Shown: piece by piece, positions 1 through 64,000 of the stretch | Numbering within the stretch: position 1 is the first letter of the stretch | Layout: the number at the start of each line of letters is the position of its first letter | Source of the DNA: Rathayibacter sp. VKM Ac-2879 | GTDB taxonomy: Bacteria > Actinomycetota > Actinomycetes > Actinomycetales > Microbacteriaceae | Assembly: GCF_015351245.1 (NCBI RefSeq) | Contig: NZ_JADKSO010000004.1 | Location: forward strand, 248,001-312,000 | DNA: 64,000 nucleotides | Reading direction: 5' to 3' | Program-made: the position numbers and the translations under genes | The notes under the pieces: model-generated | Databases searched by the model: none | Told to the model about the DNA's origin: nothing | The model's input: only the letters and a program-made list of their open reading frames with translations

Positions 1-146
1 GAGTAGAGCCGCTTGAGCGACACGCCGGCCGCCGTGCGCAGCTCGTCCATGCCCACCGCTTGGATGCCCCGCTCGTAGTAGAGCCCGTCGGCCGCCTCGA
101 GGATCGCCGTGCGCACGGCGAGGTCGTCGAGGAGGCGGGACGTCAT
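1..146 (-). CDS. TetR-family transcriptional regulator, N-terminal part (runs off the window)
   Basis: The minus strand from the ATG at 146 reads MTSRLLDDLAVRTAILEAAD, then a helix-turn-helix of TetR type (ERGIQAVGMDELRTAAGVS, then the KRLY end of the recognition helix). About 48 residues are present and the ligand-binding domain lies outside the window. TetR proteins are dimeric repressors that release DNA on binding a small ligand. It is divergent from the broken quinone-oxidoreductase gene at 292, with a GAACGTTC palindrome at 169-176 between them, so autoregulation and control of that neighbour are plausible. The family call is firm for the DNA-binding domain; the target and ligand are unknown. 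Confidence 0.8.
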   Translation of the reverse strand, partial: MTSRLLDDLAVRTAILEAADGLYYERGIQAVGMDELRTAAGVSLKRLY

Positions 147-168
147 CCCTCCATGCTAGGCGTTGCGG

Positions 169-176
169 GAACGTTC
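169..176. promoter_or_regulatory. Possible TetR operator half (GAACGTTC palindrome)
   Basis: A perfect 8-bp palindrome, GAACGTTC, followed by another GTTC, lies 23 bp upstream of the TetR start and 116 bp before the divergent oxidoreductase ATG. TetR regulators usually bind short palindromes in such divergent regions. The site is short and would occur by chance fairly often, so this is only suggestive. Confidence 0.25.
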
Positions 177-291
177 GTTCTCGGGAGAGGCCCCGCCCGC
201 CCGCGTCCTTCCGCCGGCACGCGCTGCTAGCGTCGCCGCCAGAGACCGCGGATCGAAGACGCCCGCGGGTCACGAGCCGGAGGTGGCGGGA

Positions 292-1289
292 ATGGCGCTG
301 ACGATGCAGGCCGATGACTTCGGCGGTCCGGAGGCGTTGCGCGCCGTCGACGTCGACCCGGGGGCGCCCGGTCCCGGGCAGGTGCGGATCGCGGTGCGAG
401 CCGCGGGAGTGAACCCGGCCGATGCGAAGCTCCTGCGCGGCGCCTTCGGTCGCGGACGACGTCCGGTGCGGCCGGGGAGCGAGGCCCTCGTCATCGCCGT
501 CGCGAACTTCTCCTTCGTCGACGTCCGGTGCGGCCGGGGAGCGAGGTCTCAGGCGTCGTCACGGCGGTCGGAGACGGGGTGCGACCGGTACTCCACGTCG
601 GTGACGAGGTGGTCGGCTTCCGCGTCGCGGGAGGGTACGCGGCCGAGATCGTGGCGCCAGCCTCCGCGGTGTTGCCCAAGCCCGAAGGCCTGAGCTGGGA
701 GGCAGCGGCCGGGCTGCTGCTCGCCGGCACGACCGCCGAGCACCTCCTCCAGGCGACGCGGGTGACGGCGGGGGAGACCGTGCTCGTGCACGGGGCAAGC
801 GGAGGCGTCGGCTCGCTCCTCGTCCAGCTCGCCCGGGCGCGCGGCGCACGGGTGCTCGGGACGTGCAGCACCCGAGGCGAGGGCGTCGTCCGCCGCTTCG
901 GCGGCGAGCCGCTGCACTACGGGTCCGGGCTCGAGGAGCGTGTGCGATCCGCGGCTCCCGAGGGCGTTGCCGCGGCGCTCGACACAGCCGGCACGGCGGA
1001 GGCGCTCGACGCCTCGGTCGCGCTCGTCACGGACCGATCGCGCATCGCGACCATTGCAGGCTTCGCCTCTGCGACCCGGCTCGGCGGGATCCTGCTGCTG
1101 GGTAGCGGCGCCGGTGCCGACCCGGGAACCGCCCTGCGCGACGCCGCCCGTGCGCCGCTGCTCGACCGCGCTGGACGCGGGGAGCTCGAGGTGGCGCTCG
1201 GCGCCTCCTTCCCCCTGCGGGAGGCGGCCTCCGCGCTCGCCCTGGTCGAGTCGGGCCGCGCGGGAGGCAAAGTGGTGCTGCTCCCCTGA
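292..1289 (+). pseudogene. NADP-dependent quinone oxidoreductase (zinc-independent MDR), frameshifted by a 62-bp duplication
   Basis: Reading from the ATG at 292 gives MALTMQADDFGGPEALRAVD and a GroES-like domain to about position 480. The frame is then lost and resumes in another frame from about 528 (VSGVVTAVGDGV), continuing through the Rossmann motif HGASGGVGSLL to the stop at 1289. The proteins fit together exactly if 62 bp are removed: RRPVRPGSE is encoded twice, once in each frame. The intact protein would be about 311 residues, normal for the QOR branch of the medium-chain dehydrogenase/reductase family, which reduces quinones or enones with NADPH. As displayed it is nonfunctional unless the duplication is an assembly error or a phase-variable state. 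It is divergent from a TetR gene. Confidence 0.8.
457..546 (+). repeat. 28-bp direct repeat, 62-bp period, inside the oxidoreductase gene
   Basis: The 28-bp sequence starting CGACGTCCGGTGCGG occurs identically at 457-484 and 519-546. The 34 bp between the copies (485-518) resemble neither flank. The 62-bp period is not a multiple of three and accounts exactly for the frameshift in the host gene. RecA-independent slippage or recombination between the copies would restore the reading frame. Confidence 0.9.
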
Positions 1290-1382
1290 GCGCAGACCTC
1301 GCGAACGGGCTCTTCGCCGTGGCGCCCGCACCGCGCGTACGCGGCGCTCCAGGCAGGGGTGCCGGCCGGCGCGCACGTCGTC

Positions 1383-1739
1383 CTAGGTGAGGTATTCCAC
1401 GTCGTCGTACTGCAGCGGGTCGTCCTCGAGCTCCGGATCCTCGACGGGGACGTCCTCGTGCTCGAGGATGACCGCCACGCCGGGGGAGACGAGCACGCAG
1501 ACCTCGCGTTCTCCGGCGATCATGAAGCTGACCATGTCGCCACGGTTGCGGACTGCCTCGACCAAGCGTCGCTCGAGCTCCTTCGCATCGAGCGAGACGT
1601 CGAGAAGGAACCGGCGGCCGTCGATGCTGAGTGTCGTGCGCTTCACCGTCTCCACGTCGTCCGGAGGCGTCGTGCGCCGCCCGGGGGTCACGGCCTTCAC
1701 GCGCAACGGTGACGCGGGCATCCGGATGACGGCGTTCAT
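1383..1739 (-). CDS. Conserved hypothetical protein, last gene of the copper operon
   Basis: A 118-residue soluble protein with no recognised domain. It has a basic N-terminus, a central beta-rich stretch (TLSIDGRRFLLDVSLD) followed by a helix, and a very acidic C-terminus (EDVPVEDPELEDDPLQYDD). Its ATG overlaps the stop of the upstream gene by 4 bp (ATGA at 1736-1739), indicating translational coupling, so it is the fifth gene of the run that starts with the copper chaperone at 5379. No Cys or His cluster suggests metal binding. Function unknown. Confidence 0.75.
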   Translation of the reverse strand: MNAVIRMPASPLRVKAVTPGRRTTPPDDVETVKRTTLSIDGRRFLLDVSLDAKELERRLVEAVRNRGDMVSFMIAGEREVCVLVSPGVAVILEHEDVPVEDPELEDDPLQYDDVEYLT

Positions 1740-2182
1740 CCGGGCTCCGGTCGGGCTTCGTGGTGACGGCGACCGTGGGTGCGGCGGTCGTCCTTCATCT
1801 CGGACTCGAACACGTGTCGGCGGCCGGAGGCGAGCTCTTCGCGGGCTGCGCGTTCGTGATCGCGGAACGCGCGGTAGTAGCCGTCGTCGTACTCCTCGAC
1901 GATCTGGAAAGTCCAGCGGCCCTCGAGCGCGTTGCGTCCGACGAGATCCGTCTCGAGCCGGTCGGCGAGGGCGTCATGGCCGGCCTCGCGGAAGGCGCCG
2001 ACCGACCGACCGAGGGCGAGGTCGGCGGCACCGGTCAGCCGATGGAAGCCGTAGAGCAGGCCACGTGCGTGCTCGATGGTCTCGAGCGCCTCCGAGAGAG
2101 CGCCCAGTGCCGCGACGGTGGCGTCGTCGAGACCCTCCGGGCGCAGGTGCGCGGAGTCGGGGTGGTCATGTGAGCTGCTCAT
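1736..2182 (-). CDS. Conserved actinobacterial protein of unknown function
   Basis: A 148-residue protein, helical in its N-terminal two thirds (ALETIEHARGLLYGFHRL), with a conserved-looking core RWTFQIVEEYDDGYYRAF and a C-terminus ending GRRHVFESEMKDDRR followed by a His-rich tail. I recall similar proteins from other actinobacteria, always of unknown function; this is recollection, not a search. It overlaps both neighbours by 4 bp (2179-2182 and 1736-1739), so it belongs to the copA transcription unit. The His-rich N- and C-termini (HDHPDSAH, HGRRHH) could bind metal, but that is inference. Confidence 0.75.
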   Translation of the reverse strand: MSSSHDHPDSAHLRPEGLDDATVAALGALSEALETIEHARGLLYGFHRLTGAADLALGRSVGAFREAGHDALADRLETDLVGRNALEGRWTFQIVEEYDDGYYRAFRDHERAAREELASGRRHVFESEMKDDRRTHGRRHHEARPEPG

Positions 2183-2802
2183 CTCCGAGAGCTTAGGCCG
2201 ACGCTCTTATCGTGTGACCCCCTTGCGCCCCCGCCCGGAACGGGTCGTGTCCGCGGCGGCAGCGGCACGAGCCGCACGTCGTGCAGCGCGCCGCGGTCAG
2301 CGACGGCGGTGATGACGGTGCAGACGGGTTGGCGTCGGCGGTCGGTTGGCGATCCCGGGTTGAGGAGGCGTAGGCCGCGGGGCGAGACCGTGTCCCACGG
2401 GATATGGCTGTGTCCGAAGACGAGCAGGTCAGCGCCCGGGTAGGCGGTGTCGGCACGCACCTCCCGTCGCGCCGCCGGCACGGTCTCGTGCACTACCCGC
2501 ACGTCGAGGCCGCCGAGCGAGGCGCGGGCGACCTCGGGGAGGCGGGATCGCACACCCGCCGGATCGTTGTTGCCCCACACTCCGAGCAGCAGCGCGGCGC
2601 GCGACTCGAGCGCGTCGAGTGTCGCCTCGTCCACCCAGTCGCCGGCATGGACGACCACGTCGGCGGCGTCCACCGCCGCCCACACCTCGGCGGGCAGCTC
2701 CTTCGCCCGCTTCGGCAGATGGGTGTCGGCGAGCAGGAGGAGGCGGACGGGTCCCTCCACGCGCGGAGGTGTTCCGTCGTCGGCGAGGCGGAGCAGAGGC
2801 AT
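2179..2802 (-). CDS. Metallophosphoesterase of the YfcE/MJ0936 type
   Basis: A 207-residue protein with calcineurin-like metal-binding motifs in order: LADTH near residue 25, HAGDW near 50, GNND near 80, VHE near 105 and GHSH near 135, then LLNPGS. Such enzymes hydrolyse phosphodiester or phosphomonoester bonds with two Mn/Fe-type metal ions; the substrate here is unknown. The ATG at 2802 shares one base with the copA stop (TGATG), which fixes the start and shows coupling to copA. The next gene downstream overlaps by 4 bp. Its link to copper handling is only through the operon. Confidence 0.9.
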   Translation of the reverse strand: MPLLRLADDGTPPRVEGPVRLLLLADTHLPKRAKELPAEVWAAVDAADVVVHAGDWVDEATLDALESRAALLLGVWGNNDPAGVRSRLPEVARASLGGLDVRVVHETVPAARREVRADTAYPGADLLVFGHSHIPWDTVSPRGLRLLNPGSPTDRRRQPVCTVITAVADRGALHDVRLVPLPPRTRPVPGGGARGSHDKSVGLSSRR

Positions 2803-5030
2803 CAGCGGAACGAGCGGAGACGGAGGCTGTTGAGCACGACGAACACGCTCGAGAATGCCATCGCCGCTCCCGCAACCAGCGGGCCGAGCAGTCCGGCCAT
2901 CGCCAGCGGGATCGCGGCGACGTTGTAGGCGAAGGCCCAGAACAGGTTGCCGCGGATCACACCGAGCGTCCGGCGGCCGAGACGCAGAGCGTCGGGCACT
3001 CGGGCGAGGTCGTCTCCCACGAGCGTGATGTCGCTCGCCTCGATCGCGGCGTCGGCTCCCGCGCCCATCGCGATCCCGAGGTCGGCGGCGGCGAGCGCGG
3101 CGGCATCGTTCACGCCGTCGCCGACGAGGGCGACGCTTCGGCCCTCTGACCGCAACCGCTGCACGAGGGCGAGTTTCTCCTCCGGGAGCACCTCGGCGAC
3201 GACCTCGTCGATGCCGACCGCGGAGGCGACACCTCGAGCTGCGCGAAGAGTGTCGCCTGTGAGGATCAGCGTCCGCAGGCCGCGTCGCTGCAGACGGGCG
3301 ACGGTGTCCGCCGCTTCCGGCCGCACCTGGTCGCGGAGTACCGCGAAGCCGCGCAGCTCGCCGTCCCACCCGACTCCGACGACGGTGCCGCCGTCGCGCG
3401 CGGCGGCCAGGGCCTCCTCGGAGAGGGTCCCTGGCGCGAACCCCCACTGCTCCTCGAGCCAGCGCAGACGGCCGGCGATCACGAGCCGACCCTCGACGTG
3501 GGCGCGCACGCCGTCGCCGGCGCTGGCACGGAATCCGCTCGTCTCGGGCAGCGCGAGCCCGCGTTCGCGCGCCTCGCGCACGATCGCGGCGGCGAGGGGG
3601 TGCTCGGATTCGCGCTCGACGGCCGCGAGCAGCCGCAGGCTCTCGTCGCCGCTCGCCGCGCTCACCTTGAAGGCGCCGGTGGTCAGTGTGCCGGTCTTGT
3701 CGAAGACGATCGTGTCGATCGTGCGGCTGGCCTCGAGCACCTCCGGCCCGCGAATGAGGATGCCGAGCTGTGCCCCCCGGCCTGTGCCGACGAGCACGGC
3801 CGTTGGAGTCGCGAGCCCGAGCGCACAGGGGCACGCCACGACCAGGACGGCCACGGCGGGCGAGATCGCGGAGGCGAGGTCGGCCCCCGCGAGCAGCCAG
3901 CCGACGAGCGTCGCCAGCGCGAGAGCGACCACGACGGGCACGAACACCGACGAGACGCGATCGGCGAGCCGCTGGACCTGCGCCTTGCCGGCCTGCGCCT
4001 CCGAGACGAGGCGTCCCATCCGCGCGAGGGTCGTCGCCGAGCCGACACGGTCGACCCGCACGAGGAGGCTGCCGTCGAGGGTGAGGGCCCCGCCCGTCAC
4101 GGTGGAGCCTGGCCGTGCCTCGACGGGAACGCTCTCGCCCGTGAGGAGGCTCGCGTCGATCGCGCTCGCGCCCTCAAGCACGGTGCCGTCTGCCGCGATG
4201 ATCTCGCCGGGGCGGACGCGGAGTCGGTCGCCGACCATCAGGGTCGCGGCCGGCACTCGCTCCTCGCTGCCGTCGGAGGAGACCCGGACCGCCTCCTTCG
4301 CACCGAGCCGAAGCAGGGCACGCAGCGCGGCACCGGCGTCGCGTTTAGACCGCGCCTCCAGGAACCGGCCGGTGAGCACGAGCACCGGCACGGCGGCGGC
4401 GACCTCGAGGTAGATCTCGTCATGACCGGACCGCGTGCCGAGCAGCTCGAACGGCATGCTCATCCCCGGCCGCCCCGCGTCGCCGAGGAAGAGGGCGAAG
4501 AGCGACCAGAGGAAGGCGGCGCTCACGCCGAGGCTGATGAGGGTGTCCATGGTGGTGGAGCCGTGTCGGAACGCCCTCCAGGCGTTCCGGTGGAAGGGGA
4601 GGGCACCCCAGACGGCGACGGGAGACGCGAGGGCCAGGCACAGCCACTGCCAGTTCGCGAACTGCAGCGCAGGCAGCATCGACAGTGCGACGACGGGGGC
4701 TGCCAGGAGTGCGGAGGCCCGCAGTCGTACGAGGAGGGCGCGGCGCTCGCGCTCGTCGGCGCCGGGCTCCGGCGTGCCTCCCGACGCGGAGGAGTCGTCG
4801 GGCGAGGAGGAGTCGTCGGGCACGGTCGCCGTGTAGCCGGCCGCCTCGACCGCGGCGATCGCGTCGGCGGCGGTCGTGCCGGGAGGCAGGGTGAGCGTCG
4901 CTCGTTCGAGGGCGAGGTTGACGGTCGCGGCGACGCCGGGGAGGGCGTCGAGGCGGCGCTCGACGCGGGCGACGCAGGAGGCGCAGGTCATGCCTCCGAT
5001 CGCGAGTTCGAGCGGCGTGCCGGCGGCCAT
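2802..5030 (-). CDS. copA: Copper-exporting P1B-type ATPase
   Basis: A 742-residue heavy-metal P-type ATPase. One N-terminal HMA domain carries GMTCASC at residues 13-19. Several membrane helices follow, then the TGES actuator motif (LLTGESVPVE), the membrane CPC metal site in CPCALGLATP near residue 400, the phosphorylation motif DKTGTLT near 443 and the hinge GDGVNDAAAL near 637. CPC plus the family architecture indicates Cu(I) export driven by ATP across the cytoplasmic membrane. It lies 1 bp after the copper-chaperone gene and shares a base with the following phosphoesterase gene. A CsoR-like site precedes the operon, so induction by copper is expected. One HMA domain is normal for actinobacterial CopA. 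Confidence 0.95.
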   Translation of the reverse strand: MAAGTPLELAIGGMTCASCVARVERRLDALPGVAATVNLALERATLTLPPGTTAADAIAAVEAAGYTATVPDDSSSPDDSSASGGTPEPGADERERRALLVRLRASALLAAPVVALSMLPALQFANWQWLCLALASPVAVWGALPFHRNAWRAFRHGSTTMDTLISLGVSAAFLWSLFALFLGDAGRPGMSMPFELLGTRSGHDEIYLEVAAAVPVLVLTGRFLEARSKRDAGAALRALLRLGAKEAVRVSSDGSEERVPAATLMVGDRLRVRPGEIIAADGTVLEGASAIDASLLTGESVPVEARPGSTVTGGALTLDGSLLVRVDRVGSATTLARMGRLVSEAQAGKAQVQRLADRVSSVFVPVVVALALATLVGWLLAGADLASAISPAVAVLVVACPCALGLATPTAVLVGTGRGAQLGILIRGPEVLEASRTIDTIVFDKTGTLTTGAFKVSAASGDESLRLLAAVERESEHPLAAAIVREARERGLALPETSGFRASAGDGVRAHVEGRLVIAGRLRWLEEQWGFAPGTLSEEALAAARDGGTVVGVGWDGELRGFAVLRDQVRPEAADTVARLQRRGLRTLILTGDTLRAARGVASAVGIDEVVAEVLPEEKLALVQRLRSEGRSVALVGDGVNDAAALAAADLGIAMGAGADAAIEASDITLVGDDLARVPDALRLGRRTLGVIRGNLFWAFAYNVAAIPLAMAGLLGPLVAGAAMAFSSVFVVLNSLRLRSFR

Positions 5031-5031
5031 C

Positions 5032-5379
5032 TCAGGAGAGGGGTGCGAGGCGGTAGCCGGCGTCGGCGACGGCTGCGGCGATCTCCTCGCGGCTGAGCGG
5101 TCGGGAGGAGCCGACGGTGACGGTCGAGACGCCGTCGGGCACGAGCGAGACGTCGACGCCGTGGACGTCGGGGTAGGCCGCGAGCTCTTCGGTGACGCTC
5201 CGGACGCAGTGCTCGCAGGTCATCCCGGCGACGCCGAAGCTCTGTGTCGACGAGGAGGCGACGCTCCCGTGGTCGGCGCTGTGGCCCGCGCTGCTGTGGC
5301 CGCCGCAGGCGCAGGCTCCGGTGCCTCCGCAGCCGTTCGCCCCGATCGCCGTGAGCCCGAGGTCGATCCTGGTGGTCAT
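5032..5379 (-). CDS. Copper chaperone (HMA domain) with Cys/His-rich N-terminal extension
   Basis: A 115-residue protein whose C-terminal half is an HMA domain with the metal loop GMTCEHC at residues 52-58. The first 40 residues form an unusual Cys/His/Gly-rich segment (CGGTGACACGGHSSAGH) that could provide a second metal site; typical CopZ is about 70 residues and lacks this. It probably hands Cu(I) to CopA, encoded 1 bp downstream. The ATG at 5379 has a strong GAGGAGGA ribosome-binding site. This is the first gene of the operon, directly behind the CsoR-like operator. Confidence 0.88.
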   Translation of the reverse strand: MTTRIDLGLTAIGANGCGGTGACACGGHSSAGHSADHGSVASSSTQSFGVAGMTCEHCVRSVTEELAAYPDVHGVDVSLVPDGVSTVTVGSSRPLSREEIAAAVADAGYRLAPLS

Positions 5380-5417
5380 GTGGTCCTCCTCTTAGACGAC
5401 GTTCCCCGACGAGATAA

Positions 5418-5432
5418 TACCCCCCGGGGGTA
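5418..5432. promoter_or_regulatory. CsoR-type copper operator with overlapping promoter
   Basis: TACCCCCCGGGGGTA is a near-perfect G/C-tract palindrome of the kind bound by the Cu(I)-sensing repressor CsoR in actinobacteria. On the minus strand it abuts a TATTAT -10 element (5414-5419), so a bound repressor would block the polymerase. The chaperone ATG lies about 40 bp downstream. No csoR gene is present in the window, so the regulator must be encoded elsewhere. The -35 region is weak. Confidence 0.75.
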
Positions 5433-5541
5433 CTCATACCCTAGTCCGCCGACCCGCCGTCGACAAGGCACACCGACAAGGCCCGAGGATAGTAAGGGAC
5501 GGGCAGGTCCCGGCAGTCTGCGCACGAGAAAGGGGACGGAC

Positions 5542-6198
5542 ATGGACTCCACGCCATCGCGGGGCGGTCCCTCGGCCCCTCCGGCGCCCCTGCCCCCGCG
5601 GGCACGCTTCGAGCCGGCTGCGCTCCTCACCGCGCCGCTGCACGCACGCGCTCTCCCCGCCTCCGTCCGTTCGCGAGTGCTCCAGTCGGCTCCCGAACGT
5701 CGACGTCGCCTGGCCGAGCTCGCGTCGATCAGCGGAGGCTTCGCGGTCCTGCGCACTCCGGAGTTCGACCGCGCGCTTCGGCGGATCGCGGCCCCTGCCT
5801 CCGTCGCTGCCGCCGACGCCGCCGCCGTACTCGCGGTCGGCAGCGAGGGCCTCGAGCTCATGGCCGAGCGCGCCGATGCGCTGCTCGTGACCGAGTGGAG
5901 GCGCCTCGCCGCGGTCGGCGTCGGCACCACCGCCTCCGGAGCCCGTCGGGTGCGGGCCGTCGTGCTCACCGTGCTGGCGCCGCGCGGCGCCCCACCCCAC
6001 GCCCGGAGGGGCGGCCTCGTCTCCGCCGTCGCCCGAGCATCGGCGGAGGCGCTCGCCGCTCGCCGCAGCCCGCGCACTGTTCTCGTGCCCCTCGTCGTCG
6101 CCTCCCCGGGCCCGCTCGGCTGGGGTGTGGCCGACGACCGCACCTTCCGCCTCGCGCTCGAGCGGCTGGCGCGCGCGCATCGAGAGCACACCCGGTGA
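5542..6198 (+). CDS. Hypothetical Ala/Arg-rich protein
   Basis: A 218-residue protein I do not recognise. The ATG at 5542 is chosen because AAAGGGGA lies about 6 nt upstream; the frame stays open further upstream but antisense to the copper operon. It has a Pro-rich N-terminus, a helical Arg-rich region (RRRRLAELAS), and later segments of alternating hydrophobic residues (AVVLTVLAPRG, VLVPLVVASPG) that look like beta strands rather than membrane helices. Its stop overlaps the GTG of the membrane gene that follows, suggesting a two-gene unit. Confidence 0.6.
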   Translation: MDSTPSRGGPSAPPAPLPPRARFEPAALLTAPLHARALPASVRSRVLQSAPERRRRLAELASISGGFAVLRTPEFDRALRRIAAPASVAAADAAAVLAVGSEGLELMAERADALLVTEWRRLAAVGVGTTASGARRVRAVVLTVLAPRGAPPHARRGGLVSAVARASAEALAARRSPRTVLVPLVVASPGPLGWGVADDRTFRLALERLARAHREHTR

Positions 6199-6578
6199 GG
6201 GCCCGGCTCCCCTTCGCGCTCGCCGCCGTAGCGGCGTTGCTGCTCGGGCTCGCTCTGCGGTTCCTGCTGACCGGGCTGCTCGCCGACGTGGCGGGGGGCG
6301 TCTTCTACGTCGTGCTCGTCGCCCTTGTGCTCGTCGTCGTCTCTCCACGCCTTCCGCCCGTCGTGGCAGCGGGGGTCGCGCTCGCGTGGTCGATTGCCAT
6401 GGAGGAGCTCCAGGCCATCGGGGTCGCGGGGCGACTCGTCGAGCTCTGGGCGCCCCTGCGCCTGGTCGTCGGCACCACCTTCTCGTGGCTCGACATCGCG
6501 TCCTCCGTGCTGGGCGCGCTCGTCGCGGTGGGCGTGCTGATCGCGATCGGGCCGCGGGCGGAGCGGCCGACGGAGTGA
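6195..6578 (+). CDS. Small membrane protein, DUF2809-like
   Basis: A 127-residue protein with four hydrophobic helices. Motifs include LALRFLLTGLLADVAGGVFYVVL, split by PRLPP, then AWSIAMEELQAI and a final segment LGALVAVGVLIAIGP. The ordering, with RFL in helix 1 and a charged EE pair in helix 3, resembles DUF2809 proteins (function unknown). The GTG at 6195 overlaps the stop of the preceding gene by 3 bp, so the two are likely cotranslated. Confidence 0.65.
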   Translation: MRARLPFALAAVAALLLGLALRFLLTGLLADVAGGVFYVVLVALVLVVVSPRLPPVVAAGVALAWSIAMEELQAIGVAGRLVELWAPLRLVVGTTFSWLDIASSVLGALVAVGVLIAIGPRAERPTE

Positions 6579-6687
6579 ACGACTCCTCCCCGAGACGCCG
6601 GCCTCTCGCCGAAGCACCGGGCCCGCCGGGGTGTCTCGGTGCCCTCCGCGGTGTCCCGGGTCCGTGCGGCCTGATTAGGGTGGGGCC

Positions 6688-8286
6688 ATGAGCGAGGCGG
6701 TAGTCCCCGGTACGTCGGCGTCCCCCCGGCACGAGACACCGCCGCACGACCGGCGCCGCGATCGGCGCATCCCCGAGCCCGTCGATCGCTTCGCCACGGG
6801 GGAGGAGTTCCCCGAGTACCGCGTCGACCTCGAGCGCATCCGTTTCTCGCCCTACTTCGCTCGACTCTCCGCCGTGACCCAGGTCATCTCTCCCTCAGGA
6901 GTCGGCCAGGTCGTACACAACCGGCTCACCCACTCCATCAAGGTCACCGCCGTCGCACGCGCGATCGCCATGCAGCTCACCACCACCGATCCGGCGCAGC
7001 GCGAGCTGGTCGAGCGGCTCGGAGGCTGCGACCCGGTGGTCGTGCAGGCCGCGGCCAGTGCACACGACCTCGGGCACCCTCCGTTCGGGCACCTCGGCGA
7101 GCAGGCGCTCGACCGGCTGGCGCGCGAGCGCCTCGGCCTCGCCGAGGGCTTCGAGGGCAATGCGCAGTCGTTCCGCATCCTCTCGGAGCTCGACGTCTGC
7201 GAGACCGTGGAGGTGGGCCTCAACCTCACCGCCGCCTCCCGCGCCGCCGTGCTCAAGTACCCATGGGGTCGCAGTGTGTGCCGGCCCGAGATCGACTCCG
7301 CCGACCCCACCGAGCTGCCGCGCGGTTCGACGGCGAGCCAGTGGGAGACCGCGCCGCCCAAGTTCTCGGCGTACACGCTCGACCTCGACGACCTGCTCGA
7401 CGCCCGCGCCGGAGTGACGGCGATCGCGCCGTGGCAGCAGACGCTCGAGTGCTCGGTGATGGACGTCGCCGACGACATCGCCTACTCACTGCACGACCTC
7501 GACGACTTCTACCGGGCGGGAGTGCTGCAACAGGCGGCGGTCGCGGTCGAGTTCCGCGCGTTCCTCCGCGAGCAGAACACGCTGGCCGCGCTCGACGCCG
7601 ACGAGCTGTGGGGCAGGGCACCGGGCCACTCGCTCGAGATGCTGCGGCGGAGGCTCGTCGCCCGCGATCCGTGGATAGCGAGCGACGAGCACTTCCGCGC
7701 CTCGGTCGAGCGGGTCTCGGCCGAGCTCGTGGAGGGCCTGCTCGCCGTGCCCTTCGACGGGTCGACGCGGACGGAGCGGGCGATCGAGGCGTTCGTCTCC
7801 TCCTGGATCGGCCGCCTGCAGCGTTCGGTCGTGCTGCTCGCCCGCCCGAACGTGCGCTCGGGCCACCTGTCGCTGCTCCCCGATGCCTGGCACGACGTGG
7901 CGGTACTGAAGTTCGTGCACACCCGCTTCGTGATCGACCGGCCCGACTTCGCGACCTATCAGCGCGGCCAGTCGCAAGTGCTCGAGACGCTCGTGACCCA
8001 CCTCGACGCGTGGCTCGAGGATCCGCGCGACGGCTCCCGCGCCCCCCAGAAGCTGCTCGACCTCATCGAGTTGGCGACCGACGGCTACTTCCGGTTGCGC
8101 GCCGACCATCCCGACTGGCTCCCGGCCGACGAGCGAGGGCGTCCCGTCGCCGACCCTGCTGCGCTCCGGCGGCTGGGGCGAGCGCGCGGAGTCGTCGATT
8201 ACGTCGCCACGCTCACGGATGAGCAGGCGATGGCGCTCGCCGCCCGCCTCCGCGGGGACCGTGAGCCGTGGGCGATGGGGACCTGA
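6688..8286 (+). CDS. dgt: Deoxyguanosinetriphosphate triphosphohydrolase family protein
   Basis: A 532-residue HD-domain dNTPase. After a charged N-terminus comes the arginine signature RFSPYFARLSAVTQV, then the HD metal site: RLTHSIKV near residue 80, AHDLGHPPFGH near 125-135, and the distal Asp in DVADDIAYSLHDLDDF near 255-270. These enzymes convert dNTPs to deoxynucleoside plus tripolyphosphate and control nucleotide pools. The length is close to the roughly 500-residue E. coli Dgt rather than the shorter family members. It is monocistronic, with about 110 bp upstream. Confidence 0.92.
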   Translation: MSEAVVPGTSASPRHETPPHDRRRDRRIPEPVDRFATGEEFPEYRVDLERIRFSPYFARLSAVTQVISPSGVGQVVHNRLTHSIKVTAVARAIAMQLTTTDPAQRELVERLGGCDPVVVQAAASAHDLGHPPFGHLGEQALDRLARERLGLAEGFEGNAQSFRILSELDVCETVEVGLNLTAASRAAVLKYPWGRSVCRPEIDSADPTELPRGSTASQWETAPPKFSAYTLDLDDLLDARAGVTAIAPWQQTLECSVMDVADDIAYSLHDLDDFYRAGVLQQAAVAVEFRAFLREQNTLAALDADELWGRAPGHSLEMLRRRLVARDPWIASDEHFRASVERVSAELVEGLLAVPFDGSTRTERAIEAFVSSWIGRLQRSVVLLARPNVRSGHLSLLPDAWHDVAVLKFVHTRFVIDRPDFATYQRGQSQVLETLVTHLDAWLEDPRDGSRAPQKLLDLIELATDGYFRLRADHPDWLPADERGRPVADPAALRRLGRARGVVDYVATLTDEQAMALAARLRGDREPWAMGT

Positions 8287-8503
8287 GGCGAGCGGGGTGA
8301 AGGCGCCCCGCTACGGCGGGTTGACACCGCCTCGCCGCTGTGCGCCTCGGCCACGACCCCCGTCATCTCGGACGAATCGGCCCTCCGCGAGCGCAGACCG
8401 GGTGTCCCGGAGGCGTCCAGACGGTGTCGAGGAAGCCACCCGCGGGTGACAGCGTAAAATTGCGGAGGCACATGCCAGGATCACAACTCGACAGGGAGTT
8501 CCG

Positions 8504-9526
8504 TTGGACGGAAACGCAACGACTACGCACCGCAACGTCGCATTGCTGTCCGTCGCCACCACGATGGCTCCGCGAGTGACGACATCGGACGAGATCGATG
8601 CGCGACTGGCTCCGGCACTGAAGCGACTGCGACTGCCCACGGGGCTCCTCCAGCGGGTCGCCGGGGTGCACGAGCGCCGCAACTGGGGCGCCGAGCAGGG
8701 CTTCGACGGAGCGGCGATCGAGGCGGGCAAGCGCGCCCTCGCCGAGGCGGGAATCCGGCCCGACCAGATCGGGCTCCTCATCAACACCTCGGTCACCCGC
8801 AAGCATCTCGAGCCCTCGGTCGCCGTGCGCTTGCACCACGGGCTGGGACTGCCGTCGTCGGCGATCAACTTCGACATCGCCAACGCCTGTCTCGGCTTCG
8901 TCAACGGGATCACGCTCGCGGCGCAGCTCATCGACTCCGGTCAGATCCGCTACGCAATGATCATCGACGGCGAAGACGCCGACGAGATCCAGGCCAACAC
9001 CATCGAGCGGCTTAGCCGCGACGGGGTGAAGCGCAAAGACTTCATGAGCGAGTTCGCGAGCCTCACGCTCGGCTCCGGCGCCGCCGCCGCGATCCTCGGC
9101 CCGGCCGACGAGCATCCCAAGGGGCACCGGATCCTCGGAGGCATCACCCGCGCGGCCACGCAGTTCAATGAGCTCTGCGTCGGCAGCGTCGACGGCATGT
9201 TCACCGACGCAAAGGCGCTGCTCAAGGGCGGGATGGAGCTCGTGCTCTCGGCCTGGAAGGAGGCCACCCGCGACTGGAACTGGGGTGGGATGGACCGCTA
9301 CATCATGCATCAGGTGTCGGATGTGCACACGGACGCGCTCGTGAAGGCGGTGGGCCTCGACCGCTCGCGCGTCCCCACGACCTATCCCACCCTCGGCAAC
9401 GTCGGTCCCGCGTCGATCCCGATCACCCTGGCCCAGGAGGCCGAGACCCTGAAGCCCGGCAATCGGGTGCTGCTCATGGGAGTGGGCTCGGGGATCAACA
9501 CGGCGATGCTCGAGATCGCCTGGTGA
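8504..9526 (+). CDS. oleA: OleA: thiolase-fold acyl-CoA condensing enzyme for olefin/beta-lactone synthesis
   Basis: A 340-residue KAS-III-like thiolase. The catalytic Cys129 lies in NACLGF, His269 in MHQVSDVH and Asn299 in LGNVGPAS. Glu103 in HLEPS fits the OleA-specific glutamate used for head-to-head Claisen condensation, which ordinary FabH lacks. OleA joins two fatty acyl-CoAs to a 2-alkyl-3-ketoacid. Context settles the call: oleBC and oleD follow immediately with overlapping starts. The start is TTG at 8504 behind GGGAG at 5-6 nt; no better ATG precedes the conserved region. A TAAAAT at 8455-8460 may be its -10 element. Confidence 0.92.
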   Translation: MDGNATTTHRNVALLSVATTMAPRVTTSDEIDARLAPALKRLRLPTGLLQRVAGVHERRNWGAEQGFDGAAIEAGKRALAEAGIRPDQIGLLINTSVTRKHLEPSVAVRLHHGLGLPSSAINFDIANACLGFVNGITLAAQLIDSGQIRYAMIIDGEDADEIQANTIERLSRDGVKRKDFMSEFASLTLGSGAAAAILGPADEHPKGHRILGGITRAATQFNELCVGSVDGMFTDAKALLKGGMELVLSAWKEATRDWNWGGMDRYIMHQVSDVHTDALVKAVGLDRSRVPTTYPTLGNVGPASIPITLAQEAETLKPGNRVLLMGVGSGINTAMLEIAW

Positions 9527-12234
9527 GCGTGGCCCAGGAGCCGCATCCGGCCGAGCGGATCGTCGCCGCCCTGGGCGCGCGCGACGAGGCGCGCGTGCCT
9601 CCGCCCGGGCTCGACGGGCTCGACCCCGCCTGGTCGCGGCTGGTCGACGCCCCCGACGCCCGCGGTGTGGCGCGCCGGTGGCACCTGCTCGACACCGGGG
9701 AGGCGCTCGGCGTCGAGCCGGTCGGCACGATCCTCTGCGTGCACGGAAACCCCACCTGGTCGTACCTCTGGCGCTCGCTCGCCTCCGCCACGCTCGCCGC
9801 CGCGCGTCGCGGAGAGCCCGCCTGGCGCGTGGTCGCCGTCGATCAGCTCGAGATGGGCTTCTCCGAACGCACAGGGGCGCTGCATCCGGTCGCCGACCGC
9901 GTCGACGAGCTCTCGAACCTCACCGAGGTGCTCGGGCTGCACGACGTCGTGACGCTCGGCCACGACTGGGGCGGAGCCGTCTCGCTCGGCTGGGCGGTCG
10001 ACCACCCCGAGCTGCTGCGCGGGGTCATGCTGCTCAACACCGCGATCAGCCAGCCTCCCGGCGCCCCGATCCCGGCGCCGTTGCGGCTCGCGCTCGCGTC
10101 GGGAGTCCTGGGCGCCTCCACGGTGGGGACGCCCGCGTTCCTCGAGACCACGCTCGCGCTCGGCCACCCGCCGCTGCCCGCTTCGGTGAAGGAGGGGTAT
10201 CGCGCGCCCTACCGCTCGCCGGCGCGTCGTGGGGGCGTGGGCGGTTTCGTCGCCGACATCCCCGTCGACCGTCGGCACCCGAGCGACGAGGAGCTCGACA
10301 GGATCGCCTCCAGCCTCTCCTCCGTCGCCTGCCCCGCGCTCCTGCTCTGGGGCCCGCTCGACCCGATCTTCTCTGACCGCTACCTCGACGACCTCGTCGA
10401 CCGCCTCCCGCACGCGCAGGTACACCGCTTCGAGGGCGCGGGGCATCTCCTCGCCGAAGACGTCGACTATGCGGCGGCGGTGCTCACCTGGCTGGGCGAC
10501 CTCTCGGAGGGCGTGCTGCCGTTGCGTGATCGGGGTCTCCACGTGGTGCCCGCCGAGCCGTCGCCCTATGAGCCCCTGTGGGGGTACCTGGACGCTCGCG
10601 CTGACGACCCCGGTGTCGCCCTGGTCGAGATGGCGCCCCCGGGAGGCGGCACGCCGCGCACCGTGTCGTGGCGACTCCTCTCGCGCCGGGTCAGCGAGCT
10701 CGCAGCGGGGCTCCGCGCGTGTGGCGTCGACCCGGGCGACCGTGTCTCGCTCCTCGTCCCTCCCGGCGCCGACCTGACCGCGCTGCTCTATGCGTGCCTG
10801 CGCATCGGTGCTGTCGTGGTGGTCGCCGACGCCGGGCTCGGGCTGCGGGGACTCACCCGGGCGGTCCGCGGTGCATGGCCGGATGTCGTCGTCGGCGCCG
10901 TGCCCGGACTCACGGTCGCGCGAGCCCTCGGCTGGCCTGGGGAGCGGCTGTCGACCCAGACCCTCCCGCGGGCCGCCGCCGCGGCTCTCCGGGTCGACGC
11001 CTCGATCGCCGAGATCGCCGAGATCGGCCGCGAGGAGCTCGACCGCGATCCGGAGGCGCTCGGTGCGCCTCCTGCAGCCGAGGCGATCGCCGCGATCCTC
11101 TTCACCTCGGGGTCGACCGGTCCGGCGAAGGGAGTCGTGTACACGCACCGTCAGCTCGCGGGAGTGCGCGACGTCCTCGCGCTCCAGTACGGCGTCGGCC
11201 CTGACACGGGGCTCGTCGCCGGCTTCGCACCGTTCGCGCTGCTCGGGCCGGCACTCGGAGCACGCTCCGCGACTCCCGACATGGACGTCACCGCTCCGCG
11301 CACCCTGACCGCGCGTGCAGTCGCCGCGGCGGCCGAGCGGGTCGACGCGACCGTGCTGTTCCTCTCGCCCGCGGCACTCACCAATGTGGTGGCCACGGCC
11401 GGCGAACTCGACGACGCCGACCACCGGGCACTCGGCCGCGTCGAGACCTTCCTCTCGGCCGGCGCACCCGTGTCGGAGGGCCTGCTCGCGCAGGCCCAGG
11501 CGCTGATGCCCCACTCCTCCGCGCACACCCCCTACGGCATGACCGAGGCGCTGCTGCTCACCGACGCCTCGCTCGAGGGCATCCGCGAGGCCGCGGCCGA
11601 CTCCGATCCGCGCGGAGGAGTGTGCGTCGGAGTGCCGGCTGCGGGGGTGCGTGTGCGCATCGCCGCGCTCGACGCCTCCGGTGTGGCCGCCGAACAGCCG
11701 CTCGAGACCGTCGGCGTCACCGGCGAGATCGTCGTCTCGGCCGCCCACGTCGAGGACCACTACGAGCGCCTCTGGCTGACCGACCGCGCTGCGCGCCGGG
11801 GCGCCGCTCCGGGCGAGCGCTGGCATCGGACGGGAGACGTGGGTCGGCTCGACTCCGAGGGCCGGCTGTGGGTGGAGGGGCGCCTCCCGCACGTCATCGT
11901 GACCGCCGAGGGTGTCGTGACGCCGGTCGGGCCGGAGCAGCGGATCGAGGCGCGGGTCGCCTCCGTCGCCCGTGCCGCCGTCGTCGGAGTCGGACCGCGC
12001 GGGGCCGCGCAGCTCGTGGCGATCGTCGAGCGGCGCAGGGGTGCGCGTCGCGTGGCGCTCGCCGACGAGGAGCTGGCCGAGGGTGTCCGCGCTGCGGTGG
12101 GTGCGTCCGTCGCCGCCGTGCTCGTGGTGCCGATCCTGCCGACGGACATCCGGCACAACTCCAAGATCGACCGCTCCGCCCTCTCCGCCTGGGCCGAGGG
12201 CGTTCTCGCGGGCGGACGGATGGTCGCGCCGTGA
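9523..12234 (+). CDS. oleBC: OleBC fusion: beta-lactone decarboxylase (alpha/beta hydrolase) plus beta-lactone synthetase
   Basis: A 903-residue two-domain protein. Residues 1-330 are an alpha/beta hydrolase of haloalkane-dehalogenase type: HGNPTWS oxyanion region near 74-80, nucleophile Asp148 in GHDWGGA, and a late His in GAGHLLAEDV. Residues 360-903 are an ANL adenylation domain: FTSGSTGPAKG near 527, TPYGMTE near 670 and RTGDVGRL near 768. In ole pathways OleC converts the beta-hydroxyacid to a cis-beta-lactone and OleB decarboxylates it to the cis-olefin. Such B-C fusions are known from actinobacteria. The GTG overlaps the oleA stop by 4 bp; oleD overlaps the end by 4 bp. Confidence 0.93.
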   Translation: MSVAQEPHPAERIVAALGARDEARVPPPGLDGLDPAWSRLVDAPDARGVARRWHLLDTGEALGVEPVGTILCVHGNPTWSYLWRSLASATLAAARRGEPAWRVVAVDQLEMGFSERTGALHPVADRVDELSNLTEVLGLHDVVTLGHDWGGAVSLGWAVDHPELLRGVMLLNTAISQPPGAPIPAPLRLALASGVLGASTVGTPAFLETTLALGHPPLPASVKEGYRAPYRSPARRGGVGGFVADIPVDRRHPSDEELDRIASSLSSVACPALLLWGPLDPIFSDRYLDDLVDRLPHAQVHRFEGAGHLLAEDVDYAAAVLTWLGDLSEGVLPLRDRGLHVVPAEPSPYEPLWGYLDARADDPGVALVEMAPPGGGTPRTVSWRLLSRRVSELAAGLRACGVDPGDRVSLLVPPGADLTALLYACLRIGAVVVVADAGLGLRGLTRAVRGAWPDVVVGAVPGLTVARALGWPGERLSTQTLPRAAAAALRVDASIAEIAEIGREELDRDPEALGAPPAAEAIAAILFTSGSTGPAKGVVYTHRQLAGVRDVLALQYGVGPDTGLVAGFAPFALLGPALGARSATPDMDVTAPRTLTARAVAAAAERVDATVLFLSPAALTNVVATAGELDDADHRALGRVETFLSAGAPVSEGLLAQAQALMPHSSAHTPYGMTEALLLTDASLEGIREAAADSDPRGGVCVGVPAAGVRVRIAALDASGVAAEQPLETVGVTGEIVVSAAHVEDHYERLWLTDRAARRGAAPGERWHRTGDVGRLDSEGRLWVEGRLPHVIVTAEGVVTPVGPEQRIEARVASVARAAVVGVGPRGAAQLVAIVERRRGARRVALADEELAEGVRAAVGASVAAVLVVPILPTDIRHNSKIDRSALSAWAEGVLAGGRMVAP

Positions 12235-13190
12235 GAGTGCTGGTCACAGGGGCGAGCGGGCTGCTCGGCGGCGCGGTCGCGGCTGGGCTCGTCGCCGAGG
12301 GTCACGAGGTGCGCACGTTCCAACGCCGCCCCTCGGGGGTGACGGGAGTCGAGGAGGCTCGCGGCTCTCTCACCGACCCCCGGGCCGTGGAGGAGGCGGT
12401 CGCCGACTCCGACGCGGTCGTGCACCTGGCCGCCAAGGTGTCGCTCGCGGGCGATCCCGCCGACTTCGACCGGGTGAACGTCGACGGTACGCGTCGTCTG
12501 CTCGCCGCCGCGGAGCGCGCGGGGGTACGCCGGTTCGTGCAGGTCTCCTCGCCCTCTGTCGCCCACGTGGGCTCGTCCCTGGTCGGCGCCGATGCCGAGC
12601 CGGCCGATCCGAGGCGGGCGCGCGGAGACTACGCGCGTACGAAGGCGCGCGCCGAAGTGCTGGCACTCGGCGCCGACGCCCCGAGCTTCTCGGTCGTGGC
12701 AGTACGGCCGCACTTGGTGTGGGGTCCGGGAGACACTCAGCTCGTCGCGCGCATCGTGGAGCGCGCTCGGGCTGGCCGCCTCCCGCTCCTCGGGAAGGGG
12801 CAGGCCCTCATCGACTCGACCTACGTCGACAATGCCGCTTCGGCGATCGTCGCCGCTCTGGGCCGGGCGGAGGAGGTGCACGGTCGCGCGTACGTCGTCA
12901 CGAACGGCGAACCGCGTCCGGTGGCCGAGCTGATCGCGGGCATCTGCCGCGCCTCCGGCGTCGAGCCGCCGCGCTGGTCGGTGCCGGCGTCGGTGGCCCG
13001 GCTCGCCGGCTCTCTCGTCGAGCGCGTCTGGGCGGTGCGCCCCGGAGTCGATGAGCCCCCGATGACGCGGTTCCTCGCCGAGCAGCTCTCGACCTCGCAC
13101 TGGTTCGACCAGCGGCGCACTCGCGCGGAGCTGCGCTGGTCGCCCGCCGTCTCGCTCGCGGAGGGCCTCCTTCGTCTCGGCCGCTCGTGA
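12231..13190 (+). CDS. oleD: OleD: NADPH-dependent 2-alkyl-3-ketoacid reductase
   Basis: A 319-residue extended SDR/3-beta-HSD-like protein. The dinucleotide fold GASGLLG is at residues 7-13, the catalytic Tyr-Lys pair in GDYARTK near 134-138, and a conserved RPHLVWGPGD follows. It reduces the OleA product to the beta-hydroxyacid used by OleC. The GTG at 12231 overlaps the oleBC stop by 4 bp, so the three genes form one coupled operon in pathway-complete order A-BC-D. A strong terminator starts directly after the stop codon. Confidence 0.9.
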   Translation: MRVLVTGASGLLGGAVAAGLVAEGHEVRTFQRRPSGVTGVEEARGSLTDPRAVEEAVADSDAVVHLAAKVSLAGDPADFDRVNVDGTRRLLAAAERAGVRRFVQVSSPSVAHVGSSLVGADAEPADPRRARGDYARTKARAEVLALGADAPSFSVVAVRPHLVWGPGDTQLVARIVERARAGRLPLLGKGQALIDSTYVDNAASAIVAALGRAEEVHGRAYVVTNGEPRPVAELIAGICRASGVEPPRWSVPASVARLAGSLVERVWAVRPGVDEPPMTRFLAEQLSTSHWFDQRRTRAELRWSPAVSLAEGLLRLGRS

Positions 13191-13230
13191 CGGGTGCCCC
13201 TCTCCCGGGGTGTCGTGAGAGGGGCACCCG
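13191..13230. terminator. Bidirectional terminator between oleD and the PadR gene
   Basis: A perfect 14-bp stem, CGGGTGCCCCTCTC (13191-13204) pairing with 13217-13230, with a 12-nt loop. It begins one base after the oleD stop and ends 11 bp before the stop of the converging PadR gene, so it can serve both. There is no long T tract, as is common in GC-rich actinobacteria. Confidence 0.8.
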
Positions 13231-13241
13231 CGGGCGGGCGG

Positions 13242-13856
13242 TCAGTCGGCGAGGATGAGGTAGAGGGCGCGACGCGTCTCTTCGAGCTTCGCGGAGGCGG
13301 CGGCGCGCTGCGCCTCGCTCGCCCCGCGGAACTGCTGCACGACGCCCATCAGCTTGCCGATGTTCTCGATGAACGCGCGGTCGGCGTCGCTCGCGCCGGG
13401 AGTCGCCTCCCACGCTGCCGCCAGCTCGTCGGCGTGCTCGCGGACGTAGGTCCCGCCCGCGTCGGTCAGCTGGTACTCGGTGCCGCGGCCTTCGCCGACG
13501 GCGGTGATGAGGCCCTCGTCGACCAGCTGCTGGAGGGTGGGGTAGACGGAGCCGGGACTGGGGCGCCAGGAGCCGTTCGTCTTCTCGGCGATGGCCTTGA
13601 TGAGGCCATAGCCGTTCGAGGAGGTCTCGGCGAGGAGGGAGAGGAGGGCGGCGCGGACGTCGCCCCGTCGTGCGCGTCCACCCCCGCGGCCGAAGGGGCC
13701 ACCGAAGCCGAGGCCGGGGCCGAAGCCGAAACCGGGGCCGAAGCCGCGGCCGTGCCCGCCGGGTCCGCGGCGGTGATCGTGTCCATATCCGCGTCCGCCG
13801 CGCTCGCGCGGGGAGGAGGAGTCGTGGTCGTCGGAGAAGAAGGTCGTGGGGTTCAT
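13242..13856 (-). CDS. PadR-family transcriptional regulator with glycine-rich N-terminus
   Basis: A 204-residue regulator. Residues about 70-140 are a PadR winged helix (DVRAALLSLLAETSSNGYGL, PSPGSVYPTLQQLVDEGLI) and a helical dimerisation tail follows. The first 65 residues are an unusual Gly/Phe/Arg segment with repeating GFGPG units, similar in style to some phase-separating or RNA-binding tails; PadR proteins of this length often have such an extension in actinobacteria, but its role is unknown. PadR proteins repress neighbouring or own genes. It converges with oleD, so regulation of ole is possible but not shown. A dyad at 13931-13953 lies upstream. Confidence 0.85.
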   Translation of the reverse strand: MNPTTFFSDDHDSSSPRERGGRGYGHDHRRGPGGHGRGFGPGFGFGPGLGFGGPFGRGGGRARRGDVRAALLSLLAETSSNGYGLIKAIAEKTNGSWRPSPGSVYPTLQQLVDEGLITAVGEGRGTEYQLTDAGGTYVREHADELAAAWEATPGASDADRAFIENIGKLMGVVQQFRGASEAQRAAASAKLEETRRALYLILAD

Positions 13857-13930
13857 GGGTGTGCTGCTTTCTGTCGTGGGAGGATCCCTGTCGTTTTGGT
13901 CGCCCGTCGCGAACTGTCTGCGATCTGTCG

Positions 13931-13953
13931 GCGATGTAGTAAAGATATATCGC
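13931..13953. promoter_or_regulatory. Dyad between divergent PadR and phosphatase-like genes
   Basis: GCGAT (13931-13935) and ATCGC (13949-13953) form an inverted repeat with the palindrome GATATATC (13944-13951) on its right side. This is the most AT-rich spot in a GC-rich neighbourhood, about 75-95 bp upstream of the PadR start and 45 bp before the divergent ATG at 13998. PadR autoregulation through such AT-rich dyads is usual, so it is a candidate operator and promoter region. Confidence 0.45.
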
Positions 13954-13997
13954 TAACTGTCGCTCGTCAATGCTCTGACGCTCGTTATCCTGAGAAG

Positions 13998-14837
13998 ATG
14001 CCCCCAGGAAGGCCCCCCATGCCGCCGTCCGACTCCGAGCTCGCCGCCGTCCTCGACCGCACCCTGCTCACGGGCGCCGTACTCACCGGGCGAGCGAGCA
14101 ACCTCGGCAACCTCCGTCGTCTCGCCGCACGCGAGCCGGCCCACCTCTACGGGGTCGACATCGCCGAGCACTGGACCTTCGAGAGCCTCCTCGCCCTGAT
14201 GGGCGACCGCGTCGGCATCAGCACCGACCCCGCCTTCGAGCGCGGTCAAGACCGTATCGACGCGCGCCTCACCGTCGAGCGACTTGGCCGCTACCGCGAC
14301 CGCTTCACCTCCGCGATAGGCGAGGGCGCCCTCCTCCTCTTCGCCACCGCGCACCCCGCCACGCTGATGGACGTCTACCGGCGCTTCGCCGGGGCGGCTA
14401 AGGAGGCGGGTGCCCGGGTCCTCGACCTCAACGCGCTGCCGTTCGCCGCCCCCGACGGCATCCGCATCCCGCTCGCCGACCCGCACCAGGTCCTCTGGTG
14501 CACGGGAGGCGTCACCTGCCTGTATCGCGGGGGCAGCCTCATGCACACCCATGCGCCGGAGCCGATGGACGCCCTCCTCGATCGGCTCGACGAGCTCGGT
14601 GTCCGCCCCGACCTCGTGGTCGCCGACCACGGCTGGGCGGGTGCCGCCGGTCGCCGCGGCCTGTCGACGATCGCGTTCGCCGACTGCAACGACCCCGCGG
14701 TGTTCGTGGCGGAGGCTCAGGGCTCGATCGAGGTCGTCGTCCCGATCGACGACGGCGTGGCCGTCCATCTCTACGAGCCGGTGATCGAGTACGTGCTGGC
14801 GCCCCTGACCGCGCCCGCGCGCCTATCCGGCTCGTAG
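13998..14837 (+). CDS. Conserved actinobacterial protein, phosphatase-like
   Basis: A 279-residue soluble protein. Features include NLGNLRRLAAREPAHLYGVD near residue 36, ATAHPATLMDVYRRF, a Cys-containing LWCTGGVTCLY segment, and DLVVADHGWAGAAG followed by FADCNDPAVFV. I recall this pattern from actinobacterial proteins annotated simply as phosphatase; I see no classical HAD or calcineurin motif, so the activity is unproven. ATG 13998 is used; another ATG ten codons later (MPPSDSELAAV) is also possible. It is divergent from the PadR gene and may share its control region. Confidence 0.6.
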   Translation: MPPGRPPMPPSDSELAAVLDRTLLTGAVLTGRASNLGNLRRLAAREPAHLYGVDIAEHWTFESLLALMGDRVGISTDPAFERGQDRIDARLTVERLGRYRDRFTSAIGEGALLLFATAHPATLMDVYRRFAGAAKEAGARVLDLNALPFAAPDGIRIPLADPHQVLWCTGGVTCLYRGGSLMHTHAPEPMDALLDRLDELGVRPDLVVADHGWAGAAGRRGLSTIAFADCNDPAVFVAEAQGSIEVVVPIDDGVAVHLYEPVIEYVLAPLTAPARLSGS

Positions 14838-14936
14838 AATCGCAGTCGGCTCGTCAGGATCCCGGATCCGGCGGGCCGACCGCGTTCCCGCGAGCCCGAG
14901 GCCCGACCTCGCCATCACTTCCCCGACGGAGCATCC

Positions 14937-15779
14937 GTGACCCAGCCCCAGGACGGCCTTCTTCCGCGCTTCGCCGTGGGCGTGGACATCGGCGGGACGT
15001 CGATCAAGGCCTCCCTGGTCGACGTCACGACGGGCGAGCGTGCTGCGCGGCGTCTCGCCGTCGCCAACCCGAGGGGAAAGGAGCCCGAGGACTTCGCGGC
15101 GGCCATCGCCGGAATCGTCCGCGATGTATCGCCCATCGCGGGTACCCCGGTCGGAGTCGGCTTCCCCGGCATCGTCCGTGGCGGCGTCGTCCGGCAGACC
15201 ACGCACGTCTCCCAGCGCTGGGTCGGCCTCGATGCCCAGGCTCTGCTGTCCGAGGCGACCGACGTCGACGTCGTCGTCGTCAACGATGCCGACGCGGCGG
15301 GAGTCGCCGAGCGCGAGTTCGGCGCGATGCGCGGTCGCGACGGCCTGCTCCTCCTGACCACGCTCGGCACGGGCATCGGCACGGCCCTCGTCTATGAGGG
15401 AGTCGTCGTCCCCAACTCCGAGCTGGGGCACGTGCACATCGACGGACCCGACTTCGAGCCGCGCGTCGGCTTCTCGGCGGTGCGTCGAGAGGGCATCACG
15501 CTCGAGGAGTGGGCGGGGCGGCTGAGCGTCTACTACCGCCACCTCGAGATGCTGCTCTCTCCGCAGCTGTTCGTGATCGGAGGCGCGGCGGCGGACGTGT
15601 TCGACGAGTTCTCGCGCTTCCTCGACATCGGCACCGAGATCGTGCCAGCCCGTTTCGGCAACGATGCGGGCTTCACCGGAGCCGCGATGGTCGCGGTCTC
15701 GCCCGATCGCCTGGCGCCCTGGTACCGCTCGACGCACGGCGCCCACCTCGATCCCGGAGCCCCGGCGATCGCCGACTGA
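14937..15779 (+). CDS. ppgK: Polyphosphate glucokinase (ROK family)
   Basis: A 280-residue ROK sugar kinase. The phosphate-binding loop VDIGGTSIKASLVD is at about residues 15-28, the catalytic Asp lies in VVNDADAAGVAERE, LGTGIGTAL follows, and ELGHVHIDG corresponds to the ROK glucose-binding Glu-His signature without the usual cysteine zinc motif, as in PpgK. These cytoplasmic enzymes phosphorylate glucose using polyphosphate or ATP and are typical of actinobacteria. GTG at 14937 is the start. The converging mshA gene ends 14 bp downstream. Confidence 0.9.
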   Translation: MTQPQDGLLPRFAVGVDIGGTSIKASLVDVTTGERAARRLAVANPRGKEPEDFAAAIAGIVRDVSPIAGTPVGVGFPGIVRGGVVRQTTHVSQRWVGLDAQALLSEATDVDVVVVNDADAAGVAEREFGAMRGRDGLLLLTTLGTGIGTALVYEGVVVPNSELGHVHIDGPDFEPRVGFSAVRREGITLEEWAGRLSVYYRHLEMLLSPQLFVIGGAAADVFDEFSRFLDIGTEIVPARFGNDAGFTGAAMVAVSPDRLAPWYRSTHGAHLDPGAPAIAD

Positions 15780-15793
15780 GGCGGGGCCGCCCG

Positions 15794-16918
15794 CTATCCG
15801 GTGGCGTCGGAGATCACCCGCCGATACACCGCGTCCAGCCGTCGCGCGGCCTCCGCCCAGCTGTGCGCCGCTGCCCACTCGATGCCCCCGCGACCGAGTC
15901 GCTCCCGCCGAGCCTCGTCGCCGAGCAGCGCGAGCAGCGCCTCCGCCCACACCGTCGGATCGTCGGAGTCGAGCAGCGTCCCGCTCACTCCCTCGCGCAC
16001 CGCGTCGACCAGTCCGCTCGTCCGGCGCGCCAGCACCGGGGTGCCGCTGGCGGCCGCCTCCAGGGCGATCAGGCCGAACGTCTCGGCTGCCGAGGGCACC
16101 ATCGCCACGCGCGCGCTCCGGAGGCGTTCCGCCACGACCGCGCGCTCGGCCGGCCCGTCCAGGAGCACCCGATCTCCGAGGGGAGCCGCTGCGGAGCGCA
16201 CCTCGTCGAGGTACGCCTCCCGCCCGGGCGCAGCCCCGCCGACCAGCCGCAGTACCGGTCGAGCGCCGGCCGGCAGGGCCGCGAGCGCCCGCACGGCGAG
16301 GAGCTGTCCCTTGAGCGGCTGGAGGCGTCCGACCAGCACGACCTCGTTGGCGCGCGCGTCGCCTCCCGGCCGGAACAGGGCCTCGACGCCAGGAGGCACC
16401 ACGCTCACCCGTGTGGGCTCGGCGCCGTAGTCGCCGAGGAGGTCGTCGCGTTCGGAGGCGCCCGCCACGACGATCGCGTCGGCGGCGGCGAGCACGGCCC
16501 GCTCCGCGTCGATCCGTGCCTGCGGCTCGGGGGAGTCGCCCGCCGCCAGCCGCGCGTTCTTCGCGAGCGCGCTCGAATGCATCGAGTGCACGTGAGGAGC
16601 CCCCGTCAACATCCCGGCGAGCCCGGAGACCCAGTAGTGGGAGTGCACCACGTCGGCGCCGGCCGCGGCGCGCGCGAAGTCCGGGGCCGCCGAGGCCAGC
16701 GCGTACTTGTCGCCCGCCGCGACCGGCACGCCGACCACCCGCACCCCGGGAGCGAGCGGGCGCACACCCTCGCCGCGTGTGAACACCTCGATCTCCCAGC
16801 CGAGCGCCGCGAGCTCGGGCAACACGGCCGCGAGGTAGACGTTCATCCCTCCCGCATCGCCTGTCGACGGCTGCTCGAGCGGGGAGGTGTGCGCCGAGAT
16901 CACGGACAGGCGTGGCAT
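15794..16918 (-). CDS. mshA: D-inositol-3-phosphate glycosyltransferase of mycothiol synthesis
   Basis: A 374-residue GT-B (GT4) transferase. The N-terminus has the MshA signature SPLEQPSTGDAGGMNVYLA, then KYALA and SHYWVSGLAG; the C-terminal donor domain has VVPPGVE, VGRLQPLKG and the Glu motif ETFGLIALEAAASGTPV. MshA transfers GlcNAc from UDP-GlcNAc to inositol-3-phosphate, the first step of the actinobacterial thiol mycothiol. The length is slightly short for MshA (about 420), and some core motifs differ from mycobacterial MshA, so a related GT4 role cannot be excluded. Confidence 0.75.
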   Translation of the reverse strand: MPRLSVISAHTSPLEQPSTGDAGGMNVYLAAVLPELAALGWEIEVFTRGEGVRPLAPGVRVVGVPVAAGDKYALASAAPDFARAAAGADVVHSHYWVSGLAGMLTGAPHVHSMHSSALAKNARLAAGDSPEPQARIDAERAVLAAADAIVVAGASERDDLLGDYGAEPTRVSVVPPGVEALFRPGGDARANEVVLVGRLQPLKGQLLAVRALAALPAGARPVLRLVGGAAPGREAYLDEVRSAAAPLGDRVLLDGPAERAVVAERLRSARVAMVPSAAETFGLIALEAAASGTPVLARRTSGLVDAVREGVSGTLLDSDDPTVWAEALLALLGDEARRERLGRGGIEWAAAHSWAEAARRLDAVYRRVISDATG

Positions 16919-17038
16919 CCCTCCACCGTAGCGAGGCGGGGGAGTTGTCCACCGATCCCGACCCCTGGCTCGCCGGGCGCCGGGAATCGGGTTGAATAGA
17001 CGGATGCGCTCGTTCGGAGCGCGGAGAGCGTGAGGTCC

Positions 17039-20000
17039 ATGGCCCGCCGCAACCCTGTCGACGAGGTGCCCCCCTCCGTCGCGCCCGGGGCGGCCGGACA
17101 CGAGAGCTTCTCCGAGGCAGACGTCCGCGCGCTCGTGGGGTCCGCGGCGTTCGAGAAGGGCACGGCCTACGCCGACGAGGGCCGGGCGCGCGAGCTGCAG
17201 TGGTTCGGTGGCCGCACGCGCCTGTTCGGCCAGGTCCGTGGCTCGGGGCGCTCCCCCTATGCCGTCAGCGTGCAGCTGCGCGACGAGGGCGACCGGTGGA
17301 GCCTCCTCGGCGGCGCCTGCAGCTGCCCGGTCAAGCACGAGTGCAAGCATGTCGCCGCCGTGCTCGTCGAGGCCCTGCGCCGCGAGCGCGAAGGCGGTCT
17401 GAGCGCGCCCTTCCCCGGAGAGGCCGCCGTCGATGCGGTCCCGGAGTGGCGCAGCGCGCTCGCCCCGCTGCTCGCCGGAGCCGATCGCTCCCACGCAGGC
17501 ATCCCGCTGGGCCTCCAGTTCGAGCTGCTGCCCGGCGAGCCCGTGCGTCGCCCGCCCGGTCGCTACAACAGCTACCGACCCCCGCCCGAGCCGCGCCCCC
17601 GCCTGGGCGTGCGTCCGGTGCGGATGGGAGACCGAGACCGCTGGGTGCGCACGGGCACGAGCTGGCGCGATCTCGGCTACCTGCACTACAGCCACGACTA
17701 CGACGAGCGCCAGATCGACGTGATCCGCGAGCTGCAGGGGCTGTTGTCGGGGCACAGCGCCTCCAGCTACTACTCGCCCGACACCTGGCTCTACCTCGAC
17801 CAGTGCCGCAGTGAGGCGATCTGGGCCGCCCTGCACGGAGCCGTCCGTGCGGGCCTGAGTCTCGTCATGGGCGATCGCGAGCAGAGCCCGCTCAAGATCC
17901 TCGATACCACGGCCACCGCCTCCATCGACGTCGCCCGCACCACCGAGGGTCTCGAGCTGCGCTCGCTCGTCGCCATCGGCGACCACCCGGCGCCGGAGGA
18001 TTTCGGCTTCATCGGCGACCCGGCCGTCGGCCTCTACACCTGGGAGGGAGGCGACGAGCTCCGCGCCCGCACGGTCACTCTGATCCCGTTCGCGGCCCCG
18101 CTGCTCTCCTCCGCGCGCACCTTCCTGTGGAGCCGCGAGGCCATCCGCATCCCGGCGCAAGAGGAGTCGGCCTTCCTCACCGAGCACTACCAGCGGCTGC
18201 ATCGCCTCTTCGACATCGTCTCGCTCGACGGCTCGTTCGAGTCGCCGCCCCTGCCCGAGCCGCATCTCGGCCTCACCCTCGAGCACACCGACGGCGCAGG
18301 CCTTCGCGGCTCGTGGTGGTGGCGCTATGCAGTGCCGGGCGCCCGAGGCGTCGAGGCCGAGCGCCTTCCGCTGCGGATGGGCGAGGACGCCGGCTACCGC
18401 GATCCCGAGGCCGAGCAGCGTCTTCTCGAGTCGCTCGGCGGAGCCGGCATCGACGCGGAGTCGACGCCGGCCCTCCTCTCTCCCTCGAGCAGACGCCTGC
18501 GACCGACGTTCGACCTGCGCGGCATGCAGACCGTCGCCTTCCTCTCGGGCGAGCTCGAGCGCCTCCGCGAGCTCGGCACCGTCGAGATCGAGGAGCTCGG
18601 CGAGCGGGTCGACTACCGCGAGGCCGTGACCGCTCCCGTCGTCGCCGTGCAGACTGTCGCCCAGCCGGACAGCCGCGACTGGTTCAACCTCGAGATCTCC
18701 GTCACCGTCAACGACGAGGCGGTCCCGCTCGCCGAGATCTTCCTCGCCCTCGCCCGCGGCGACGAATACATGGTGCTCCCCAGCGGCGTCTACTTCGCGC
18801 TCGACGACCAGCGTTTCGGGCGCCTCCGCGAGCTGATCGCCGAGGCCCGCGAGCTCTCGGACGACGCGGGAGAGACCCTGCGGATCAGCCGCTTCCAGTC
18901 GTCGCTCTGGGATGAGCTGGTCGAGCTCGGTGTCGTCGAGGCGCAGGCGGCCGCGTGGCGTCGCGCGGTCGAAGGCCTCTCCGGATTCACGGCCACGGGC
19001 GCGCTCGCGTCGCGCGCACTGCCCGACGGCTTCGCGGTCGAGCTGCGGCCTTACCAGCAGCTCGGCTATGACTGGCTGTCGTTCCTCTACGACAACGGGC
19101 TCGGAGGCGTCCTCGCCGACGACATGGGTCTGGGCAAGACCGTGCAGTCGCTCGCCCTCGTCGCGCGAGTGATGCAGGAGCAACGCGTCGAGGCCCGCGA
19201 GGCCGGCACCTCCCCGCGCCCCTTCCTCGTCGTCGCGCCGACGAGTGTGGTGCCCAACTGGGTGGCCGAGGCCAAACGGTTCGCGCCGGGGCTGCGCGTG
19301 GTCGGTGTCGATGAGACGTCCAAGAAGAAGCGCCGCGCGCTCTCGAGCGTGATCGGCGAGGGGGAGCTGGTCATCACCTCGTACGCGCTCTTCCGGCTCG
19401 ACTACGAGTCGTATGCGGGCATCCGCTGGTCGGGCCTGCTGCTCGACGAGGCGCAGTTCGTCAAGAACCGCCAGTCGGCGACCCACCAGCTCACGCGTCG
19501 GCTCGACGTGCCCTTCAAGCTCGCCATCACGGGAACCCCGATGGAGAACAACGTCATGGAGCTGTGGTCGCTGCTGTCGATCGTCGCGCCCGGCCTGTTC
19601 CCCTCGCCCACGGGTTTCATCGAGTTCTACCAGAAGCCGATCGAGCGCGAGGCCGACGCCGAGAAGCTCGTCCAGCTCCGCCGCCGCATCCGTCCCCTGA
19701 TGCTGCGACGCACGAAGGAACTGGTGGCGACCGAGCTGCCGTCCAAGCAGGAGCAGACGCTCGAGGTCGAGCTAGGCCCGCGCCAGCGCAAGGTGTATGA
19801 CACCTACCTCGCGCGTGAGCGTCAGCGCGTTCTGGGCTTGATCGGCGACTTCGACAAGAACCGCTTCGCGATCTTCCGTGCCTTGACGGTGCTGCGTCAG
19901 GTCGCCCTCGACGCCGCCCTCGTCGACGAGGCGCACGAGAACGTGCCCTCGACCAAGCTCGACCTGCTCGACGAGCTGTTGGGCGATGCGCTCGCGGAGG

Positions 20001-20455
20001 GGCATCGTGTCCTGGTCTTCAGCCAGTTCACCCGGTTCCTCGGGCGGGTGCGCTCCCGGCTCGACGCGGCGGGCGTCGACTACGCCTATCTCGATGGGGC
20101 GACGAAGAAGCGCGACGAGGTGATCGAGCGTTTCCGGTCGGGCGAGGCGGGAGTGTTCCTCATCTCGCTGAAGGCGGGCGGTTTTGGTCTCAATCTCACC
20201 GAAGCCGACTACTGCATCCTGCTCGACCCCTGGTGGAACCCCGCGACCGAGTCGCAGGCCGTCGATCGTGCCCACCGCATCGGTCAGACCCGTTCGGTGC
20301 TCGTCTACCGACTCGTCGCCAAGGACACCATCGAAGAGAAGGTCATGGCCCTCAAGGAGGCGAAGGCCGCGTTGTTCGCGGCCGTCATGTCCGACGACGG
20401 CGCGACCGCCACGGGAGGCATCACCGCCGAGGACGTCCGCGAGCTGCTCGGCTGA
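17039..20455 (+). CDS. SWIM zinc-finger SNF2-type DNA helicase/translocase
   Basis: About 1138 residues. A SWIM zinc finger (CSCPVKHECKHVAAVL) is near residues 95-110, then a roughly 550-residue helicase-associated region, then the SNF2 ATPase: Walker A DDMGLGKTVQ near 700, LDEAQFVKN box near 805, TGTPMENN, and the C-terminal helicase half with FSQFTRFLGRVRSRL and RAHRIGQTRSV. Such proteins move along duplex DNA using ATP, and some remodel RNA polymerase complexes like RapA. Start is ATG 17039; a GTG 9 bp upstream (17030) is equally well placed behind GGAG. No partner gene is apparent. Confidence 0.92.
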   Translation: MARRNPVDEVPPSVAPGAAGHESFSEADVRALVGSAAFEKGTAYADEGRARELQWFGGRTRLFGQVRGSGRSPYAVSVQLRDEGDRWSLLGGACSCPVKHECKHVAAVLVEALRREREGGLSAPFPGEAAVDAVPEWRSALAPLLAGADRSHAGIPLGLQFELLPGEPVRRPPGRYNSYRPPPEPRPRLGVRPVRMGDRDRWVRTGTSWRDLGYLHYSHDYDERQIDVIRELQGLLSGHSASSYYSPDTWLYLDQCRSEAIWAALHGAVRAGLSLVMGDREQSPLKILDTTATASIDVARTTEGLELRSLVAIGDHPAPEDFGFIGDPAVGLYTWEGGDELRARTVTLIPFAAPLLSSARTFLWSREAIRIPAQEESAFLTEHYQRLHRLFDIVSLDGSFESPPLPEPHLGLTLEHTDGAGLRGSWWWRYAVPGARGVEAERLPLRMGEDAGYRDPEAEQRLLESLGGAGIDAESTPALLSPSSRRLRPTFDLRGMQTVAFLSGELERLRELGTVEIEELGERVDYREAVTAPVVAVQTVAQPDSRDWFNLEISVTVNDEAVPLAEIFLALARGDEYMVLPSGVYFALDDQRFGRLRELIAEARELSDDAGETLRISRFQSSLWDELVELGVVEAQAAAWRRAVEGLSGFTATGALASRALPDGFAVELRPYQQLGYDWLSFLYDNGLGGVLADDMGLGKTVQSLALVARVMQEQRVEAREAGTSPRPFLVVAPTSVVPNWVAEAKRFAPGLRVVGVDETSKKKRRALSSVIGEGELVITSYALFRLDYESYAGIRWSGLLLDEAQFVKNRQSATHQLTRRLDVPFKLAITGTPMENNVMELWSLLSIVAPGLFPSPTGFIEFYQKPIEREADAEKLVQLRRRIRPLMLRRTKELVATELPSKQEQTLEVELGPRQRKVYDTYLARERQRVLGLIGDFDKNRFAIFRALTVLRQVALDAALVDEAHENVPSTKLDLLDELLGDALAEGHRVLVFSQFTRFLGRVRSRLDAAGVDYAYLDGATKKRDEVIERFRSGEAGVFLISLKAGGFGLNLTEADYCILLDPWWNPATESQAVDRAHRIGQTRSVLVYRLVAKDTIEEKVMALKEAKAALFAAVMSDDGATATGGITAEDVRELLG

Positions 20456-20459
20456 GCCC

Positions 20460-21020
20460 TCAGCACTGCTGGTCGACCAGGACTTTCGCGAACGCCCCCG
20501 TCTGGTAGGCGTACTCGTACGCCCAGTCGCCGAACGCGGTCGGCTCCCCGGACGAGATCATCGCGAGATGTCCGCCCCAGCAGCGTTCGAGGATCACCCG
20601 TGCCCGCACGATGTGAGGGGTCTGGGTGATCACGACGATGCTCGACCAGTGGTTGTCCCGCGCGTAGCGGGCGAGGGCCCGTGCCTCGCCCTGCGTCGTC
20701 TCCGGGTCCGCCGAGAAGCACACCACGTGCATCCCCGGCTCGTCGCAGGCGACGATGGCGCTCGTGCCGGGAGGCGCGGAGGCCGCCGAGGGCCACACCG
20801 AGATCAGGAGGGTGTCGGCCACTCCCTCGGCGATCAGCTCGCGGCCGAGCTCGGTGCGCGCCCGCGTGGGCGGCCCGAGAACGAGAACGGCGTCGGCACG
20901 CGGAGGGAGGGGGTCGACGGGAGGGAAGACGTACACGGGAGCCCCTGCGGCGGCGGCGAGCACGAGCGCGCCGACGAGACCGACGGCGATCCGCCGCGCC
21001 CGGCGCAGCCTCCGACCCAC
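20460..21020 (-). CDS. DUF218/YdcF-like membrane-anchored protein
   Basis: A 186-residue protein with one N-terminal membrane helix (IAVGLVGALVLAAAAGAPVYVF) and a DUF218 Rossmann-like fold: ADAVLVLG, GRELIAEGVADTLLIS, TTQGEARALARYARDNHW, IVVITQTPHIVRARVIL. DUF218 proteins include YdcF, which binds S-adenosylmethionine, and SanA/ElyC linked to envelope integrity; the exact role here is unknown. I choose GTG at 21020 because GGAGG lies 5 nt upstream; another GTG two codons earlier abuts that site too closely. It converges with the SNF2 gene, the stops being 4 bp apart. Confidence 0.82.
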   Translation of the reverse strand: MGRRLRRARRIAVGLVGALVLAAAAGAPVYVFPPVDPLPPRADAVLVLGPPTRARTELGRELIAEGVADTLLISVWPSAASAPPGTSAIVACDEPGMHVVCFSADPETTQGEARALARYARDNHWSSIVVITQTPHIVRARVILERCWGGHLAMISSGEPTAFGDWAYEYAYQTGAFAKVLVDQQC

Positions 21021-21077
21021 GTGCACCTCCCCGCCCGAGCGGTTACCGTACCGCAGGCGGGCGACAGGAGGGTGCGC

Positions 21078-21899
21078 TCACTGGCGCGCGTGATCGAGCA
21101 GCCCGCGCACTGCTGCCTCGGTGTCGGCCGCGAGTCGGCCCAGCCGGTGCGCGGCGCGAAGGCGGGCAGGCCGATACGGATGGACGAGCCGCCGGGCGGC
21201 CGTGCAGGGGAGCGCGAAGCCCGAGACCACGCCTGCATCGATGCCCTCGAGGCCGCCGTCATCGCGCCCGAACACCAGTTCGCGCCCCTCCCTCGCCAAC
21301 TCGTCGGGCAACTCCGACTCGCCGATCGGGAGGCGCAGGAGCGCGAGCACGCCTGCCGCGACGACTCGCCGCCCCAGCGGGCGGCCGAGACCGCCGGCGG
21401 CATGCTCGATGAAGAGCGCGGCGTGCTTATCGAGCAGCGCCGACATGGTCTCGGTGAGCCTCTCGAGCTCGGGGTGCAGGGAGAGGCGGCCCAGGCGCCG
21501 GTGGGCGTGCGCCGCGACCCGTGCGTCGACCGCGAGCGCGAGGGCGATCGGTCCGGGGATCGCGGCGCTCAGGCAGACGTGCCCGGGCGCCCGTGAGAGC
21601 GGAGCGACGTCCACTCCTCGGATCTGCGGCGAGGCGGCCAGCACCGCCTCGAGGGCCTCCGCGATCCGCCGCCTCTCCTCGGACCACGTCCTCGCGAACT
21701 CCTGCACCCGCTGGTCGGGGTGCGCTTCGAGCAGCGGCAGCGTGCGGGCGACCGCCGCGAGTCCGACTGCACGCAGGTAGGCGGAGGCGACGATCGCCTC
21801 GCGATCCAGTGGCGCCTCCTCGAACTCGCGCACCGAGAAACGAAGGCTCCCGTTCCGGCTCCTGCGATCGTCGATGTCGAACGGCTCCGCGTCGCCCAC
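21078..21899 (-). CDS. Hypothetical helical protein
   Basis: A 273-residue protein, mainly helical, that I do not recognise. Notable stretches: REAIVASAYLRAVGLAAVA, EEVRRRIAEALEAV-type helices, HPELERLTETMSALL and ARRLVHPYRP near the C-terminus; there is no clear signal or membrane segment. Start GTG 21899 is preferred because GGAGGAG lies 5 nt upstream; the frame extends 27 codons further without a comparable site. It is followed after 57 bp by the DUF218 gene on the same strand. Confidence 0.6.
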   Translation of the reverse strand: MGDAEPFDIDDRRSRNGSLRFSVREFEEAPLDREAIVASAYLRAVGLAAVARTLPLLEAHPDQRVQEFARTWSEERRRIAEALEAVLAASPQIRGVDVAPLSRAPGHVCLSAAIPGPIALALAVDARVAAHAHRRLGRLSLHPELERLTETMSALLDKHAALFIEHAAGGLGRPLGRRVVAAGVLALLRLPIGESELPDELAREGRELVFGRDDGGLEGIDAGVVSGFALPCTAARRLVHPYRPARLRAAHRLGRLAADTEAAVRGLLDHARQ

Positions 21900-22069
21900 T
21901 GTGCTCCTCCGCTCCGACCGGCCCCGGCGAGGTGCCGCAGTTTCTATCCTGGGCCCCGGGTGCGGAGCGCGAAAGAGCACTCCGCATTCGCTCAGGCGCG
22001 ACGCTCGCCCGCGGGCACGCCTCCCTATCGTTTCGGGGCCGCCCGTTCGGCGGCGCTACTCAGGAACGG

Positions 22070-24442
22070 TCAGCCGGAGGGTGGAGCGGGTGGCGGCTGG
22101 TTTCCTGTGCTCAGCTGAATCTGCACCGCCGACCCCTTGTCGACCCTCGACCCGGCCGCGGGCGAAGTGCCGGCCACGCTCCCCTTGGGCTGGGTCGAGT
22201 CGACCTGCGAGACGGACCCTGCCGAGAGACCCGCCGCGACGAGCGCCTGCGTCGCCGCATCCGCGCTGCGCCCCGTCACGTCGGGCACGGTGCTCTGCGG
22301 AGCCGCGACCATCGCCGGGTCGGGGGGAGAGAAGTCGGAGCCTCCGTAGCGCGTGTCGATCGCGGTCATCAGCGGCTTCCAGATGCGGTGGCGGGCATCC
22401 GGGGCCCACCCGCTGTCGAAGGTGATCGAGTCGAGGTTGACGCGCGAGGCGTCGTCCTTCGCCGAGATGCTGCCGACCCAGACCGCGAGCGAGGTGGCGC
22501 TCGAGGCGCCGATCGCCCAGGTGTCGGTCGAGTTGTCGGTCGTGCCGGTCTTGGTGATGTGCTGGATGCCGTTCTTCGGATCGTCGGGCGTTCCCGTGCC
22601 CTCGGCGGTCACCTTCAACATCGCGTACTGCATCGCGGTCGCGACCTTCGTGGACACGGCGCGGGTGCAGGTGGACTTCGCGGGCGCGATGTCGCGGCCG
22701 TCGACTCCGACGATCGCGGTGATCGCGATCGGCGAGCAGGTCATGCCGTTGTCGGCGATGCCGGCGTAGGCGGTAGCCATCGTCAGGGGAGCGAGCTCGT
22801 TCGTCCCTAACACCGCGCCCGGCGACTGCACGAGCGGCTGGCCGTCTGCGCGATGCACGCCGAAAGCCTCGGCCTGCTTGCGGATCTCGCACTGATCGAG
22901 CAGGTGCGACATGCCGGTATAGCCGGTGTTGAGCGAGTACACGGTCGAGTACAGCGCGGTCTGGGTGTCGGTGTAGCCGCCGTCTCCGGCGTTCTTGGGG
23001 TTGTAGGAGTCGTAGTTCCAGGTTCCCTTGCAACTGTCGGCGAAGCCTGTCCAGTTCTGCTGTCTCGAGTCGAACTGCTCGAGCAGGGTGTGGCCGCGGT
23101 CGAGCCATTCGGCGAGCGTGAACACCTTGTAGGCCGAGCCCGTCTGGAACCCGTTGCCGCCGCCGGAGTCCGCGTCCACGTTGAGATTGATCGCGGAGTA
23201 CTCGGGGCTGCTCGCGATGACGTCGGGGTCTTGGCTGTAACGCTTGTTCTGCACCATCGTCAGCACCCGACCGGTGCCGGCCTGCACGGCGACGGCGGTC
23301 GCGCCGACATCGAACCGGGGATCGGAGGAGGGGACCTGTGCGTCCATCAGCTGCTGCGCCTGCGCCTGGAGCCCCAGGTCGATGGTCGTGTAGACCTTGA
23401 GCCCCCCGCGCTTGATCGCCGCGTAGCGCTCGTCGTCGGTCGCTCCGAGCGCCGGATCGTCGCGCAGCACATGGGTGACGTAGTCGCAGAAGTAGGCGGC
23501 GTTGCCGGCCGTCTGGCAGCCGGTCGAGGGAGGCGTGATCCGCGGTGCGATCGGCGCCGCGACAGCAGCATCGTGGGTGGCTGCGTCGATCTTGCCGTAC
23601 TCCAGCATGCGGTCGAGGATGTAGTCGCGCCGCTCAGCGGTTTGCGCGTAGCCGTTGGCGGCGCCGTTCGCCTCGTCGTCGGGGCGGTCGAAGCGGAACT
23701 TCTCGGGGTTGTTCACGATCGCCAGCAGAGCCGCCGATTGCCCGACCGAGAGCTCGGCTGCCGAGATGCCGTAGTAGTACTGCGCGGCGGCTTCGATGCC
23801 GTAGACGGTGCCTCCGAAGAGGGCGATGTTGAGGTATCCGAGGAGGATGTCGTCCTTGGAGTACTCCTTCTCGAGGCCGATCGCGAGGCGCATCTCTTTG
23901 AGCTTGCGCTCGGGAGTCGTCGCGGTCGCCTCCGCATAGGCCTTGTCGCGTTCGGTCTGGTCGCTGATCGACTCCGCCTTCTGCACGAGTACGTTCTTGA
24001 CGTATTGCTGCGTGATCGACGAGCCGCCCTGGGTGTCGCGGTCGAGGAGGTAGGTGCTCGCGATGGCGCGCAGCGTTCCCTGCAGATCGATGCCTCCGTG
24101 CTCGTAGAAGCGCGGATCCTCGCTCGCGACGAGCGCATCCTTCGCCGAGTGTGCAATGCGATCGGCCGTCACCTCGATGCGGTTCTGGTCGTAGAAGGAG
24201 GCGAGCAGCGTCGGGTTCTCCGGATCGCCCGCGTACACGTCGGTCTTCTGCATCAGACTGCCGACCTCGAGATAGCTGGGGAGCGACTGGAACGCCGAGA
24301 TCGTGCCCGAGGTTGCCGCTCCGGTGAGCGCGGCGGCGGGTGCGACGACCACGGCGGTGACGAGCCCCGCGATCACACTCACGATCACGAAACCGAACAG
24401 CGCACCGATCGCCCCGTGGACGGTTCGACGGGGGTGGAACAC
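22070..24442 (-). CDS. Bifunctional class A penicillin-binding protein with PASTA domain (copy 1)
   Basis: About 790 residues. After one N-terminal membrane helix comes a GT51 glycosyltransferase: catalytic EDPRFYEHGGID from Glu108, [12 protein letters not shown] at 139-150, [13 protein letters not shown]. The transpeptidase has the serine in GSAYKVF (Ser436), SLNTGY and KTGTTD. One PASTA domain (TVPDVTGRSADAATQALVAAG) and a Pro-rich tail end it. It polymerises and crosslinks peptidoglycan outside the membrane. The start is uncertain: GTG 24442 has no ribosome-binding site, while a CTG at 24463 sits 6 nt after GAGAGGA. It is a paralogue of the gene just upstream, so the pair likely arose by tandem duplication. 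Confidence 0.92.
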   Translation of the reverse strand: MFHPRRTVHGAIGALFGFVIVSVIAGLVTAVVVAPAAALTGAATSGTISAFQSLPSYLEVGSLMQKTDVYAGDPENPTLLASFYDQNRIEVTADRIAHSAKDALVASEDPRFYEHGGIDLQGTLRAIASTYLLDRDTQGGSSITQQYVKNVLVQKAESISDQTERDKAYAEATATTPERKLKEMRLAIGLEKEYSKDDILLGYLNIALFGGTVYGIEAAAQYYYGISAAELSVGQSAALLAIVNNPEKFRFDRPDDEANGAANGYAQTAERRDYILDRMLEYGKIDAATHDAAVAAPIAPRITPPSTGCQTAGNAAYFCDYVTHVLRDDPALGATDDERYAAIKRGGLKVYTTIDLGLQAQAQQLMDAQVPSSDPRFDVGATAVAVQAGTGRVLTMVQNKRYSQDPDVIASSPEYSAINLNVDADSGGGNGFQTGSAYKVFTLAEWLDRGHTLLEQFDSRQQNWTGFADSCKGTWNYDSYNPKNAGDGGYTDTQTALYSTVYSLNTGYTGMSHLLDQCEIRKQAEAFGVHRADGQPLVQSPGAVLGTNELAPLTMATAYAGIADNGMTCSPIAITAIVGVDGRDIAPAKSTCTRAVSTKVATAMQYAMLKVTAEGTGTPDDPKNGIQHITKTGTTDNSTDTWAIGASSATSLAVWVGSISAKDDASRVNLDSITFDSGWAPDARHRIWKPLMTAIDTRYGGSDFSPPDPAMVAAPQSTVPDVTGRSADAATQALVAAGLSAGSVSQVDSTQPKGSVAGTSPAAGSRVDKGSAVQIQLSTGNQPPPAPPSG

Positions 24443-24544
24443 GGGGACGTTCGGTCGCTTCAGGATGGATCCTCTCGGTGCATCAGCACACTAGGCGAGG
24501 CCTGCGACATCCCCGCCGAGGCGCGCCACGGCCGTGCCGCGCCT

Positions 24545-26995
24545 CTATTCGATCAGGTCGCCGTTGATGTCGTTGATGTCCCCTATGTTGACCGGCGGCT
24601 TGCCCGTGCTCACCTGGAGGGGGACCACGGCACCGCGCAGCACGTCCTTGCCCGCGCTCGGCGTCGTCGAGACGACGGAGCCCTGGGGGATCGTCGCCGA
24701 GTCGGCCTGCTCCTGGATGCCCACGCTGAAACCTGCCGCCGTCAGGGTCGCGGTCGCAGCGTCGACGCTCTGGCCGGCGACGTCCGGAACCGTCGTCATC
24801 GTCGCCGGGCGGGGGGACGAGGCGAGCATCGTCGCCGGAGGCGCAGTGAAGTCGTCGCCCCCGTACTTCTTGTCGATGGCCGTCATGATCGGCTTGAAGA
24901 TCACATGGCGGGAGTTGGAGGCGAGGACGGTGCCCGAGTCGCCGGTGAGGCTCACGGTGCGGAGGTTCTGGCGCTTGTTGTCCCCGAACCCGTTGATGCT
25001 GCCGACCCAGACGGCGAGAGCGACCGACTTGCTCGCGCCCGCGGTCCACACGTCGGCGGCGTCATCCGTCGTTCCGGTCTTGCCGATGTGTTCGATGCCG
25101 TCGCGGGGGTTCGATGCGTAGGCCGTTCCGGACGTCATCACGCGTTGCATCGCGTACTGCATGCCGTGGGCGACATCGTCACTGACCGAGGTCGTGCACG
25201 ACGAGGCAGGAGGCTGCACCGCATTGCCGGAGCTGTCGGTGATCTTGTCGATGACGATCGGCGAGCACGTCGTCCCGTCGTTCGCGATGCCGGCATAGGC
25301 GGCGGCGATGGTGAGCGGCGCGATGGTGTTCGTGCCCAGCACGCTCGCGGGCCCGCTCTGGAGCTCGGTGCCGACGGCCGTGTGCACCCCGAAGGACTCG
25401 GCGGTCGTGCGGATGTCGCAGACATCGAGCTGGTGAGCCATGCCCATGAAGCCGGTGTTGATCGAGTCGGTCGTCGCCGAGAGTGCCGTCATCGAACTCG
25501 CGTCCTCGGAGGGATCGTCGTTGCGCGGCGCGAAGCGCGGCGTCTCGCTGAAGATGCCGTCGTTTCCGACGTTGCACTTCTGCGGATACGTGGGGAAGCC
25601 CGCGGTCGGCGAGGCGAAGGACTCGTTGATGGTGTGTCCCGACATCAGCCACCGGGCGAGGGTGAAGACCTTGTACGTCGATCCCGTCTGGACACCGGAG
25701 CCGCCTCCCATATTGCGGTCGACGTTGAGGTTGACGGCGGTGTAGCCGGGGTTGGCCGCGAGGAAGTCGGCGTCTTGGCTGTACTTCGTGTTCTGCACCA
25801 TCGAGAGCACGCGACCGGTGCCGGCCTGCACGCTTGCGGCGGTGGCACCGACCTCGAAGCGCGGGTCGACCGCAGGCACGTAGGCGCTCAGCGACGTCTG
25901 CGAGGTGCTCTGCACGTCGAGGTCGAGGGTCGTCACGACGTCGAAGCCGCCCTGGCGGATGCGCTGGTAGCGCTCGTCGTCCGTCGCCCCGAACACGGCG
26001 TCGTTGCGGAGCACGTTGAGCACGTAGTCGCAGAAGTAGGCGGCATTGCCGGCCGTCGAGCATCCCGTGGAAGGCTCGGTGATCTTCGGCGTGATCGCCT
26101 CGGCGATGGCCGCGTCGTACGTCGGCTGGTCGATCTGACCGTGCTTGAGCTCTTCCGAGAGGATGTAGTCGCGTCGCTCCTTCGTCTGCGCGTAACCGTT
26201 GGCGGCGCCGTTCGCCTCGTTGTTCGGGGTGTCGAAGCGGAACTTCTCGGGGTTGTTCACGATCGCCAACAGGGCGGCGGACTGCGCGGTCGAGAGCTGA
26301 CTGGCGGAGATGCCGAAGTAGTAGTTCGCGGCGGCTTCGATGCCGTAGACGGTGCCTCCGAAGAGGGCGATGTTGAGGTATCCGAGGAGGATGTCGTTCT
26401 TGGAGTATTCCTTCTCGAGGCCGATCGCGAGGCGCATCTCTTTGAGCTTGCGCTCGGGAGTGGGCGACGTGGCCTCCTCGTAGGCGGCCTGACGCTGTCC
26501 TGCATCGGTGATGGACTCGGCCTTCTGCACGAGCACGTTCTTGACGTACTGCTGCGTGATCGAGGAGCCGCCCTGGAGGTCGCCGCCCGAGAGGGTCACC
26601 GCGAGCGCGCGCAACGTTCCCTGCAGATCGATCCCGCCGTGCTGATAGAAGCGCGGGTCCTCGCCGGCGACGGCCGCGTCCTTCGCCGACTGCGCGACGT
26701 CGTCCCAGCCGACCTCCACGCGGTTCTGGTCGTAGACGGAGGCGAGGAGGGTCACGCCGTCGCCCGCGTAGATGTTGGTGCGCTGCATGAGCTGGCCGAC
26801 GTCGAGGTAGCCGGGCAGGTTCTGGAACATGCCGATGGTGTTGGTCGTCGCGAGTCCCGTGAGCGCGAGCGCGGGGGTCACCCCCACGGTGATGAGGACG
26901 CCCGCGACCGCGCTCATCCCGACGAACCCCACGATGGCCCGCAGCGACATCCCGAGCGGCCGGACGGGGCGGCGGGATGCGGTGGGAAGAGCCAT
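24545..26995 (-). CDS. Bifunctional class A penicillin-binding protein with PASTA domain (copy 2)
   Basis: An 816-residue paralogue of the downstream PBP. It has an N-terminal helix, GT51 motifs ([37 protein letters not shown]), transpeptidase Ser439 in GSTYKVF, SINTGF and KTGTTD, then a PASTA domain ([21 protein letters not shown]) and a terminal Asp/Asn/Ile-rich tail. The two copies are nearly identical through the GT domain and diverge in the transpeptidase and linker. ATG 26995 is preceded by AAAGGA. The 330-bp region upstream, shared with divergent cysK, is rich in inverted repeats. The likely role is the main septal or lateral wall synthase, but which copy does what is unknown. Confidence 0.93.
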
Positions 26996-27039
26996 GGAGC
27001 GGTCGTCCTTTCGACGCGGTGCAGGACCGCGGAGATCGT

Positions 27040-27114
27040 TCGGGGGCCGGTGGCGAGGCGCCTCGCGAACACTCGCGCGAACCCCCGCGTCGATGGTACG
27101 TGACCGGCCCCCGA
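27040..27114. repeat. 12-bp inverted repeat enclosing a 14-bp palindrome upstream of the PBP pair
   Basis: TCGGGGGCCGGT (27040-27051) is perfectly inverted at 27103-27114, 51 bp apart. Between them GCGAGGCGCCTCGC (27053-27066) is a perfect palindrome. This occupies the leader of the second PBP gene (ATG 26995) in the 330-bp region between it and cysK; no gene is seen in that region. It may form a large cruciform or mRNA leader structure, or bind a dimeric regulator. I see no recognisable riboswitch. Confidence 0.6.
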
Positions 27115-27278
27115 GAAGGAGGTCAGTCGCGAGACGGAGATGCCCGCTGGCGGGGAATGCTCGGGGTCGGGCACGGGGGTTCTCAGAGAGCGCCGTGGAT
27201 CGGCACCCGCGACCCTCCAGCATCCGTATCGTTAGGGAGGGTCGCTCCCGCGGAGCGCCTCATGCATTCTCTCCACGC

Positions 27279-27301
27279 ACCGCCCCGGGGCCCCGGGCGG
27301 T
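27279..27301 (+). promoter_or_regulatory. GC hairpin in the cysK leader
   Basis: ACCGCCC and GGGCGGT form a 7-bp stem around a self-complementary CGGGGCCCC loop, 24 bp before the cysK ATG. Its ribosome-binding site is only a weak AGAAAAGA, so this hairpin could affect translation. There is no T tract, so it is not an obvious terminator. Confidence 0.4.
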
Positions 27302-27325
27302 CCACCCCGCAGAAAAGATCCCACC

Positions 27326-28261
27326 ATGGCACGCATCCACGACGACGTGACCGAGCTCGTCGGCAGGACCCCTCTCGTCCGCATCCACCGTCTCGAGGGT
27401 GCCGCTCAGGCGAGCGTCCTCGCGAAGCTCGAGTTCTACAACCCCGCCAACAGCGTCAAAGACCGTATCGGCGTCGCGATCGTCGACGCGGCGGAGGCTT
27501 CGGGCGAGCTCCCGCCGGGCGGCACCATCGTCGAGGGCACGAGCGGCAACACCGGCATCGCGCTCGCGATGGTCGGCGCGGCGCGCGGCTACAAGGTCGT
27601 GTTGACGATGCCGGAGACGATGTCGGTCGAGCGTCGCGTGCTGCTGCGCGCCTACGGCGCCGAGATCGTTCTGACGCCCGGCAGCGAGGGCATGCGCGGC
27701 GCGGTCGAGAAGGCGCAGGCGATCGTCGCCGAGACGCCCGGCGCGATCCTGGCCCGCCAGTTCGAGAACGCCGCGAACCCCGAGGTGCACCGCCGCACGA
27801 CCGCGGAGGAGATCTGGGAGGACACCGACGGCGAGGTCGACGTCTTCGTGGCCGGCATCGGCACGGGCGGCACCATCACCGGTGTCGGCCAGGTGCTGAA
27901 GCAGCGCAAGCCCGGCGTGCAGGTCATCGGCGTCGAGCCGATCGACTCCCCGCTCCTCACCCAGGGCACGGCCGGCCCGCACAAGATCCAGGGCATCGGC
28001 GCCAACTTCGTGCCGGCGATCCTCGACCGAGACGTCTACGACGAGATCATCGACGTCACCCTCGAGGACTCCGTGCGTGTGGCCCGCGAGATGGCCGCTC
28101 GCGAGGGCATCCTCGGAGGCATCTCCTCCGGGTCGATCATGTGGGCCGCCCTCGAGGTGGCCAAGCGTCCCGAGAACGCGGGCAAGACCATCGTCGCGAT
28201 CGTCTGCGACTTCGGCGAGCGCTACATCTCGACCGTCCTCTACGAGGACCTCCGCAGCTGA
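27326..28261 (+). CDS. cysK: Cysteine synthase A (O-acetylserine sulfhydrylase)
   Basis: A 311-residue PLP enzyme. The Schiff-base lysine lies in [11 protein letters not shown] (about residue 44), the Asn loop in [12 protein letters not shown] near 75, the phosphate loop in [10 protein letters not shown] near 180, and GISSGSI near 268. It makes cysteine from O-acetylserine and sulfide. Length and motifs are fully standard. The serine acetyltransferase gene cysE follows immediately and overlaps its stop codon, so the two steps are cotranslated. Confidence 0.96.
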
Positions 28262-28896
28262 GCGGCACGAGTTCGCCTCCGGCGCCCCGGTCCGACCGAG
28301 ACCGCGGTGCCCGCCCCGGCCTGCTCGCGCGGCTCCGCGAGGACATCCGCACGGCGCGCGAGCGCGATCCCGCGGCTCGTACCGCCGCGGAGGTCGTCTT
28401 GGCCTACCCGGGGTTGCACGCCGTGTGGGCGTATCGGATCGCGCACGCCTGGTGGAGGCGCGGCCTGCGTCTTCCGGCACGGCTCCTGACCCAGGCGGCG
28501 CGCGCGGCGACGGGGATCGAGATCCATCCCGGCGCCACGATCGGCCGCCGGCTCTTCATCGATCACGGCATGGGAGTCGTCATCGGCGAGACCGCGCGCG
28601 TGGGCGACGACTGCCTCTTCTATCACGGGGTCACTCTGGGCGGGAAGTCGGCTCGGCGCGAGCGAAGGCATCCGACCATCGGCGACCGCGTCGTCATCGG
28701 AGCCGGAGCCGTCGTCCTCGGACCGATCACCCTGGGTTCGGACGTCAGTGTCGGAGCGAACGCCGTGGTGGTCGCTGACGCACCGGACCGAGCGGTCCTC
28801 GTGGGCATCCCCGCCCGTGACCTGCGGAGCAGGGTCAGCGCCGAGCAAGCGCTCGCCGATCCCGGCCTCCTGATCGACCCGGCCCTCTATATCTAG
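28258..28896 (+). CDS. cysE: Serine O-acetyltransferase; start codon non-canonical
   Basis: A left-handed beta-helix acetyltransferase of CysE type: [17 protein letters not shown] at the start of the conserved part, [50 protein letters not shown] and GIPARDL. It acetylates serine for CysK. The conserved N-terminus begins about residue 22, yet no ATG, GTG or TTG exists in frame before or near it; the first is a TTG at about 28399, which would remove conserved sequence. CTG at 28258 overlaps the cysK TGA by 3 bp, forming a CTGA junction, with GAGGA 9 nt upstream; I use it. CTG at 28321 is the alternative. About 212 residues result. Confidence 0.85.
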
Positions 28897-28921
28897 GCGG
28901 CCTCGCGGCGCCGTCGTCCCG

Positions 28922-30379
28922 TCAGTGGCGCGAGATGTCGCGGGGCGCGCCCTTGATCGTCGCGAAGGCGTCGAGCGCGAGGGCTCTCGTCTCCTTCAGA
29001 TCGAGGATCGGCTCCGGATAGTCGGCCGCCGTCGCGTCGAGGGTGCCGCCGAGCGTCCACGGCTCGTGCACCGCCGAGCCGTCGATATCGGCGAGTTCGG
29101 GCACGTTCGCTCGGAGGTAGTCGCCGTCGGGATCGAACTTCTTCGACTGGGTGACCGGGTTGAACACGCGGAAGAAGGGGGAGGCGTCGGCACCCGACCC
29201 CGCCACCCACTGCCAGTTGGCCGCATTGCTTGCCGGGTCGGCGTCGACGAGCGTGTCCCAGAACCACTCCTCGCCCACGCGCCAGTCGACGAGCAGGTTC
29301 TTGATGAGGAACGACGCGGTCACCATGCGGACGCGATTGTGCATGTAGCCGGTGCGCCACAGCTCGCGCATCCCCGCGTCCACGAGCGGGAAGCCCGTGT
29401 GGCCGCGGTGCCACGCCTCGATCCGCTCGGAGCCGGGATGCCCCCAGGGGAAGGAGTCGAAGCGGGAGTCGAAGTTCGCCGTCGCGAGAGAGGGCCAGTG
29501 GAAGAGGAGGTGGTAGCAGAACTCGCGCCACAGCAGCTCCGAGATGAAGCGCTCGCTGCCTTCACCGCGGTGTTCGCCCCGCGCCCGCGCCTGCTCGACC
29601 GCGTGCCACACCTGGAACGGGCTGATCTCGCCCCAGCGCAGGTGCGGTGACAGGTTCGACGTCGCGTCTTCGGCGGGACGGTCGCGTCCGTCCGCATAGT
29701 CGTCCAGTTGCTCCGCGAGGAACGCGCGCAGTCGCTTCACTGCCGCCTTCTCGCCCGGCTCCCATCGTTCGCGCAGCCCTCCGGCCCAGTCGGGCTCTGC
29801 GGGCAGCAGCCCCCAGTCGTCGAGATCATCGGAGGCGACCCGCACGGGCAGCCTGTCGAGGGAGCGGGGGCGCGGCAACGGCTCTCGCGGTGCCGGGCGG
29901 CTGTGGCACGCTCGAGCAAACGGCGTGTACACCGAGTACGGTCCGCCGGTGCCGGTCTGGACCGTCCACGGCTCGAAGAGGAGGCTGCCCTGGTGGCTCG
30001 TCGCCTCTCGGCCGTCGGAGCGCAGCGCCTCCTTCACGGCGGTGTCGACGGTGCGCTCGGCCTGTCCGTAGCGGCGATTCCAGTGGACGGACCCGGCGCC
30101 GATGTCCTCGGCGAGCTGGAGCACGACGGCTTCGGCCGGCCCGCGGCGGAGGATCAGCGGGACGCCGTGCTCGGCCAGGTCGGCTCCCAGCGCCGTCAGG
30201 CTCCCGTGCAGCCACCAGCGCGCGGCCCCGCCGAGTGGGCGGATGCCGTCGGACTCCTCGTCGAGCAGATAGCAGACCGCCACGGGCCCGCCTCGATCGA
30301 TCGCCGCGCGCAAGGCGGGGTTGTCGGCGAGGCGAAGGTCGTCGCGGAGCCAGACGAGGGTGGGGGAGGTGTCGCTCAT
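28922..30379 (-). CDS. phr: Deoxyribodipyrimidine photolyase
   Basis: A 485-residue DNA photolyase. The N-terminal alpha/beta antenna domain begins TLVWLRDDLRLADNPALRAA; the C-terminal FAD domain has SPHLRWGEISPFQ, LLWREFCYHLLFHWP, TGFPLVDAGMRELWRTGYMHNRVRM, ASFLIKNLLVDWRVGEEWFWDTLVDADPA and NWQWVAGSGADASPFFR. This is the class I CPD photolyase pattern; it repairs UV dimers with blue light. ATG 30379 follows GGGAGA. The MarR gene behind it on the same strand ends 78 bp upstream of this start. Confidence 0.95.
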   Translation of the reverse strand: MSDTSPTLVWLRDDLRLADNPALRAAIDRGGPVAVCYLLDEESDGIRPLGGAARWWLHGSLTALGADLAEHGVPLILRRGPAEAVVLQLAEDIGAGSVHWNRRYGQAERTVDTAVKEALRSDGREATSHQGSLLFEPWTVQTGTGGPYSVYTPFARACHSRPAPREPLPRPRSLDRLPVRVASDDLDDWGLLPAEPDWAGGLRERWEPGEKAAVKRLRAFLAEQLDDYADGRDRPAEDATSNLSPHLRWGEISPFQVWHAVEQARARGEHRGEGSERFISELLWREFCYHLLFHWPSLATANFDSRFDSFPWGHPGSERIEAWHRGHTGFPLVDAGMRELWRTGYMHNRVRMVTASFLIKNLLVDWRVGEEWFWDTLVDADPASNAANWQWVAGSGADASPFFRVFNPVTQSKKFDPDGDYLRANVPELADIDGSAVHEPWTLGGTLDATAADYPEPILDLKETRALALDAFATIKGAPRDISRH

Positions 30380-30456
30380 GGTCTCCCATGATCCGCGGTG
30401 CGCCCTCACCTGCGAAGAGCTGGTCGGAGCTGCCCGCCCGTGCTAGCGGAGCCGCG

Positions 30457-30897
30457 TCATACCGAGGCGACGCCGTGGCGCAGCTTGTCGCACAGCAGGG
30501 TCAGCTGGTCCAGCTCCTCGTCGTCGAGCGCGGAGCCGACCTTGTCCGAGATGGTCTCGACGTGCTTGAGCGCCACTCGGCGGAACATCGCGTAGCCCTC
30601 GTCGGTGATCTCGATGACGGTGCCGCGGGCGTCCGACGGGTCCTCGTTCTTCGTGACGAGGCCGCGCGCGACGAGGCGGTCGATCAGGCGACTGACGCTG
30701 GGCTGAGTGAGCAGGACGTGCTTGTTGAGGTCCCGCAGCCGCGCTCGGCGTTCAGGTTGCCGGGTGAGGTTGAAGAGCACGTCGTACTCGTTGAGCGAGA
30801 TCTCCTTGGAGGGGAACTCGCTGTTCAGCGCGCGGATCACGTGCACTTGGGCGCGGAACAGCGACTCCCATGCGGCGACCGCCCGTCTCGAACCCAC
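30457..30897 (-). CDS. MarR-family transcriptional regulator
   Basis: A 146-residue winged-helix regulator. Helices NEYDVLFNLTRQPERRARLRDL and LTQPSVSRLIDRLVARGLV form the DNA-binding domain and KNEDPSDARGTVIEITDEG is the typical MarR wing. Dimeric MarR proteins sense small phenolic or oxidant signals. GTG 30897 follows AAGGAG at the right distance. A TATCCT -10-like element is near 30928 on the minus strand. The photolyase gene lies downstream on the same strand and might be under its control. Confidence 0.9.
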   Translation of the reverse strand: MGSRRAVAAWESLFRAQVHVIRALNSEFPSKEISLNEYDVLFNLTRQPERRARLRDLNKHVLLTQPSVSRLIDRLVARGLVTKNEDPSDARGTVIEITDEGYAMFRRVALKHVETISDKVGSALDDEELDQLTLLCDKLRHGVASV

Positions 30898-30997
30898 GAC
30901 TGCTCCTTCTCACGTCCCTCTCAGGATATGGGGTCACAGCGAGAGCCCTCGCGCTGCGCTCGATGGGGAGAGTCGGGAGCCCTCGGCGGGAACGACA

Positions 30998-31031
30998 GAA
31001 GGCCGGCCGCTGAGGCGAGCGGCCGGCCTTC
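30998..31031. terminator. Strong hairpin, likely terminator of the winged-helix regulator transcript
   Basis: GAAGGCCGGCCGCT pairs perfectly with AGCGGCCGGCCTTC: a 14-bp stem with a 6-nt GAGGCG loop. On the minus strand it lies 311 bp after the stop of the regulator at 31342 and 101 bp before the MarR start. The T tract is poor (TGTCGTT), as is usual in GC-rich actinobacteria. Confidence 0.7.
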
Positions 31032-31079
31032 ATTCCCTTGCACCAGAGTGTCCTGCAATCACTTCTCGCGCTTCTCCGC

Positions 31080-31148
31080 CACAGCAAACGGTTGACGCTC
31101 TTGAACTATATAACGACCCGGTAACGGCGCAACCTCTCGTTTGCTGTG
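31080..31148. repeat. 69-bp element with perfect 11-bp inverted ends
   Basis: CACAGCAAACG (31080-31090) and CGTTTGCTGTG (31138-31148) are perfect inverted repeats around a 47-bp centre that includes GTTG/CAAC complementary tracts and an AT-rich CTATATAAC, striking in this GC-rich DNA. No target-site duplication is visible. It could be a small non-autonomous element, an operator pair or a structured RNA; none is proven. Confidence 0.65.
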
Positions 31149-31341
31149 ACCTCTCTGAGCCGCGACGGTGCGTCTCCTTGCTGCGAGCATGGAGGCTCGC
31201 AGAGCGGCAACGCCCAGGCTCTCCGCCGGTGTGCGGCGGTCAGGCACCGTTCGGAGGCTCCCCCAGCTCGGGGCCGCGGCCGCTCGACCACTCCGAGAGG
31301 CTGAGAGCGGCGAGACGAGGGCCGCCCCCGCATGCGTCTCT

Positions 31342-32046
31342 TCAGAACAGGTCGGGGCTCGGAGTCGAGGCGTAGCGGATGGCGACGTCGGCGTGGCGAT
31401 CGAAGCGGTAGCCGGCGCCGCGAACGGTGCGGACGATGTCCTCGTAGCGGCCGAGCTTGGCGCGGAGGCGACGCACGTGCACGTCGATGGTGCGCTCGTT
31501 CGGTGCGTCGTCGTCCGCGGCACCCCAGAGGGAGGCGATCAGCTCGGCGCGCTCGATCGTGCGTCCCTCGCGCAGCACCAGGTACTGCAGCAGCTCGAAC
31601 TCCTTGTAGGTCAGGGCGGTCGTCTCGTCGTCGAGGATGACGCGCTTGCGTGAGATATCGATGACGACTCCGCCCGGCGCGCGGTCGAGGTCGGGCTCGA
31701 CCTCAGCGCGTCGGCGCGCGACGGCGGCGGGGTCCTGGAGGGCGAGGCGGACGACGTCCACGTCGCGCCCGCCGGCGCCTTGGGGGGCGAGGGCGACGGA
31801 GGCGTAGGTCTCGGCGTCGGGAGCGAGCAGGGCGGTGACGCGCTTGAGCTCTTCGACGAGGCGGCCGAGATCGACACCTGCCGCGCGCGCCTTCGCCTCG
31901 TCGATTCCGACGTAGAGCGCGAAACCGCGGGCTTCGGTGCCCTGGGGGACGGCGCGCAGACGAGGCTGGACGGGAGCGGTCTCGGCGACCTGGAGGCGGG
32001 GGGTCTCGATCGTGGAGACGGTGGGGCGGGCGTGGAGGAGAGTCAT
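31342..32046 (-). CDS. OmpR-type winged-helix regulator lacking a receiver domain
   Basis: A 234-residue protein. Residues about 130-225 are an OmpR/PhoB winged helix: GVVIDISRKRVILDDE, LTYKEFELLQYLVLREGRTIER, LWGAADDDAPNERTIDVHVRRLRAKLG and VRTVRGAGYRFD. The first 125 residues are not a phosphoacceptor receiver: no DD pair or phospho-Asp/Lys pattern is seen. This part has ARGFALYVGIDEAKARAAGVD and might sense something else. A good AAGGA site lies 6 nt before ATG 32046. Its 215-bp leader holds a duplicated 12-mer and, further upstream, a 33-codon ORF. The target genes are unknown. Confidence 0.85.
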   Translation of the reverse strand: MTLLHARPTVSTIETPRLQVAETAPVQPRLRAVPQGTEARGFALYVGIDEAKARAAGVDLGRLVEELKRVTALLAPDAETYASVALAPQGAGGRDVDVVRLALQDPAAVARRRAEVEPDLDRAPGGVVIDISRKRVILDDETTALTYKEFELLQYLVLREGRTIERAELIASLWGAADDDAPNERTIDVHVRRLRAKLGRYEDIVRTVRGAGYRFDRHADVAIRYASTPSPDLF

Positions 32047-32063
32047 GACGAATCCTTGGACTG

Positions 32064-32101
32064 GTCGGATCCGGGACGAGTGTCCGGGAGTCGGATCCGG
32101 G
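32064..32101. repeat. Duplicated 12-bp site (GTCGGATCCGGG) in the leader of the winged-helix gene
   Basis: GTCGGATCCGGG occurs at 32064-32075 and again at 32090-32101, 26 bp apart, each containing the palindrome CGGATCCG. They sit 18-55 bp upstream of the regulator ATG (32046). OmpR-type regulators often bind direct repeats, so autoregulation is plausible. A separate 8-bp hairpin, GCGGATGC-AGA-GCATCCGC, is at 32145-32163. Confidence 0.55.
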
Positions 32102-32261
32102 TGTGCGCAATCGAGCCGTGTCCGCGAGACGCGGACCGGCAGAGGCGGATGCAGAGCATCCGCGGGATCCTTCGAGCCGTCGACGCCCGTCCGATCGAGA
32201 TCGGCCCGATCAGGAAGATCGGAGGGCGGAGGCTGAGCGAGGAGCCGGCGAGGTCAGTGCC

Positions 32262-32363
32262 TCATGCACACATTCGACAGCTCATGACGAGGCCGCCGGC
32301 CATCATCATGCCGGCATTCCCGATGGCCTCGAGGGAGGTCAGGGCGTGCGCGTTGTCAGTCAT
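32262..32363 (-). CDS. Putative 33-aa Met/Cys-rich small protein, leaderless
   Basis: The ORF reads MTDNAHALTSLEAIGNAG, then MMMAGGLVMSCRMCA and TGA. It has six Met and two Cys (a CxxC: CRMC) in 33 residues and a hydrophobic centre. 27 of 33 codons end in G or C, matching coding DNA here. There is no ribosome-binding site, but a promoter (TTGACG, 18 bp, TTTACT) places the transcript start at or one base before the ATG, so translation of a leaderless mRNA is likely; this is common in actinobacteria. It lies 215 bp upstream of a winged-helix regulator on the same strand. No homologue comes to mind. It might be a metal- or redox-sensing peptide, a regulatory leader ORF or a non-coding coincidence. 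Confidence 0.5.
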   Translation of the reverse strand: MTDNAHALTSLEAIGNAGMMMAGGLVMSCRMCA

Positions 32364-32400
32364 GGGGGACAGTAAAGCGGACTGTGACGTCCTGCGTCAA
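32364..32400 (-). promoter_or_regulatory. Promoter of the small ORF with two overlapping dyads
   Basis: On the minus strand, -35 TTGACG (32400-32395) and -10 TTTACT (32376-32371) are 18 bp apart, ending 7 nt before the ATG at 32363. TGACGTCCTGCGTCA (32385-32399) is a dyad covering the -35, and ACAGT-N7-ACTGT (32369-32385) covers the -10. Two operator-like dyads on one short promoter suggest tight regulation. Confidence 0.5.
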
Positions 32401-32464
32401 TATGTTTCCTTGCTGGCGAGGGGCCCGTCTTCTGGGGGTCCCCGGTCCCTCGTGCGCCGCGGTC

Positions 32465-33100
32465 TCAGCCCGCGAGGCCGTAGAGGCGGTCACCCGCGTC
32501 GCCGAGACCGGGGACGATGTAGCCGAGCTCGTTGAGCCGTTCGTCGAGCGAGCCGAGGACGATGGTCACGTCGCGGTCGCCGAACGCCTTCTCGACGGCG
32601 GCGAGCCCCTCCGGAGCCGCGAGCAGGCAGACCGCTGTCACATCGACGGCACCGCGATCGAAGAGGAACCGGATGGCTGCGATGAGAGAGCCTCCCGTGG
32701 CCAGCATCGGGTCGAGGACGAAGCACTGGCGGTTGGAGAGGTCCTCGGGCAGACGCTCGGCGTAGGTGGTGGGCTCGAGGGTCTCCTCGTTGCGCGCCAT
32801 GCCGAGGAAGCCGACCTCGGCGGTCGGTATGAGCTTGACCATGCCCTCGAGCATCCCGAGGCCCGCGCGCAGGATCGGCACGACGAGAGGCTGCGGATCG
32901 CTCAGGGCGAGGCCAGTGGTCTGCGTCACCGGCGTCTCGATGGTGACGGGACGGGTGCGGACGCCGCGCGTCGCCTCATAGGCGAGGAGGGTCATCAGCT
33001 CCTCGGCGAGTTGCCGGAAGGTGGGGGAGGGGGTGCGCTTGTCGCGCAGCACGGTGAGCTTGTGCGTGATTAGCGGATGGTCGGCTACGTGGACGCGCAT
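32465..33100 (-). CDS. upp: Uracil phosphoribosyltransferase
   Basis: A 211-residue PRTase. Motifs: [18 protein letters not shown] at the N-terminus, [11 protein letters not shown] in the middle, the PRPP loop [16 protein letters not shown] near residue 130 and [15 protein letters not shown] at the C-terminus, all standard for UPRT. It salvages uracil to UMP. ATG 33100 is chosen because [10 protein letters not shown] is the conserved start of the family; upstream sequence in frame is unlike it. Divergent from tadA, with 86 bp between. Confidence 0.96.
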
Positions 33101-33186
33101 AGGCTCAATGTACTTGCTGGCCGCTGGACGACCCGGCGCCTCCGCCGAGCGCAGTTCGCCCGGCCGGTCGAGGCGGAGGAGGAGCG

Positions 33187-33663
33187 ATGCGCGAGAGCGA
33201 CCTGCCCGCACCCGTCGGCTCCGAGGGCTGGATGGCGATCGCGCTCGACGAGGCGCGGCGGGCCGCCCAATGGGGTGACGTCCCCGTCGGCGCGGTCGTG
33301 GTGGACGCCTCCGGAACCGTGATCGGCCGGGGCCGCAACGAGCGCGAGCTGACGCGCGATCCCACCGCTCACGCCGAGGTCGTCGCGCTGCGCGCCGCCG
33401 CCTCCGCCCGGGGCGACTGGCAACTCGTGGGCTGCACCCTCGTCGTCACGCTCGAGCCCTGCGTCCTGTGCGCGGGCGCGATCCTCGCGGCCCGCATCGA
33501 CCGCGTCGTCTTCGGGTCCTGGGACGAGAAGGCGGGAGCCGCCGGATCGGTGCACGACCTCCTGCGCGACCGTCGGCACAACCACGTGGTCGAGGTGTAC
33601 CCGGGCGTGCGTGCCGAGGAGGGCTCGCGCCTCCTGCTCGACTTCTTCGCCGCTCGCCGGTGA
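33187..33663 (+). CDS. tadA: tRNA-specific adenosine deaminase
   Basis: A 158-residue zinc-dependent deaminase. The zinc/catalytic motif [10 protein letters not shown] (His-x-Glu) is near residue 61 and PCVLCAGAI (Cys-x-x-Cys) near 90. TadA converts A34 to inosine in tRNA-Arg(ACG). Length and motifs are normal. Start ATG 33187 is supported by GGAGGAG directly upstream. It is an essential enzyme in most bacteria. Confidence 0.95.
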
Positions 33664-33673
33664 TGCTCCGGCC

Positions 33674-34366
33674 TCAGTCGCCGGCGCCCAGCCACTCTTC
33701 GAGCATGCGCGCCGTCGCTTCCCGCATCCGCTCGAACCGGCCTGAGCGTTGGTCCTCCACGAGCCGCGCGGAGTCGTAGCCCGCGCCGGCTGCGTACTCT
33801 CCGTCGCCCTCCAGCCAGCTCGCCGCCATCGTCGTCGAGAGCTCGGGGTGGAATTGCAGCCCCAGTAGCCATCCGCCCACCGCATACACCTCGACGGGGT
33901 AGGCGGCGGAGGAGGCGAGCAGCGTCGCACCGGCGGGCAGCCCCATCCTGTCGCCGTGCCACTGCATGACCGGCACCCCCTCGAAATGGCGCAGTGGAGA
34001 GAGCCGGCCCGCCTCCGTGAGGGCGAGCTCGCTGAACCCGACCTCACGCGTCGGCCCAGGCCGCACCGTGTCGCCGAGCGCGGTCGCCACCAGTTGGGCC
34101 CCGAAGCAGATGCCGAGGGTCGGTCGTTTGTCGTCGAGCCTCTCTTGCAGCAGTGCGATCTGCGGCGTGATGAACGGATGGCGGGCGGTCTCGTAGACGC
34201 CCGCGCTGGATCCCAGGGTGACCACGAGGTCGGGCGCGACCAGGTCGACCTGGCCGAGCCCAGTGCCCGCGACCGACTCGACGTCGAATCCCAGCCCGGT
34301 CAGGATCGGTTCGAGCGCGCCGAGGCCCGCGCCGCGCTCGTTGACGATGGCGAGGGCGTGGCGCAT
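33674..34366 (-). CDS. Class I glutamine amidotransferase
   Basis: A 230-residue GATase. The nucleophilic elbow GICFGAQL is near residue 88, QWHGDRMGLP follows, and the His-Glu pair lies in GLQFHPELS near 170. The fold matches GuaA-type amidotransferase domains standing alone, as in the family of GMP-synthase-like putative glutaminases whose substrate is unknown. It starts 1 bp after the stop of a 46-codon gene (34368-34508), so the two are probably coupled. It converges with tadA. Confidence 0.9.
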   Translation of the reverse strand: MRHALAIVNERGAGLGALEPILTGLGFDVESVAGTGLGQVDLVAPDLVVTLGSSAGVYETARHPFITPQIALLQERLDDKRPTLGICFGAQLVATALGDTVRPGPTREVGFSELALTEAGRLSPLRHFEGVPVMQWHGDRMGLPAGATLLASSAAYPVEVYAVGGWLLGLQFHPELSTTMAASWLEGDGEYAAGAGYDSARLVEDQRSGRFERMREATARMLEEWLGAGD

Positions 34367-34367
34367 C

Positions 34368-34508
34368 TCAGCCGGCGCTCTCGACGGAGACGGTGCGTCC
34401 GAGGTGCGGCAGCCGCACCGTCATCCGGGCGGCCGATGGTGCCGGGCCGTCCTGATCCTCGGCCGCAGGGGGCGGGACGATCGCGATGCCGCCTCCGGAT
34501 GAGCTCAC
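34368..34508 (-). CDS. Small hypothetical protein, 46 aa, coupled to the amidotransferase
   Basis: Too short for most gene lists. GTG 34508 follows a strong GAGGAGA at 5 nt, and the stop at 34370-34368 is one base before the amidotransferase ATG (TGAGATG). The product is MSSSGGGIAIVPPPAAEDQ, a Pro/Ala linker, then MTVRLPHLGRTVSVESAG. It contains no recognised domain; the basic beta-like end could dock on the GATase. The site and the coupling make it a credible gene. Confidence 0.65.
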   Translation of the reverse strand: MSSSGGGIAIVPPPAAEDQDGPAPSAARMTVRLPHLGRTVSVESAG

Positions 34509-34648
34509 GTGTTCTCCTCAGTGCCGTGCCGTGCGCTGGGTATGCCGTGCGCAGGCTCGCCGAGCGCCGGTCGCATCATCCTAGGGGCCGGGAGTCGTGC
34601 GACCGACCGCGCGCCGCCGCGTGCTCGGTGGCTTCGTAGGATGGCCGG

Positions 34649-35494
34649 GTGACCGACGCTCCCGTGCAGCTCCCGTCCATCGCCGTCCTCGGCCTCGGCT
34701 CGATGGGAGGCGCCATCCTCACGGGACTGCTCGCCCCCGGTGTGCAGGTCGAGGGCGGTGTGCGCGTGACCAACCGCGACTCGGCCAAGGCGGCGGCCTG
34801 GCAGGGGCACCCGGTGGTGACCGCGTTCGCGACCGCCGACGACCCGGAGGCGAACCGCCGCGCGGTCGAGGGCGCAGCGGTCGTGCTGGTCGCGGTGAAG
34901 CCCCACATGGTGCCTGCGCTGCTCGACGAGATTGCGGACGCCCTGGCGCCCGGGACGGTCGTCGTCAGCGTCGCCGCGGGTGTGACGGTCGAGACCTTCG
35001 AGCGACACCTTCCCGCCTCCGTCGCTGTGCTGCGCTCCATGCCGAACACGCCCGCGCTCGTGGGTCGCGCCGTGACGGGCCTGAGTGCGGGCACCCGATC
35101 GAGCGCGGGCGACCTCGCGCTCGTCCGCCGCCTGTTCGAGACGGTCGGCGAGGTCGTGGAGGTCCCGGAGGCGCAGCTCGACGCGCTCTCTACCGTGTCG
35201 GGGTCGGGGCCCGCCTACGTCTTCCTGCTGATCGAGGAGCTGATCGCCGCCGCGGTCGCGAAAGGGTTCACCGCCGAACAGGCGTCGACGATGGTCGTCG
35301 GCACTTTCCGCGGTGCCGCGGAGCTGCTGGCGCACTCCGGCGAGGACCCCGCCGAGCTGCGGCGCCGTGTGACGAGCCCGAAGGGAACGACCGAGCGCGC
35401 GATCGCGGTGCTGCAGGAGGCGGACCTCGCCTCCCTCTTCACCCGCGCGACCGACGCAGCGCTCGCTCGCGCCCGCGCGCTCGCCGCCTCCTGA
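34649..35494 (+). CDS. proC: Pyrroline-5-carboxylate reductase
   Basis: A 281-residue NAD(P)-dependent reductase. The Rossmann motif GLGSMGGAILTGLL is near residue 12, VLVAVKPHMV near 78, SVAAGVTVETFERHL near 105, and the family signature in the C-terminal half is LSTVSGSGPAYVFLLIEEL with EERRRVTSPKGTT-like PAELRRRVTSPKGTT. It makes proline in the last step of its synthesis. GTG 34649 is the start. Convergent with trkA, whose stop lies 15 bp away. Confidence 0.95.
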   Translation: MTDAPVQLPSIAVLGLGSMGGAILTGLLAPGVQVEGGVRVTNRDSAKAAAWQGHPVVTAFATADDPEANRRAVEGAAVVLVAVKPHMVPALLDEIADALAPGTVVVSVAAGVTVETFERHLPASVAVLRSMPNTPALVGRAVTGLSAGTRSSAGDLALVRRLFETVGEVVEVPEAQLDALSTVSGSGPAYVFLLIEELIAAAVAKGFTAEQASTMVVGTFRGAAELLAHSGEDPAELRRRVTSPKGTTERAIAVLQEADLASLFTRATDAALARARALAAS

Positions 35495-35509
35495 CCCTGC
35501 CGGGAGGCC

Positions 35510-36181
35510 TCAGGAGCCGAGGGCCGCGAAGCGCTCGATGTCGCCCGGGGTGCCGCTGACCACGATCAGGTCGTGATTCGAGACGACGGTCTGCTCGGTG
35601 GCATAGGTGAAGGGCTTGCCCGGGCTCTTCACTCCGACCACGGTGACGCGGTGCTTGCGGCGTACCCCCGACTCCGTGAGAGTCAGACCCCGGATGGGCT
35701 TGGGCGGGTACATCTTGGCGAGCACGAAGTCGTCGTCGAACTCGATGAAGTCGAGCATCCGGCCCGAGACGAGGTGCGCGACCCGCTCGCCCGCCTCCGC
35801 CTCGGGATAGATGACATGGTTCGCCCCGATGCGCTCGAGGATCTTGCCGTGCGAGCGGGAGATCGCCTTGGCCCAGATCTGCGGGATCTTGAGATCGACC
35901 AGGTTCGCGGTGATGAGCACGGACGCCTCGATCGAGGAGCCCACTGCGACGACGGCGACCTGGAAGTCCTGCGCGCCGATCTGCACGAGCGCGTCGAGCG
36001 AGCGGGCATCGGCCTGCACCGCATGAGTGACCCGCTCCGACCACTTCTGGACGAGCCCGGCATCAGCGTCGACGGCGAGCACCTCGCGGTCGAGGCGGTC
36101 GAGCTGGCCGGCCGTCGCGGCTCCGAAGCGGCCGAGACCGATCACCAGCACGGGGGCGTCGTACCTGATGCGGTCAACCAA
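35510..36181 (-). CDS. trkA: Trk/Ktr potassium uptake regulatory subunit (RCK domain)
   Basis: A 223-residue protein with an N-terminal RCK NAD-binding fold (VIGLGRFGAATAGQLDRL, AVDADAGLVQKWSERVTHAVQAD) and a C-terminal TrkA_C domain (FAALGS at the end). It gates the membrane partner according to nucleotides. It overlaps trkH by 8 bp, encoded just upstream on the same strand, so the two form one operon. Potassium uptake is the expected role. Confidence 0.92.
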   Translation of the reverse strand: MVDRIRYDAPVLVIGLGRFGAATAGQLDRLDREVLAVDADAGLVQKWSERVTHAVQADARSLDALVQIGAQDFQVAVVAVGSSIEASVLITANLVDLKIPQIWAKAISRSHGKILERIGANHVIYPEAEAGERVAHLVSGRMLDFIEFDDDFVLAKMYPPKPIRGLTLTESGVRRKHRVTVVGVKSPGKPFTYATEQTVVSNHDLIVVSGTPGDIERFAALGS

Positions 36182-37628
36182 CGATGGGCCTCTCTTCCGG
36201 TCGTCTGAACAACTGCCTCCGCTGGCTCGCGGCGAGCGCGGCAGCGAGAGTCACGGTACCAACGCGCCCCATGAACATCGTCAACGCGAGGATGTAGACC
36301 CCGGTGGGCGGCAGCTCGGCGGTCAGGCCCGTCGAGAGCCCCGAGGTCGCGAACGCCGAGATGACATCGAAGAGCACGGAGTCCAGCGGCGCCTTCGTGA
36401 GGTGCAGGATCAGGATCGACGAGACCGCCACGGTCGTCGCCCCCCACAACACCACCGAGACGGCCAGGCGCAGGACATCGTTGGGGATGCGGCGACCGAA
36501 CGTCTCCATGTCGTTGTTTCCGCGCGCCTCCGCGAACGCGGCGAGGAACAGGATGGCGAGCGTCGTGACCTTGATGCCGCCCGCGGTCGACGCGGAGCCT
36601 CCCCCGATGAACATCAGCATGTCGGTGACGAGCAGGCTCGACCCGTTGAGATCGGGGATCGAGATCGTCGAGAACCCTCCCGATCGGGTCATGGTCGAGA
36701 GGAAGAACGACTGGAACACCGTGTCGCCCGCGTCGAGACTGCCGAAGGTCTTCGGATTGTCGAACTCGAGGACGATGTAGAGCACCGCCCCGGCGACGAG
36801 GAGGATCACGGAGGTGACCAGGGTCAGCTTCACGTGCACCGACCATTTGCGCGGTCGTCTCCAGCCGCGCGAGAAGGCGTAGATGACCGGGAAACCGATC
36901 GAGCCGAGGAACACGCCGACCATGAGGATCCCGAGGAACCAGTAGTCGTCCTCGAACGGGGTCAGTCCTGCGGCATTCGGGGAGAAGCCCGTGTTGGTGA
37001 ACGCCATCGCCGAGTAGTAGAACGAGTGCCACACCGCCTCCCCGACCGGGATGCCGTCGATGAGCATCCGCGGGAACAGCAGCAGGGCGACGATGAGCTC
37101 GATCGCGGCGGCGCTGATCGCGACGGTGGCAAGCAGGCCACCGATCTCGCCCAGGCGCACCGCCTGTCCTTCCGCGACGGGACCGGAGTGGATCCGGAGC
37201 GGGTTGGAGTCGCTCGCCACCATGAGCTTGGCTCGCAAGCCGAGGCGGCGCGAGATGGCGAGCCCCATGATCGACGCGAGCGTGAGCACCCCGAGGGCGC
37301 CGATGTTGACGCCGATGAAGATGATGGAGTGGCCGAACGCCGACCAGTGCGTGGCCATGTCGACGGTCGCGAGTCCCGTGACGCAGATCACCGACATGGC
37401 GGTGAAGAAGGCGTCGTGCAGGGGGGTGACCAGGCCCTCGCTGCTCGAGATCGGCAGCGAGAAGAGAAGGGTGAAGACGAGGATCAGGCTCGAGAAGATG
37501 AGGATCGCGAAGCGCGAGGGCGAGCGGCCGGCGAAGTCGTCGACCAGATCGCGGGCCCGCGCGAAGCCCGACCAGGGGGACATGGGCGAGACGCCCACCG
37601 GGCTGCGGAACTGCTGGCGAGCCACCAC
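36174..37628 (-). CDS. trkH: Trk/Ktr-type potassium transporter membrane subunit
   Basis: A 484-residue integral membrane protein with about eight to ten membrane helices and the four-fold pore-loop pattern of the TrkH/KtrB family (TGLATVDMATHWSAFG, NTGFSPNAAGL, TRSGGFSTI, ATSGLSTGLTAEL). It conducts potassium into the cell and is gated by the RCK protein encoded directly after it. A possible ATG near 37628 begins MVARQQFRSPVGVSPM; a more hydrophobic start at MSPWSG is also possible. Length is normal for a KtrB-like subunit. Confidence 0.93.
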   Translation of the reverse strand: MVARQQFRSPVGVSPMSPWSGFARARDLVDDFAGRSPSRFAILIFSSLILVFTLLFSLPISSSEGLVTPLHDAFFTAMSVICVTGLATVDMATHWSAFGHSIIFIGVNIGALGVLTLASIMGLAISRRLGLRAKLMVASDSNPLRIHSGPVAEGQAVRLGEIGGLLATVAISAAAIELIVALLLFPRMLIDGIPVGEAVWHSFYYSAMAFTNTGFSPNAAGLTPFEDDYWFLGILMVGVFLGSIGFPVIYAFSRGWRRPRKWSVHVKLTLVTSVILLVAGAVLYIVLEFDNPKTFGSLDAGDTVFQSFFLSTMTRSGGFSTISIPDLNGSSLLVTDMLMFIGGGSASTAGGIKVTTLAILFLAAFAEARGNNDMETFGRRIPNDVLRLAVSVVLWGATTVAVSSILILHLTKAPLDSVLFDVISAFATSGLSTGLTAELPPTGVYILALTMFMGRVGTVTLAAALAASQRRQLFRRPEERPIVG

Positions 37629-37756
37629 GGCGGATCCTCCACTCGATCGCGGCTATGGTACGGCACCGGCTCTGATCGGTCGTGTGCTCTCGCTCGAAGC
37701 GCCTCCGGCGACACGGCGACCACCGCGGCGGCCGGAGGGCTGACTAGCCTGGGCGC

Positions 37757-38206
37757 ATGGCTGACATCTTCGGCGTGATCGCGGACGGGACGCGGCGCGA
37801 CATCCTCGCGCTCCTGCTGGAGCAGCGAGAGGACGCGGCGCCCGACGGAATGAGTGTCTCGGCGATCGTCGCGCGGCTCGAACTCAGCCAGCCGACCGTG
37901 TCGAAGCACCTGAGGGTGCTGCGGGAGGCGGGTCTCGTCACGGTGCGCGAGAGCGGTCAGCACCGCTACTACGCCTTGCAGTACGGGCCACTCGCGGAGC
38001 TCGAGGACTGGCTCCTCCCGTTCCTGGCCGTCGCGGAGGAGGGCGCGCCCACCCTCCTCGACGCGCCGACGGCGGCTCGGGCGGAGTCGCTCGGCCGTGC
38101 GCTCGCCGATCGCACCCATCAGGTCACGACCGTCGTCCAGGACATCCAGCGCGGGGTGAGCGAGGGAGCGACGAAGGTGGGACAGGCGTTGCGGATCCGC
38201 AAGTGA
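37757..38206 (+). CDS. ArsR-type helix-turn-helix regulator
   Basis: A 149-residue protein with an ArsR/SmtB-like winged helix: DGTRRDILALLLEQR, LSQPTVSKHLRVLREAGLVTVRESGQHRYYALQ. No CXCxxC metal box is seen, so it may act on other signals. The C-terminal part (AARAESLGRALADRTHQVTTVVQDIQRG) is helical. The promoter region includes GACGCGG. It precedes the bS22-like gene by 130 bp and could be independent. Its target is unknown. Confidence 0.85.
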   Translation: MADIFGVIADGTRRDILALLLEQREDAAPDGMSVSAIVARLELSQPTVSKHLRVLREAGLVTVRESGQHRYYALQYGPLAELEDWLLPFLAVAEEGAPTLLDAPTAARAESLGRALADRTHQVTTVVQDIQRGVSEGATKVGQALRIRK

Positions 38207-38336
38207 TCGGCGCGCTGCGTCGGCCTGTGTAAGCGCGAATCCGCGCGAGCGCGCCGTCGTGTAAGCTCGCGGAAGCCAGTTTTTCGTAAGCGGCCGTCCG
38301 TCGGGCGGTCGACCCCCTGAACGTTGTGAGGTCTTC

Positions 38337-38435
38337 GTGGGTTCTGTCATCAAGAAGCGTCGCAAGCGTATGGCGAAGAAGAAGCACCGCAAGCTGCTTC
38401 GCAAGACTCGCCACCAGCGTCGCAACAAGAAGTAG
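38337..38435 (+). CDS. bS22-like / AURKAIP1-COX24 domain small ribosomal protein, 32 aa
   Basis: GTG 38337, behind GAGG at 5 nt, encodes a 32-residue polybasic protein beginning MGSVIKKRRKRMAKKKHRKL and ending RNKK before TAG 38433-38435. It matches the tiny conserved actinobacterial ribosomal protein bS22, which binds 16S rRNA. It is missed by length cutoffs. No other gene in the unit is evident; the ABC transporter gene follows 200 bp later. Confidence 0.85.
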   Translation: MGSVIKKRRKRMAKKKHRKLLRKTRHQRRNKK

Positions 38436-38642
38436 GCGCACGCCTCTTCTCCTTCGAGCGTCCGTCCCTCCCGGGGTCGGGCGCTCGTCTGCGTTGCGAC
38501 GGCTCGCACCCTCTCGCGGCCGGAGGTGACGCGGCGCGGCGTCCGGGGTGCAGCCAGGTGCACTCCCGACGTGCAGGTCGCTGTTCCGATCGTGTCGTCC
38601 GCTCCCTCCCTGTCGAACGGCGGGGCTGGTCGGGTGGAGGAC

Positions 38643-39434
38643 ATGCCTTTACTCCCCACTGACTCGTCGTCGCCCTCCACCTTCGCCGTTCCCGCGCTCG
38701 ACGCGCAGGAGCTCGTCAAGACCTATCGCCGCGGGCGTCGCGGTCCGGGCATCCCTGTCCTGCGCCGGGTCTCGCTCTCGATCGCGCAAGGCGAGTTCGT
38801 CGCCATCGTCGGGCCGAGCGGATCCGGCAAGTCGACCCTCCTCTTCTGCTTGTCCTCGCTCGAGCGGCCGACATCGGGCTCGATGCGCATCGACGGGGAG
38901 GACCCCCAGCGGATGAGCCGCTCCCGCCTCGCCCGGTTCCGTCGCGAGAGGATCGGCTTCGTCTTCCAGCAGTTCGCTCTCATCCCCTCGCTGAGCGCGC
39001 GCGAGAACACGGCCCTCCCCTTGCGCCTCGCCGGGCGCGAGGATGCGCCTGCGAGGGCGGACGCAGCGCTCGCGGAGGTCGGCCTCTCGCACCGGGCCGG
39101 GTACGGGCCGCGCCTCCTCTCGGGAGGAGAGCAGCAGCGGGTCGCGATCGCCCGGGTGCTCGCCGCCGAACCGGCCGTCGTCTTCGCCGATGAGCCGACC
39201 GGCGCGCTCGACGCCGTGGCCGGCGACACCGTGCTGAGACTGCTCCGGTCGGTCGCGGACGAGGGCCGTTCGGTGGTGATGGTCACCCATGACCTCGAAG
39301 CGGCGGCTCGCGCCGACCGTGTGCTCGTGCTCAGAGACGGGGTACTGCGCGCCGACCTGACCGCGCCGAGCACCGCTCAGATCTGGACAGCGATGACCTC
39401 GGCCGCTCCGTCCGCCCAGGAGGTCCGTTCGTGA
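38643..39434 (+). CDS. ABC transporter ATP-binding protein (LolD/MacB type)
   Basis: A 263-residue ATPase. Walker A GPSGSGKST is near residue 60, the Q-loop FQQFALIPSLS near 110, signature LSGGEQQRVAIARVL near 160, Walker B VVFADEPTGALD near 180 and the H-loop MVTHDLEAA follows. The family exports lipoproteins, antimicrobial peptides or cell-division factors. ATG 38643 is preferred over upstream in-frame starts because MPLLPTDSS is short of the conserved EELVKTY-like start. The permease gene overlaps its stop by 4 bp. Confidence 0.9.
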   Translation: MPLLPTDSSSPSTFAVPALDAQELVKTYRRGRRGPGIPVLRRVSLSIAQGEFVAIVGPSGSGKSTLLFCLSSLERPTSGSMRIDGEDPQRMSRSRLARFRRERIGFVFQQFALIPSLSARENTALPLRLAGREDAPARADAALAEVGLSHRAGYGPRLLSGGEQQRVAIARVLAAEPAVVFADEPTGALDAVAGDTVLRLLRSVADEGRSVVMVTHDLEAAARADRVLVLRDGVLRADLTAPSTAQIWTAMTSAAPSAQEVRS

Positions 39435-40807
39435 TCCGGCTGCTGATCGCCGACCTGCGAACCAACGTCGCCACCCGCCTCGGTCCGCTCGTCACCATCG
39501 TCGCCACCGCCGTGGTGCTCGGGCTCGGAGTCGCGTTCCTCGACACTGCGGCGAGCAATCCGCTCCGTATGGCGGACACGACCACACTGGCGTCGACCGG
39601 CGACACAGTGCTGGTCAGCTCCCTGGCTGCCGTCGCTCTCGTCCTCGGCCCAGTGCTGTCGCTCTCCGGTGGTCTGCGGAGGGAGGACTACGCGCTCTGG
39701 CAGCTCGCAGGTGTCGCTCCTGGGCGGGTGTGGTGGCTGGCGAACGGTCAGAACGCCGTGCTCGGGCTGGTCGGAGCCACGGTCGGCGCCCTCCTCGCGG
39801 TGCCTGTCGTCTCCGCCGTGCTGGACACGTGGGTCCTCGAGGCGATCCACATGCCCCGCGGATCCGTGCGCCTCAGCGGAGGCGGAGTGCTCGTGCTGAT
39901 CGTCGTCGTCTCCGCAGCGGTCGTCCTCGTCGGACTGCCCGCGGCCCGGAGCGCCTCCCGCACGTCTCCGCTCGACCTCTTGCGGGACTCGGCACCGCCA
40001 GAGCCGCGGATGACGGTCGTTCGCTGGCTCACGGTGGGCGGCCTCCTGCTCGCGCTCGCGCAGATCCTGAGCGGTCTGGCCACGGGAGAGTATGCCGAGA
40101 TCCTCGGCATGGCGTCGTTGCTCGGGCCGGTGCTGGCCGCGCTGGTCGCCGCCCTCGGCCCGCTCGTGTTTCCGCGGCTGATCCTGGGGTGGACGGCGCT
40201 CGTTCCCGCGCGACGCTCGACCGTGTGGTACCTCGCGCGCCACAGCGCCCAGTACCGTGCCGTGCAGTCCTCGGCCGGGATCCTCGCGCTCCTCCTGTCC
40301 CTCTCGCTGCTCGGCGCACTGCTGGCGCCGCCGGCGACCGCGACGAACTGGGTCGCGATCACCCACGAGCTGGACACCGACTACTTCACCGCGGAGACGT
40401 CCACCGCGATAGCGAACATCATCCTCCTGCTCGGCGGACCGCTGGCGCTCTCCGTGCTCGGGATCGCGGTCGTGGTCTTCATCGCGGGGTGCGAGCGCAG
40501 CCGAGAGAACGCGCTGCTGCGCTCTGCCGGCTCGCTCGGCACGACGATCGTCGCCGCGAGTGCTCTCGAGGCGGTGATCATCGCGGTCACGGCGTTCCTC
40601 CTCGGGCTCGCAGTGGTGTCGGCCCTCGCAGTGGCCGTCGCGGTCGCCCTCGGCAGCACATCCGGGGTCGTCGTTCCGCCGGCGGTTCCGCTGCTCCCGC
40701 TTGCCGGGGTCGCGGCGGCCGGCGCGGCGCTGATCGCCGTGGCGAGCGTCGTGCCTGCAGCGCTGTCGATGCGGCGTTCCGTCCCGGCCTCCCTTTCGGC
40801 CGAGTGA
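39431..40807 (+). CDS. FtsX-like ABC permease
   Basis: A 458-residue membrane protein with an N-terminal helix and a second block of helices separated by loops, in the pattern of MacB/FtsX permeases: ASNPLRMADTTTLASTGDTVL, LVAALGPLVFPRLILG and a C-terminal block ALIAVASVVPAALSMRR. It would pair with the upstream ATPase. GTG 39431 overlaps the ATPase stop by 4 bp. The two-component system genes follow 78 bp later, so this transporter is likely to be its target or its sensing partner, as in BceAB-type detoxification modules. Confidence 0.85.
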   Translation: MIRLLIADLRTNVATRLGPLVTIVATAVVLGLGVAFLDTAASNPLRMADTTTLASTGDTVLVSSLAAVALVLGPVLSLSGGLRREDYALWQLAGVAPGRVWWLANGQNAVLGLVGATVGALLAVPVVSAVLDTWVLEAIHMPRGSVRLSGGGVLVLIVVVSAAVVLVGLPAARSASRTSPLDLLRDSAPPEPRMTVVRWLTVGGLLLALAQILSGLATGEYAEILGMASLLGPVLAALVAALGPLVFPRLILGWTALVPARRSTVWYLARHSAQYRAVQSSAGILALLLSLSLLGALLAPPATATNWVAITHELDTDYFTAETSTAIANIILLLGGPLALSVLGIAVVVFIAGCERSRENALLRSAGSLGTTIVAASALEAVIIAVTAFLLGLAVVSALAVAVAVALGSTSGVVVPPAVPLLPLAGVAAAGAALIAVASVVPAALSMRRSVPASLSAE

Positions 40808-40884
40808 CCGAGCAGGGGGAGGATTCGGCGCACGATCCGCGCCACGGCGCCGGCGCACCAGGACCGGAGCTAGAGTCGCGCAGC

Positions 40885-42183
40885 ATGACCGTTGCTCCGC
40901 GCGACACTTCCTCATGGCGGAAGCCGTCGGCCTGGCCGCTTCGGCTGCTCGGCTACCAGACGATCACCGTCATCATGGTCGCGCTCGCCACGGCGTGCGT
41001 GCTCGCTGTGGTGACCGTGCCCCTCCTGCCGCTGCTCGTGCTGCTGTTCGCGGCGATCGAGCGCCGCCGGGGGGTGCTGCTCGGCTACCCGGCGATCCCT
41101 CTGCCTCCGCGCGGTCAGGGTGGCGACACCGTCGGTGCCCGGCTGCATCGCGGCCTGGCCTACTCGGTGTCGTGGCGTCCCGTCGCCTCGTTCCTGGCCA
41201 CCGTCGTCATCGGCGGCGTGCAGTGCGTGCTGGGGTACTACTGCAGCATGGTGGCCTCGTCGGCCGCGATGCTGCCCGCGCAGGTCGCCGCCTATCGCAA
41301 CGGCACGAGCGGGTGGACGCCGGCCGAGCCGATCCTGCTTCCCAGCAGCGTCAACTTCAGGATCACCGACGCCCCCCAGACGGTGTTCTGGATCGCGGCG
41401 ACGATCCTCCTGCTCGCGGTCGCCTGGTATGCGGGATCGGTCCTGGCCCGCGTGCAGGCCCAGGTGGTGGGGCTCCTGCTCTCTCCGCGCGAGGCGGAGC
41501 TAGAGGGAGCGGTCGCCGAGCTCGAGGGCTCGCGGTCGACGCTCATCGACTCGTTCGAGAACGACCGCGTCCGCATCGAGCGCGATCTGCACGACGGCGC
41601 TCAGCAGCACCTCGTCCTCACCGCGCTTCTCGTGGGTACAGCCGCGCGGCAGGTGCGCGCCCTCGAGGCCGGCAGCGGCAACGGCCCGGTGCTCGCGACG
41701 CTCGAGAAGGCACAGGCGAGCGCCGAGCTGGCGCTCTCGACCCTGAGGAGGACCGTCCTCGGCTTCTACACCGACGTGCTCACGGACCACGGGATCACCG
41801 CTGCGGTCGAGGAGCTGGCTCAGAGGTCGGTCGTCCCGCTCGCGGTGCACTCGTCGCTCCACGATCGCTACGCGCCGGCCCTGGAGCGGTGTGCCTACTT
41901 CGCCGTGAGCGAGGCGGTGACGAACGCGCTCAAGCATTCCGCCGCCTCGCTGATCGAGGTCCACCTGTCCGACGTGGAGGGGCGGCTCATGGTCCGTGTC
42001 GCCGACGACGGGCACGGCGGCGCGGATCACGCCGCGGGCACCGGGATTCGCGGCTTGCGGGAGCGGGCGCGGAGCCTCGGCGGTACTCTCGCGATGTCGA
42101 GTCCGAGTGGCGGGCCGACCGTTCTCGCCCTCGAGATCCCCCTCGGGGAGAGGGGTGACGCTCGACGAAGGATGTCCGGATGA
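40885..42183 (+). CDS. Sensor histidine kinase (NarL/DesK class)
   Basis: A 432-residue protein: four membrane helices in the first 200 residues, a HisKA_3 dimerisation domain with the phospho-His in RDLHDGAQQHLVL (His near 236) and a GHKL ATPase (SEAVTNALKHS, GTGIRGLRERA, GGTLAMSS). It autophosphorylates on an environmental signal and donates to the response regulator. ATG 40885 starts MTVAPRDTSSW. Its stop overlaps the regulator gene by 4 bp (ATGA at 42180). The ABC transporter upstream is on the same strand. Confidence 0.92.
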   Translation: MTVAPRDTSSWRKPSAWPLRLLGYQTITVIMVALATACVLAVVTVPLLPLLVLLFAAIERRRGVLLGYPAIPLPPRGQGGDTVGARLHRGLAYSVSWRPVASFLATVVIGGVQCVLGYYCSMVASSAAMLPAQVAAYRNGTSGWTPAEPILLPSSVNFRITDAPQTVFWIAATILLLAVAWYAGSVLARVQAQVVGLLLSPREAELEGAVAELEGSRSTLIDSFENDRVRIERDLHDGAQQHLVLTALLVGTAARQVRALEAGSGNGPVLATLEKAQASAELALSTLRRTVLGFYTDVLTDHGITAAVEELAQRSVVPLAVHSSLHDRYAPALERCAYFAVSEAVTNALKHSAASLIEVHLSDVEGRLMVRVADDGHGGADHAAGTGIRGLRERARSLGGTLAMSSPSGGPTVLALEIPLGERGDARRRMSG

Positions 42184-42875
42184 GGATCATCGTCGCGGAC
42201 GACTCCGCCCTCCTGCGCGACGGCATCTCGTCGCTGCTCGAGAGCGCGGACCACGAGGTGGTCACCGCGGTCGACGCGACCGACCTCCGTCAGCGCGTCC
42301 TGGCGGCGGGCGACGAGCTCGACCTCGTCATCACCGACGTGCGGATGCCTCCCGGCAACCGCAGCGACGGGGTCGATGCGGCGCTCGACCTTCGCCGCCA
42401 GCGGCCCGGTCTGCCCGTACTGCTGCTGTCGAACTTCATCGCGACCGCCTACCTCTCCGACCTCTTCGCCGAGGACAGCCGAGCCCTCGGCTATCTGCTG
42501 AAGGACCGCGTCGGGCGCGTGGATGACTTCCTCCGGAGCATCGAGCTCATCGCCAACGGCGGAACGGTGATCGACCCCGAGATTTTGTCGAGCGTCAGCG
42601 GGAAGCAGGCGCCCGCGTCGAGCATCGACGTGCTCAGTGCCCGCGAGTCGGAGGTGCTCGCGCTGATGGCGCAGGCGAGGTCGAACCCCGAGATCGGGTC
42701 TCTCCTGCACCTCAGCGACAGCGCCGTCTCGAAACACATCGGCTCGATCTTCGCCAAGCTCGGGCTCGCCGAATCCGACCCCGGCCACCGGCGTGTGCGT
42801 GCCGTGCTGCTGTACCTCGACTCCGTGCGTCAGCGGAGCGACGAGCCGAGAGCATTCGGCGGCCGCACGGCGTGA
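42180..42875 (+). CDS. LuxR-type response regulator
   Basis: A 231-residue NarL-like regulator. The receiver has DDS at 7-9, the phospho-Asp53 in LVITDVRMPP and the conserved Lys in LLKDRVGRVDDFL. The C-terminal LuxR helix-turn-helix is LSARESEVLALMAQARSNPEIGSLLHLSDSAVSKHIGSIFAKLG. Phosphorylation lets it bind target promoters, presumably including the ABC transporter upstream. It overlaps the kinase stop by 4 bp. The nearby glycosyltransferase starts 127 bp later with its own start. Confidence 0.94.
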   Translation: MRIIVADDSALLRDGISSLLESADHEVVTAVDATDLRQRVLAAGDELDLVITDVRMPPGNRSDGVDAALDLRRQRPGLPVLLLSNFIATAYLSDLFAEDSRALGYLLKDRVGRVDDFLRSIELIANGGTVIDPEILSSVSGKQAPASSIDVLSARESEVLALMAQARSNPEIGSLLHLSDSAVSKHIGSIFAKLGLAESDPGHRRVRAVLLYLDSVRQRSDEPRAFGGRTA

Positions 42876-43002
42876 CAGCGCCTCACGCCGTGCGCTGATC
42901 GGCACGGGGGTGGAGCGGGGCGCGCGGGCAGTGCACTGCCCTGCACCCGGTCCTACCATCCGCTCCCTTCCCGCTCTCCCGGGTCTTTGATGGGCTTCTC
43001 TC

Positions 43003-44565
43003 ATGTCCCCGAACCATGTCGACCGCCTTCTCTCCGCCGTCTTGCTCGCCCTGTGGTTCGCGCTCTCCGCCGTCGCCGTCCATGTCCTTCCTCCTGTCGA
43101 GGTCGGCGCACCCTGGGTCGGACTGACGCTGACCTGGATGCTCGGCGTCGTGATCGGCACGGTCTGGATGGTGAGCCTCCGCTCGCTCGCCGTCCTCGTG
43201 CTCTACCCGCTGCTCGCCCGACGCCGACACGAGGTCCCGGCATACGAGTCGGACGCGGGGGTCGTCCTGCTCTCCTGCGCGGCCGACGACTTCAACCCCC
43301 GCGCTCTCCGCGCGTCGATGAACCAGACGCACCCTCGAGTGAGCACCGTCATCCTGGACGACTCGAAGGACGAGCGGGTCCGAGCAGAGATCGACTCCTT
43401 CGCCGCCCGCACCGGGGCCCGAGTGGTCAGGCGGGCCCGGCGCACGGGATTCAAGGCAGGCAACCTCAACGACTTCCTCCTGCGTGGCATCGACGAGGAG
43501 TATGTGGTCGTCGTCGACAGCGACGAGGTCCTGCCGCCCGACTTCGTCCGGCGTGCGCTCGACCACGCCGTCCACCGGGCACGGTCCGGAGTGCGGGTCG
43601 GCGTGGTCCAGGGCCGGCACCGCACGCTCCGGCGGGTCTCGGGCTTCGCGGACGAGTTCGGGGCGCTGCTCGAGACGCACGTGCGCGTCACGCAGCTCGT
43701 GCGATCCCGATTCGGCTTCTCCCACTTCATGGGGCGCGGCGCTCTGATCAGCACCGAGTGCCTCCGCGCCACCCGAGGGTTCCCGGAAGTCGTCGCTGAG
43801 GATCTCGCGTTCAGCATCGAGGCGACCGCGCAGGGATTCGAGATCGTGTATGCGCCCGAGCTGGTGAGCACAGAGGAGTTCCCCATCGACTATTTCGCCT
43901 TCAAGAAACAGCACGGCAAAGCCGCAGAGGGCAGCGTCGAGATCGTGCGGCAGTATCTCGCGCCGGTGCTTCGGTCGTCGCTGAGGCCCTGGCAGAAGGC
44001 CGACCTCCTCCTCGAGGTCCTGTCTGCCCCGTTGGGCGCGGCGCTGAGCGCGCTCCTGCTCGTCTTCTCGGCGATCGCCTCCTCCTCGGGGGAGGACGTG
44101 CTGCCAAGCTGGGCCGGGGCCGCGATCGGACTGGGCGGGCTTCTCCCGCTCCTGCCGGAGGCGCTGCGCCGCCTCAGCCGGGGTGAGGTGCGCTCCGCGG
44201 CGGTCTTCCTCCTCCGTGCCCTGGTGCTGTACGCCTCGGTGCTGTGGACGACGGCCGCGGCGGTGTGGCGGGTGGTCGGAGGCGGCGGCGCGCGGTTCAC
44301 GATCACCCCCAAGACGCGGAACACGTCGCAGTCGGCATCCTTCCGCAACGATGTGGTGGCGGCACTCGTGCTGAGTGGCCTGAGCGTCGTGGTCTGTGGT
44401 TCGGCGCTGCCCGCGCTCGGCTTCCTCGTGGCCGCGGGATGCGCGGTCTACCTCGGCGCGCGGAGCGGTGCGTGGGCGATTCCTGGACCTCAGAGGGCAA
44501 GCGTCGCTGCGCCGACGGCACACGGGGTGTCCTCTAAGCTGGGCGGATGGTCGACGTGGAGGTGA
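43003..44565 (+). CDS. Membrane-bound family 2 glycosyltransferase
   Basis: A 520-residue protein. Two N-terminal helices precede a GT-A domain: VVLLSCAADDFNPRALRASMNQT, VVVDSDEVLPPDF (metal-binding Asp pair) and VAEDLAFSIEA (base). QHGKA stands where QxxRW is usual, so processivity is doubtful. Three further membrane helices close the C-terminus. Such proteins add sugars to cell-surface polysaccharides or lipid-linked substrates; the product is unknown. There is no clear ribosome-binding site. Its end overlaps the next gene by 19 bp. Confidence 0.85.
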   Translation: MSPNHVDRLLSAVLLALWFALSAVAVHVLPPVEVGAPWVGLTLTWMLGVVIGTVWMVSLRSLAVLVLYPLLARRRHEVPAYESDAGVVLLSCAADDFNPRALRASMNQTHPRVSTVILDDSKDERVRAEIDSFAARTGARVVRRARRTGFKAGNLNDFLLRGIDEEYVVVVDSDEVLPPDFVRRALDHAVHRARSGVRVGVVQGRHRTLRRVSGFADEFGALLETHVRVTQLVRSRFGFSHFMGRGALISTECLRATRGFPEVVAEDLAFSIEATAQGFEIVYAPELVSTEEFPIDYFAFKKQHGKAAEGSVEIVRQYLAPVLRSSLRPWQKADLLLEVLSAPLGAALSALLLVFSAIASSSGEDVLPSWAGAAIGLGGLLPLLPEALRRLSRGEVRSAAVFLLRALVLYASVLWTTAAAVWRVVGGGGARFTITPKTRNTSQSASFRNDVVAALVLSGLSVVVCGSALPALGFLVAAGCAVYLGARSGAWAIPGPQRASVAAPTAHGVSSKLGGWSTWR

Positions 44566-44816
44566 CACTCGTGGGAAAGCCCGGCTGTCATCTTTGCGAC
44601 GATGCGCGCTCAGTGGTCGAGGGGGTCCTTGCCACGATCGCCGGCGAGCCCGGTGCCCCGACCGTCTCGGTGAACGACGTCTCGATCCTCGAGGACCCGG
44701 ATCTGCACGAGCGTTTCGTGGAGGAGATCCCGGTGTTGTTGATCGACGGGCGCGTCCACACGTACTGGCGCGTCGATCCGACGCGTCTTCGCAGAGCCCT
44801 CCTGGAGCACGTATGA
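44547..44816 (+). CDS. Glutaredoxin-like protein (DUF836)
   Basis: An 89-residue thioredoxin-fold protein with the redox motif GKPGCHLCDDARS near residues 10-22 and the cis-Pro in EEIPVLLIDGRVH. DUF836 proteins are actinobacterial and related to glutaredoxins; in mycothiol producers they may reduce mycothiol mixed disulfides, an inference here. ATG 44547 lies within the end of the glycosyltransferase gene. It overlaps the Dabb gene by 4 bp (ATGA at 44813). Confidence 0.87.
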   Translation: MVDVEVTLVGKPGCHLCDDARSVVEGVLATIAGEPGAPTVSVNDVSILEDPDLHERFVEEIPVLLIDGRVHTYWRVDPTRLRRALLEHV

Positions 44817-45115
44817 CCATCCGACACGTCGTCGCCTGGAAGCTGAACGCCGTCGACCCGGCGCAACGCGCTGAGCACACCACCCAGATCTCGGAGGCGC
44901 TGCGCAGCCTCCTTCCGATCATTCCCGAGATCGAGTCGATGACGATCGGCAAGAACGCGATGTTCCCGAAGGACAACTTCGACATGGTGCTCGTCGCCGA
45001 CTACGCCGACGCCGACGCGCTCAACGCCTACGTCGAGCATCCCGATCACCGGCGTGTGGCGGGCTTCATCCGTCCGCTCGTGCGCGAGCGGGCGTGCGTT
45101 GACTTCGAGGTCTGA
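44813..45115 (+). CDS. Dabb (stress-response A/B barrel) family protein
   Basis: A 100-residue protein with the Dabb pattern: IRHVVAWKLNAVD, a conserved strand DNFDMVLVADYADADALNAYVEHPDHRRV and RACVDFEV. These small dimeric proteins include stress proteins and some catalytic aromatic-ring-forming enzymes; no specific role is known here. The start at 44813 is coupled to the glutaredoxin-like gene. A weak hairpin (CGAAC-CCT-GTTCG near 45157-45169) follows the stop. Confidence 0.85.
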   Translation: MTIRHVVAWKLNAVDPAQRAEHTTQISEALRSLLPIIPEIESMTIGKNAMFPKDNFDMVLVADYADADALNAYVEHPDHRRVAGFIRPLVRERACVDFEV

Positions 45116-45276
45116 GCGGCGCCGGATCGCGGCCTCGTGATCCGAATGTTGTAGAACGAACCCTGTTCGGGGGATTCTTCTTCTTCGGGTCCTCTCGGTT
45201 GCCACCTAGGCTCTTCTCGGGGAGGCCTGCTCCCCGTGTCCGGGGTGCATTCAGCGTCTCGTGAGGAGGAACGTCC

Positions 45277-46764
45277 ATGTCACGACGCCGTACCGCGGCT
45301 TCCACGCTCGCGCTCGCCGTGCTGCTCCTCCACCTCGCGCTGCCGGCCCAGGCGGCCGAGACCGTTCCGCGCGTGCAGACCGAGGTGGTCGACCCCGCGG
45401 AGCCGACCGATCCTGCCGTCCCCGGGGATCCGACCGATCCGGTCGATCCCACTGATCCGGTCGATCCGACTGACCCCGTCGACCCGACGGACCCGGTCGA
45501 CCCCACGGACCCGACCGACCCCGCCACGCCCGACCCGGAGCCGACCGATTCGACGACTCCCGACCCGGGGCCGAGCGAGCCCGCGGTCGACCCCTCGCCG
45601 AGCGATCCCGCACCGAACCCCGATCCGACGACGGTCCCCGATCCGGGAACCGGTGGCGGTACCGGAGGCGGCGACTCCGGGGGTGGCCAGCCCGGCGGCG
45701 GCCAGTCCGGCGGATCGAGCGGTGCCGGAGACACGAGCGGTTCTGCCGGCGGGACTCCAACGAGCCAGGCCGGCAGCGCTGCCCCGCCCCCCTCCTCGCC
45801 TGGGCGCACCCTCCTCTCGACCTCGACGGGCGACGCCGCGTCGGCCCCCGTTCCCGTGACCGGGGGCGCACCCGTCGTCGAATCGGCAGCCCCCGCCGTC
45901 TCGGTTTATCTCACCCGAGACGCCGGCATCGACGCCTCCTCGCTCACGGTCGAACTTGCGCGCTTCTACGGCGTCGGAGTCGCCTACGCGGGTTTCCAGC
46001 GCGAGGAGAACGCGACGCTCAGCCTCCGTGCCCCCGGCGGCACCGAGACGGCGCTCTCGGTCGAGGGCCGCCAGGACGGCGCGACCAGCAGCACCGGCTC
46101 GGCGACCGTGCCCGCCTCCGCCCTGACATCGATCGGCAGCTACACCGTCACCGCTACGGGCGACCGCGGATCGACGGCCGCGACCACGTTCGCGCTCGCT
46201 GCCTCCACCGGCCCGGGCGTGCTCGTCGAGCCACGCGTCTCGACGAGCAGCGAAGCGGGGTCTCCGCGGGGCGCCGTGTGGGGCTTCGGTCCGGTCGAGA
46301 GCGTCTCGGTCCGAGCGTTCACCACCACGGGCGTCCGCGCCGAGCTCGCCGCGGGCGAGCTCTCGGTGCGAGTGGACGCGCTCGGGTGGGCCGGCCTCGA
46401 CCTCGGCGCCGCGATCGTGAAGGAGGCGACTGCGCCCGTCTACTGCATCGTCGCCGTGGGGTCGATCAGCAAGCGCACCGCGGCGGTCACCGTCTCGTAC
46501 CCGAGCGAGGGCTCCTCCACCTCGCCGCCCGAAGCGTCGCAGGTCTGCGGAGTCGCGATCGAATCGGCGATCTCGGGTCTCGTCGCGCCGAGCTCCGGCA
46601 CCCGCGCCGGAGGCCTCTCGGCCGGCGTCGGGCTCGCGATCGGCGCGGGAGTCCTCGTCGCTGCCCTCCTCGCCGGCCTGCTCGCCGCCGTCGTCGTGCG
46701 GCGCCGCCGTGAGAACGCCGACCTGCTCGTCGGCGGCCCGCTCCCGCATCAGCAGCAGGAGTGA
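45277..46764 (+). CDS. Secreted, membrane-anchored surface protein with Pro/Asp repeats
   Basis: A 495-residue protein. A signal peptide (TLALAVLLLHLALPAQA) precedes a long Pro/Asp/Thr repeat (DPTDPV units) and a Gly/Ser-rich spacer. From about residue 205 a folded domain begins, VSVYLTRDAGIDASSLTVELARFYGVG. One C-terminal membrane helix (AGVGLAIGAGVLVAALLAGLLAAVVV) and RRRRENAD stop-transfer residues anchor it. There is no LPxTG. It likely spans the wall as a stalk with a distal domain. It converges with the gene at 46776, whose stop is 11 bp away. Confidence 0.8.
   Translation: MSRRRTAASTLALAVLLLHLALPAQAAETVPRVQTEVVDPAEPTDPAVPGDPTDPVDPTDPVDPTDPVDPTDPVDPTDPTDPATPDPEPTDSTTPDPGPSEPAVDPSPSDPAPNPDPTTVPDPGTGGGTGGGDSGGGQPGGGQSGGSSGAGDTSGSAGGTPTSQAGSAAPPPSSPGRTLLSTSTGDAASAPVPVTGGAPVVESAAPAVSVYLTRDAGIDASSLTVELARFYGVGVAYAGFQREENATLSLRAPGGTETALSVEGRQDGATSSTGSATVPASALTSIGSYTVTATGDRGSTAATTFALAASTGPGVLVEPRVSTSSEAGSPRGAVWGFGPVESVSVRAFTTTGVRAELAAGELSVRVDALGWAGLDLGAAIVKEATAPVYCIVAVGSISKRTAAVTVSYPSEGSSTSPPEASQVCGVAIESAISGLVAPSSGTRAGGLSAGVGLAIGAGVLVAALLAGLLAAVVVRRRRENADLLVGGPLPHQQQE
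45424..45530 (+). repeat. Tandem 18-bp repeat encoding DPTDPV units
   Basis: An 18-bp repeat, imperfectly copied about five times, encodes Asp-Pro-Thr-Asp-Pro-Val. Third-position drift between the copies shows that the protein repeat is under selection while the DNA diverges. Copy number may vary between strains and would change the length of the stalk. Confidence 0.8.
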
Positions 46765-46775
46765 CGTCCGCGGTC

Positions 46776-47378
46776 TCAGACGAGCGCACCCCAGTCGGTC
46801 GCGGTGTCGTCTCGGACGACCTCGACGCTCGCCACTGAGCGCATCCCGCTCCGCATCGGGAACGACAGCCAGACGTCGGTGATGTGCGCCTTCTCGAGAC
46901 TCTCCGCGACCGCGGCGTCGTCTGTCGTGCTCAGAAGGATCAGGTGCACCACGAAGCGCTGGCCGTCGCAGGAATGCCGCAGCCGTCGTCCGATCGCGGC
47001 TGTCCCCGACCACCTGCCGTCGGGAGTCATCGCGACTCCATGGTGGGGGTAGTAGACGCCGGGGTCCTCCTCCACGAAGAGGCGGAGGGTGTAGCCGGCC
47101 GGGAGAGGTTCGAAGGAGCCGGAGGCCTCCACGAGATGGCAGTGGCGGCTCCCTGCCAGGGGCTGCTCGAGAGTGTGCTGGAGCCTCTGGGCTGCACGTT
47201 CGGCGCGGATCCCCGCCCACTGGCGAGAGGCGATGAACGCCACCGACACGATGGCGGACGCGAGGACCACGAGGACGGTCCCCCCGGGATCGAAGTCGCG
47301 GAGGAACGTGATGACAGTCTGAGCGGAGGCGAAGAGCCACCAGAACAGCGTGACTCCGCGGCGCCAGGGGTGCTGCAT
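46776..47378 (-). CDS. Hypothetical membrane protein
   Basis: A 200-residue protein with one or two N-terminal membrane helices (GVTLFWWLFASAQTVITFL, VLVVLASAIVSVAFIA) and a soluble part with beta-rich stretches: YTLRLFVEEDPGVYYPHHG, RFVVHLILLSTTDDAAVAESLEKAHI. I recognise no family. The ATG at 47378 follows a stretch with GGGAGAG. It converges with the surface-protein gene. Nothing else in the neighbourhood explains it. Confidence 0.65.
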   Translation of the reverse strand: MQHPWRRGVTLFWWLFASAQTVITFLRDFDPGGTVLVVLASAIVSVAFIASRQWAGIRAERAAQRLQHTLEQPLAGSRHCHLVEASGSFEPLPAGYTLRLFVEEDPGVYYPHHGVAMTPDGRWSGTAAIGRRLRHSCDGQRFVVHLILLSTTDDAAVAESLEKAHITDVWLSFPMRSGMRSVASVEVVRDDTATDWGALV

Positions 47379-47484
47379 CGCCTCTCCCTCCCGGTGGCTC
47401 GATGAGGAGAAGTGTGGCCTGTCCGGCCGGAGGAGTCACCTGTTCGTGACCTGATCCGTCATCTTTGCCGCTGTGCTCGCGTCC

Positions 47485-50287
47485 TCAACCGAGTGCGCTG
47501 AACCGCAGCACGAGCGAGCGAGCCTCCGGACGCAGCTGCGCGTCAGGCCACACGTCGGGGCCGCAGGCCCGCGAGCCCAGCCCGTGCTGGGCCGCGTCGA
47601 TCGACAGCACGGAGCGGGAGGAGACGGGCAGCTCGTGCGGGTGCCGGGCCAGCGCGATCTCCTGCGGAGTGTGCCTCGAGAGGGTGAAGCCGGGAAGGCG
47701 GCCGTGCAGATCGCGTGCCGCCTCGACGCGCAGACGCGGCGTGTCTCCCTCCGACAGAAGGAGCTCGCGCATCGAGCTGCGATGCCCGCTCTCCTGCGGT
47801 CGCGCGTAGCGGGTGGGCAGCTCGTCGATGCCTGCCGAGAAGCGGCCGACGCGTGCCGCGTGCCTGCTGTCCGGGTAGGACTCGCGCGGGCCGGTCCCGA
47901 ACCACTCCACGACGTCGATGGAGGCGGGGAGGTCGAGGTGGATGCCCAGGCGCGGCCAGACCATGTCCCAGCGGCCGGTGGGAGCGAGATCGACTCGCAA
48001 CACCGCGGAGTCGCCGTCCACGCTCCAACGCTCGTCCGTTGTCGGTCGGCGCGCGCCAGAGCTCGGCGCGCGGACCCTCGATGGCGAGTCCCGCCAGCTC
48101 GACCACGCGCCAGCCGCGGAAGCGGGCCGGCCCTCCGTCGCCCGTCGAGCGAGAGGCCCTGGCCCACTCGGGAACCGGCGCGGGAGCGGAGAGGAGACGT
48201 TGTGCGGTCGAGAGGACGTGCCCCTCCTCGGCCCACTCCGTCGGCGCCGCGAGCACGATGTCGACCGTGAGCCAGACCTCGCCGACGGCGGGCACGTCGA
48301 CCCTCGGCAGCGCAAGACGCGCGGAGGCGCCAGCCGCGATCACGGGTGCGGCGAGCGTCCCCTCCTGCGTCACTCGCCCCTCGAGCTCGACCCGCCACTC
48401 GAGGCGCAGGTCGGCGGTGGAGGCGTCATGGCGCCGGTTCTCGACGTCGATCCCGTCGGCATCGATGTGCGCCCGCACCGGCGCCACGACCTGCTTCCAT
48501 TCGAAGAGGCCGGGGCTCGGGGTGCCGTCCGAGAGCACCATGCCATCCATCACGAAGTTGCCGTCGTGGACGATCTCGCCGAAGTCGCCGCCGTAGGCGA
48601 AGTACTCGACGCCTTCGGACGTCCGAGCGCGCAGGCCGTGATCGCGCCACTCCCAGACGAAACCGCCGTGCAGCCGCGGAAACCGCTCCACGAGCTCCTC
48701 GTACTGGTCGATCGCCCCGGGGCCGTTGCCCATCGCGTGCACGTACTCGCAGAGCAGGAACGGCTTGGCCCGCTGACGGGCCGACTCTCCGGGAGAGCAC
48801 CCGAGGAGCGGAGAGCGCGAGTCGTCACGCCCGATCCGCTCGGTCTCCGGAACGGAGGAGTACATCCGCGAGTACACGTCGGTGTAGGCGCCCGTGTAGT
48901 CGCCCTCGTAATGCACCGGGCGTTCGGGGTCGCGGGCGTGCACCCAGGCCGACATCGCGGCGAGGTTCGCGCCGGTGCCCGCCTCGTTGCCGAGCGACCA
49001 CAGCACGATGCTCGGATGGTTCTTATCGCGCTCGACGGTCCGCTCGATGCGGTCGAGGTACGCCTCGCGCCACGCCGGATCGTCGCTGGGATTGCCTACC
49101 CAGTCGTGCCGCTCGAAGCCGTGCGTCTCGAGGTCGCACTCGAGGATCACCCAGAAGCCGAGCTCGTCGGCGAGGTCGAGGAGGCGGGGGTGCGGCGGGT
49201 AGTGGCTGGTGCGGATCGCGTTGACGTTGAAGCGTTTCATCATCGCCAGGTCGTCGCGGGCGAAGCCCTCGTCGAACGCACGCCCGCGATCAGGGTGGGT
49301 CTCGTGGCGGTTCACCCCGTGGAACACCACCCGCTCACCGTTGACGAGGAAGCGGTCGCCGCGGATCTCGACGGTACGGAAGCCGAGACGGAGCGAGACC
49401 GTCTCGCCGGCGGAGGCGAGCTGCGCGTCGTAGAGGCGCGGCGCCTCCGCCGACCACGGGTCGACCGCCGGCACCTCGATCGGGGCAATCTCCTCCGCGC
49501 TGCCCCAGACGGCCTCGATCCCCAGCTCGGGAACGCGCAGCGTGAGCGGGTACGCGGCCCGCGCTGCCACGACCTCGGTCTCGATGCGGCCCGCGCCCGT
49601 CTCGAAGGAGGCGCGCACCCAGACGTCCTCGATCCCCCCGACCGGTCGGGCGAGCAGATGTACCGAGCGGAAGATGCCGGGCAGCCACCACTGGTCCTGG
49701 TCTTCGATGTAGCTCGCCGCCGACCACTGGTGCACCCGCACGACGACGAGGTTCTCGCCGGGACGGACCACGCCGGTCACGTCGAACTCTTGCGCGAGCC
49801 GGCTCCCCGACCCGATGCCGATCTCCACGCCGTTGACCCACACCCGATACCGCGACTCGACCCCGTCGAACCGCAGGACGATCGCCTCGGCGTCGGCCCA
49901 CTCCTTCGGTACCCGGATCGTCCGGCGGTAGTCACCGGTCGGGTTCTCGTCGGGCACGAACGGCGGCTCGGTCGCGAACGGGTACTGAACGTTCGTGTAG
50001 GCGGGTCGGCCGTAGCGGCCCTCGCCCTGCAGCACCCAGTGGGCGGGCACCGGCAGCAGATCCCAGGAGGAGTCGTCGAACGATTCGGCCGCGACGGCAT
50101 CGACACCTTCGCCGTCGGGCAGGACGCCCTCGCCTCCGAGCGTGCCGGGCGCCGCCGGCAGCAGACGGAATCGCCAGTCCCCGTCGAGGCTCAGCGCGGG
50201 GGCGTCGGTGTGCAGCCAGGAGCGGGCGGGCCGACGGCGGCCCGAGCCGGGGCCTGTGTCGTTCAGGTAGTGGGGCGTCGGCGTCAT
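47485..50287 (-). pseudogene. lacZ: Beta-galactosidase (GH2, LacZ type), internal deletion and frameshift
   Basis: From ATG 50287 the LacZ fold is intact: sugar-binding and immunoglobulin domains, then the TIM barrel with the acid/base Glu in LWSLGNEAGTGAN and the nucleophile region FLLCEYVHAMGNGPG, then FRGWRV and WRAPTDN at 48038 or so. Family members continue with roughly 75-110 residues before the LDLP..EWFG block; here the frame changes within a few bases and resumes at ERWSVDGDSAV, IDVVEWFGTGPRESYPDSR, through to the C-terminus. So domain 5 lost about 225-330 bp and the frame. Catalytic residues survive, yet the C-terminal domain completing the active site would not be translated. A sequencing error alone cannot explain the missing residues. 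Confidence 0.75.
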
Positions 50288-50433
50288 CGCACGGAACCTT
50301 CCTCCGGGCCGCGTCGAAGTGCCGCGGTGCGCTCATGCTGTCGTGTTCCAGCGTCCCACGCGAGGGAGGCGCCCCAGGGGAGTCGAGCACGTGCCGACGA
50401 TCCGCCTCCCGGCGAGGCAGCCTCGCGGAGGGC

Positions 50434-51789
50434 CTACGGCAGCAGGCGGGTGGGCCCCCGGAAGAGGTAGGTGACCTCGCGCAGGTTGGCCTGGTGCAGC
50501 ATCAGCATGATGACGCGGGACAGGCCCATGCCGAAGCCTCCGTGCGGCGGCACCCCGTAGCGGAAGAAGTCGAGGTAGAAGCCGAGTTCCTCGGGGTCGA
50601 GCCCCTTCTCGCGCGCCTGCTCGACGAGCACGTCGACGCGGTGCTCGCGCTGCGCGCCGGTGGAGATCTCGACGCCGTTGTAGATGAGGTCGTAGCTGTT
50701 GGTGATCGTCGAGTCGCCCTCGCGGCGCATGTGGTAGAACGGCCGGATGCTCGACGCATAGTCGGTGAGGAACACGAAGTCGTGGCCGAACTCCTCTTTC
50801 ACGTATGCCGCGACGCGACGCTCGCCCTCCGGGTCCATGTCGTCGTCGGCACGGGGGACCTCGTAGCCGCGCTCGGCGACGATGCGCTTGGCGTCGGCCA
50901 GCGGGATGCGCGGGAACGGGGTGCTGGGAACCTCCAGCTCGATGTCGAAGAGAGCCTTCACCTCGGCGCCGTGCTTCTCGACGACGGCGGTGAGGCCCGC
51001 GACCATCAGCTCCTCGTGCAGGGTCATGACGTCCTCGTGCGAGTCGATCCACGACACCTCGGCGTCGACGCTCGTGAACTCGGTGGCGTGCCGGGAGGTG
51101 AAGCTCGGGTCGGCGCGGAACGCCGGACCGACCTCGAACACCTTGCCGAAGCCCGCGGGCTGCGCCATCTGCTTGAAGAACTGCGGGCTCTGCGCGAGGT
51201 AGGCCTTGGTCTCGAAGTACTCGACCTCGAAGAGCTCGGCACGCGACTCCGAGGCGCTCGCCATGAGCTTCGGCGTGTGGATCTCGATGAAGTCGTGCTC
51301 GATCCAGTAGCTGCGCAGGGCGTGCTCGAACGTGGTCTGCACGCGCGCGATGAGGTTCTGCTCGGGGCGGCGCAGGTCGAGAAAGCGCCAGTCCATGCGC
51401 TTGTCGATGCCGGAGTCGGGGGCGATGGGCGTCTCGGGGATCGACGCCGCCACGACCTCGAGGGTCTCGAGCTTGACCTCGATGCCGCCGAGCTTGACGC
51501 GCTCGTCATGCTTGAGGCTGCCGGTGACGGTGACGAAGGAGCCCAGGGCCAGGCCCGAGATCGTCTCGGTGAGGGCGAGCTTCGCCCGGGCGGCCTCGTC
51601 GCCGTCCTCCGCCTCGCGCACGGTCGGGTTCACCAGCTGCACGGAGCCTGACTCGTCGCGGAGGACGACGAACTGCACCTTCTTCTGGTCGCGCACGGTC
51701 TCGACCCAGCCGGAGACGCGGACCGGGCCGTCCTCGAGCGCAGCGAGCTTGCGGACGGTGGTGCGGGGGAGGCGGGTCTCGTCGGTCAC
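50434..51789 (-). CDS. aspS: Aspartyl-tRNA synthetase, archaeal/short (possibly non-discriminating) type
   Basis: A 451-residue class II synthetase. OB-fold N-terminus (VRVSGWVETVRDQKKVQFVVLRDE), then motif 2 and 3 cores SPQFFKQM, GPAFRAD, HATEFTSVDAEVSW, and GFGMGLSRVIMLML. The usual bacterial AspRS is about 590 residues with a GAD insertion; this one lacks it and resembles archaeal AspRS. Such forms often charge tRNA-Asn too, feeding GatCAB; whether it does cannot be read here. GTG 51789 is the start. It follows the lacZ start region on the same strand. Confidence 0.93.
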   Translation of the reverse strand: MTDETRLPRTTVRKLAALEDGPVRVSGWVETVRDQKKVQFVVLRDESGSVQLVNPTVREAEDGDEAARAKLALTETISGLALGSFVTVTGSLKHDERVKLGGIEVKLETLEVVAASIPETPIAPDSGIDKRMDWRFLDLRRPEQNLIARVQTTFEHALRSYWIEHDFIEIHTPKLMASASESRAELFEVEYFETKAYLAQSPQFFKQMAQPAGFGKVFEVGPAFRADPSFTSRHATEFTSVDAEVSWIDSHEDVMTLHEELMVAGLTAVVEKHGAEVKALFDIELEVPSTPFPRIPLADAKRIVAERGYEVPRADDDMDPEGERRVAAYVKEEFGHDFVFLTDYASSIRPFYHMRREGDSTITNSYDLIYNGVEISTGAQREHRVDVLVEQAREKGLDPEELGFYLDFFRYGVPPHGGFGMGLSRVIMLMLHQANLREVTYLFRGPTRLLP

Positions 51790-51972
51790 GAGAGGGGAGT
51801 CTACTCGCGGGCTCGGCGGGAGCCCGGGCGCACGGCCTGCGGCGTGCAGCAGGTCGACAAGGCAATCTGCGCCGCCTCTCTGCCGCGGTCCGCATCGAGA
51901 CCGTCCACAGCGTGCGTGAACCGCTAGCATCTTCGAGCGATCCCGTCGTCTGAGGGAAAGCAAGGGGGAGCC

Positions 51973-52812
51973 ATGCCAGATGCCGAGCCTCACTCGACGG
52001 CGACTCGCTCGACCGACCCTGCGCAGCGTGGGTCGCCGCCTCGACAGGTGAGCACCGCGCTCGTCACCGGCGCGTCCTCCGGCATCGGCCTCGCCTTCGC
52101 GCGCGCCTTCGCGCGGCGCGGCTTCGGCCTCGTGCTCGTGGCCCGCGACGAGGCTCGACTCCGCGACGAGGCGGCTGACCTGCGTCGGCGCGGCTCCCCG
52201 CAGGTGGAGGTACTGAGGGCCGACCTCGCCGATCGCGAGCAGGTCGAGAGCGTGCGTCGGCGTCTCGTCGACCCGGCCAGGCCGGTGCGGGTGCTCGTCA
52301 ACAACGCCGGTTTCGGGATCGAGGGCAGCTTCGCCGTCCCCGATGTCGCGGCGCAGGATCAGGCGTTCGAGGTCATGGTCCGCTCGGTCGCCGTGCTCTC
52401 GGGCGCGGCGGCGGAGGCGATGGCTGCGCGGGGCCGCGGGGCGATCCTGACGGTCTCGAGTGTCGCCGGGTTCGTGCACCTCGGCCCGTACTCGGCGGTG
52501 AAGGCGTGGGCGACGGCCTTCACGCAATCGCTCGCGGTCGAGCTGCGCGGCACCGGGGTCCGTGCGGCGGTGCTCTGCCCCGGATGGGTGCGCACCGAGT
52601 TCCACACGCGGGCGGCGATGGACACCTCCTCGATTCCCGCCTTCCTCTGGCTCCGCGCCGACGCGGTGGTGGAGGAGTTCCTCGGCGACGTCGCCCGCGG
52701 CCAGGTGGTCTCGGTGCCGTCGTGGCGTTTCGGCGTGCCGATGGCGCTCGTGCGGCACCTCCCAGGCTGGCTCGTGCGGAGGCTCTCCTCGGCCGTTCTC
52801 GCGCGCCGCTGA
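51973..52812 (+). CDS. Short-chain dehydrogenase/reductase (classical)
   Basis: A 279-residue SDR. NAD(P) motif TGASSGIGLAFARA is near residue 33, NNAGFGIEGSF near 112, catalytic Ser in VSSVAGF near 158 and Tyr-Lys in YSAVKAW near 174. Substrate unknown; the sequence resembles actinobacterial SDRs annotated as ketoacyl reductases. ATG 51973 follows AAGGGGG. It is divergent from aspS and followed by the phosphatase gene after about 70 bp. Confidence 0.9.
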   Translation: MPDAEPHSTATRSTDPAQRGSPPRQVSTALVTGASSGIGLAFARAFARRGFGLVLVARDEARLRDEAADLRRRGSPQVEVLRADLADREQVESVRRRLVDPARPVRVLVNNAGFGIEGSFAVPDVAAQDQAFEVMVRSVAVLSGAAAEAMAARGRGAILTVSSVAGFVHLGPYSAVKAWATAFTQSLAVELRGTGVRAAVLCPGWVRTEFHTRAAMDTSSIPAFLWLRADAVVEEFLGDVARGQVVSVPSWRFGVPMALVRHLPGWLVRRLSSAVLARR

Positions 52813-52885
52813 GGTCCCGCCCAGGCCCCACCCAGTCCGGCCGCCGGACCGATCCTGCCGGCGTCGTTCCGTACACTTGACGCTC

Positions 52886-53530
52886 GTGGTTGCCGATCAG
52901 ATCCATCTCGTGCGGCACGGCGAGGTGTTCAACCCCGACCGTGTCCTCTACGGGCGACTCCCGAACTTCCGCCTCTCGGAACTCGGCCACCGCATGGCGC
53001 GTGCCGCCGCCGACGATCTCCTCGAGCGCACGCGACGCGTCACCCGGCTCGTTGCCTCGCCTCTCCAGCGGACGCAGGAGTCGGCTCAGCCGATCTCGCA
53101 GGCCTTCGAGCTCGACGTCCGCACGGACGAGCGCGTGATCGAGCCCTCCAATCGATTCGAGGGCCGCTCGATGACCGCACGCGCCTCCGCCCTCCGCGAC
53201 CCCCGGAGCTGGCCGCTGCTGCGCAACCCGTTCGAGCCCAGCTGGGGTGAGCCGTACCTCTCGATCTCCGCGCGGATGTACGCGGCGATCGAGGCGGCAT
53301 GGGAGGGAACGGTCGACGGGGACGTCGCGATCGTCAGTCATCAGCTCCCCATCTGGACCGTTCACCGTGCGCTCGCGGGCGAGCATCTGTTCCACGACCC
53401 GCGCAAGCGGCGCTGCGCTCTCTCGAGCATCACCACGCTCGAGCGCCGCGGCGACCGTTTCGTCGAGGTCGGCTACTCCGACCCCGCCGCCGGTCTCCAG
53501 GGCCTGGCGACCGATGTGGGCGCGGTCTGA
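52886..53530 (+). CDS. Histidine phosphatase family protein
   Basis: A 214-residue phosphoglycerate-mutase-like enzyme. The catalytic His is in LVRHGEVFNPD near residue 11, then ARR-like LASPLQRTQESA near 55, Glu in FEGRS, and the second His in VSHQLPIW near 150. Substrate unknown. It precedes the cytochrome c maturation genes and overlaps the thioredoxin-like gene by 1 bp. GTG 52886 has no ribosome-binding site, but TACACT (52872-52877) could be a -10 giving a leaderless transcript. Confidence 0.87.
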   Translation: MVADQIHLVRHGEVFNPDRVLYGRLPNFRLSELGHRMARAAADDLLERTRRVTRLVASPLQRTQESAQPISQAFELDVRTDERVIEPSNRFEGRSMTARASALRDPRSWPLLRNPFEPSWGEPYLSISARMYAAIEAAWEGTVDGDVAIVSHQLPIWTVHRALAGEHLFHDPRKRRCALSSITTLERRGDRFVEVGYSDPAAGLQGLATDVGAV

Positions 53531-54120
53531 TGCGCCGCCTCCGCCTCCTCGGCGCCGTCGCGCTGGTCGCCGCGCTCGCTCTCAGCGGGTGCACCGAGGA
53601 TCCCCTCGCCGGCCAGTACCGCAGCGGCAGCAACAAGGGCTACATCTCAGGAGACGGAACCGTCACCGAGATCGCCGTCGCCGACCGCGCCGATCCGATC
53701 GCCTTCTCCGGCACCGACGAGAACGGCTCCACCATCGACTCCGCTGAGCTGGCCGGCCGCGTCGTGGTCGTCAACTTCTGGTACGCGAGCTGTGCCCCGT
53801 GCCGAGCGGAGGCCGCTGACCTCGAGAAGGTCAACGGCGAGTTTGCCGGCAAGGACGTCTCGTTCGTCGGCGTCAACGTGCGCGATCAGGCGCCCACCGC
53901 TGCCGCCTTCGCGACGACCTTCGGGCTCAGCTACCCCTCGATCATCGACACCGACTCCTCGGTGCAGCTCGCCTTCACCGGCACCGTCCCGCCGAACGCC
54001 GTGCCGACCACGATCGTGCTCGACAAAAAGGGGCGCGTCGCCTCACGCATCCTCGGCCAGCTCCAGGAGGCGTCCATCCTCTCGACGCTCGTGAGCGACA
54101 CGCTCGCGGAGCAGGAGTAG
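53530..54120 (+). CDS. Thioredoxin-like lipoprotein (ResA/CcsX/TlpA type)
   Basis: A 196-residue protein with a lipoprotein signal (ALVAALALSGCTED), then a thioredoxin fold with active-site YASCAPCRAE (CxxC) near residues 95-100 and the cis-Pro region AVPTTIVLDKKG. It reduces apocytochrome c cysteines outside the membrane in System II. ATG 53530 shares one base with the stop before it; the CcdA gene starts 4 bp after its end, so it is in the ccs operon. Confidence 0.93.
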   Translation: MRRLRLLGAVALVAALALSGCTEDPLAGQYRSGSNKGYISGDGTVTEIAVADRADPIAFSGTDENGSTIDSAELAGRVVVVNFWYASCAPCRAEAADLEKVNGEFAGKDVSFVGVNVRDQAPTAAAFATTFGLSYPSIIDTDSSVQLAFTGTVPPNAVPTTIVLDKKGRVASRILGQLQEASILSTLVSDTLAEQE

Positions 54121-54124
54121 CGGA

Positions 54125-54865
54125 GTGGGCGACATCGTCGTCAGCGGCCAGCTCCTCCTCGCCGTCCCGATCGCCGTGCTCGCAGGACTCGTCTCGTTCG
54201 CCTCGCCGTGCGTCCTCCCGCTCGTGCCGGGATACCTCGCCTACGTCGGCGGATTCACGGACGCCGACGAACGGGCGGCGCGCGGCCGCCGCCGCTTGCT
54301 GCTCGGCGTGCTGCTGTTCGTGCTCGGCTTCTCCCTGGTGTTCGTGCTCTACGGCACCGCGGTCGGCTCGATCGGTTTCTGGATGCGGCAGTACAGCGAC
54401 GTCATCACGCGCGTCCTCGGCGTGGTCGTCATCGCGATGGGGCTCGTCTTCGTCGGGCAGTTCTCGTTCCTCCAGCGCACGATGCGGCCCGGTGTCCGCC
54501 CGGCCACGGGCCTCCTCGGCGCCCCACTACTGGGCATCGTGTTCGGCGTCGGCTGGACGCCCTGCCTCGGTCCCACCCTCGCGTCGATCCTCGCGCTGAG
54601 CTACGGCACCGCTTCGCCGTGGCGGGGAGCCCTCCTCGCGCTCGTCTACTGCCTCGGGCTGGGCCTGCCCTTCCTCCTCGTCGCCTTCGGCTTCAGCTGG
54701 GTCACCTCGACGCTCGCGTTCGTGAAGCGCCACATTCGCGTCGTCAACATCGCGGGCGGAGCCGCCCTCGTCCTGATCGGAGTCCTGATGGTCACGGGCA
54801 TCTGGAACACCCTCGTCTATGGAGCGCTCGCAGAGGTGATCAATGGCTTCCAACCCGCACTCTGA
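54125..54865 (+). CDS. ccdA: CcdA-type thiol:disulfide transmembrane reductase
   Basis: A 246-residue six-helix membrane protein with the CcdA cysteines in FASPCVLPLVPGYLAYVGG and GWTPCLGPTLASIL. It carries reducing power from thioredoxin across the membrane to the ResA-like lipoprotein. GTG 54125 is the start. It overlaps resB by 23 bp. It is shorter than DsbD because it lacks the thioredoxin and N-terminal domains, as is usual for Gram-positive CcdA. Confidence 0.94.
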   Translation: MGDIVVSGQLLLAVPIAVLAGLVSFASPCVLPLVPGYLAYVGGFTDADERAARGRRRLLLGVLLFVLGFSLVFVLYGTAVGSIGFWMRQYSDVITRVLGVVVIAMGLVFVGQFSFLQRTMRPGVRPATGLLGAPLLGIVFGVGWTPCLGPTLASILALSYGTASPWRGALLALVYCLGLGLPFLLVAFGFSWVTSTLAFVKRHIRVVNIAGGAALVLIGVLMVTGIWNTLVYGALAEVINGFQPAL

Positions 54866-56561
54866 GCCGGGCCCCGAGGCCTCCTCGGGCGCCCACGCGC
54901 GCCCCGACGACGCAGCCCAGGAACGCGCCGACGCGTCGTTCAGGCCCGCCGACCACTACGACTCCGACGGGGCGATCACCCAGCCCGCCCTCGGGCTCAC
55001 GGGCTGGCTGCGCTGGATCTGGCGCCAGCTGACCAGCATGCGCACCGCGCTTTTCCTCCTGCTGCTGCTCGCGATCGCGGCCGTGCCGGGGTCGCTCGTG
55101 CCGCAACGCTCGTCCGACCCCAACGGCGTCACCCAGTACTTCGTCGACAACCCCGATCTCGCGCCGCTCCTCGACAAGGTGCAGGCTTTCGACACCTACA
55201 CGTCGGCCTGGTTCTCGAGCATCTACCTGCTGCTGTTCATCTCCCTGATCGGCTGCATCATCCCGCGCACACGGCACCACTTCCAGGCGATGCGCTCTAG
55301 GCCGCCACGGACCCCCGCGCGCCTGCAGCGTCTCGCCGGTTACACGGTCCGCGAGGTCGAGGGGGCGAGCGCGGAGGAGGCGATCGCCTCCGCCCACGAC
55401 GTCCTTCGTCGCGCGGGCTACCGCGTCGAGCGCTACGACGATCCCCGCGGTCGCTGGTCGAGCGTGTCGGCCGAACGCGGCTACCTGCGCGAGACCGGCA
55501 ACCTCGTGTTCCACTCCGCGCTCGTCGGCATCTTGCTCGCGGTGGGCATCGGAGGCGGCTTCGGCTACAGCGGGCAGCGTGTGCTCGTCGAGGGCTCGCT
55601 CGGTTTCGCCAACAACCTCGCCGCCTACGACTCGTTCAACCCGGGCCGCTTCTTCACCAGCAGCCAGCTCGACCCCTACCAGCTCACCCTCGACCGTCTC
55701 GACGTGCGCTACGAGGAGCAGAACCAGACCGCGCTCGGCCAGCCCATCGACTTCACGGCGCACGTCACCACGACCGAGCGGGGCGGCGCACCCCAGCAGC
55801 AGACGATCAAGGTCAACGACCCGCTGTCGATCGGAGGCACCAACGTCTACCTTCTCGGCAACGGCTACGCGCCGACGATCACGGTGCGCGATCCCTCCGG
55901 AAAGGCGATCTTCACCGACGCCGTGCCGTTCCTTCCGCAGGATGCGAACCTCACCTCGGTCGGCGTGATCAAGATCCCCGACGGGCTCTCGCAGCAGCTC
56001 GGCCTCACGGGCTTCTTCTACCCGACTCAGGACACGCTGGCGAGCGGCGCCTCGACCTCGATCTTCCCCGACCTGCAATACCCCGTCCTCTCGCTCAACG
56101 TCTTCGTGGGCGACCTCGGCCTCGACGGGGGCGTGCCCACCTCGGTCTACACGCTCAACACCGACTCGCTCACCCGGCTCACGGGCGGCCAGACCGGCGT
56201 GGCGCCGATCACGCTCAAGCCGGGCGACACCGCGTCACTGCCGAACGGACTCGGCACGGTGACCTTCGAGAACGTCGGGGCCGATCCCTCCCGCGTGGGC
56301 ACCGACAGCGTCAAACGGTTTGCCTCGCTCGACATCCACCACGACGCGACTCAGGGGTGGGTGCTCCTGTTCGCGATCCTCGTGCTCGGCGGGCTGCTGA
56401 CGTCGCTGTTCGTGCCACGTCGACGCGTGTGGGTGAAGGCGACACAGGAGCAGGGCGGGGGGCTGACCCTCGAGTACGCGGGCCTCGCGCGCGGAGAGGA
56501 CCCGCAGCTCGTGCGCGCGGTGCGGACCATCGCCGACCGGCACGCGCCGCTCGACGCCTGA
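54843..56561 (+). CDS. resB: ResB-like cytochrome c biogenesis protein
   Basis: A 572-residue ResB protein with helices at LRWIWRQLTSMRTALFLLLLLAIAAV, STSYLLLFISLIGCIIPR and VFHSALVGILLAVGIGGGF, a large extracytoplasmic loop (DQNQTALGQPIDF to NNLDSLTRLTG) and one terminal helix (GWVLLFAILVLGGLLTSLF). It forms the System II heme-ligation complex with CcsB. Its start overlaps ccdA, and its N-terminus is acidic and cytoplasmic. Confidence 0.92.
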   Translation: MASNPHSEPGPEASSGAHARPDDAAQERADASFRPADHYDSDGAITQPALGLTGWLRWIWRQLTSMRTALFLLLLLAIAAVPGSLVPQRSSDPNGVTQYFVDNPDLAPLLDKVQAFDTYTSAWFSSIYLLLFISLIGCIIPRTRHHFQAMRSRPPRTPARLQRLAGYTVREVEGASAEEAIASAHDVLRRAGYRVERYDDPRGRWSSVSAERGYLRETGNLVFHSALVGILLAVGIGGGFGYSGQRVLVEGSLGFANNLAAYDSFNPGRFFTSSQLDPYQLTLDRLDVRYEEQNQTALGQPIDFTAHVTTTERGGAPQQQTIKVNDPLSIGGTNVYLLGNGYAPTITVRDPSGKAIFTDAVPFLPQDANLTSVGVIKIPDGLSQQLGLTGFFYPTQDTLASGASTSIFPDLQYPVLSLNVFVGDLGLDGGVPTSVYTLNTDSLTRLTGGQTGVAPITLKPGDTASLPNGLGTVTFENVGADPSRVGTDSVKRFASLDIHHDATQGWVLLFAILVLGGLLTSLFVPRRRVWVKATQEQGGGLTLEYAGLARGEDPQLVRAVRTIADRHAPLDA

Positions 56562-56640
56562 CACCCCGTTCCATGGGGGACAGGGGAGTCTGTGGGTCTG
56601 CGCAGGGGCGGGCGGCCCGAGGGTCGATTACCCTGAGGAG

Positions 56641-57693
56641 GTGATCGCGACCCTCTCGCAGTACTCGGTGCTGTGCCTCTCCTCCGCTATGGGCGTCTAC
56701 GCCCTCGCGTTCGTGTTCTTCGCCATCGACCTCGCCCGACGCGCCTCGCTCGCCGATGGCGAGTCGATCGAGGTCGTGAAGGAGGCGGAGCGCGTCGCCT
56801 CCGCGGCCGCCGCCGACCGTGCCGCAAGCGGACGAGCCACCGTCGCCGGCCCCGGCGCGGGTCGCACCGCGACACTCTCCCGCATCGCCAGCCGCGTCGA
56901 AGACGAGGTCTACAACGCCCCCGCCCGCTCCACGGCGATGCGGATCGGCTTCTCGCTGACGCTTCTCGCCTTCGTGCTGCACCTCGCCGCCACCGTGCTG
57001 CGCGGAGTCGCCGCCGGCCGCGTGCCGTGGGCGAACATGTACGAGTTCTCGATGACCGGAACCCTGATCATCATCGGCGTCTTCCTGGCCGTGCAACTGC
57101 GCTGGGACCTCCGCTTCCTCGGCGCGTTCATCACAGGACTGGTCCTCGTGCTCCTCGGCGTCGCGACCGTCAACTACTACGTCGCCATCGTCCCTCTGCC
57201 GCCGGCCCTTCAGTCGTATTGGCTCGTGATCCACGTGCTCGTCGCGATCCTCGGCACCGCGTTCTTCGCCCTCGGCTTCGCCCTGTCCGTCACTCAACTC
57301 CTCCAAGCACGGAGGGAGACGGCTGACGAAAGCCCGCGCTCGATCCTCCGATTCCTCCGCACCCTGCCCAGCGCCCTCACCCTCGAGAACCTCGCCTATC
57401 GCGTCACCATCATTGGCTTCATCCTCTGGACCTTCACCCTCATCGCCGGCGCGGTCTGGGCCGAGAAGGCCTGGGGTCGCTACTGGGGCTGGGACACGAA
57501 GGAGGTCTGGACCTTCATCATCTGGACCATCTACGCCGGCTACATCCACGCCCGCGCCACCCGCGGTTGGCGCGGCACCCCCTCCGCCTGGCTCGCCATC
57601 GTCGGCTTCGCTGCCGTCATGTTCAACTTCGGCGTGGTCAATGTGTTCTTCAAGGGGCTCCACGCCTACTCAGGCCTCAGCACCGGCATGTGA
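56641..57693 (+). CDS. ccsB: CcsB/ResC cytochrome c synthase subunit
   Basis: A 350-residue membrane protein with eight or so helices and the WWD heme-handling motif WGRYWGWDTKEVWTFIIWTIYAGYIHAR, with conserved His at VIHVLVAILGTAFF and the final HAYSGLSTGM. It presents heme to apocytochrome c outside the cell. The GTG at 56641 sits directly against GAGGAG, which is too close, so an ATG at 56689 (MGVYALAF) may be the real start. It is the last gene of the operon. Confidence 0.92.
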   Translation: MIATLSQYSVLCLSSAMGVYALAFVFFAIDLARRASLADGESIEVVKEAERVASAAAADRAASGRATVAGPGAGRTATLSRIASRVEDEVYNAPARSTAMRIGFSLTLLAFVLHLAATVLRGVAAGRVPWANMYEFSMTGTLIIIGVFLAVQLRWDLRFLGAFITGLVLVLLGVATVNYYVAIVPLPPALQSYWLVIHVLVAILGTAFFALGFALSVTQLLQARRETADESPRSILRFLRTLPSALTLENLAYRVTIIGFILWTFTLIAGAVWAEKAWGRYWGWDTKEVWTFIIWTIYAGYIHARATRGWRGTPSAWLAIVGFAAVMFNFGVVNVFFKGLHAYSGLSTGM

Positions 57694-57706
57694 TCGGAGG
57701 GAGGAG

Positions 57707-57728
57707 TGGGGCTGTCCTTGCAGCCCCA
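57707..57728. terminator. Hairpin after ccsB
   Basis: TGGGGCTG and CAGCCCCA form a perfect 8-bp stem with a 6-nt TCCTTG loop, 13 bp after the ccsB stop. It would end the ccs operon; the opposite-strand nucleoside hydrolase ends at 57802, so the structure could serve both. There is no T tract. Confidence 0.6.
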
Positions 57729-57801
57729 ACACCCCACGGATCACTCCGACGTGAGCACGAAGAAAGTAACGGGGGCTCCGCTGCAGAGGTGAGGGGAGGG
57801 G

Positions 57802-58755
57802 TCAGGAGGGGGTGAGCACCGACAAGAGGTGGGGGGCGAAGGGCGTGGCGAGAGACAGGACGAGGCGGGTGCGGGCGTCGGCGGGGTGGACGTCGCGGTA
57901 GAGGCTACGGAGGTCCGCGAGGATCTGGCCGCGGCCCGGACCAGCGGTGGCGTCCACCTCCACGTGGACCCGAGGAGCGGACGTCACGGCGACGGCGTCG
58001 ATGGCGATGGCGGCGGCCATCGGATCGTGCATGGCCGCGGTGCGTTCGCCGAAAAGGCCGGCAGAGAAGTCGAAATAGAAGTCGAGCGCCTGCCCGACTG
58101 CCTGCGCGAGCGGATCGGGCGATGTGAGCAGCGCGGCGCGATGCGCCTCCGTCATGAGGTGGCGCATGGTGACGTCGAGAGGGACGAGCGTGAGATCCCA
58201 GTCGGCGGCCACGACCTCGGCCGCGGCGGCGGGATCGTGCCAGATGTTCGCCTCCGCGACGGCGGTGACATTGCCGGGGACGAGCGCGGCTCCACCCATG
58301 ACGGTGACCGAGTGCAGCAGCCGAGCCAACTCGGGATGCTTCCGCAGAGCGAGCGCCAGATTGGTGAGCGGACCGACCGCGACCAGGCGCAGCTGCCCCT
58401 CCTCCTCGCGGGCGAGGCGCAGGAGAAGGTCGGCTGGGTCCTCGTCGACCGGCTCGGCGCCCGTGGGCAGCACGACACCGCCGATGCCGTTGTCGCCGTG
58501 CACGTGCGGCGAACCGCCCGCGTATGACTCTTCGAGGAAATGGTGGGCGCCGACAGCGACCGGGATGTCGCCCCGACCCGCGAGCGCCAGCAGTCCGAGG
58601 CTGTTGACGGCGGCCTGTCGGGCGTCGGTGTTGCCGCTGACCGTGCTGATGCCGAGGAGGCGAGCGCGAGGCGAGCGCAGCAGATAGGCGAGCGCGAGCG
58701 CATCGTCGATGCCGGTGTCGCAGTCGAGGAAGACGGGGACGGTCGGTGCGGTCAC
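57802..58755 (-). CDS. Nucleoside hydrolase (IunH family)
   Basis: A 317-residue ribonucleoside hydrolase. The calcium-binding DCDTGIDDALALAY motif is near residue 10, followed by GNTDARQAAVNSLG, NGIGG, GPLTNLALALR and VMGGAALVPGN; the catalytic HDPMAAAI lies near 242. It cleaves purine or pyrimidine nucleosides for salvage. GTG 58755 is preferred because GGAG lies 4 nt before it; an upstream TTG at 58779 has no site. It converges with ccsB. Confidence 0.92.
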   Translation of the reverse strand: MTAPTVPVFLDCDTGIDDALALAYLLRSPRARLLGISTVSGNTDARQAAVNSLGLLALAGRGDIPVAVGAHHFLEESYAGGSPHVHGDNGIGGVVLPTGAEPVDEDPADLLLRLAREEEGQLRLVAVGPLTNLALALRKHPELARLLHSVTVMGGAALVPGNVTAVAEANIWHDPAAAAEVVAADWDLTLVPLDVTMRHLMTEAHRAALLTSPDPLAQAVGQALDFYFDFSAGLFGERTAAMHDPMAAAIAIDAVAVTSAPRVHVEVDATAGPGRGQILADLRSLYRDVHPADARTRLVLSLATPFAPHLLSVLTPS

Positions 58756-58902
58756 GGAACTCCGATTCTGGAACGGCAAGGGCGTCAGGCGGCCGGGATC
58801 TCCATTCTGCCGGTCGCAGCGACAGGGGAGGACCGGAGCTGCACGGCGTGCGCCGGCTCAGCTCGACGGGGAGGCGGCCTCGTGCCGCGGGCCAGCCGGT
58901 CC

Positions 58903-59901
58903 TCAGAGCAGCGCGTACGCCTCGCCCACCCGGGCGCGCCACCAGGCATGCCGCTCGGGTGACACCGCGTGACGCGCGAGCAGCGCCTCCGAGACGTCGA
59001 CGCGCCCGACCGGGATGCTCCCGTCGACCGGCCGCAAGGGGCTCTCGGTCACGTCGTCGACGAGGAGGGAGGCGGTGCCCAGGCCGCAGTCGAACGGCAG
59101 CTCGGGGAGCGCGGCGGCCAGAGCGGCGCCCATCGCGAGCCCGACCGAGCTGTCGAGAGCGCTCGACACGACTGCGGGGAGTCCCGCCTCGGCAGCGAGC
59201 GCGAGCGCGCGGCGCACGCCTCCCAGGGGCTGCGCCTTGATCACCACCAGGTCGGCTGCGCCCGCCCGGGCGACGGCGAGCGGATCGGAGGCCTTGCGCA
59301 CGCTCTCGTCGACCGCGATCGGGATCCCCATGTACTTCACACGCGTGCGCAGCTGCGCGAGCTCGTCGACGCTCGCGCACGGCTGCTCGACGTATTCGAG
59401 ATCGAAGGCGGCGAGCGCGTGCACCGCGTGCTCTGCCTCGTCCACGTTCCACGCCCCATTGGCGTCGATGCGGATCCGACCCTCCGGGCCGAGCACGCGC
59501 CGCACCTCGGCGACCCGCGCGATGTCGTCGGCGAGGCTCTGACCCCGCTCGGCGACCTTGACCTTGGCGGTGCGACAGCCGTGGTAGCTGGCGAGGATCT
59601 CGGCGACGGCGGAGGGCGCCACGGCCGGCACTGTCGCGTTCACGGGGATGCTGCTGCGCCGTGGCATGGGCTGCGCGCTCCAGCCGTAGTCGATCGCGGC
59701 ACGGAGCCACGCTGAGGACTCTTCGGCGCCGTACTCCAGGAACGGCGAGAACTCGGTCCACCCCTCCGGCCCGCGCATCAGCGCGATCTCGCGCCGATCG
59801 ACGCCGCGGAAGCGCGTCCGCAGCGGCAGCGCGACGACACGGAGTCCCGAGTCGAGCTCGCCGAGTGAGGGGAGGGGGGTGGCGGGCACGACATCGTCCA
59901 T
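58903..59901 (-). CDS. menC: o-Succinylbenzoate synthase
   Basis: A 332-residue enolase-superfamily enzyme of menaquinone synthesis. Catalytic Lys in CRTAKVKVAERG near residue 110, metal Asp in RIDANGAWN near 138, Glu in EYVEQPC near 166, Asp in AVDES near 190 and the second Lys in LVVIKAQPLGG near 214. It dehydrates SHCHC to o-succinylbenzoate. ATG 59901 gives MDDVVPATPL; a GTG nine codons upstream (59928) is also possible. No other men gene is in the window, but the ccs operon nearby is consistent with a quinone-linked respiratory region. Confidence 0.92.
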   Translation of the reverse strand: MDDVVPATPLPSLGELDSGLRVVALPLRTRFRGVDRREIALMRGPEGWTEFSPFLEYGAEESSAWLRAAIDYGWSAQPMPRRSSIPVNATVPAVAPSAVAEILASYHGCRTAKVKVAERGQSLADDIARVAEVRRVLGPEGRIRIDANGAWNVDEAEHAVHALAAFDLEYVEQPCASVDELAQLRTRVKYMGIPIAVDESVRKASDPLAVARAGAADLVVIKAQPLGGVRRALALAAEAGLPAVVSSALDSSVGLAMGAALAAALPELPFDCGLGTASLLVDDVTESPLRPVDGSIPVGRVDVSEALLARHAVSPERHAWWRARVGEAYALL

Positions 59902-60130
59902 CCGGCCATTGTCCACCGCGCCGGCCACTCCCGATGCTCGCCGTCTCGTGCACAGCGGAGGCGGACAGCCCGCGCGGTCACGGTGACGGCCTTTCCCGAC
60001 CCGCCCGACCCTCGTTCTGCGCGCCTTCGACCGGCGACGGACACGGAAGCTCTACCGCTCCGCTCCGCGCCCGCACGACCGGCCGAGATGCCAGACTTGC
60101 TCCGCTGCCGCTCGTGAACGGAGGAACGCG

Positions 60131-61051
60131 ATGAGCCAGATCCCCCCGGGCCCGACACCTGCCCAGCCGCCCGTCGAGGCGACATCGAGCGTGACGCCCA
60201 GCCAGCGCCCCCTCGGTGCAGGGGGCTGGACCGCCCTCGCCGTGAGCGTCGTGGTCGGAGTCCTCTACACAGGGGTGCTCGGCACTCTCCTCGCGTTCGG
60301 CGTCGGCTCGGCCATCGATGCCGCCTCCGAGTCTGCCCCGACCTCTGCCCCGGGAGTCTCGGACGAGCCGTTCGGAGATTCGACCGACGACCCGTTCAGC
60401 AGCGGTGACCCGTCCGACCCGCTCTACGACTATCCCGGCTATCAGGACGGCGACGCGGCCGTCGTGCTCGCGCAGCCCTCGGCCGAGAAGGCGCGTTCCG
60501 AGGCGGAGGCAGGAATCAAGGCCGTCGAGACCGCCGTGCTCCGCGACTGGACCTCGGCCGATGACGAGTACTACGAGAAGACCCAGAACGCGTACGGGGG
60601 CCCGTCCCTGCTCTACAACTACATCTCCGCGACCGACTACGCAGAAGCCGACCTCTCGACGGACTCCGCCAAGCAGGAGGTGGTCGACCGCTTCACGCGT
60701 GCCCTCGCCCCGCTCGGGTTCGACAAGGTCGACGTGGCCAGGACGCCCTCAGAGTGGTCGTCGGTGGGCTACGAGTACGAGGGCGACCTCTCGGACGACG
60801 AGGCGTCGACCGCCCTGTGGATCGTGACGGCGTACTCGGACGCCAGTTCGGTCCCGGCGGTCGAGATCGGCCTCGTCGACCTCGACGCCGATCCGAGCGG
60901 TGACGTGGCCTCGATGCTGGACAAGGTGAGCGTGACCCCGCCTGACCAGGGCGCGTTCCTGGCCGGCTACGCGAACAGTGTCCTCGAGGAGGGTGACCGA
61001 GCCGAGTTCACGCAGCGAATGCAGGAGTTCGGCGGCATCCCGACAACCTGA
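60131..61051 (+). CDS. Hypothetical membrane-anchored protein
   Basis: A 306-residue protein: a Pro-rich cytoplasmic N-terminus, one membrane helix (GGWTALAVSVVVGVLYTGVLGTLLAF), a Ser/Asp/Pro-rich linker and an extracellular domain with DDEYYEKTQNAYGGPSLLYNYIS and LGFDKVDVARTPSEWSSVGYEYEG. I recognise no family; the length and layout suggest a sensor or wall-associated protein. The ATG 60131 follows GGAGGAACGC at 5-6 nt. A GH15 gene follows. Confidence 0.7.
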   Translation: MSQIPPGPTPAQPPVEATSSVTPSQRPLGAGGWTALAVSVVVGVLYTGVLGTLLAFGVGSAIDAASESAPTSAPGVSDEPFGDSTDDPFSSGDPSDPLYDYPGYQDGDAAVVLAQPSAEKARSEAEAGIKAVETAVLRDWTSADDEYYEKTQNAYGGPSLLYNYISATDYAEADLSTDSAKQEVVDRFTRALAPLGFDKVDVARTPSEWSSVGYEYEGDLSDDEASTALWIVTAYSDASSVPAVEIGLVDLDADPSGDVASMLDKVSVTPPDQGAFLAGYANSVLEEGDRAEFTQRMQEFGGIPTT

Positions 61052-61124
61052 GCCCCGCGTTACCGGCATCGCTCGGGCGGTGCAAGCCCGAGCCCGCCTC
61101 CGCGCTGCCGCCTACCGTGAGGGA

Positions 61125-62930
61125 ATGGCGGAACCCCGAGCGACCAGACCTCTGCGCGACTACGCGGCGATCGGCGACGGGCGCACCGTCGCCCTGATCG
61201 CCTCGGACGGCAGCGTCGACTGGATGCCGGTGCCCGATCTGGGCTCGACGCCCGCCTTCGCCGCGCTCGTCGACGGTCGCTCGGGAGGCTGCGTCGAGCT
61301 CGCTCCGGAGGAGCCCGCCGAGACCACGCGCCGCTACCTGCACGACACGAACGTCCTCGAGACCACCTTCACGACGGCGTCGGGGACCGTGCGGGTGACG
61401 GACGCGCTCGTCACCGGCATCGCGGGACGACTCCCGTGGGCCGAGCTCGCACGGCGCATCGACGGCGTGGTCGGCGAGGTGCGGATGCGGTGGGCTGTAC
61501 GCCCGGGCACCGGGCTGGGCACGTTCTCGCCGTGGATCCAGAACGCCGACGGACGCTCCCTGATCCGTGCCGGCGACGTGACCATCGGCGTCACGGGCCA
61601 CGATCACGGGCCCGACGGGGATCATGCCCCCTCGGGAGCGGGCGACGCGCTCACCGGCTCGTTCCTCGCCCGGCCGGAGTCACGCCACGTGCTCGTCGTC
61701 TCGGCGACGCACGACGAGCCCCTGCACTTCCCCGTCGCCGAGAACGTCGACCGTGGCATCGACCGCACCGTCCGCAGCTGGCAGGACTGGTCGGAGGAGT
61801 TCTCGTACGACGGCCCGTGGGCGGAGGCCGTGCAGCGCAGCGCCTTGGCCCTGAAGCTGCTGATCTACTCGCCCACCGGAGCGATCGCGGCGGCCGCGAC
61901 CACCTCCCTCCCCGAGTCGCCGCTCGGCGGCAAGAACTGGGACTACCGCTTCGCCTGGGTGCGCGACGCCGCCTACACGGCACACGCTCTCGTGCGTTTC
62001 GGCCTGCGGGAGGAGACGCACGCGGCGCTCTCGTGGCTCCTGCGCACGATCAAGGAGCACGGGCCGGAACTGCACATCTTCTACGGCCTCGACGGCTCGA
62101 TGCCCGCGGGGCTGCGCGAGTACGACGTCCCGGGCTATGCGGGGATCGGTCCGGTCGTCTCGGGCAACGGTGCGCAGCGTCAGGTGCAGCTCGGCGTCTT
62201 CGGCGACCTCTTCGACATCTGCCGCATCTACGTCGACGAGGGGAACGTGCTCGACATCCAGACGGGGCAGCTGCTTGCGCGGGTGGCCGACACCACCTGC
62301 GACCTCTGGCGCAATCGCGACGCGGGGATGTGGGAGTTGGAGGAGGAGCAGCATTACACCTCCTCGAAGATGGGCTGCTGGCAGGCGCTGGACGCGGCCG
62401 TGCACCTCGCCGAGCTCGGGCAGGTCGCCGGCAGCCCCGACCGCTGGCGTTTCGAGCGCGATCGCATCCGCGACTGGATCGAGGAGAACTGCTGGTCGGA
62501 GACGTGGGGCTCGTACGTGATGTTCCCCGGTAGCGAGGAGCTCGACGCCTCCGTGCTTTTGCACGCTCCGAGCGGCTACGAGCGCGGCGAGCGGATGATC
62601 TCGACGATCGACGCGCTGGTGGCGGAGCTGGGCCGCGGTGCACTCCTGTTCCGCTATTCCGGGATGGAGGGCGAGGAGCATCCCTTCGTCGCGTGCTCGT
62701 TCTGGCTCGTCTCGGCGCTCGCCTGCGTGGGCCGGCACGACGAGTCTGTTGCGCTGATGGACGAACTGGTGGCGACGATCCCGAACGATGTCGGCCTGAT
62801 GTCCGAGATGGTCGCGGTCGATGATCTCGCGTTCTGGGGGAACCTCCCCCAGGGGCTCAGTCATCTGGCGCTCATCAACGCCGCGATCACGATCGAGGAG
62901 CTCGCGCCCGAGAGGACCGGCGGCCCGTAA
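61125..62930 (+). CDS. GH15 glycoside hydrolase (trehalase/glucoamylase-like)
   Basis: A 601-residue protein with an N-terminal GH15 beta-sandwich (TRPLRDYAAIGDGRTVALIASDGSVDWMPVPD) and an alpha/alpha barrel: KNWDYRFAWVRDAAYTAHALVRFGL near 285 contains the conserved Trp-Arg-Asp, and EELDASVLLHAP and CSFWLVSALACVG complete the active site. In actinobacteria such proteins often hydrolyse trehalose or alpha-1,1/1,4 glucans. There is no signal peptide, so it is cytoplasmic. ATG 61125 is adjacent to GAGGG. Confidence 0.9.
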   Translation: MAEPRATRPLRDYAAIGDGRTVALIASDGSVDWMPVPDLGSTPAFAALVDGRSGGCVELAPEEPAETTRRYLHDTNVLETTFTTASGTVRVTDALVTGIAGRLPWAELARRIDGVVGEVRMRWAVRPGTGLGTFSPWIQNADGRSLIRAGDVTIGVTGHDHGPDGDHAPSGAGDALTGSFLARPESRHVLVVSATHDEPLHFPVAENVDRGIDRTVRSWQDWSEEFSYDGPWAEAVQRSALALKLLIYSPTGAIAAAATTSLPESPLGGKNWDYRFAWVRDAAYTAHALVRFGLREETHAALSWLLRTIKEHGPELHIFYGLDGSMPAGLREYDVPGYAGIGPVVSGNGAQRQVQLGVFGDLFDICRIYVDEGNVLDIQTGQLLARVADTTCDLWRNRDAGMWELEEEQHYTSSKMGCWQALDAAVHLAELGQVAGSPDRWRFERDRIRDWIEENCWSETWGSYVMFPGSEELDASVLLHAPSGYERGERMISTIDALVAELGRGALLFRYSGMEGEEHPFVACSFWLVSALACVGRHDESVALMDELVATIPNDVGLMSEMVAVDDLAFWGNLPQGLSHLALINAAITIEELAPERTGGP

Positions 62931-63031
62931 CCCCGTCCGCAGCGTCGGCGCAACCCGTTGAGGGAGCAGCGCAGGGGAGCGTAGACCGGTATCGCCCCCT
63001 CGAACCGCAGCTGCAAAGGAGACCCCGCCCC

Positions 63032-63832
63032 ATGGACCTCGGACTCACCGGCCGCACCGCCCTCGTCACCGGAGGCGACTCCGGCATCGGCTGGACCACC
63101 GCGAAGCTGCTGCTCGCGGAGGGCGTCACTCTCGTGATCTCGGATAAGGACCAGGGGGCGCTCGACGAGGCTGCTGCCCGGCTCGATGCGCCGGAGGGGC
63201 GCCTGCACGCGTTCGCCGCTGACGTCACGAGCACGGAGCAGCTCGCCGAGCTACACCGCCGCGTCGCCGAGTCGGTCGGCGAGATCGACATCCTCGTGCA
63301 GTGCTCCGGGATCACCGGGGCGCAGGGTCTGTTCCACGAGATCGACGACGAGGGCTGGACCACCACCCTCGAGGTCGATCTGCTGGGGCCGGTGCGGCTC
63401 GTGCGCGAGTTCCTGCCCGATCTGCGCGCGGGAGGCTGGGGCCGACTCGTGCTCCTCGCCTCCGAGGACGCGGTGCAGCCTTACGACGACGAGCTGCCCT
63501 ACTGCGCCGCGAAGGCGGGCGTCCTCGCCTTCGCCAAGGGCCTCTCGCGCTCCTACGCGCAAGAGGGCCTGCTGGTGAACACGGTCTCTCCCGCGTTCAT
63601 CCACACCCCGATGACCGACGCGATGATGCAGAGACGCGCCGACCAGCGGGGGACCTCGGCCGACGAGGCGATCTCGTCGTTCCTCGACGAGAAGCGCCCG
63701 TACATGGAGCTCAAGCGCCGGGGCGAGCCGGAGGAAGTCGCGGCCGTCATCGCCTTCCTCTGCTCCGACCGAGCCTCCTTCGTGAACGGATCGAACTACC
63801 GCGTCGACTCCGGATCGGTTGCGACCCTCTGA
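63032..63832 (+). CDS. Short-chain dehydrogenase/reductase
   Basis: A 266-residue classical SDR. TGGDSGIGWTTAKL near residue 13, catalytic Ser-Tyr-Lys with YCAAKAGVLAFAKGL near 152 and NGSNYRVDSGS at the C-terminus; the segment PAFIHTPMTDAMMQRR and RGEPEEVAAVIAFLCSDRASF are usual. The cofactor is probably NAD given the acidic SDKDQG after strand 2. Substrate unknown. AAAGGAG precedes ATG 63032. The next gene starts 97 bp later. Confidence 0.92.
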   Translation: MDLGLTGRTALVTGGDSGIGWTTAKLLLAEGVTLVISDKDQGALDEAAARLDAPEGRLHAFAADVTSTEQLAELHRRVAESVGEIDILVQCSGITGAQGLFHEIDDEGWTTTLEVDLLGPVRLVREFLPDLRAGGWGRLVLLASEDAVQPYDDELPYCAAKAGVLAFAKGLSRSYAQEGLLVNTVSPAFIHTPMTDAMMQRRADQRGTSADEAISSFLDEKRPYMELKRRGEPEEVAAVIAFLCSDRASFVNGSNYRVDSGSVATL

Positions 63833-63928
63833 CCCTGCGCGTCCCACATCCGGGGGGCGCCCAGCCGAAGAAGCCACACTGGGGAGCGGGTCACCGCACC
63901 CCGGCACTGCAAGAGAAAGGAACGGTCC

Positions 63929-64000
63929 ATGACCACCACCCTCGAACGCCACGTCGAAGCCCCCGCGGGCTCCGGTGCCAAGACCAGCCGCCGCCAGAAC
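63929..64000 (+). CDS. Unknown protein, N-terminal 24 residues (runs off the window)
   Basis: ATG 63929, behind AGAAAGGAACG, opens MTTTLERHVEAPAGSGAKTS and continues past the window end. A strong ribosome-binding site supports it as a real start. Nothing recognisable is present in 24 residues. Confidence 0.6.
   Translation, partial: MTTTLERHVEAPAGSGAKTSRRQN

What the first reader, a model, noticed from the sequence alone, without database searches (positions are those of the whole stretch)
32262..32400. Leaderless 33-aa Met/Cys-rich ORF under a double-dyad promoter
A short ORF with coding-like third positions (27 of 33 G/C), six Met and a CRMC motif begins right where transcription would start. 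Its promoter bears two separate dyads over the -35 and the -10. It lies upstream of a receiver-less winged-helix regulator on the same strand. Together they look like a regulated small-peptide switch, possibly for metal or redox signals, and I know of no described family.
Basis: partly seen in the sequence, partly recalled or inferred. Interest (0 to 1): 0.7.

Follow-up and report, generated by a model that had tools for sequence, protein, structure and literature searches.

The report
Conserved leader peptide gating a regulator
A 33-codon mini-gene, kept throughout one family of soil- and plant-associated bacteria, sits just ahead of a gene-control protein and probably works as a ribosome-driven switch for it, perhaps sensing a shortage of cysteine; the type of switch is known, but this family of it seems new.

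Summary
The frame 32262-32363 (-) has a counterpart just upstream of the same winged-helix regulator in 80 of 80 Microbacteriaceae loci, a profile hit in 147 of 199 family genomes, and a diverged copy in 13 of 13 fetched genomes without a hit. A TTGAC-like box lies 36-37 nt before the start in 74 of 80 copies, as for a leaderless mRNA. The tail carries the constraint: an Arg codon that is always CGA (80 of 80; 3% background), followed by ATG and four codons before the stop in 135 of 138 copies (126 of 129 without repeats), with two or more Cys in 133 of 138. After the stop the RNA turns C-rich and G-poor and folds better than shuffles; in parts of two outgroups it pairs with the tail. I read it as a leader peptide whose stalled ribosome turns the regulator on; Cys-tRNA shortage is my favoured cue (about 0.4). 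Metal/redox sensing and the second dyad are not supported. Leaderless Cys-rich leader ORFs are known; this family, its target and the CGA rule appear undescribed.

The parts
32395..32400 (-). -35 box TTGACG
   Evidence: Sequence; exact TTGAC in 72 of 81 copies within 30-42 nt of the start, 0.5 expected
32385..32399 (.). dyad TGAC-N7-GTCA over the -35, possible operator
   Evidence: In 23 of 80 relatives; the same stretch is flagged terminator-like on the + strand
32371..32376 (-). -10-like TTTACT, 7 nt before the ATG
   Evidence: T/A-rich columns -13 to -7 over 81 copies; no consensus promoter by strict scan
32262..32363 (-). probably leaderless small ORF, 33 codons plus stop: leader peptide
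   Evidence: Counterpart in 80 of 80 loci; profile hit in 147 of 199 family genomes
32325..32342 (-). codons 8-13, block constrained at nucleotide level (CTG ACC TCC NNN GAG GCC)
   Evidence: CTG 65/66, ACC 61/62, TCC 54/56, GAG 74/74; role unresolved
32271..32276 (-). core CGA-ATG, CGA four codons before the stop
   Evidence: CGA 80 of 80; position in 135 of 138, or 126 of 129 without repeated loci
32265..32282 (-). Cys/Arg/Met tail (window: S-C-R-M-C-A)
32047..32261 (-). leader between small ORF and regulator, C-rich and structured
   Evidence: C-G in the top 3.7% of window stretches; ORF plus leader folds at z = -4.1; 79 family leaders, mean z -1.73
32053..32057 (-). AAGGA, likely ribosome-binding site of the regulator
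   Evidence: Sequence; an (A/G/T)AGGA before a start was the rule by which 79 of 81 leaders were delimited, so it is not independent evidence
31342..32046 (-). OmpR/PhoB-type winged-helix regulator with a small uncharacterised N-terminal part
   Evidence: Pfam Trans_reg_C 8.5e-22; best PDB sequence match 8hig; AlphaFold2 confident for the C-terminal domain only

Best explanation
The ORF is a leader peptide, not a working protein. Transcription starts at its ATG and the ribosome loads on the bare 5' end (inferred from promoter spacing). If the ribosome reaches the stop and leaves, the C-rich leader is exposed and the ORF's 3' end can pair with the leader, in some lineages with the ribosome-binding site, so the regulator is off through Rho termination and/or masking (inferred). 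If the ribosome pauses on the slow stop-proximal codons (TGY TGY CGA ATG TGY), it shields that RNA and the winged-helix regulator is made. The most likely cue is a shortage of charged Cys-tRNA (about 0.4); slow decoding at CGA and ligand-triggered arrest are the main alternatives. Shown: conservation, codon constraint, fixed distance to the stop, change of C/G balance, structured leader. Inferred: translation, stalling, direction of control, cue.
For: Frame kept in 80 of 80 family loci (these were found through the regulator, so adjacency there is by construction). Independent adjacency: in 33 of 33 loci found through the ORF itself (4 by peptide; 29 by profile) the regulator match starts 182-464 nt after the stop on the same strand (13 of the 33 repeat loci of the first set). 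Leaderless spacing. CGA 80 of 80 against 3.1% background; TGT 66 of 72. CGA four codons before the stop in 135 of 138, two or more Cys in 133 of 138. Mean C-G goes from -0.11 in the last 30 nt of the ORF to +0.21 in the next 30; the leader is in the top 5% of its locus in 76 of 78. Folding z above zero in only 3 of 79. Tail complementary to the leader in parts of two outgroups, with compensating differences between L163 and L168. No intrinsic terminator on this strand. TGTTGYCGAATGTG occurs once in 40 of the 41 genomes that have it (80 searched), so it is not a many-site operator.
Against: No expression, ribosome or 5'-end data. In Microbacteriaceae the tail matches the leader only weakly better than shuffles (11 of 79 at p<=0.05; control segments 0 and 3 of 79) and the ribosome-binding site no better (2 of 79). 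Cys before CGA is Arg in L138, L144, L145, L147, L157 and L189, and L046 has no Cys in the tail, which weakens the Cys cue. Rho is inferred from composition; C-G is also +0.18 early in the ORF and the regulator's own start is C-rich in 78 of 79. 7 of 23 second-group loci have the regulator without such an ORF, and in L147 the GTG frame and the motif frame disagree. In speF's leader, rare and frequent Arg codons behaved alike (PMC6386406 passage), against a slow-codon role. G111 has an ORF hit but no regulator hit, possibly a contig end.
Confidence: 0.62

Rival explanations
1. Arrest peptide of the TnaC/SpeFL type: the nascent tail ...(C/R)-R-M-x-x blocks termination at the stop codon when a small molecule binds the ribosome tunnel, and the parked ribosome keeps Rho off the C-rich leader.
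For: Fixed distance of R-M to the stop (135 of 138); C-rich RNA from the stop on; precedents of such size (PMC6386406 passages; PMC8429421 listing with the start of its abstract).
Against: A nascent-chain arrest needs Arg, not the codon CGA, yet CGA is invariant. L046 keeps CGA but loses Met and Cys from the tail. No ligand is known.
Confidence: 0.17
2. General slow-decoding or translation-stress sensor centred on CGA, for instance limited inosine-34 on tRNA-Arg or a ribosome-targeting drug, rather than cysteine.
For: CGA is invariant although it has synonyms. Cys is replaced by Arg in several lineages. tadA, whose product makes I34 (recalled), is two genes away in 73 of 80 loci. A uORF answering several antibiotic classes is known (PMC12121999 abstract).
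Against: Does not explain two or more Cys in 133 of 138. tadA-upp may be an old neighbourhood without regulatory meaning. CGA and CGC pairs behaved alike in speF's leader.
Confidence: 0.13
3. CGAATG and its surroundings are an RNA pairing or protein-binding site, and the ORF is translated only incidentally.
For: Synonymous constraint at CGA and at codons 8-13; TCGAATGC has two complementary GCATTCGA-type copies in several second-group leaders.
Against: Third bases of the neighbouring Cys codons vary T/C, lengths vary by whole codons (25-45), and the distance to the stop is fixed.
Confidence: 0.05
4. One reading: the peptide itself binds a metal or senses redox through Met/Cys.
For: Met and Cys are frequent in the family's copies.
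Against: Tail Cys falls to 1 or 0 in some copies; MMM is missing in 18 of 81 and MM in 9 of 81; the codon-level constraint is not explained.
Confidence: 0.03

Closest known systems
Leaderless polycysteine sORF attenuators of mycobacteria (Canestrari 2020, not held, known here only as cited in PMC9031893; Cys-rich uORFs in PMC4633059, passages)
   Same: Leaderless short ORF with Cys codons, control of the downstream gene, Actinobacteria.
   Different: Target here is a winged-helix regulator; mostly one or two Cys in a row; a CGA-ATG core four codons before the stop; the window's two Cys are separated by R-M.
Cys leader peptides of Mycobacterium, P. acnes and B. longum predicted in 2005 (PMC1262725, passages)
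   Same: Runs of Cys codons near the stop, no conserved terminator hairpin, Rho proposed.
   Different: Upstream of cys or cbs genes; no CGA-ATG rule in the passages seen.
TnaC and SpeFL/orf34 (PMC8429421 listing; PMC6386406 passages)
   Same: Short leader ORF; for orf34, Rho and masking of the ribosome-binding site.
   Different: Enterobacterial; no kinship seen by eye (no alignment run); orf34 has its own Shine-Dalgarno.
uORFC-8-2 ahead of cysS in Rhodobacterales (PMC8632094, passages)
   Same: uORF with conserved tandem Cys codons.
   Different: Intrinsic-terminator-like end and a tRNA-synthetase target.

Membership tests
Leaderless polycysteine attenuators (mycobacterial type) | Start codon at the transcript 5' end | tested here: inconclusive
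   Spacing fits in 74 of 80 and a pyrimidine precedes the start in 79 of 81 copies; no 5'-end data
Leaderless polycysteine attenuators (mycobacterial type) | Cluster of Cys codons close to the stop | tested here: met
   Two or more Cys in the tail in 133 of 138; the window has 2, not adjacent
Leaderless polycysteine attenuators (mycobacterial type) | Downstream cysteine or sulfur genes | tested here: not met
   The regulator is downstream in 33 of 33 loci found through the ORF; hence 'works like', not a member
Leaderless polycysteine attenuators (mycobacterial type) | Expression answers to cysteine | not testable with these tools
   Needs reporters
Classical intrinsic-terminator attenuator | G+C hairpin with T run in the leader | tested here: not met
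   None on the - strand of window 31900-32500; relatives not scanned
Rho-dependent leader-ORF control | C-rich, G-poor RNA after the ORF | tested here: met
   composition only, and shared by the regulator's start
Rho-dependent leader-ORF control | Termination lost when Rho is inhibited | not testable with these tools
   Needs an inhibitor experiment
TnaC/SpeFL-type arrest peptides | Ligand-dependent arrest at or near the stop | not testable with these tools
   Only the fixed distance to the stop was seen
Known RNA or protein families | Match in Rfam, Pfam or NCBIfam | tested here: not met
   No ORF hit in Pfam at E<=0.001 or NCBIfam at E<=1; no Rfam hit in the window at gathering score or in five relatives up to E=1
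OmpR/PhoB winged-helix regulators | Trans_reg_C domain | tested here: met
   no receiver domain match there

The most novel reading that the evidence does not exclude
An old, nearly universal switch of Microbacteriaceae and related families whose trigger is a synonymous-locked CGA-AUG pair set four codons before the stop of a leaderless ORF, so that decoding of one codon (or inosine-34 supply, with tadA in the same locus) sets the level of a core regulator that is kept even in 1.1-1.4 Mb genomes (leader itself seen in 1.2 and 1.4 Mb ones, L198 and L201).
Probability: 0.2. Interest if true: 0.8.

Novelty: new variant of a known kind. Interest (0 to 1): 0.56.

Why it matters
A regulator found in 193 of 199 sampled family genomes, small ones among them, appears to be set by a leader ORF that matches no family library searched here. 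It would extend leaderless leader-peptide control from metabolic operons to a widely kept transcription factor, give a handle on that factor's unknown signal, and make the CGA codon rule directly testable. It also shows how an ORF too short for annotation can be recognised by conservation.

Tried and rejected
Rejected: (1) chance ORF (frame kept in 80 of 80 loci); (2) metal/redox peptide (see rivals); (3) a many-site operator: TGTTGYCGAATGTG is found in 41 of 80 genomes, once in 40 of them, twice in G068; reversed-pattern control 1 hit. I compared only a few of these sites with the ORF positions; those agreed; (4) a universal pairing of the ORF end with the ribosome-binding site: 2 of 79 at p<=0.05. 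ATTCGAC occurs somewhere in the leader of 14 of 79 against a mean of 1.9 in shuffles, but this may be one inherited lineage; (5) a hairpin at codons 9-13: intact in 59 of 81 against 25.5 in synonymous resampling, without convincing compensation, left open; (6) clade-wise RNAalifold: energies below column shuffles, but that control is easy to beat and the structures differ between clades; (7) regulator structure: mean pLDDT 68.8, N-terminal part poor; fold search not obtained.

Limits: the 80 loci are the best 80 of 291 confirmed matches. In one search other pattern hits in the same loci were dropped for lack of CRM at the ORF's place. L046, L074 and L080 were read by hand. Leaders were cut at the first (A/G/T)AGGA-led start, so some ends may be wrong; L017 and L046 gave none. 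9 of the 29 loci L087-L115 repeat loci of the first set exactly.

Full report
WHAT IS THERE. The order is a tadA-like deaminase gene (33187-33663, +), then on the minus strand upp (32465-33100), the small ORF (32262-32363), a 215-nt leader (32047-32261) and a winged-helix gene (31342-32046). Gene names rest on Pfam and sequence. The nearest locus found is Rathayibacter sp. Leaf185 (L001, best segment 94% identical in the regulator). No genome is held for the window.

IS IT REAL. Their titles name genera that I recall as Microbacteriaceae, or MAGs and a marine isolate labelled Microbacteriaceae, Micrococcales or Actinomycetota. A counterpart of the small ORF lies just upstream in all 80: 77 by pattern, and L046, L074 and L080 by reading. 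L074 has an insert in the tail, L080 runs past the usual stop, and L046 has lost Cys and Met from the tail (D-R-R-R-P-R-A, the last of the three adjacent Arg still CGA). A profile of 31 of these peptides hits 147 of 199 family genomes at E<=0.01, once in 144 and twice in 3. The regulator hits 193 of 199 genomes of the family; G111 has an ORF hit but no regulator hit. From the genomes with a regulator but no profile hit I fetched 13; all 13 have an in-frame CGAATG ORF at the place, and 10 of the 13 also show a TTG(A/C)-box at leaderless distance (not L196, L197, L201). L138 likewise has in-frame CGAATG. In 33 of 33 loci found through the ORF the regulator follows on the same strand. tadA-upp-regulator order is seen in 73 of 80 loci; I did not check why 7 lack it.

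LEADERLESS. A -35-like box lies upstream in 80 of 81 copies, exact TTGAC in 72 (0.5 expected); its distance to the ATG is 36 or 37 nt in 74 of 80 (35 in 3, 38 in 2, 42 in 1); position -1 is a pyrimidine in 79 of 81. That is what a start at the A of ATG requires. A strict promoter scan of the window finds nothing. The dyad over the -35 recurs in 23 of 80 relatives, the dyad over the -10 in none.

WHERE THE CONSTRAINT LIES. Over 80 copies anchored on CRM (79 loci and the window; L046 left out), Arg is CGA in 80 of 80, against 3.1% of Arg codons in the regulators; the Cys before it is TGT in 57 of 80; the residue before that is Cys in 72, with TGT in 66. The regulators contain no Cys, so there is no Cys background from this set; that TGT is rare in G+C-rich genomes is recalled. 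Codons 8-13 are also locked beyond the amino acid (ACC 61/62, TCC 54/56, GAG 74/74), while codon 13 keeps Ala with four synonyms, so both peptide and RNA seem constrained. Over four sets (80 of 81, 29 of 29, 14 of 14, 15 of 16 readable) CGA lies exactly four codons before the stop in 135 of 138, and 133 of 138 have two or more Cys in the tail. Nine loci of the second set repeat the first; without them the counts are 126 and 124 of 129.

BEYOND THE FAMILY. In 297 genomes of the order the regulator has 74 hits at E<=1e-25, the weakest of which cover only the DNA-binding part; in 296 genomes of the class 17 at E<=1e-35. Among 23 second-group loci (regulator 49-54% identical, L139-L161) 16 carry an upstream ORF with in-frame CGAATG, typically GTG-started and ending RCCRM(H/Q)A or close to it. 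7 do not: L140 (whose CGAATG lies in another context), L141, L151, L153, L154, L156, L161. In L147 the GTG frame and the motif frame disagree. In the third group 5 of 7 loci have a leaderless-looking ORF whose tail holds Arg, Met and Cys (L162-L164, L167, L168; CGAATG only in L163 and L164), and 2 do not (L165, L166). L169 shows none.

THE RNA. Mean C-G is -0.11 in the last 30 nt of the ORF and +0.21 in the next 30, and stays positive; it is also +0.18 early in the ORF (positions -90 to -61). The leader ranks in the top 5% of its own locus in 76 of 78 cases. The regulator's first codons share the bias in 78 of 79, so composition alone is not excluded. ORF end plus leader folds with mean z -1.73, below -2 in 30 and above 0 in 3 of 79; the window's ORF and leader z -4.1. 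In the third group the ORF tail has an exact complement of 9-11 nt in the RNA after it (p<=0.02) in 4 of 5, beginning at the last base of the TGC codon; L163 and L168 differ there by compensating changes; L167 gave p 0.12. In the second group runs of 7-11 nt reach p<=0.05 in 6 of 11 (11 of the 16 ORF-bearing loci could be delimited). In Microbacteriaceae the signal is weak: 11 of 79, with control segments 0 and 3 of 79. No intrinsic terminator is seen on this strand, and no Rfam match.

HOW IT PROBABLY WORKS. A leaderless ORF whose slow stop-proximal codons sit at the edge of a C-rich, foldable leader is the layout of ribosome-controlled attenuation. Precedents seen: Cys leader peptides with Rho proposed (PMC1262725, passages); Cys-rich uORFs of mycobacteria (PMC4633059, passages); Cys-responsive leaderless ORFs (Canestrari 2020 as cited in PMC9031893, passages; the paper itself not held); orf34 ahead of speF, whose translation counters Rho and unfolds a structure over the ribosome-binding site (PMC6386406, passages); toiL (PMC12121999, abstract and outline). 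I put the leader-peptide switch at about 0.8 as a class, the Cys cue at about 0.4, and the composite statement, read mainly as the class with a stop-proximal stall, at 0.62.

WHAT DOES NOT FIT. CGA is more constrained than any Cys, and Cys becomes Arg in several lineages. That argues for a codon- or RNA-level role of CGA-ATG that a plain Cys attenuator does not need. In orf34, however, rare and frequent Arg codons acted alike. tadA in the same locus is suggestive only.

NOVELTY. Searches listed no title on this ORF, but most lists were cut (for example 15 of 204 and 15 of 348 papers), and subscription journals are mostly not held, so absence is weak evidence. I file it as a new variant of a known kind.

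Noticed in passing
L163, L164, L165, L167 upstream regions: PhoB-box-like direct repeats (TGTCAT/TGTCAC about every 10-11 bp; TGTTAC copies about 22 bp apart in the second group) stand near the promoter. With the PhoB-like recognition helix (PhoB box recalled) this suggests autoregulation. Not tested statistically.
   Followed up: no
window 33187-33663 and 73 of 80 loci: tadA, whose product makes the inosine used to read CGA (recalled), is two genes from a leader ORF with an invariant CGA codon.
   Followed up: partly
L194: The sORF carries an in-frame tandem expansion (LMMPV repeated), so middle length is free while the tail is kept.
   Followed up: no
L201, genome G016 of 1.4 Mb: Tail reads DMCACRMCCCC, the most Cys-rich copy seen, in a reduced genome.
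   Followed up: no
window 31693-31962 (regulator residues 29-118): The regulator's N-terminal part is conserved but matches no Pfam domain at E<=0.001; AlphaFold2 gives a low- to medium-confidence strand-helix-helix-strand piece.
   Followed up: partly
L046: The tail has turned Cys and Met into Arg/Pro yet keeps CGA four codons before the stop; no AGGA-led regulator start was found behind it.
   Followed up: partly
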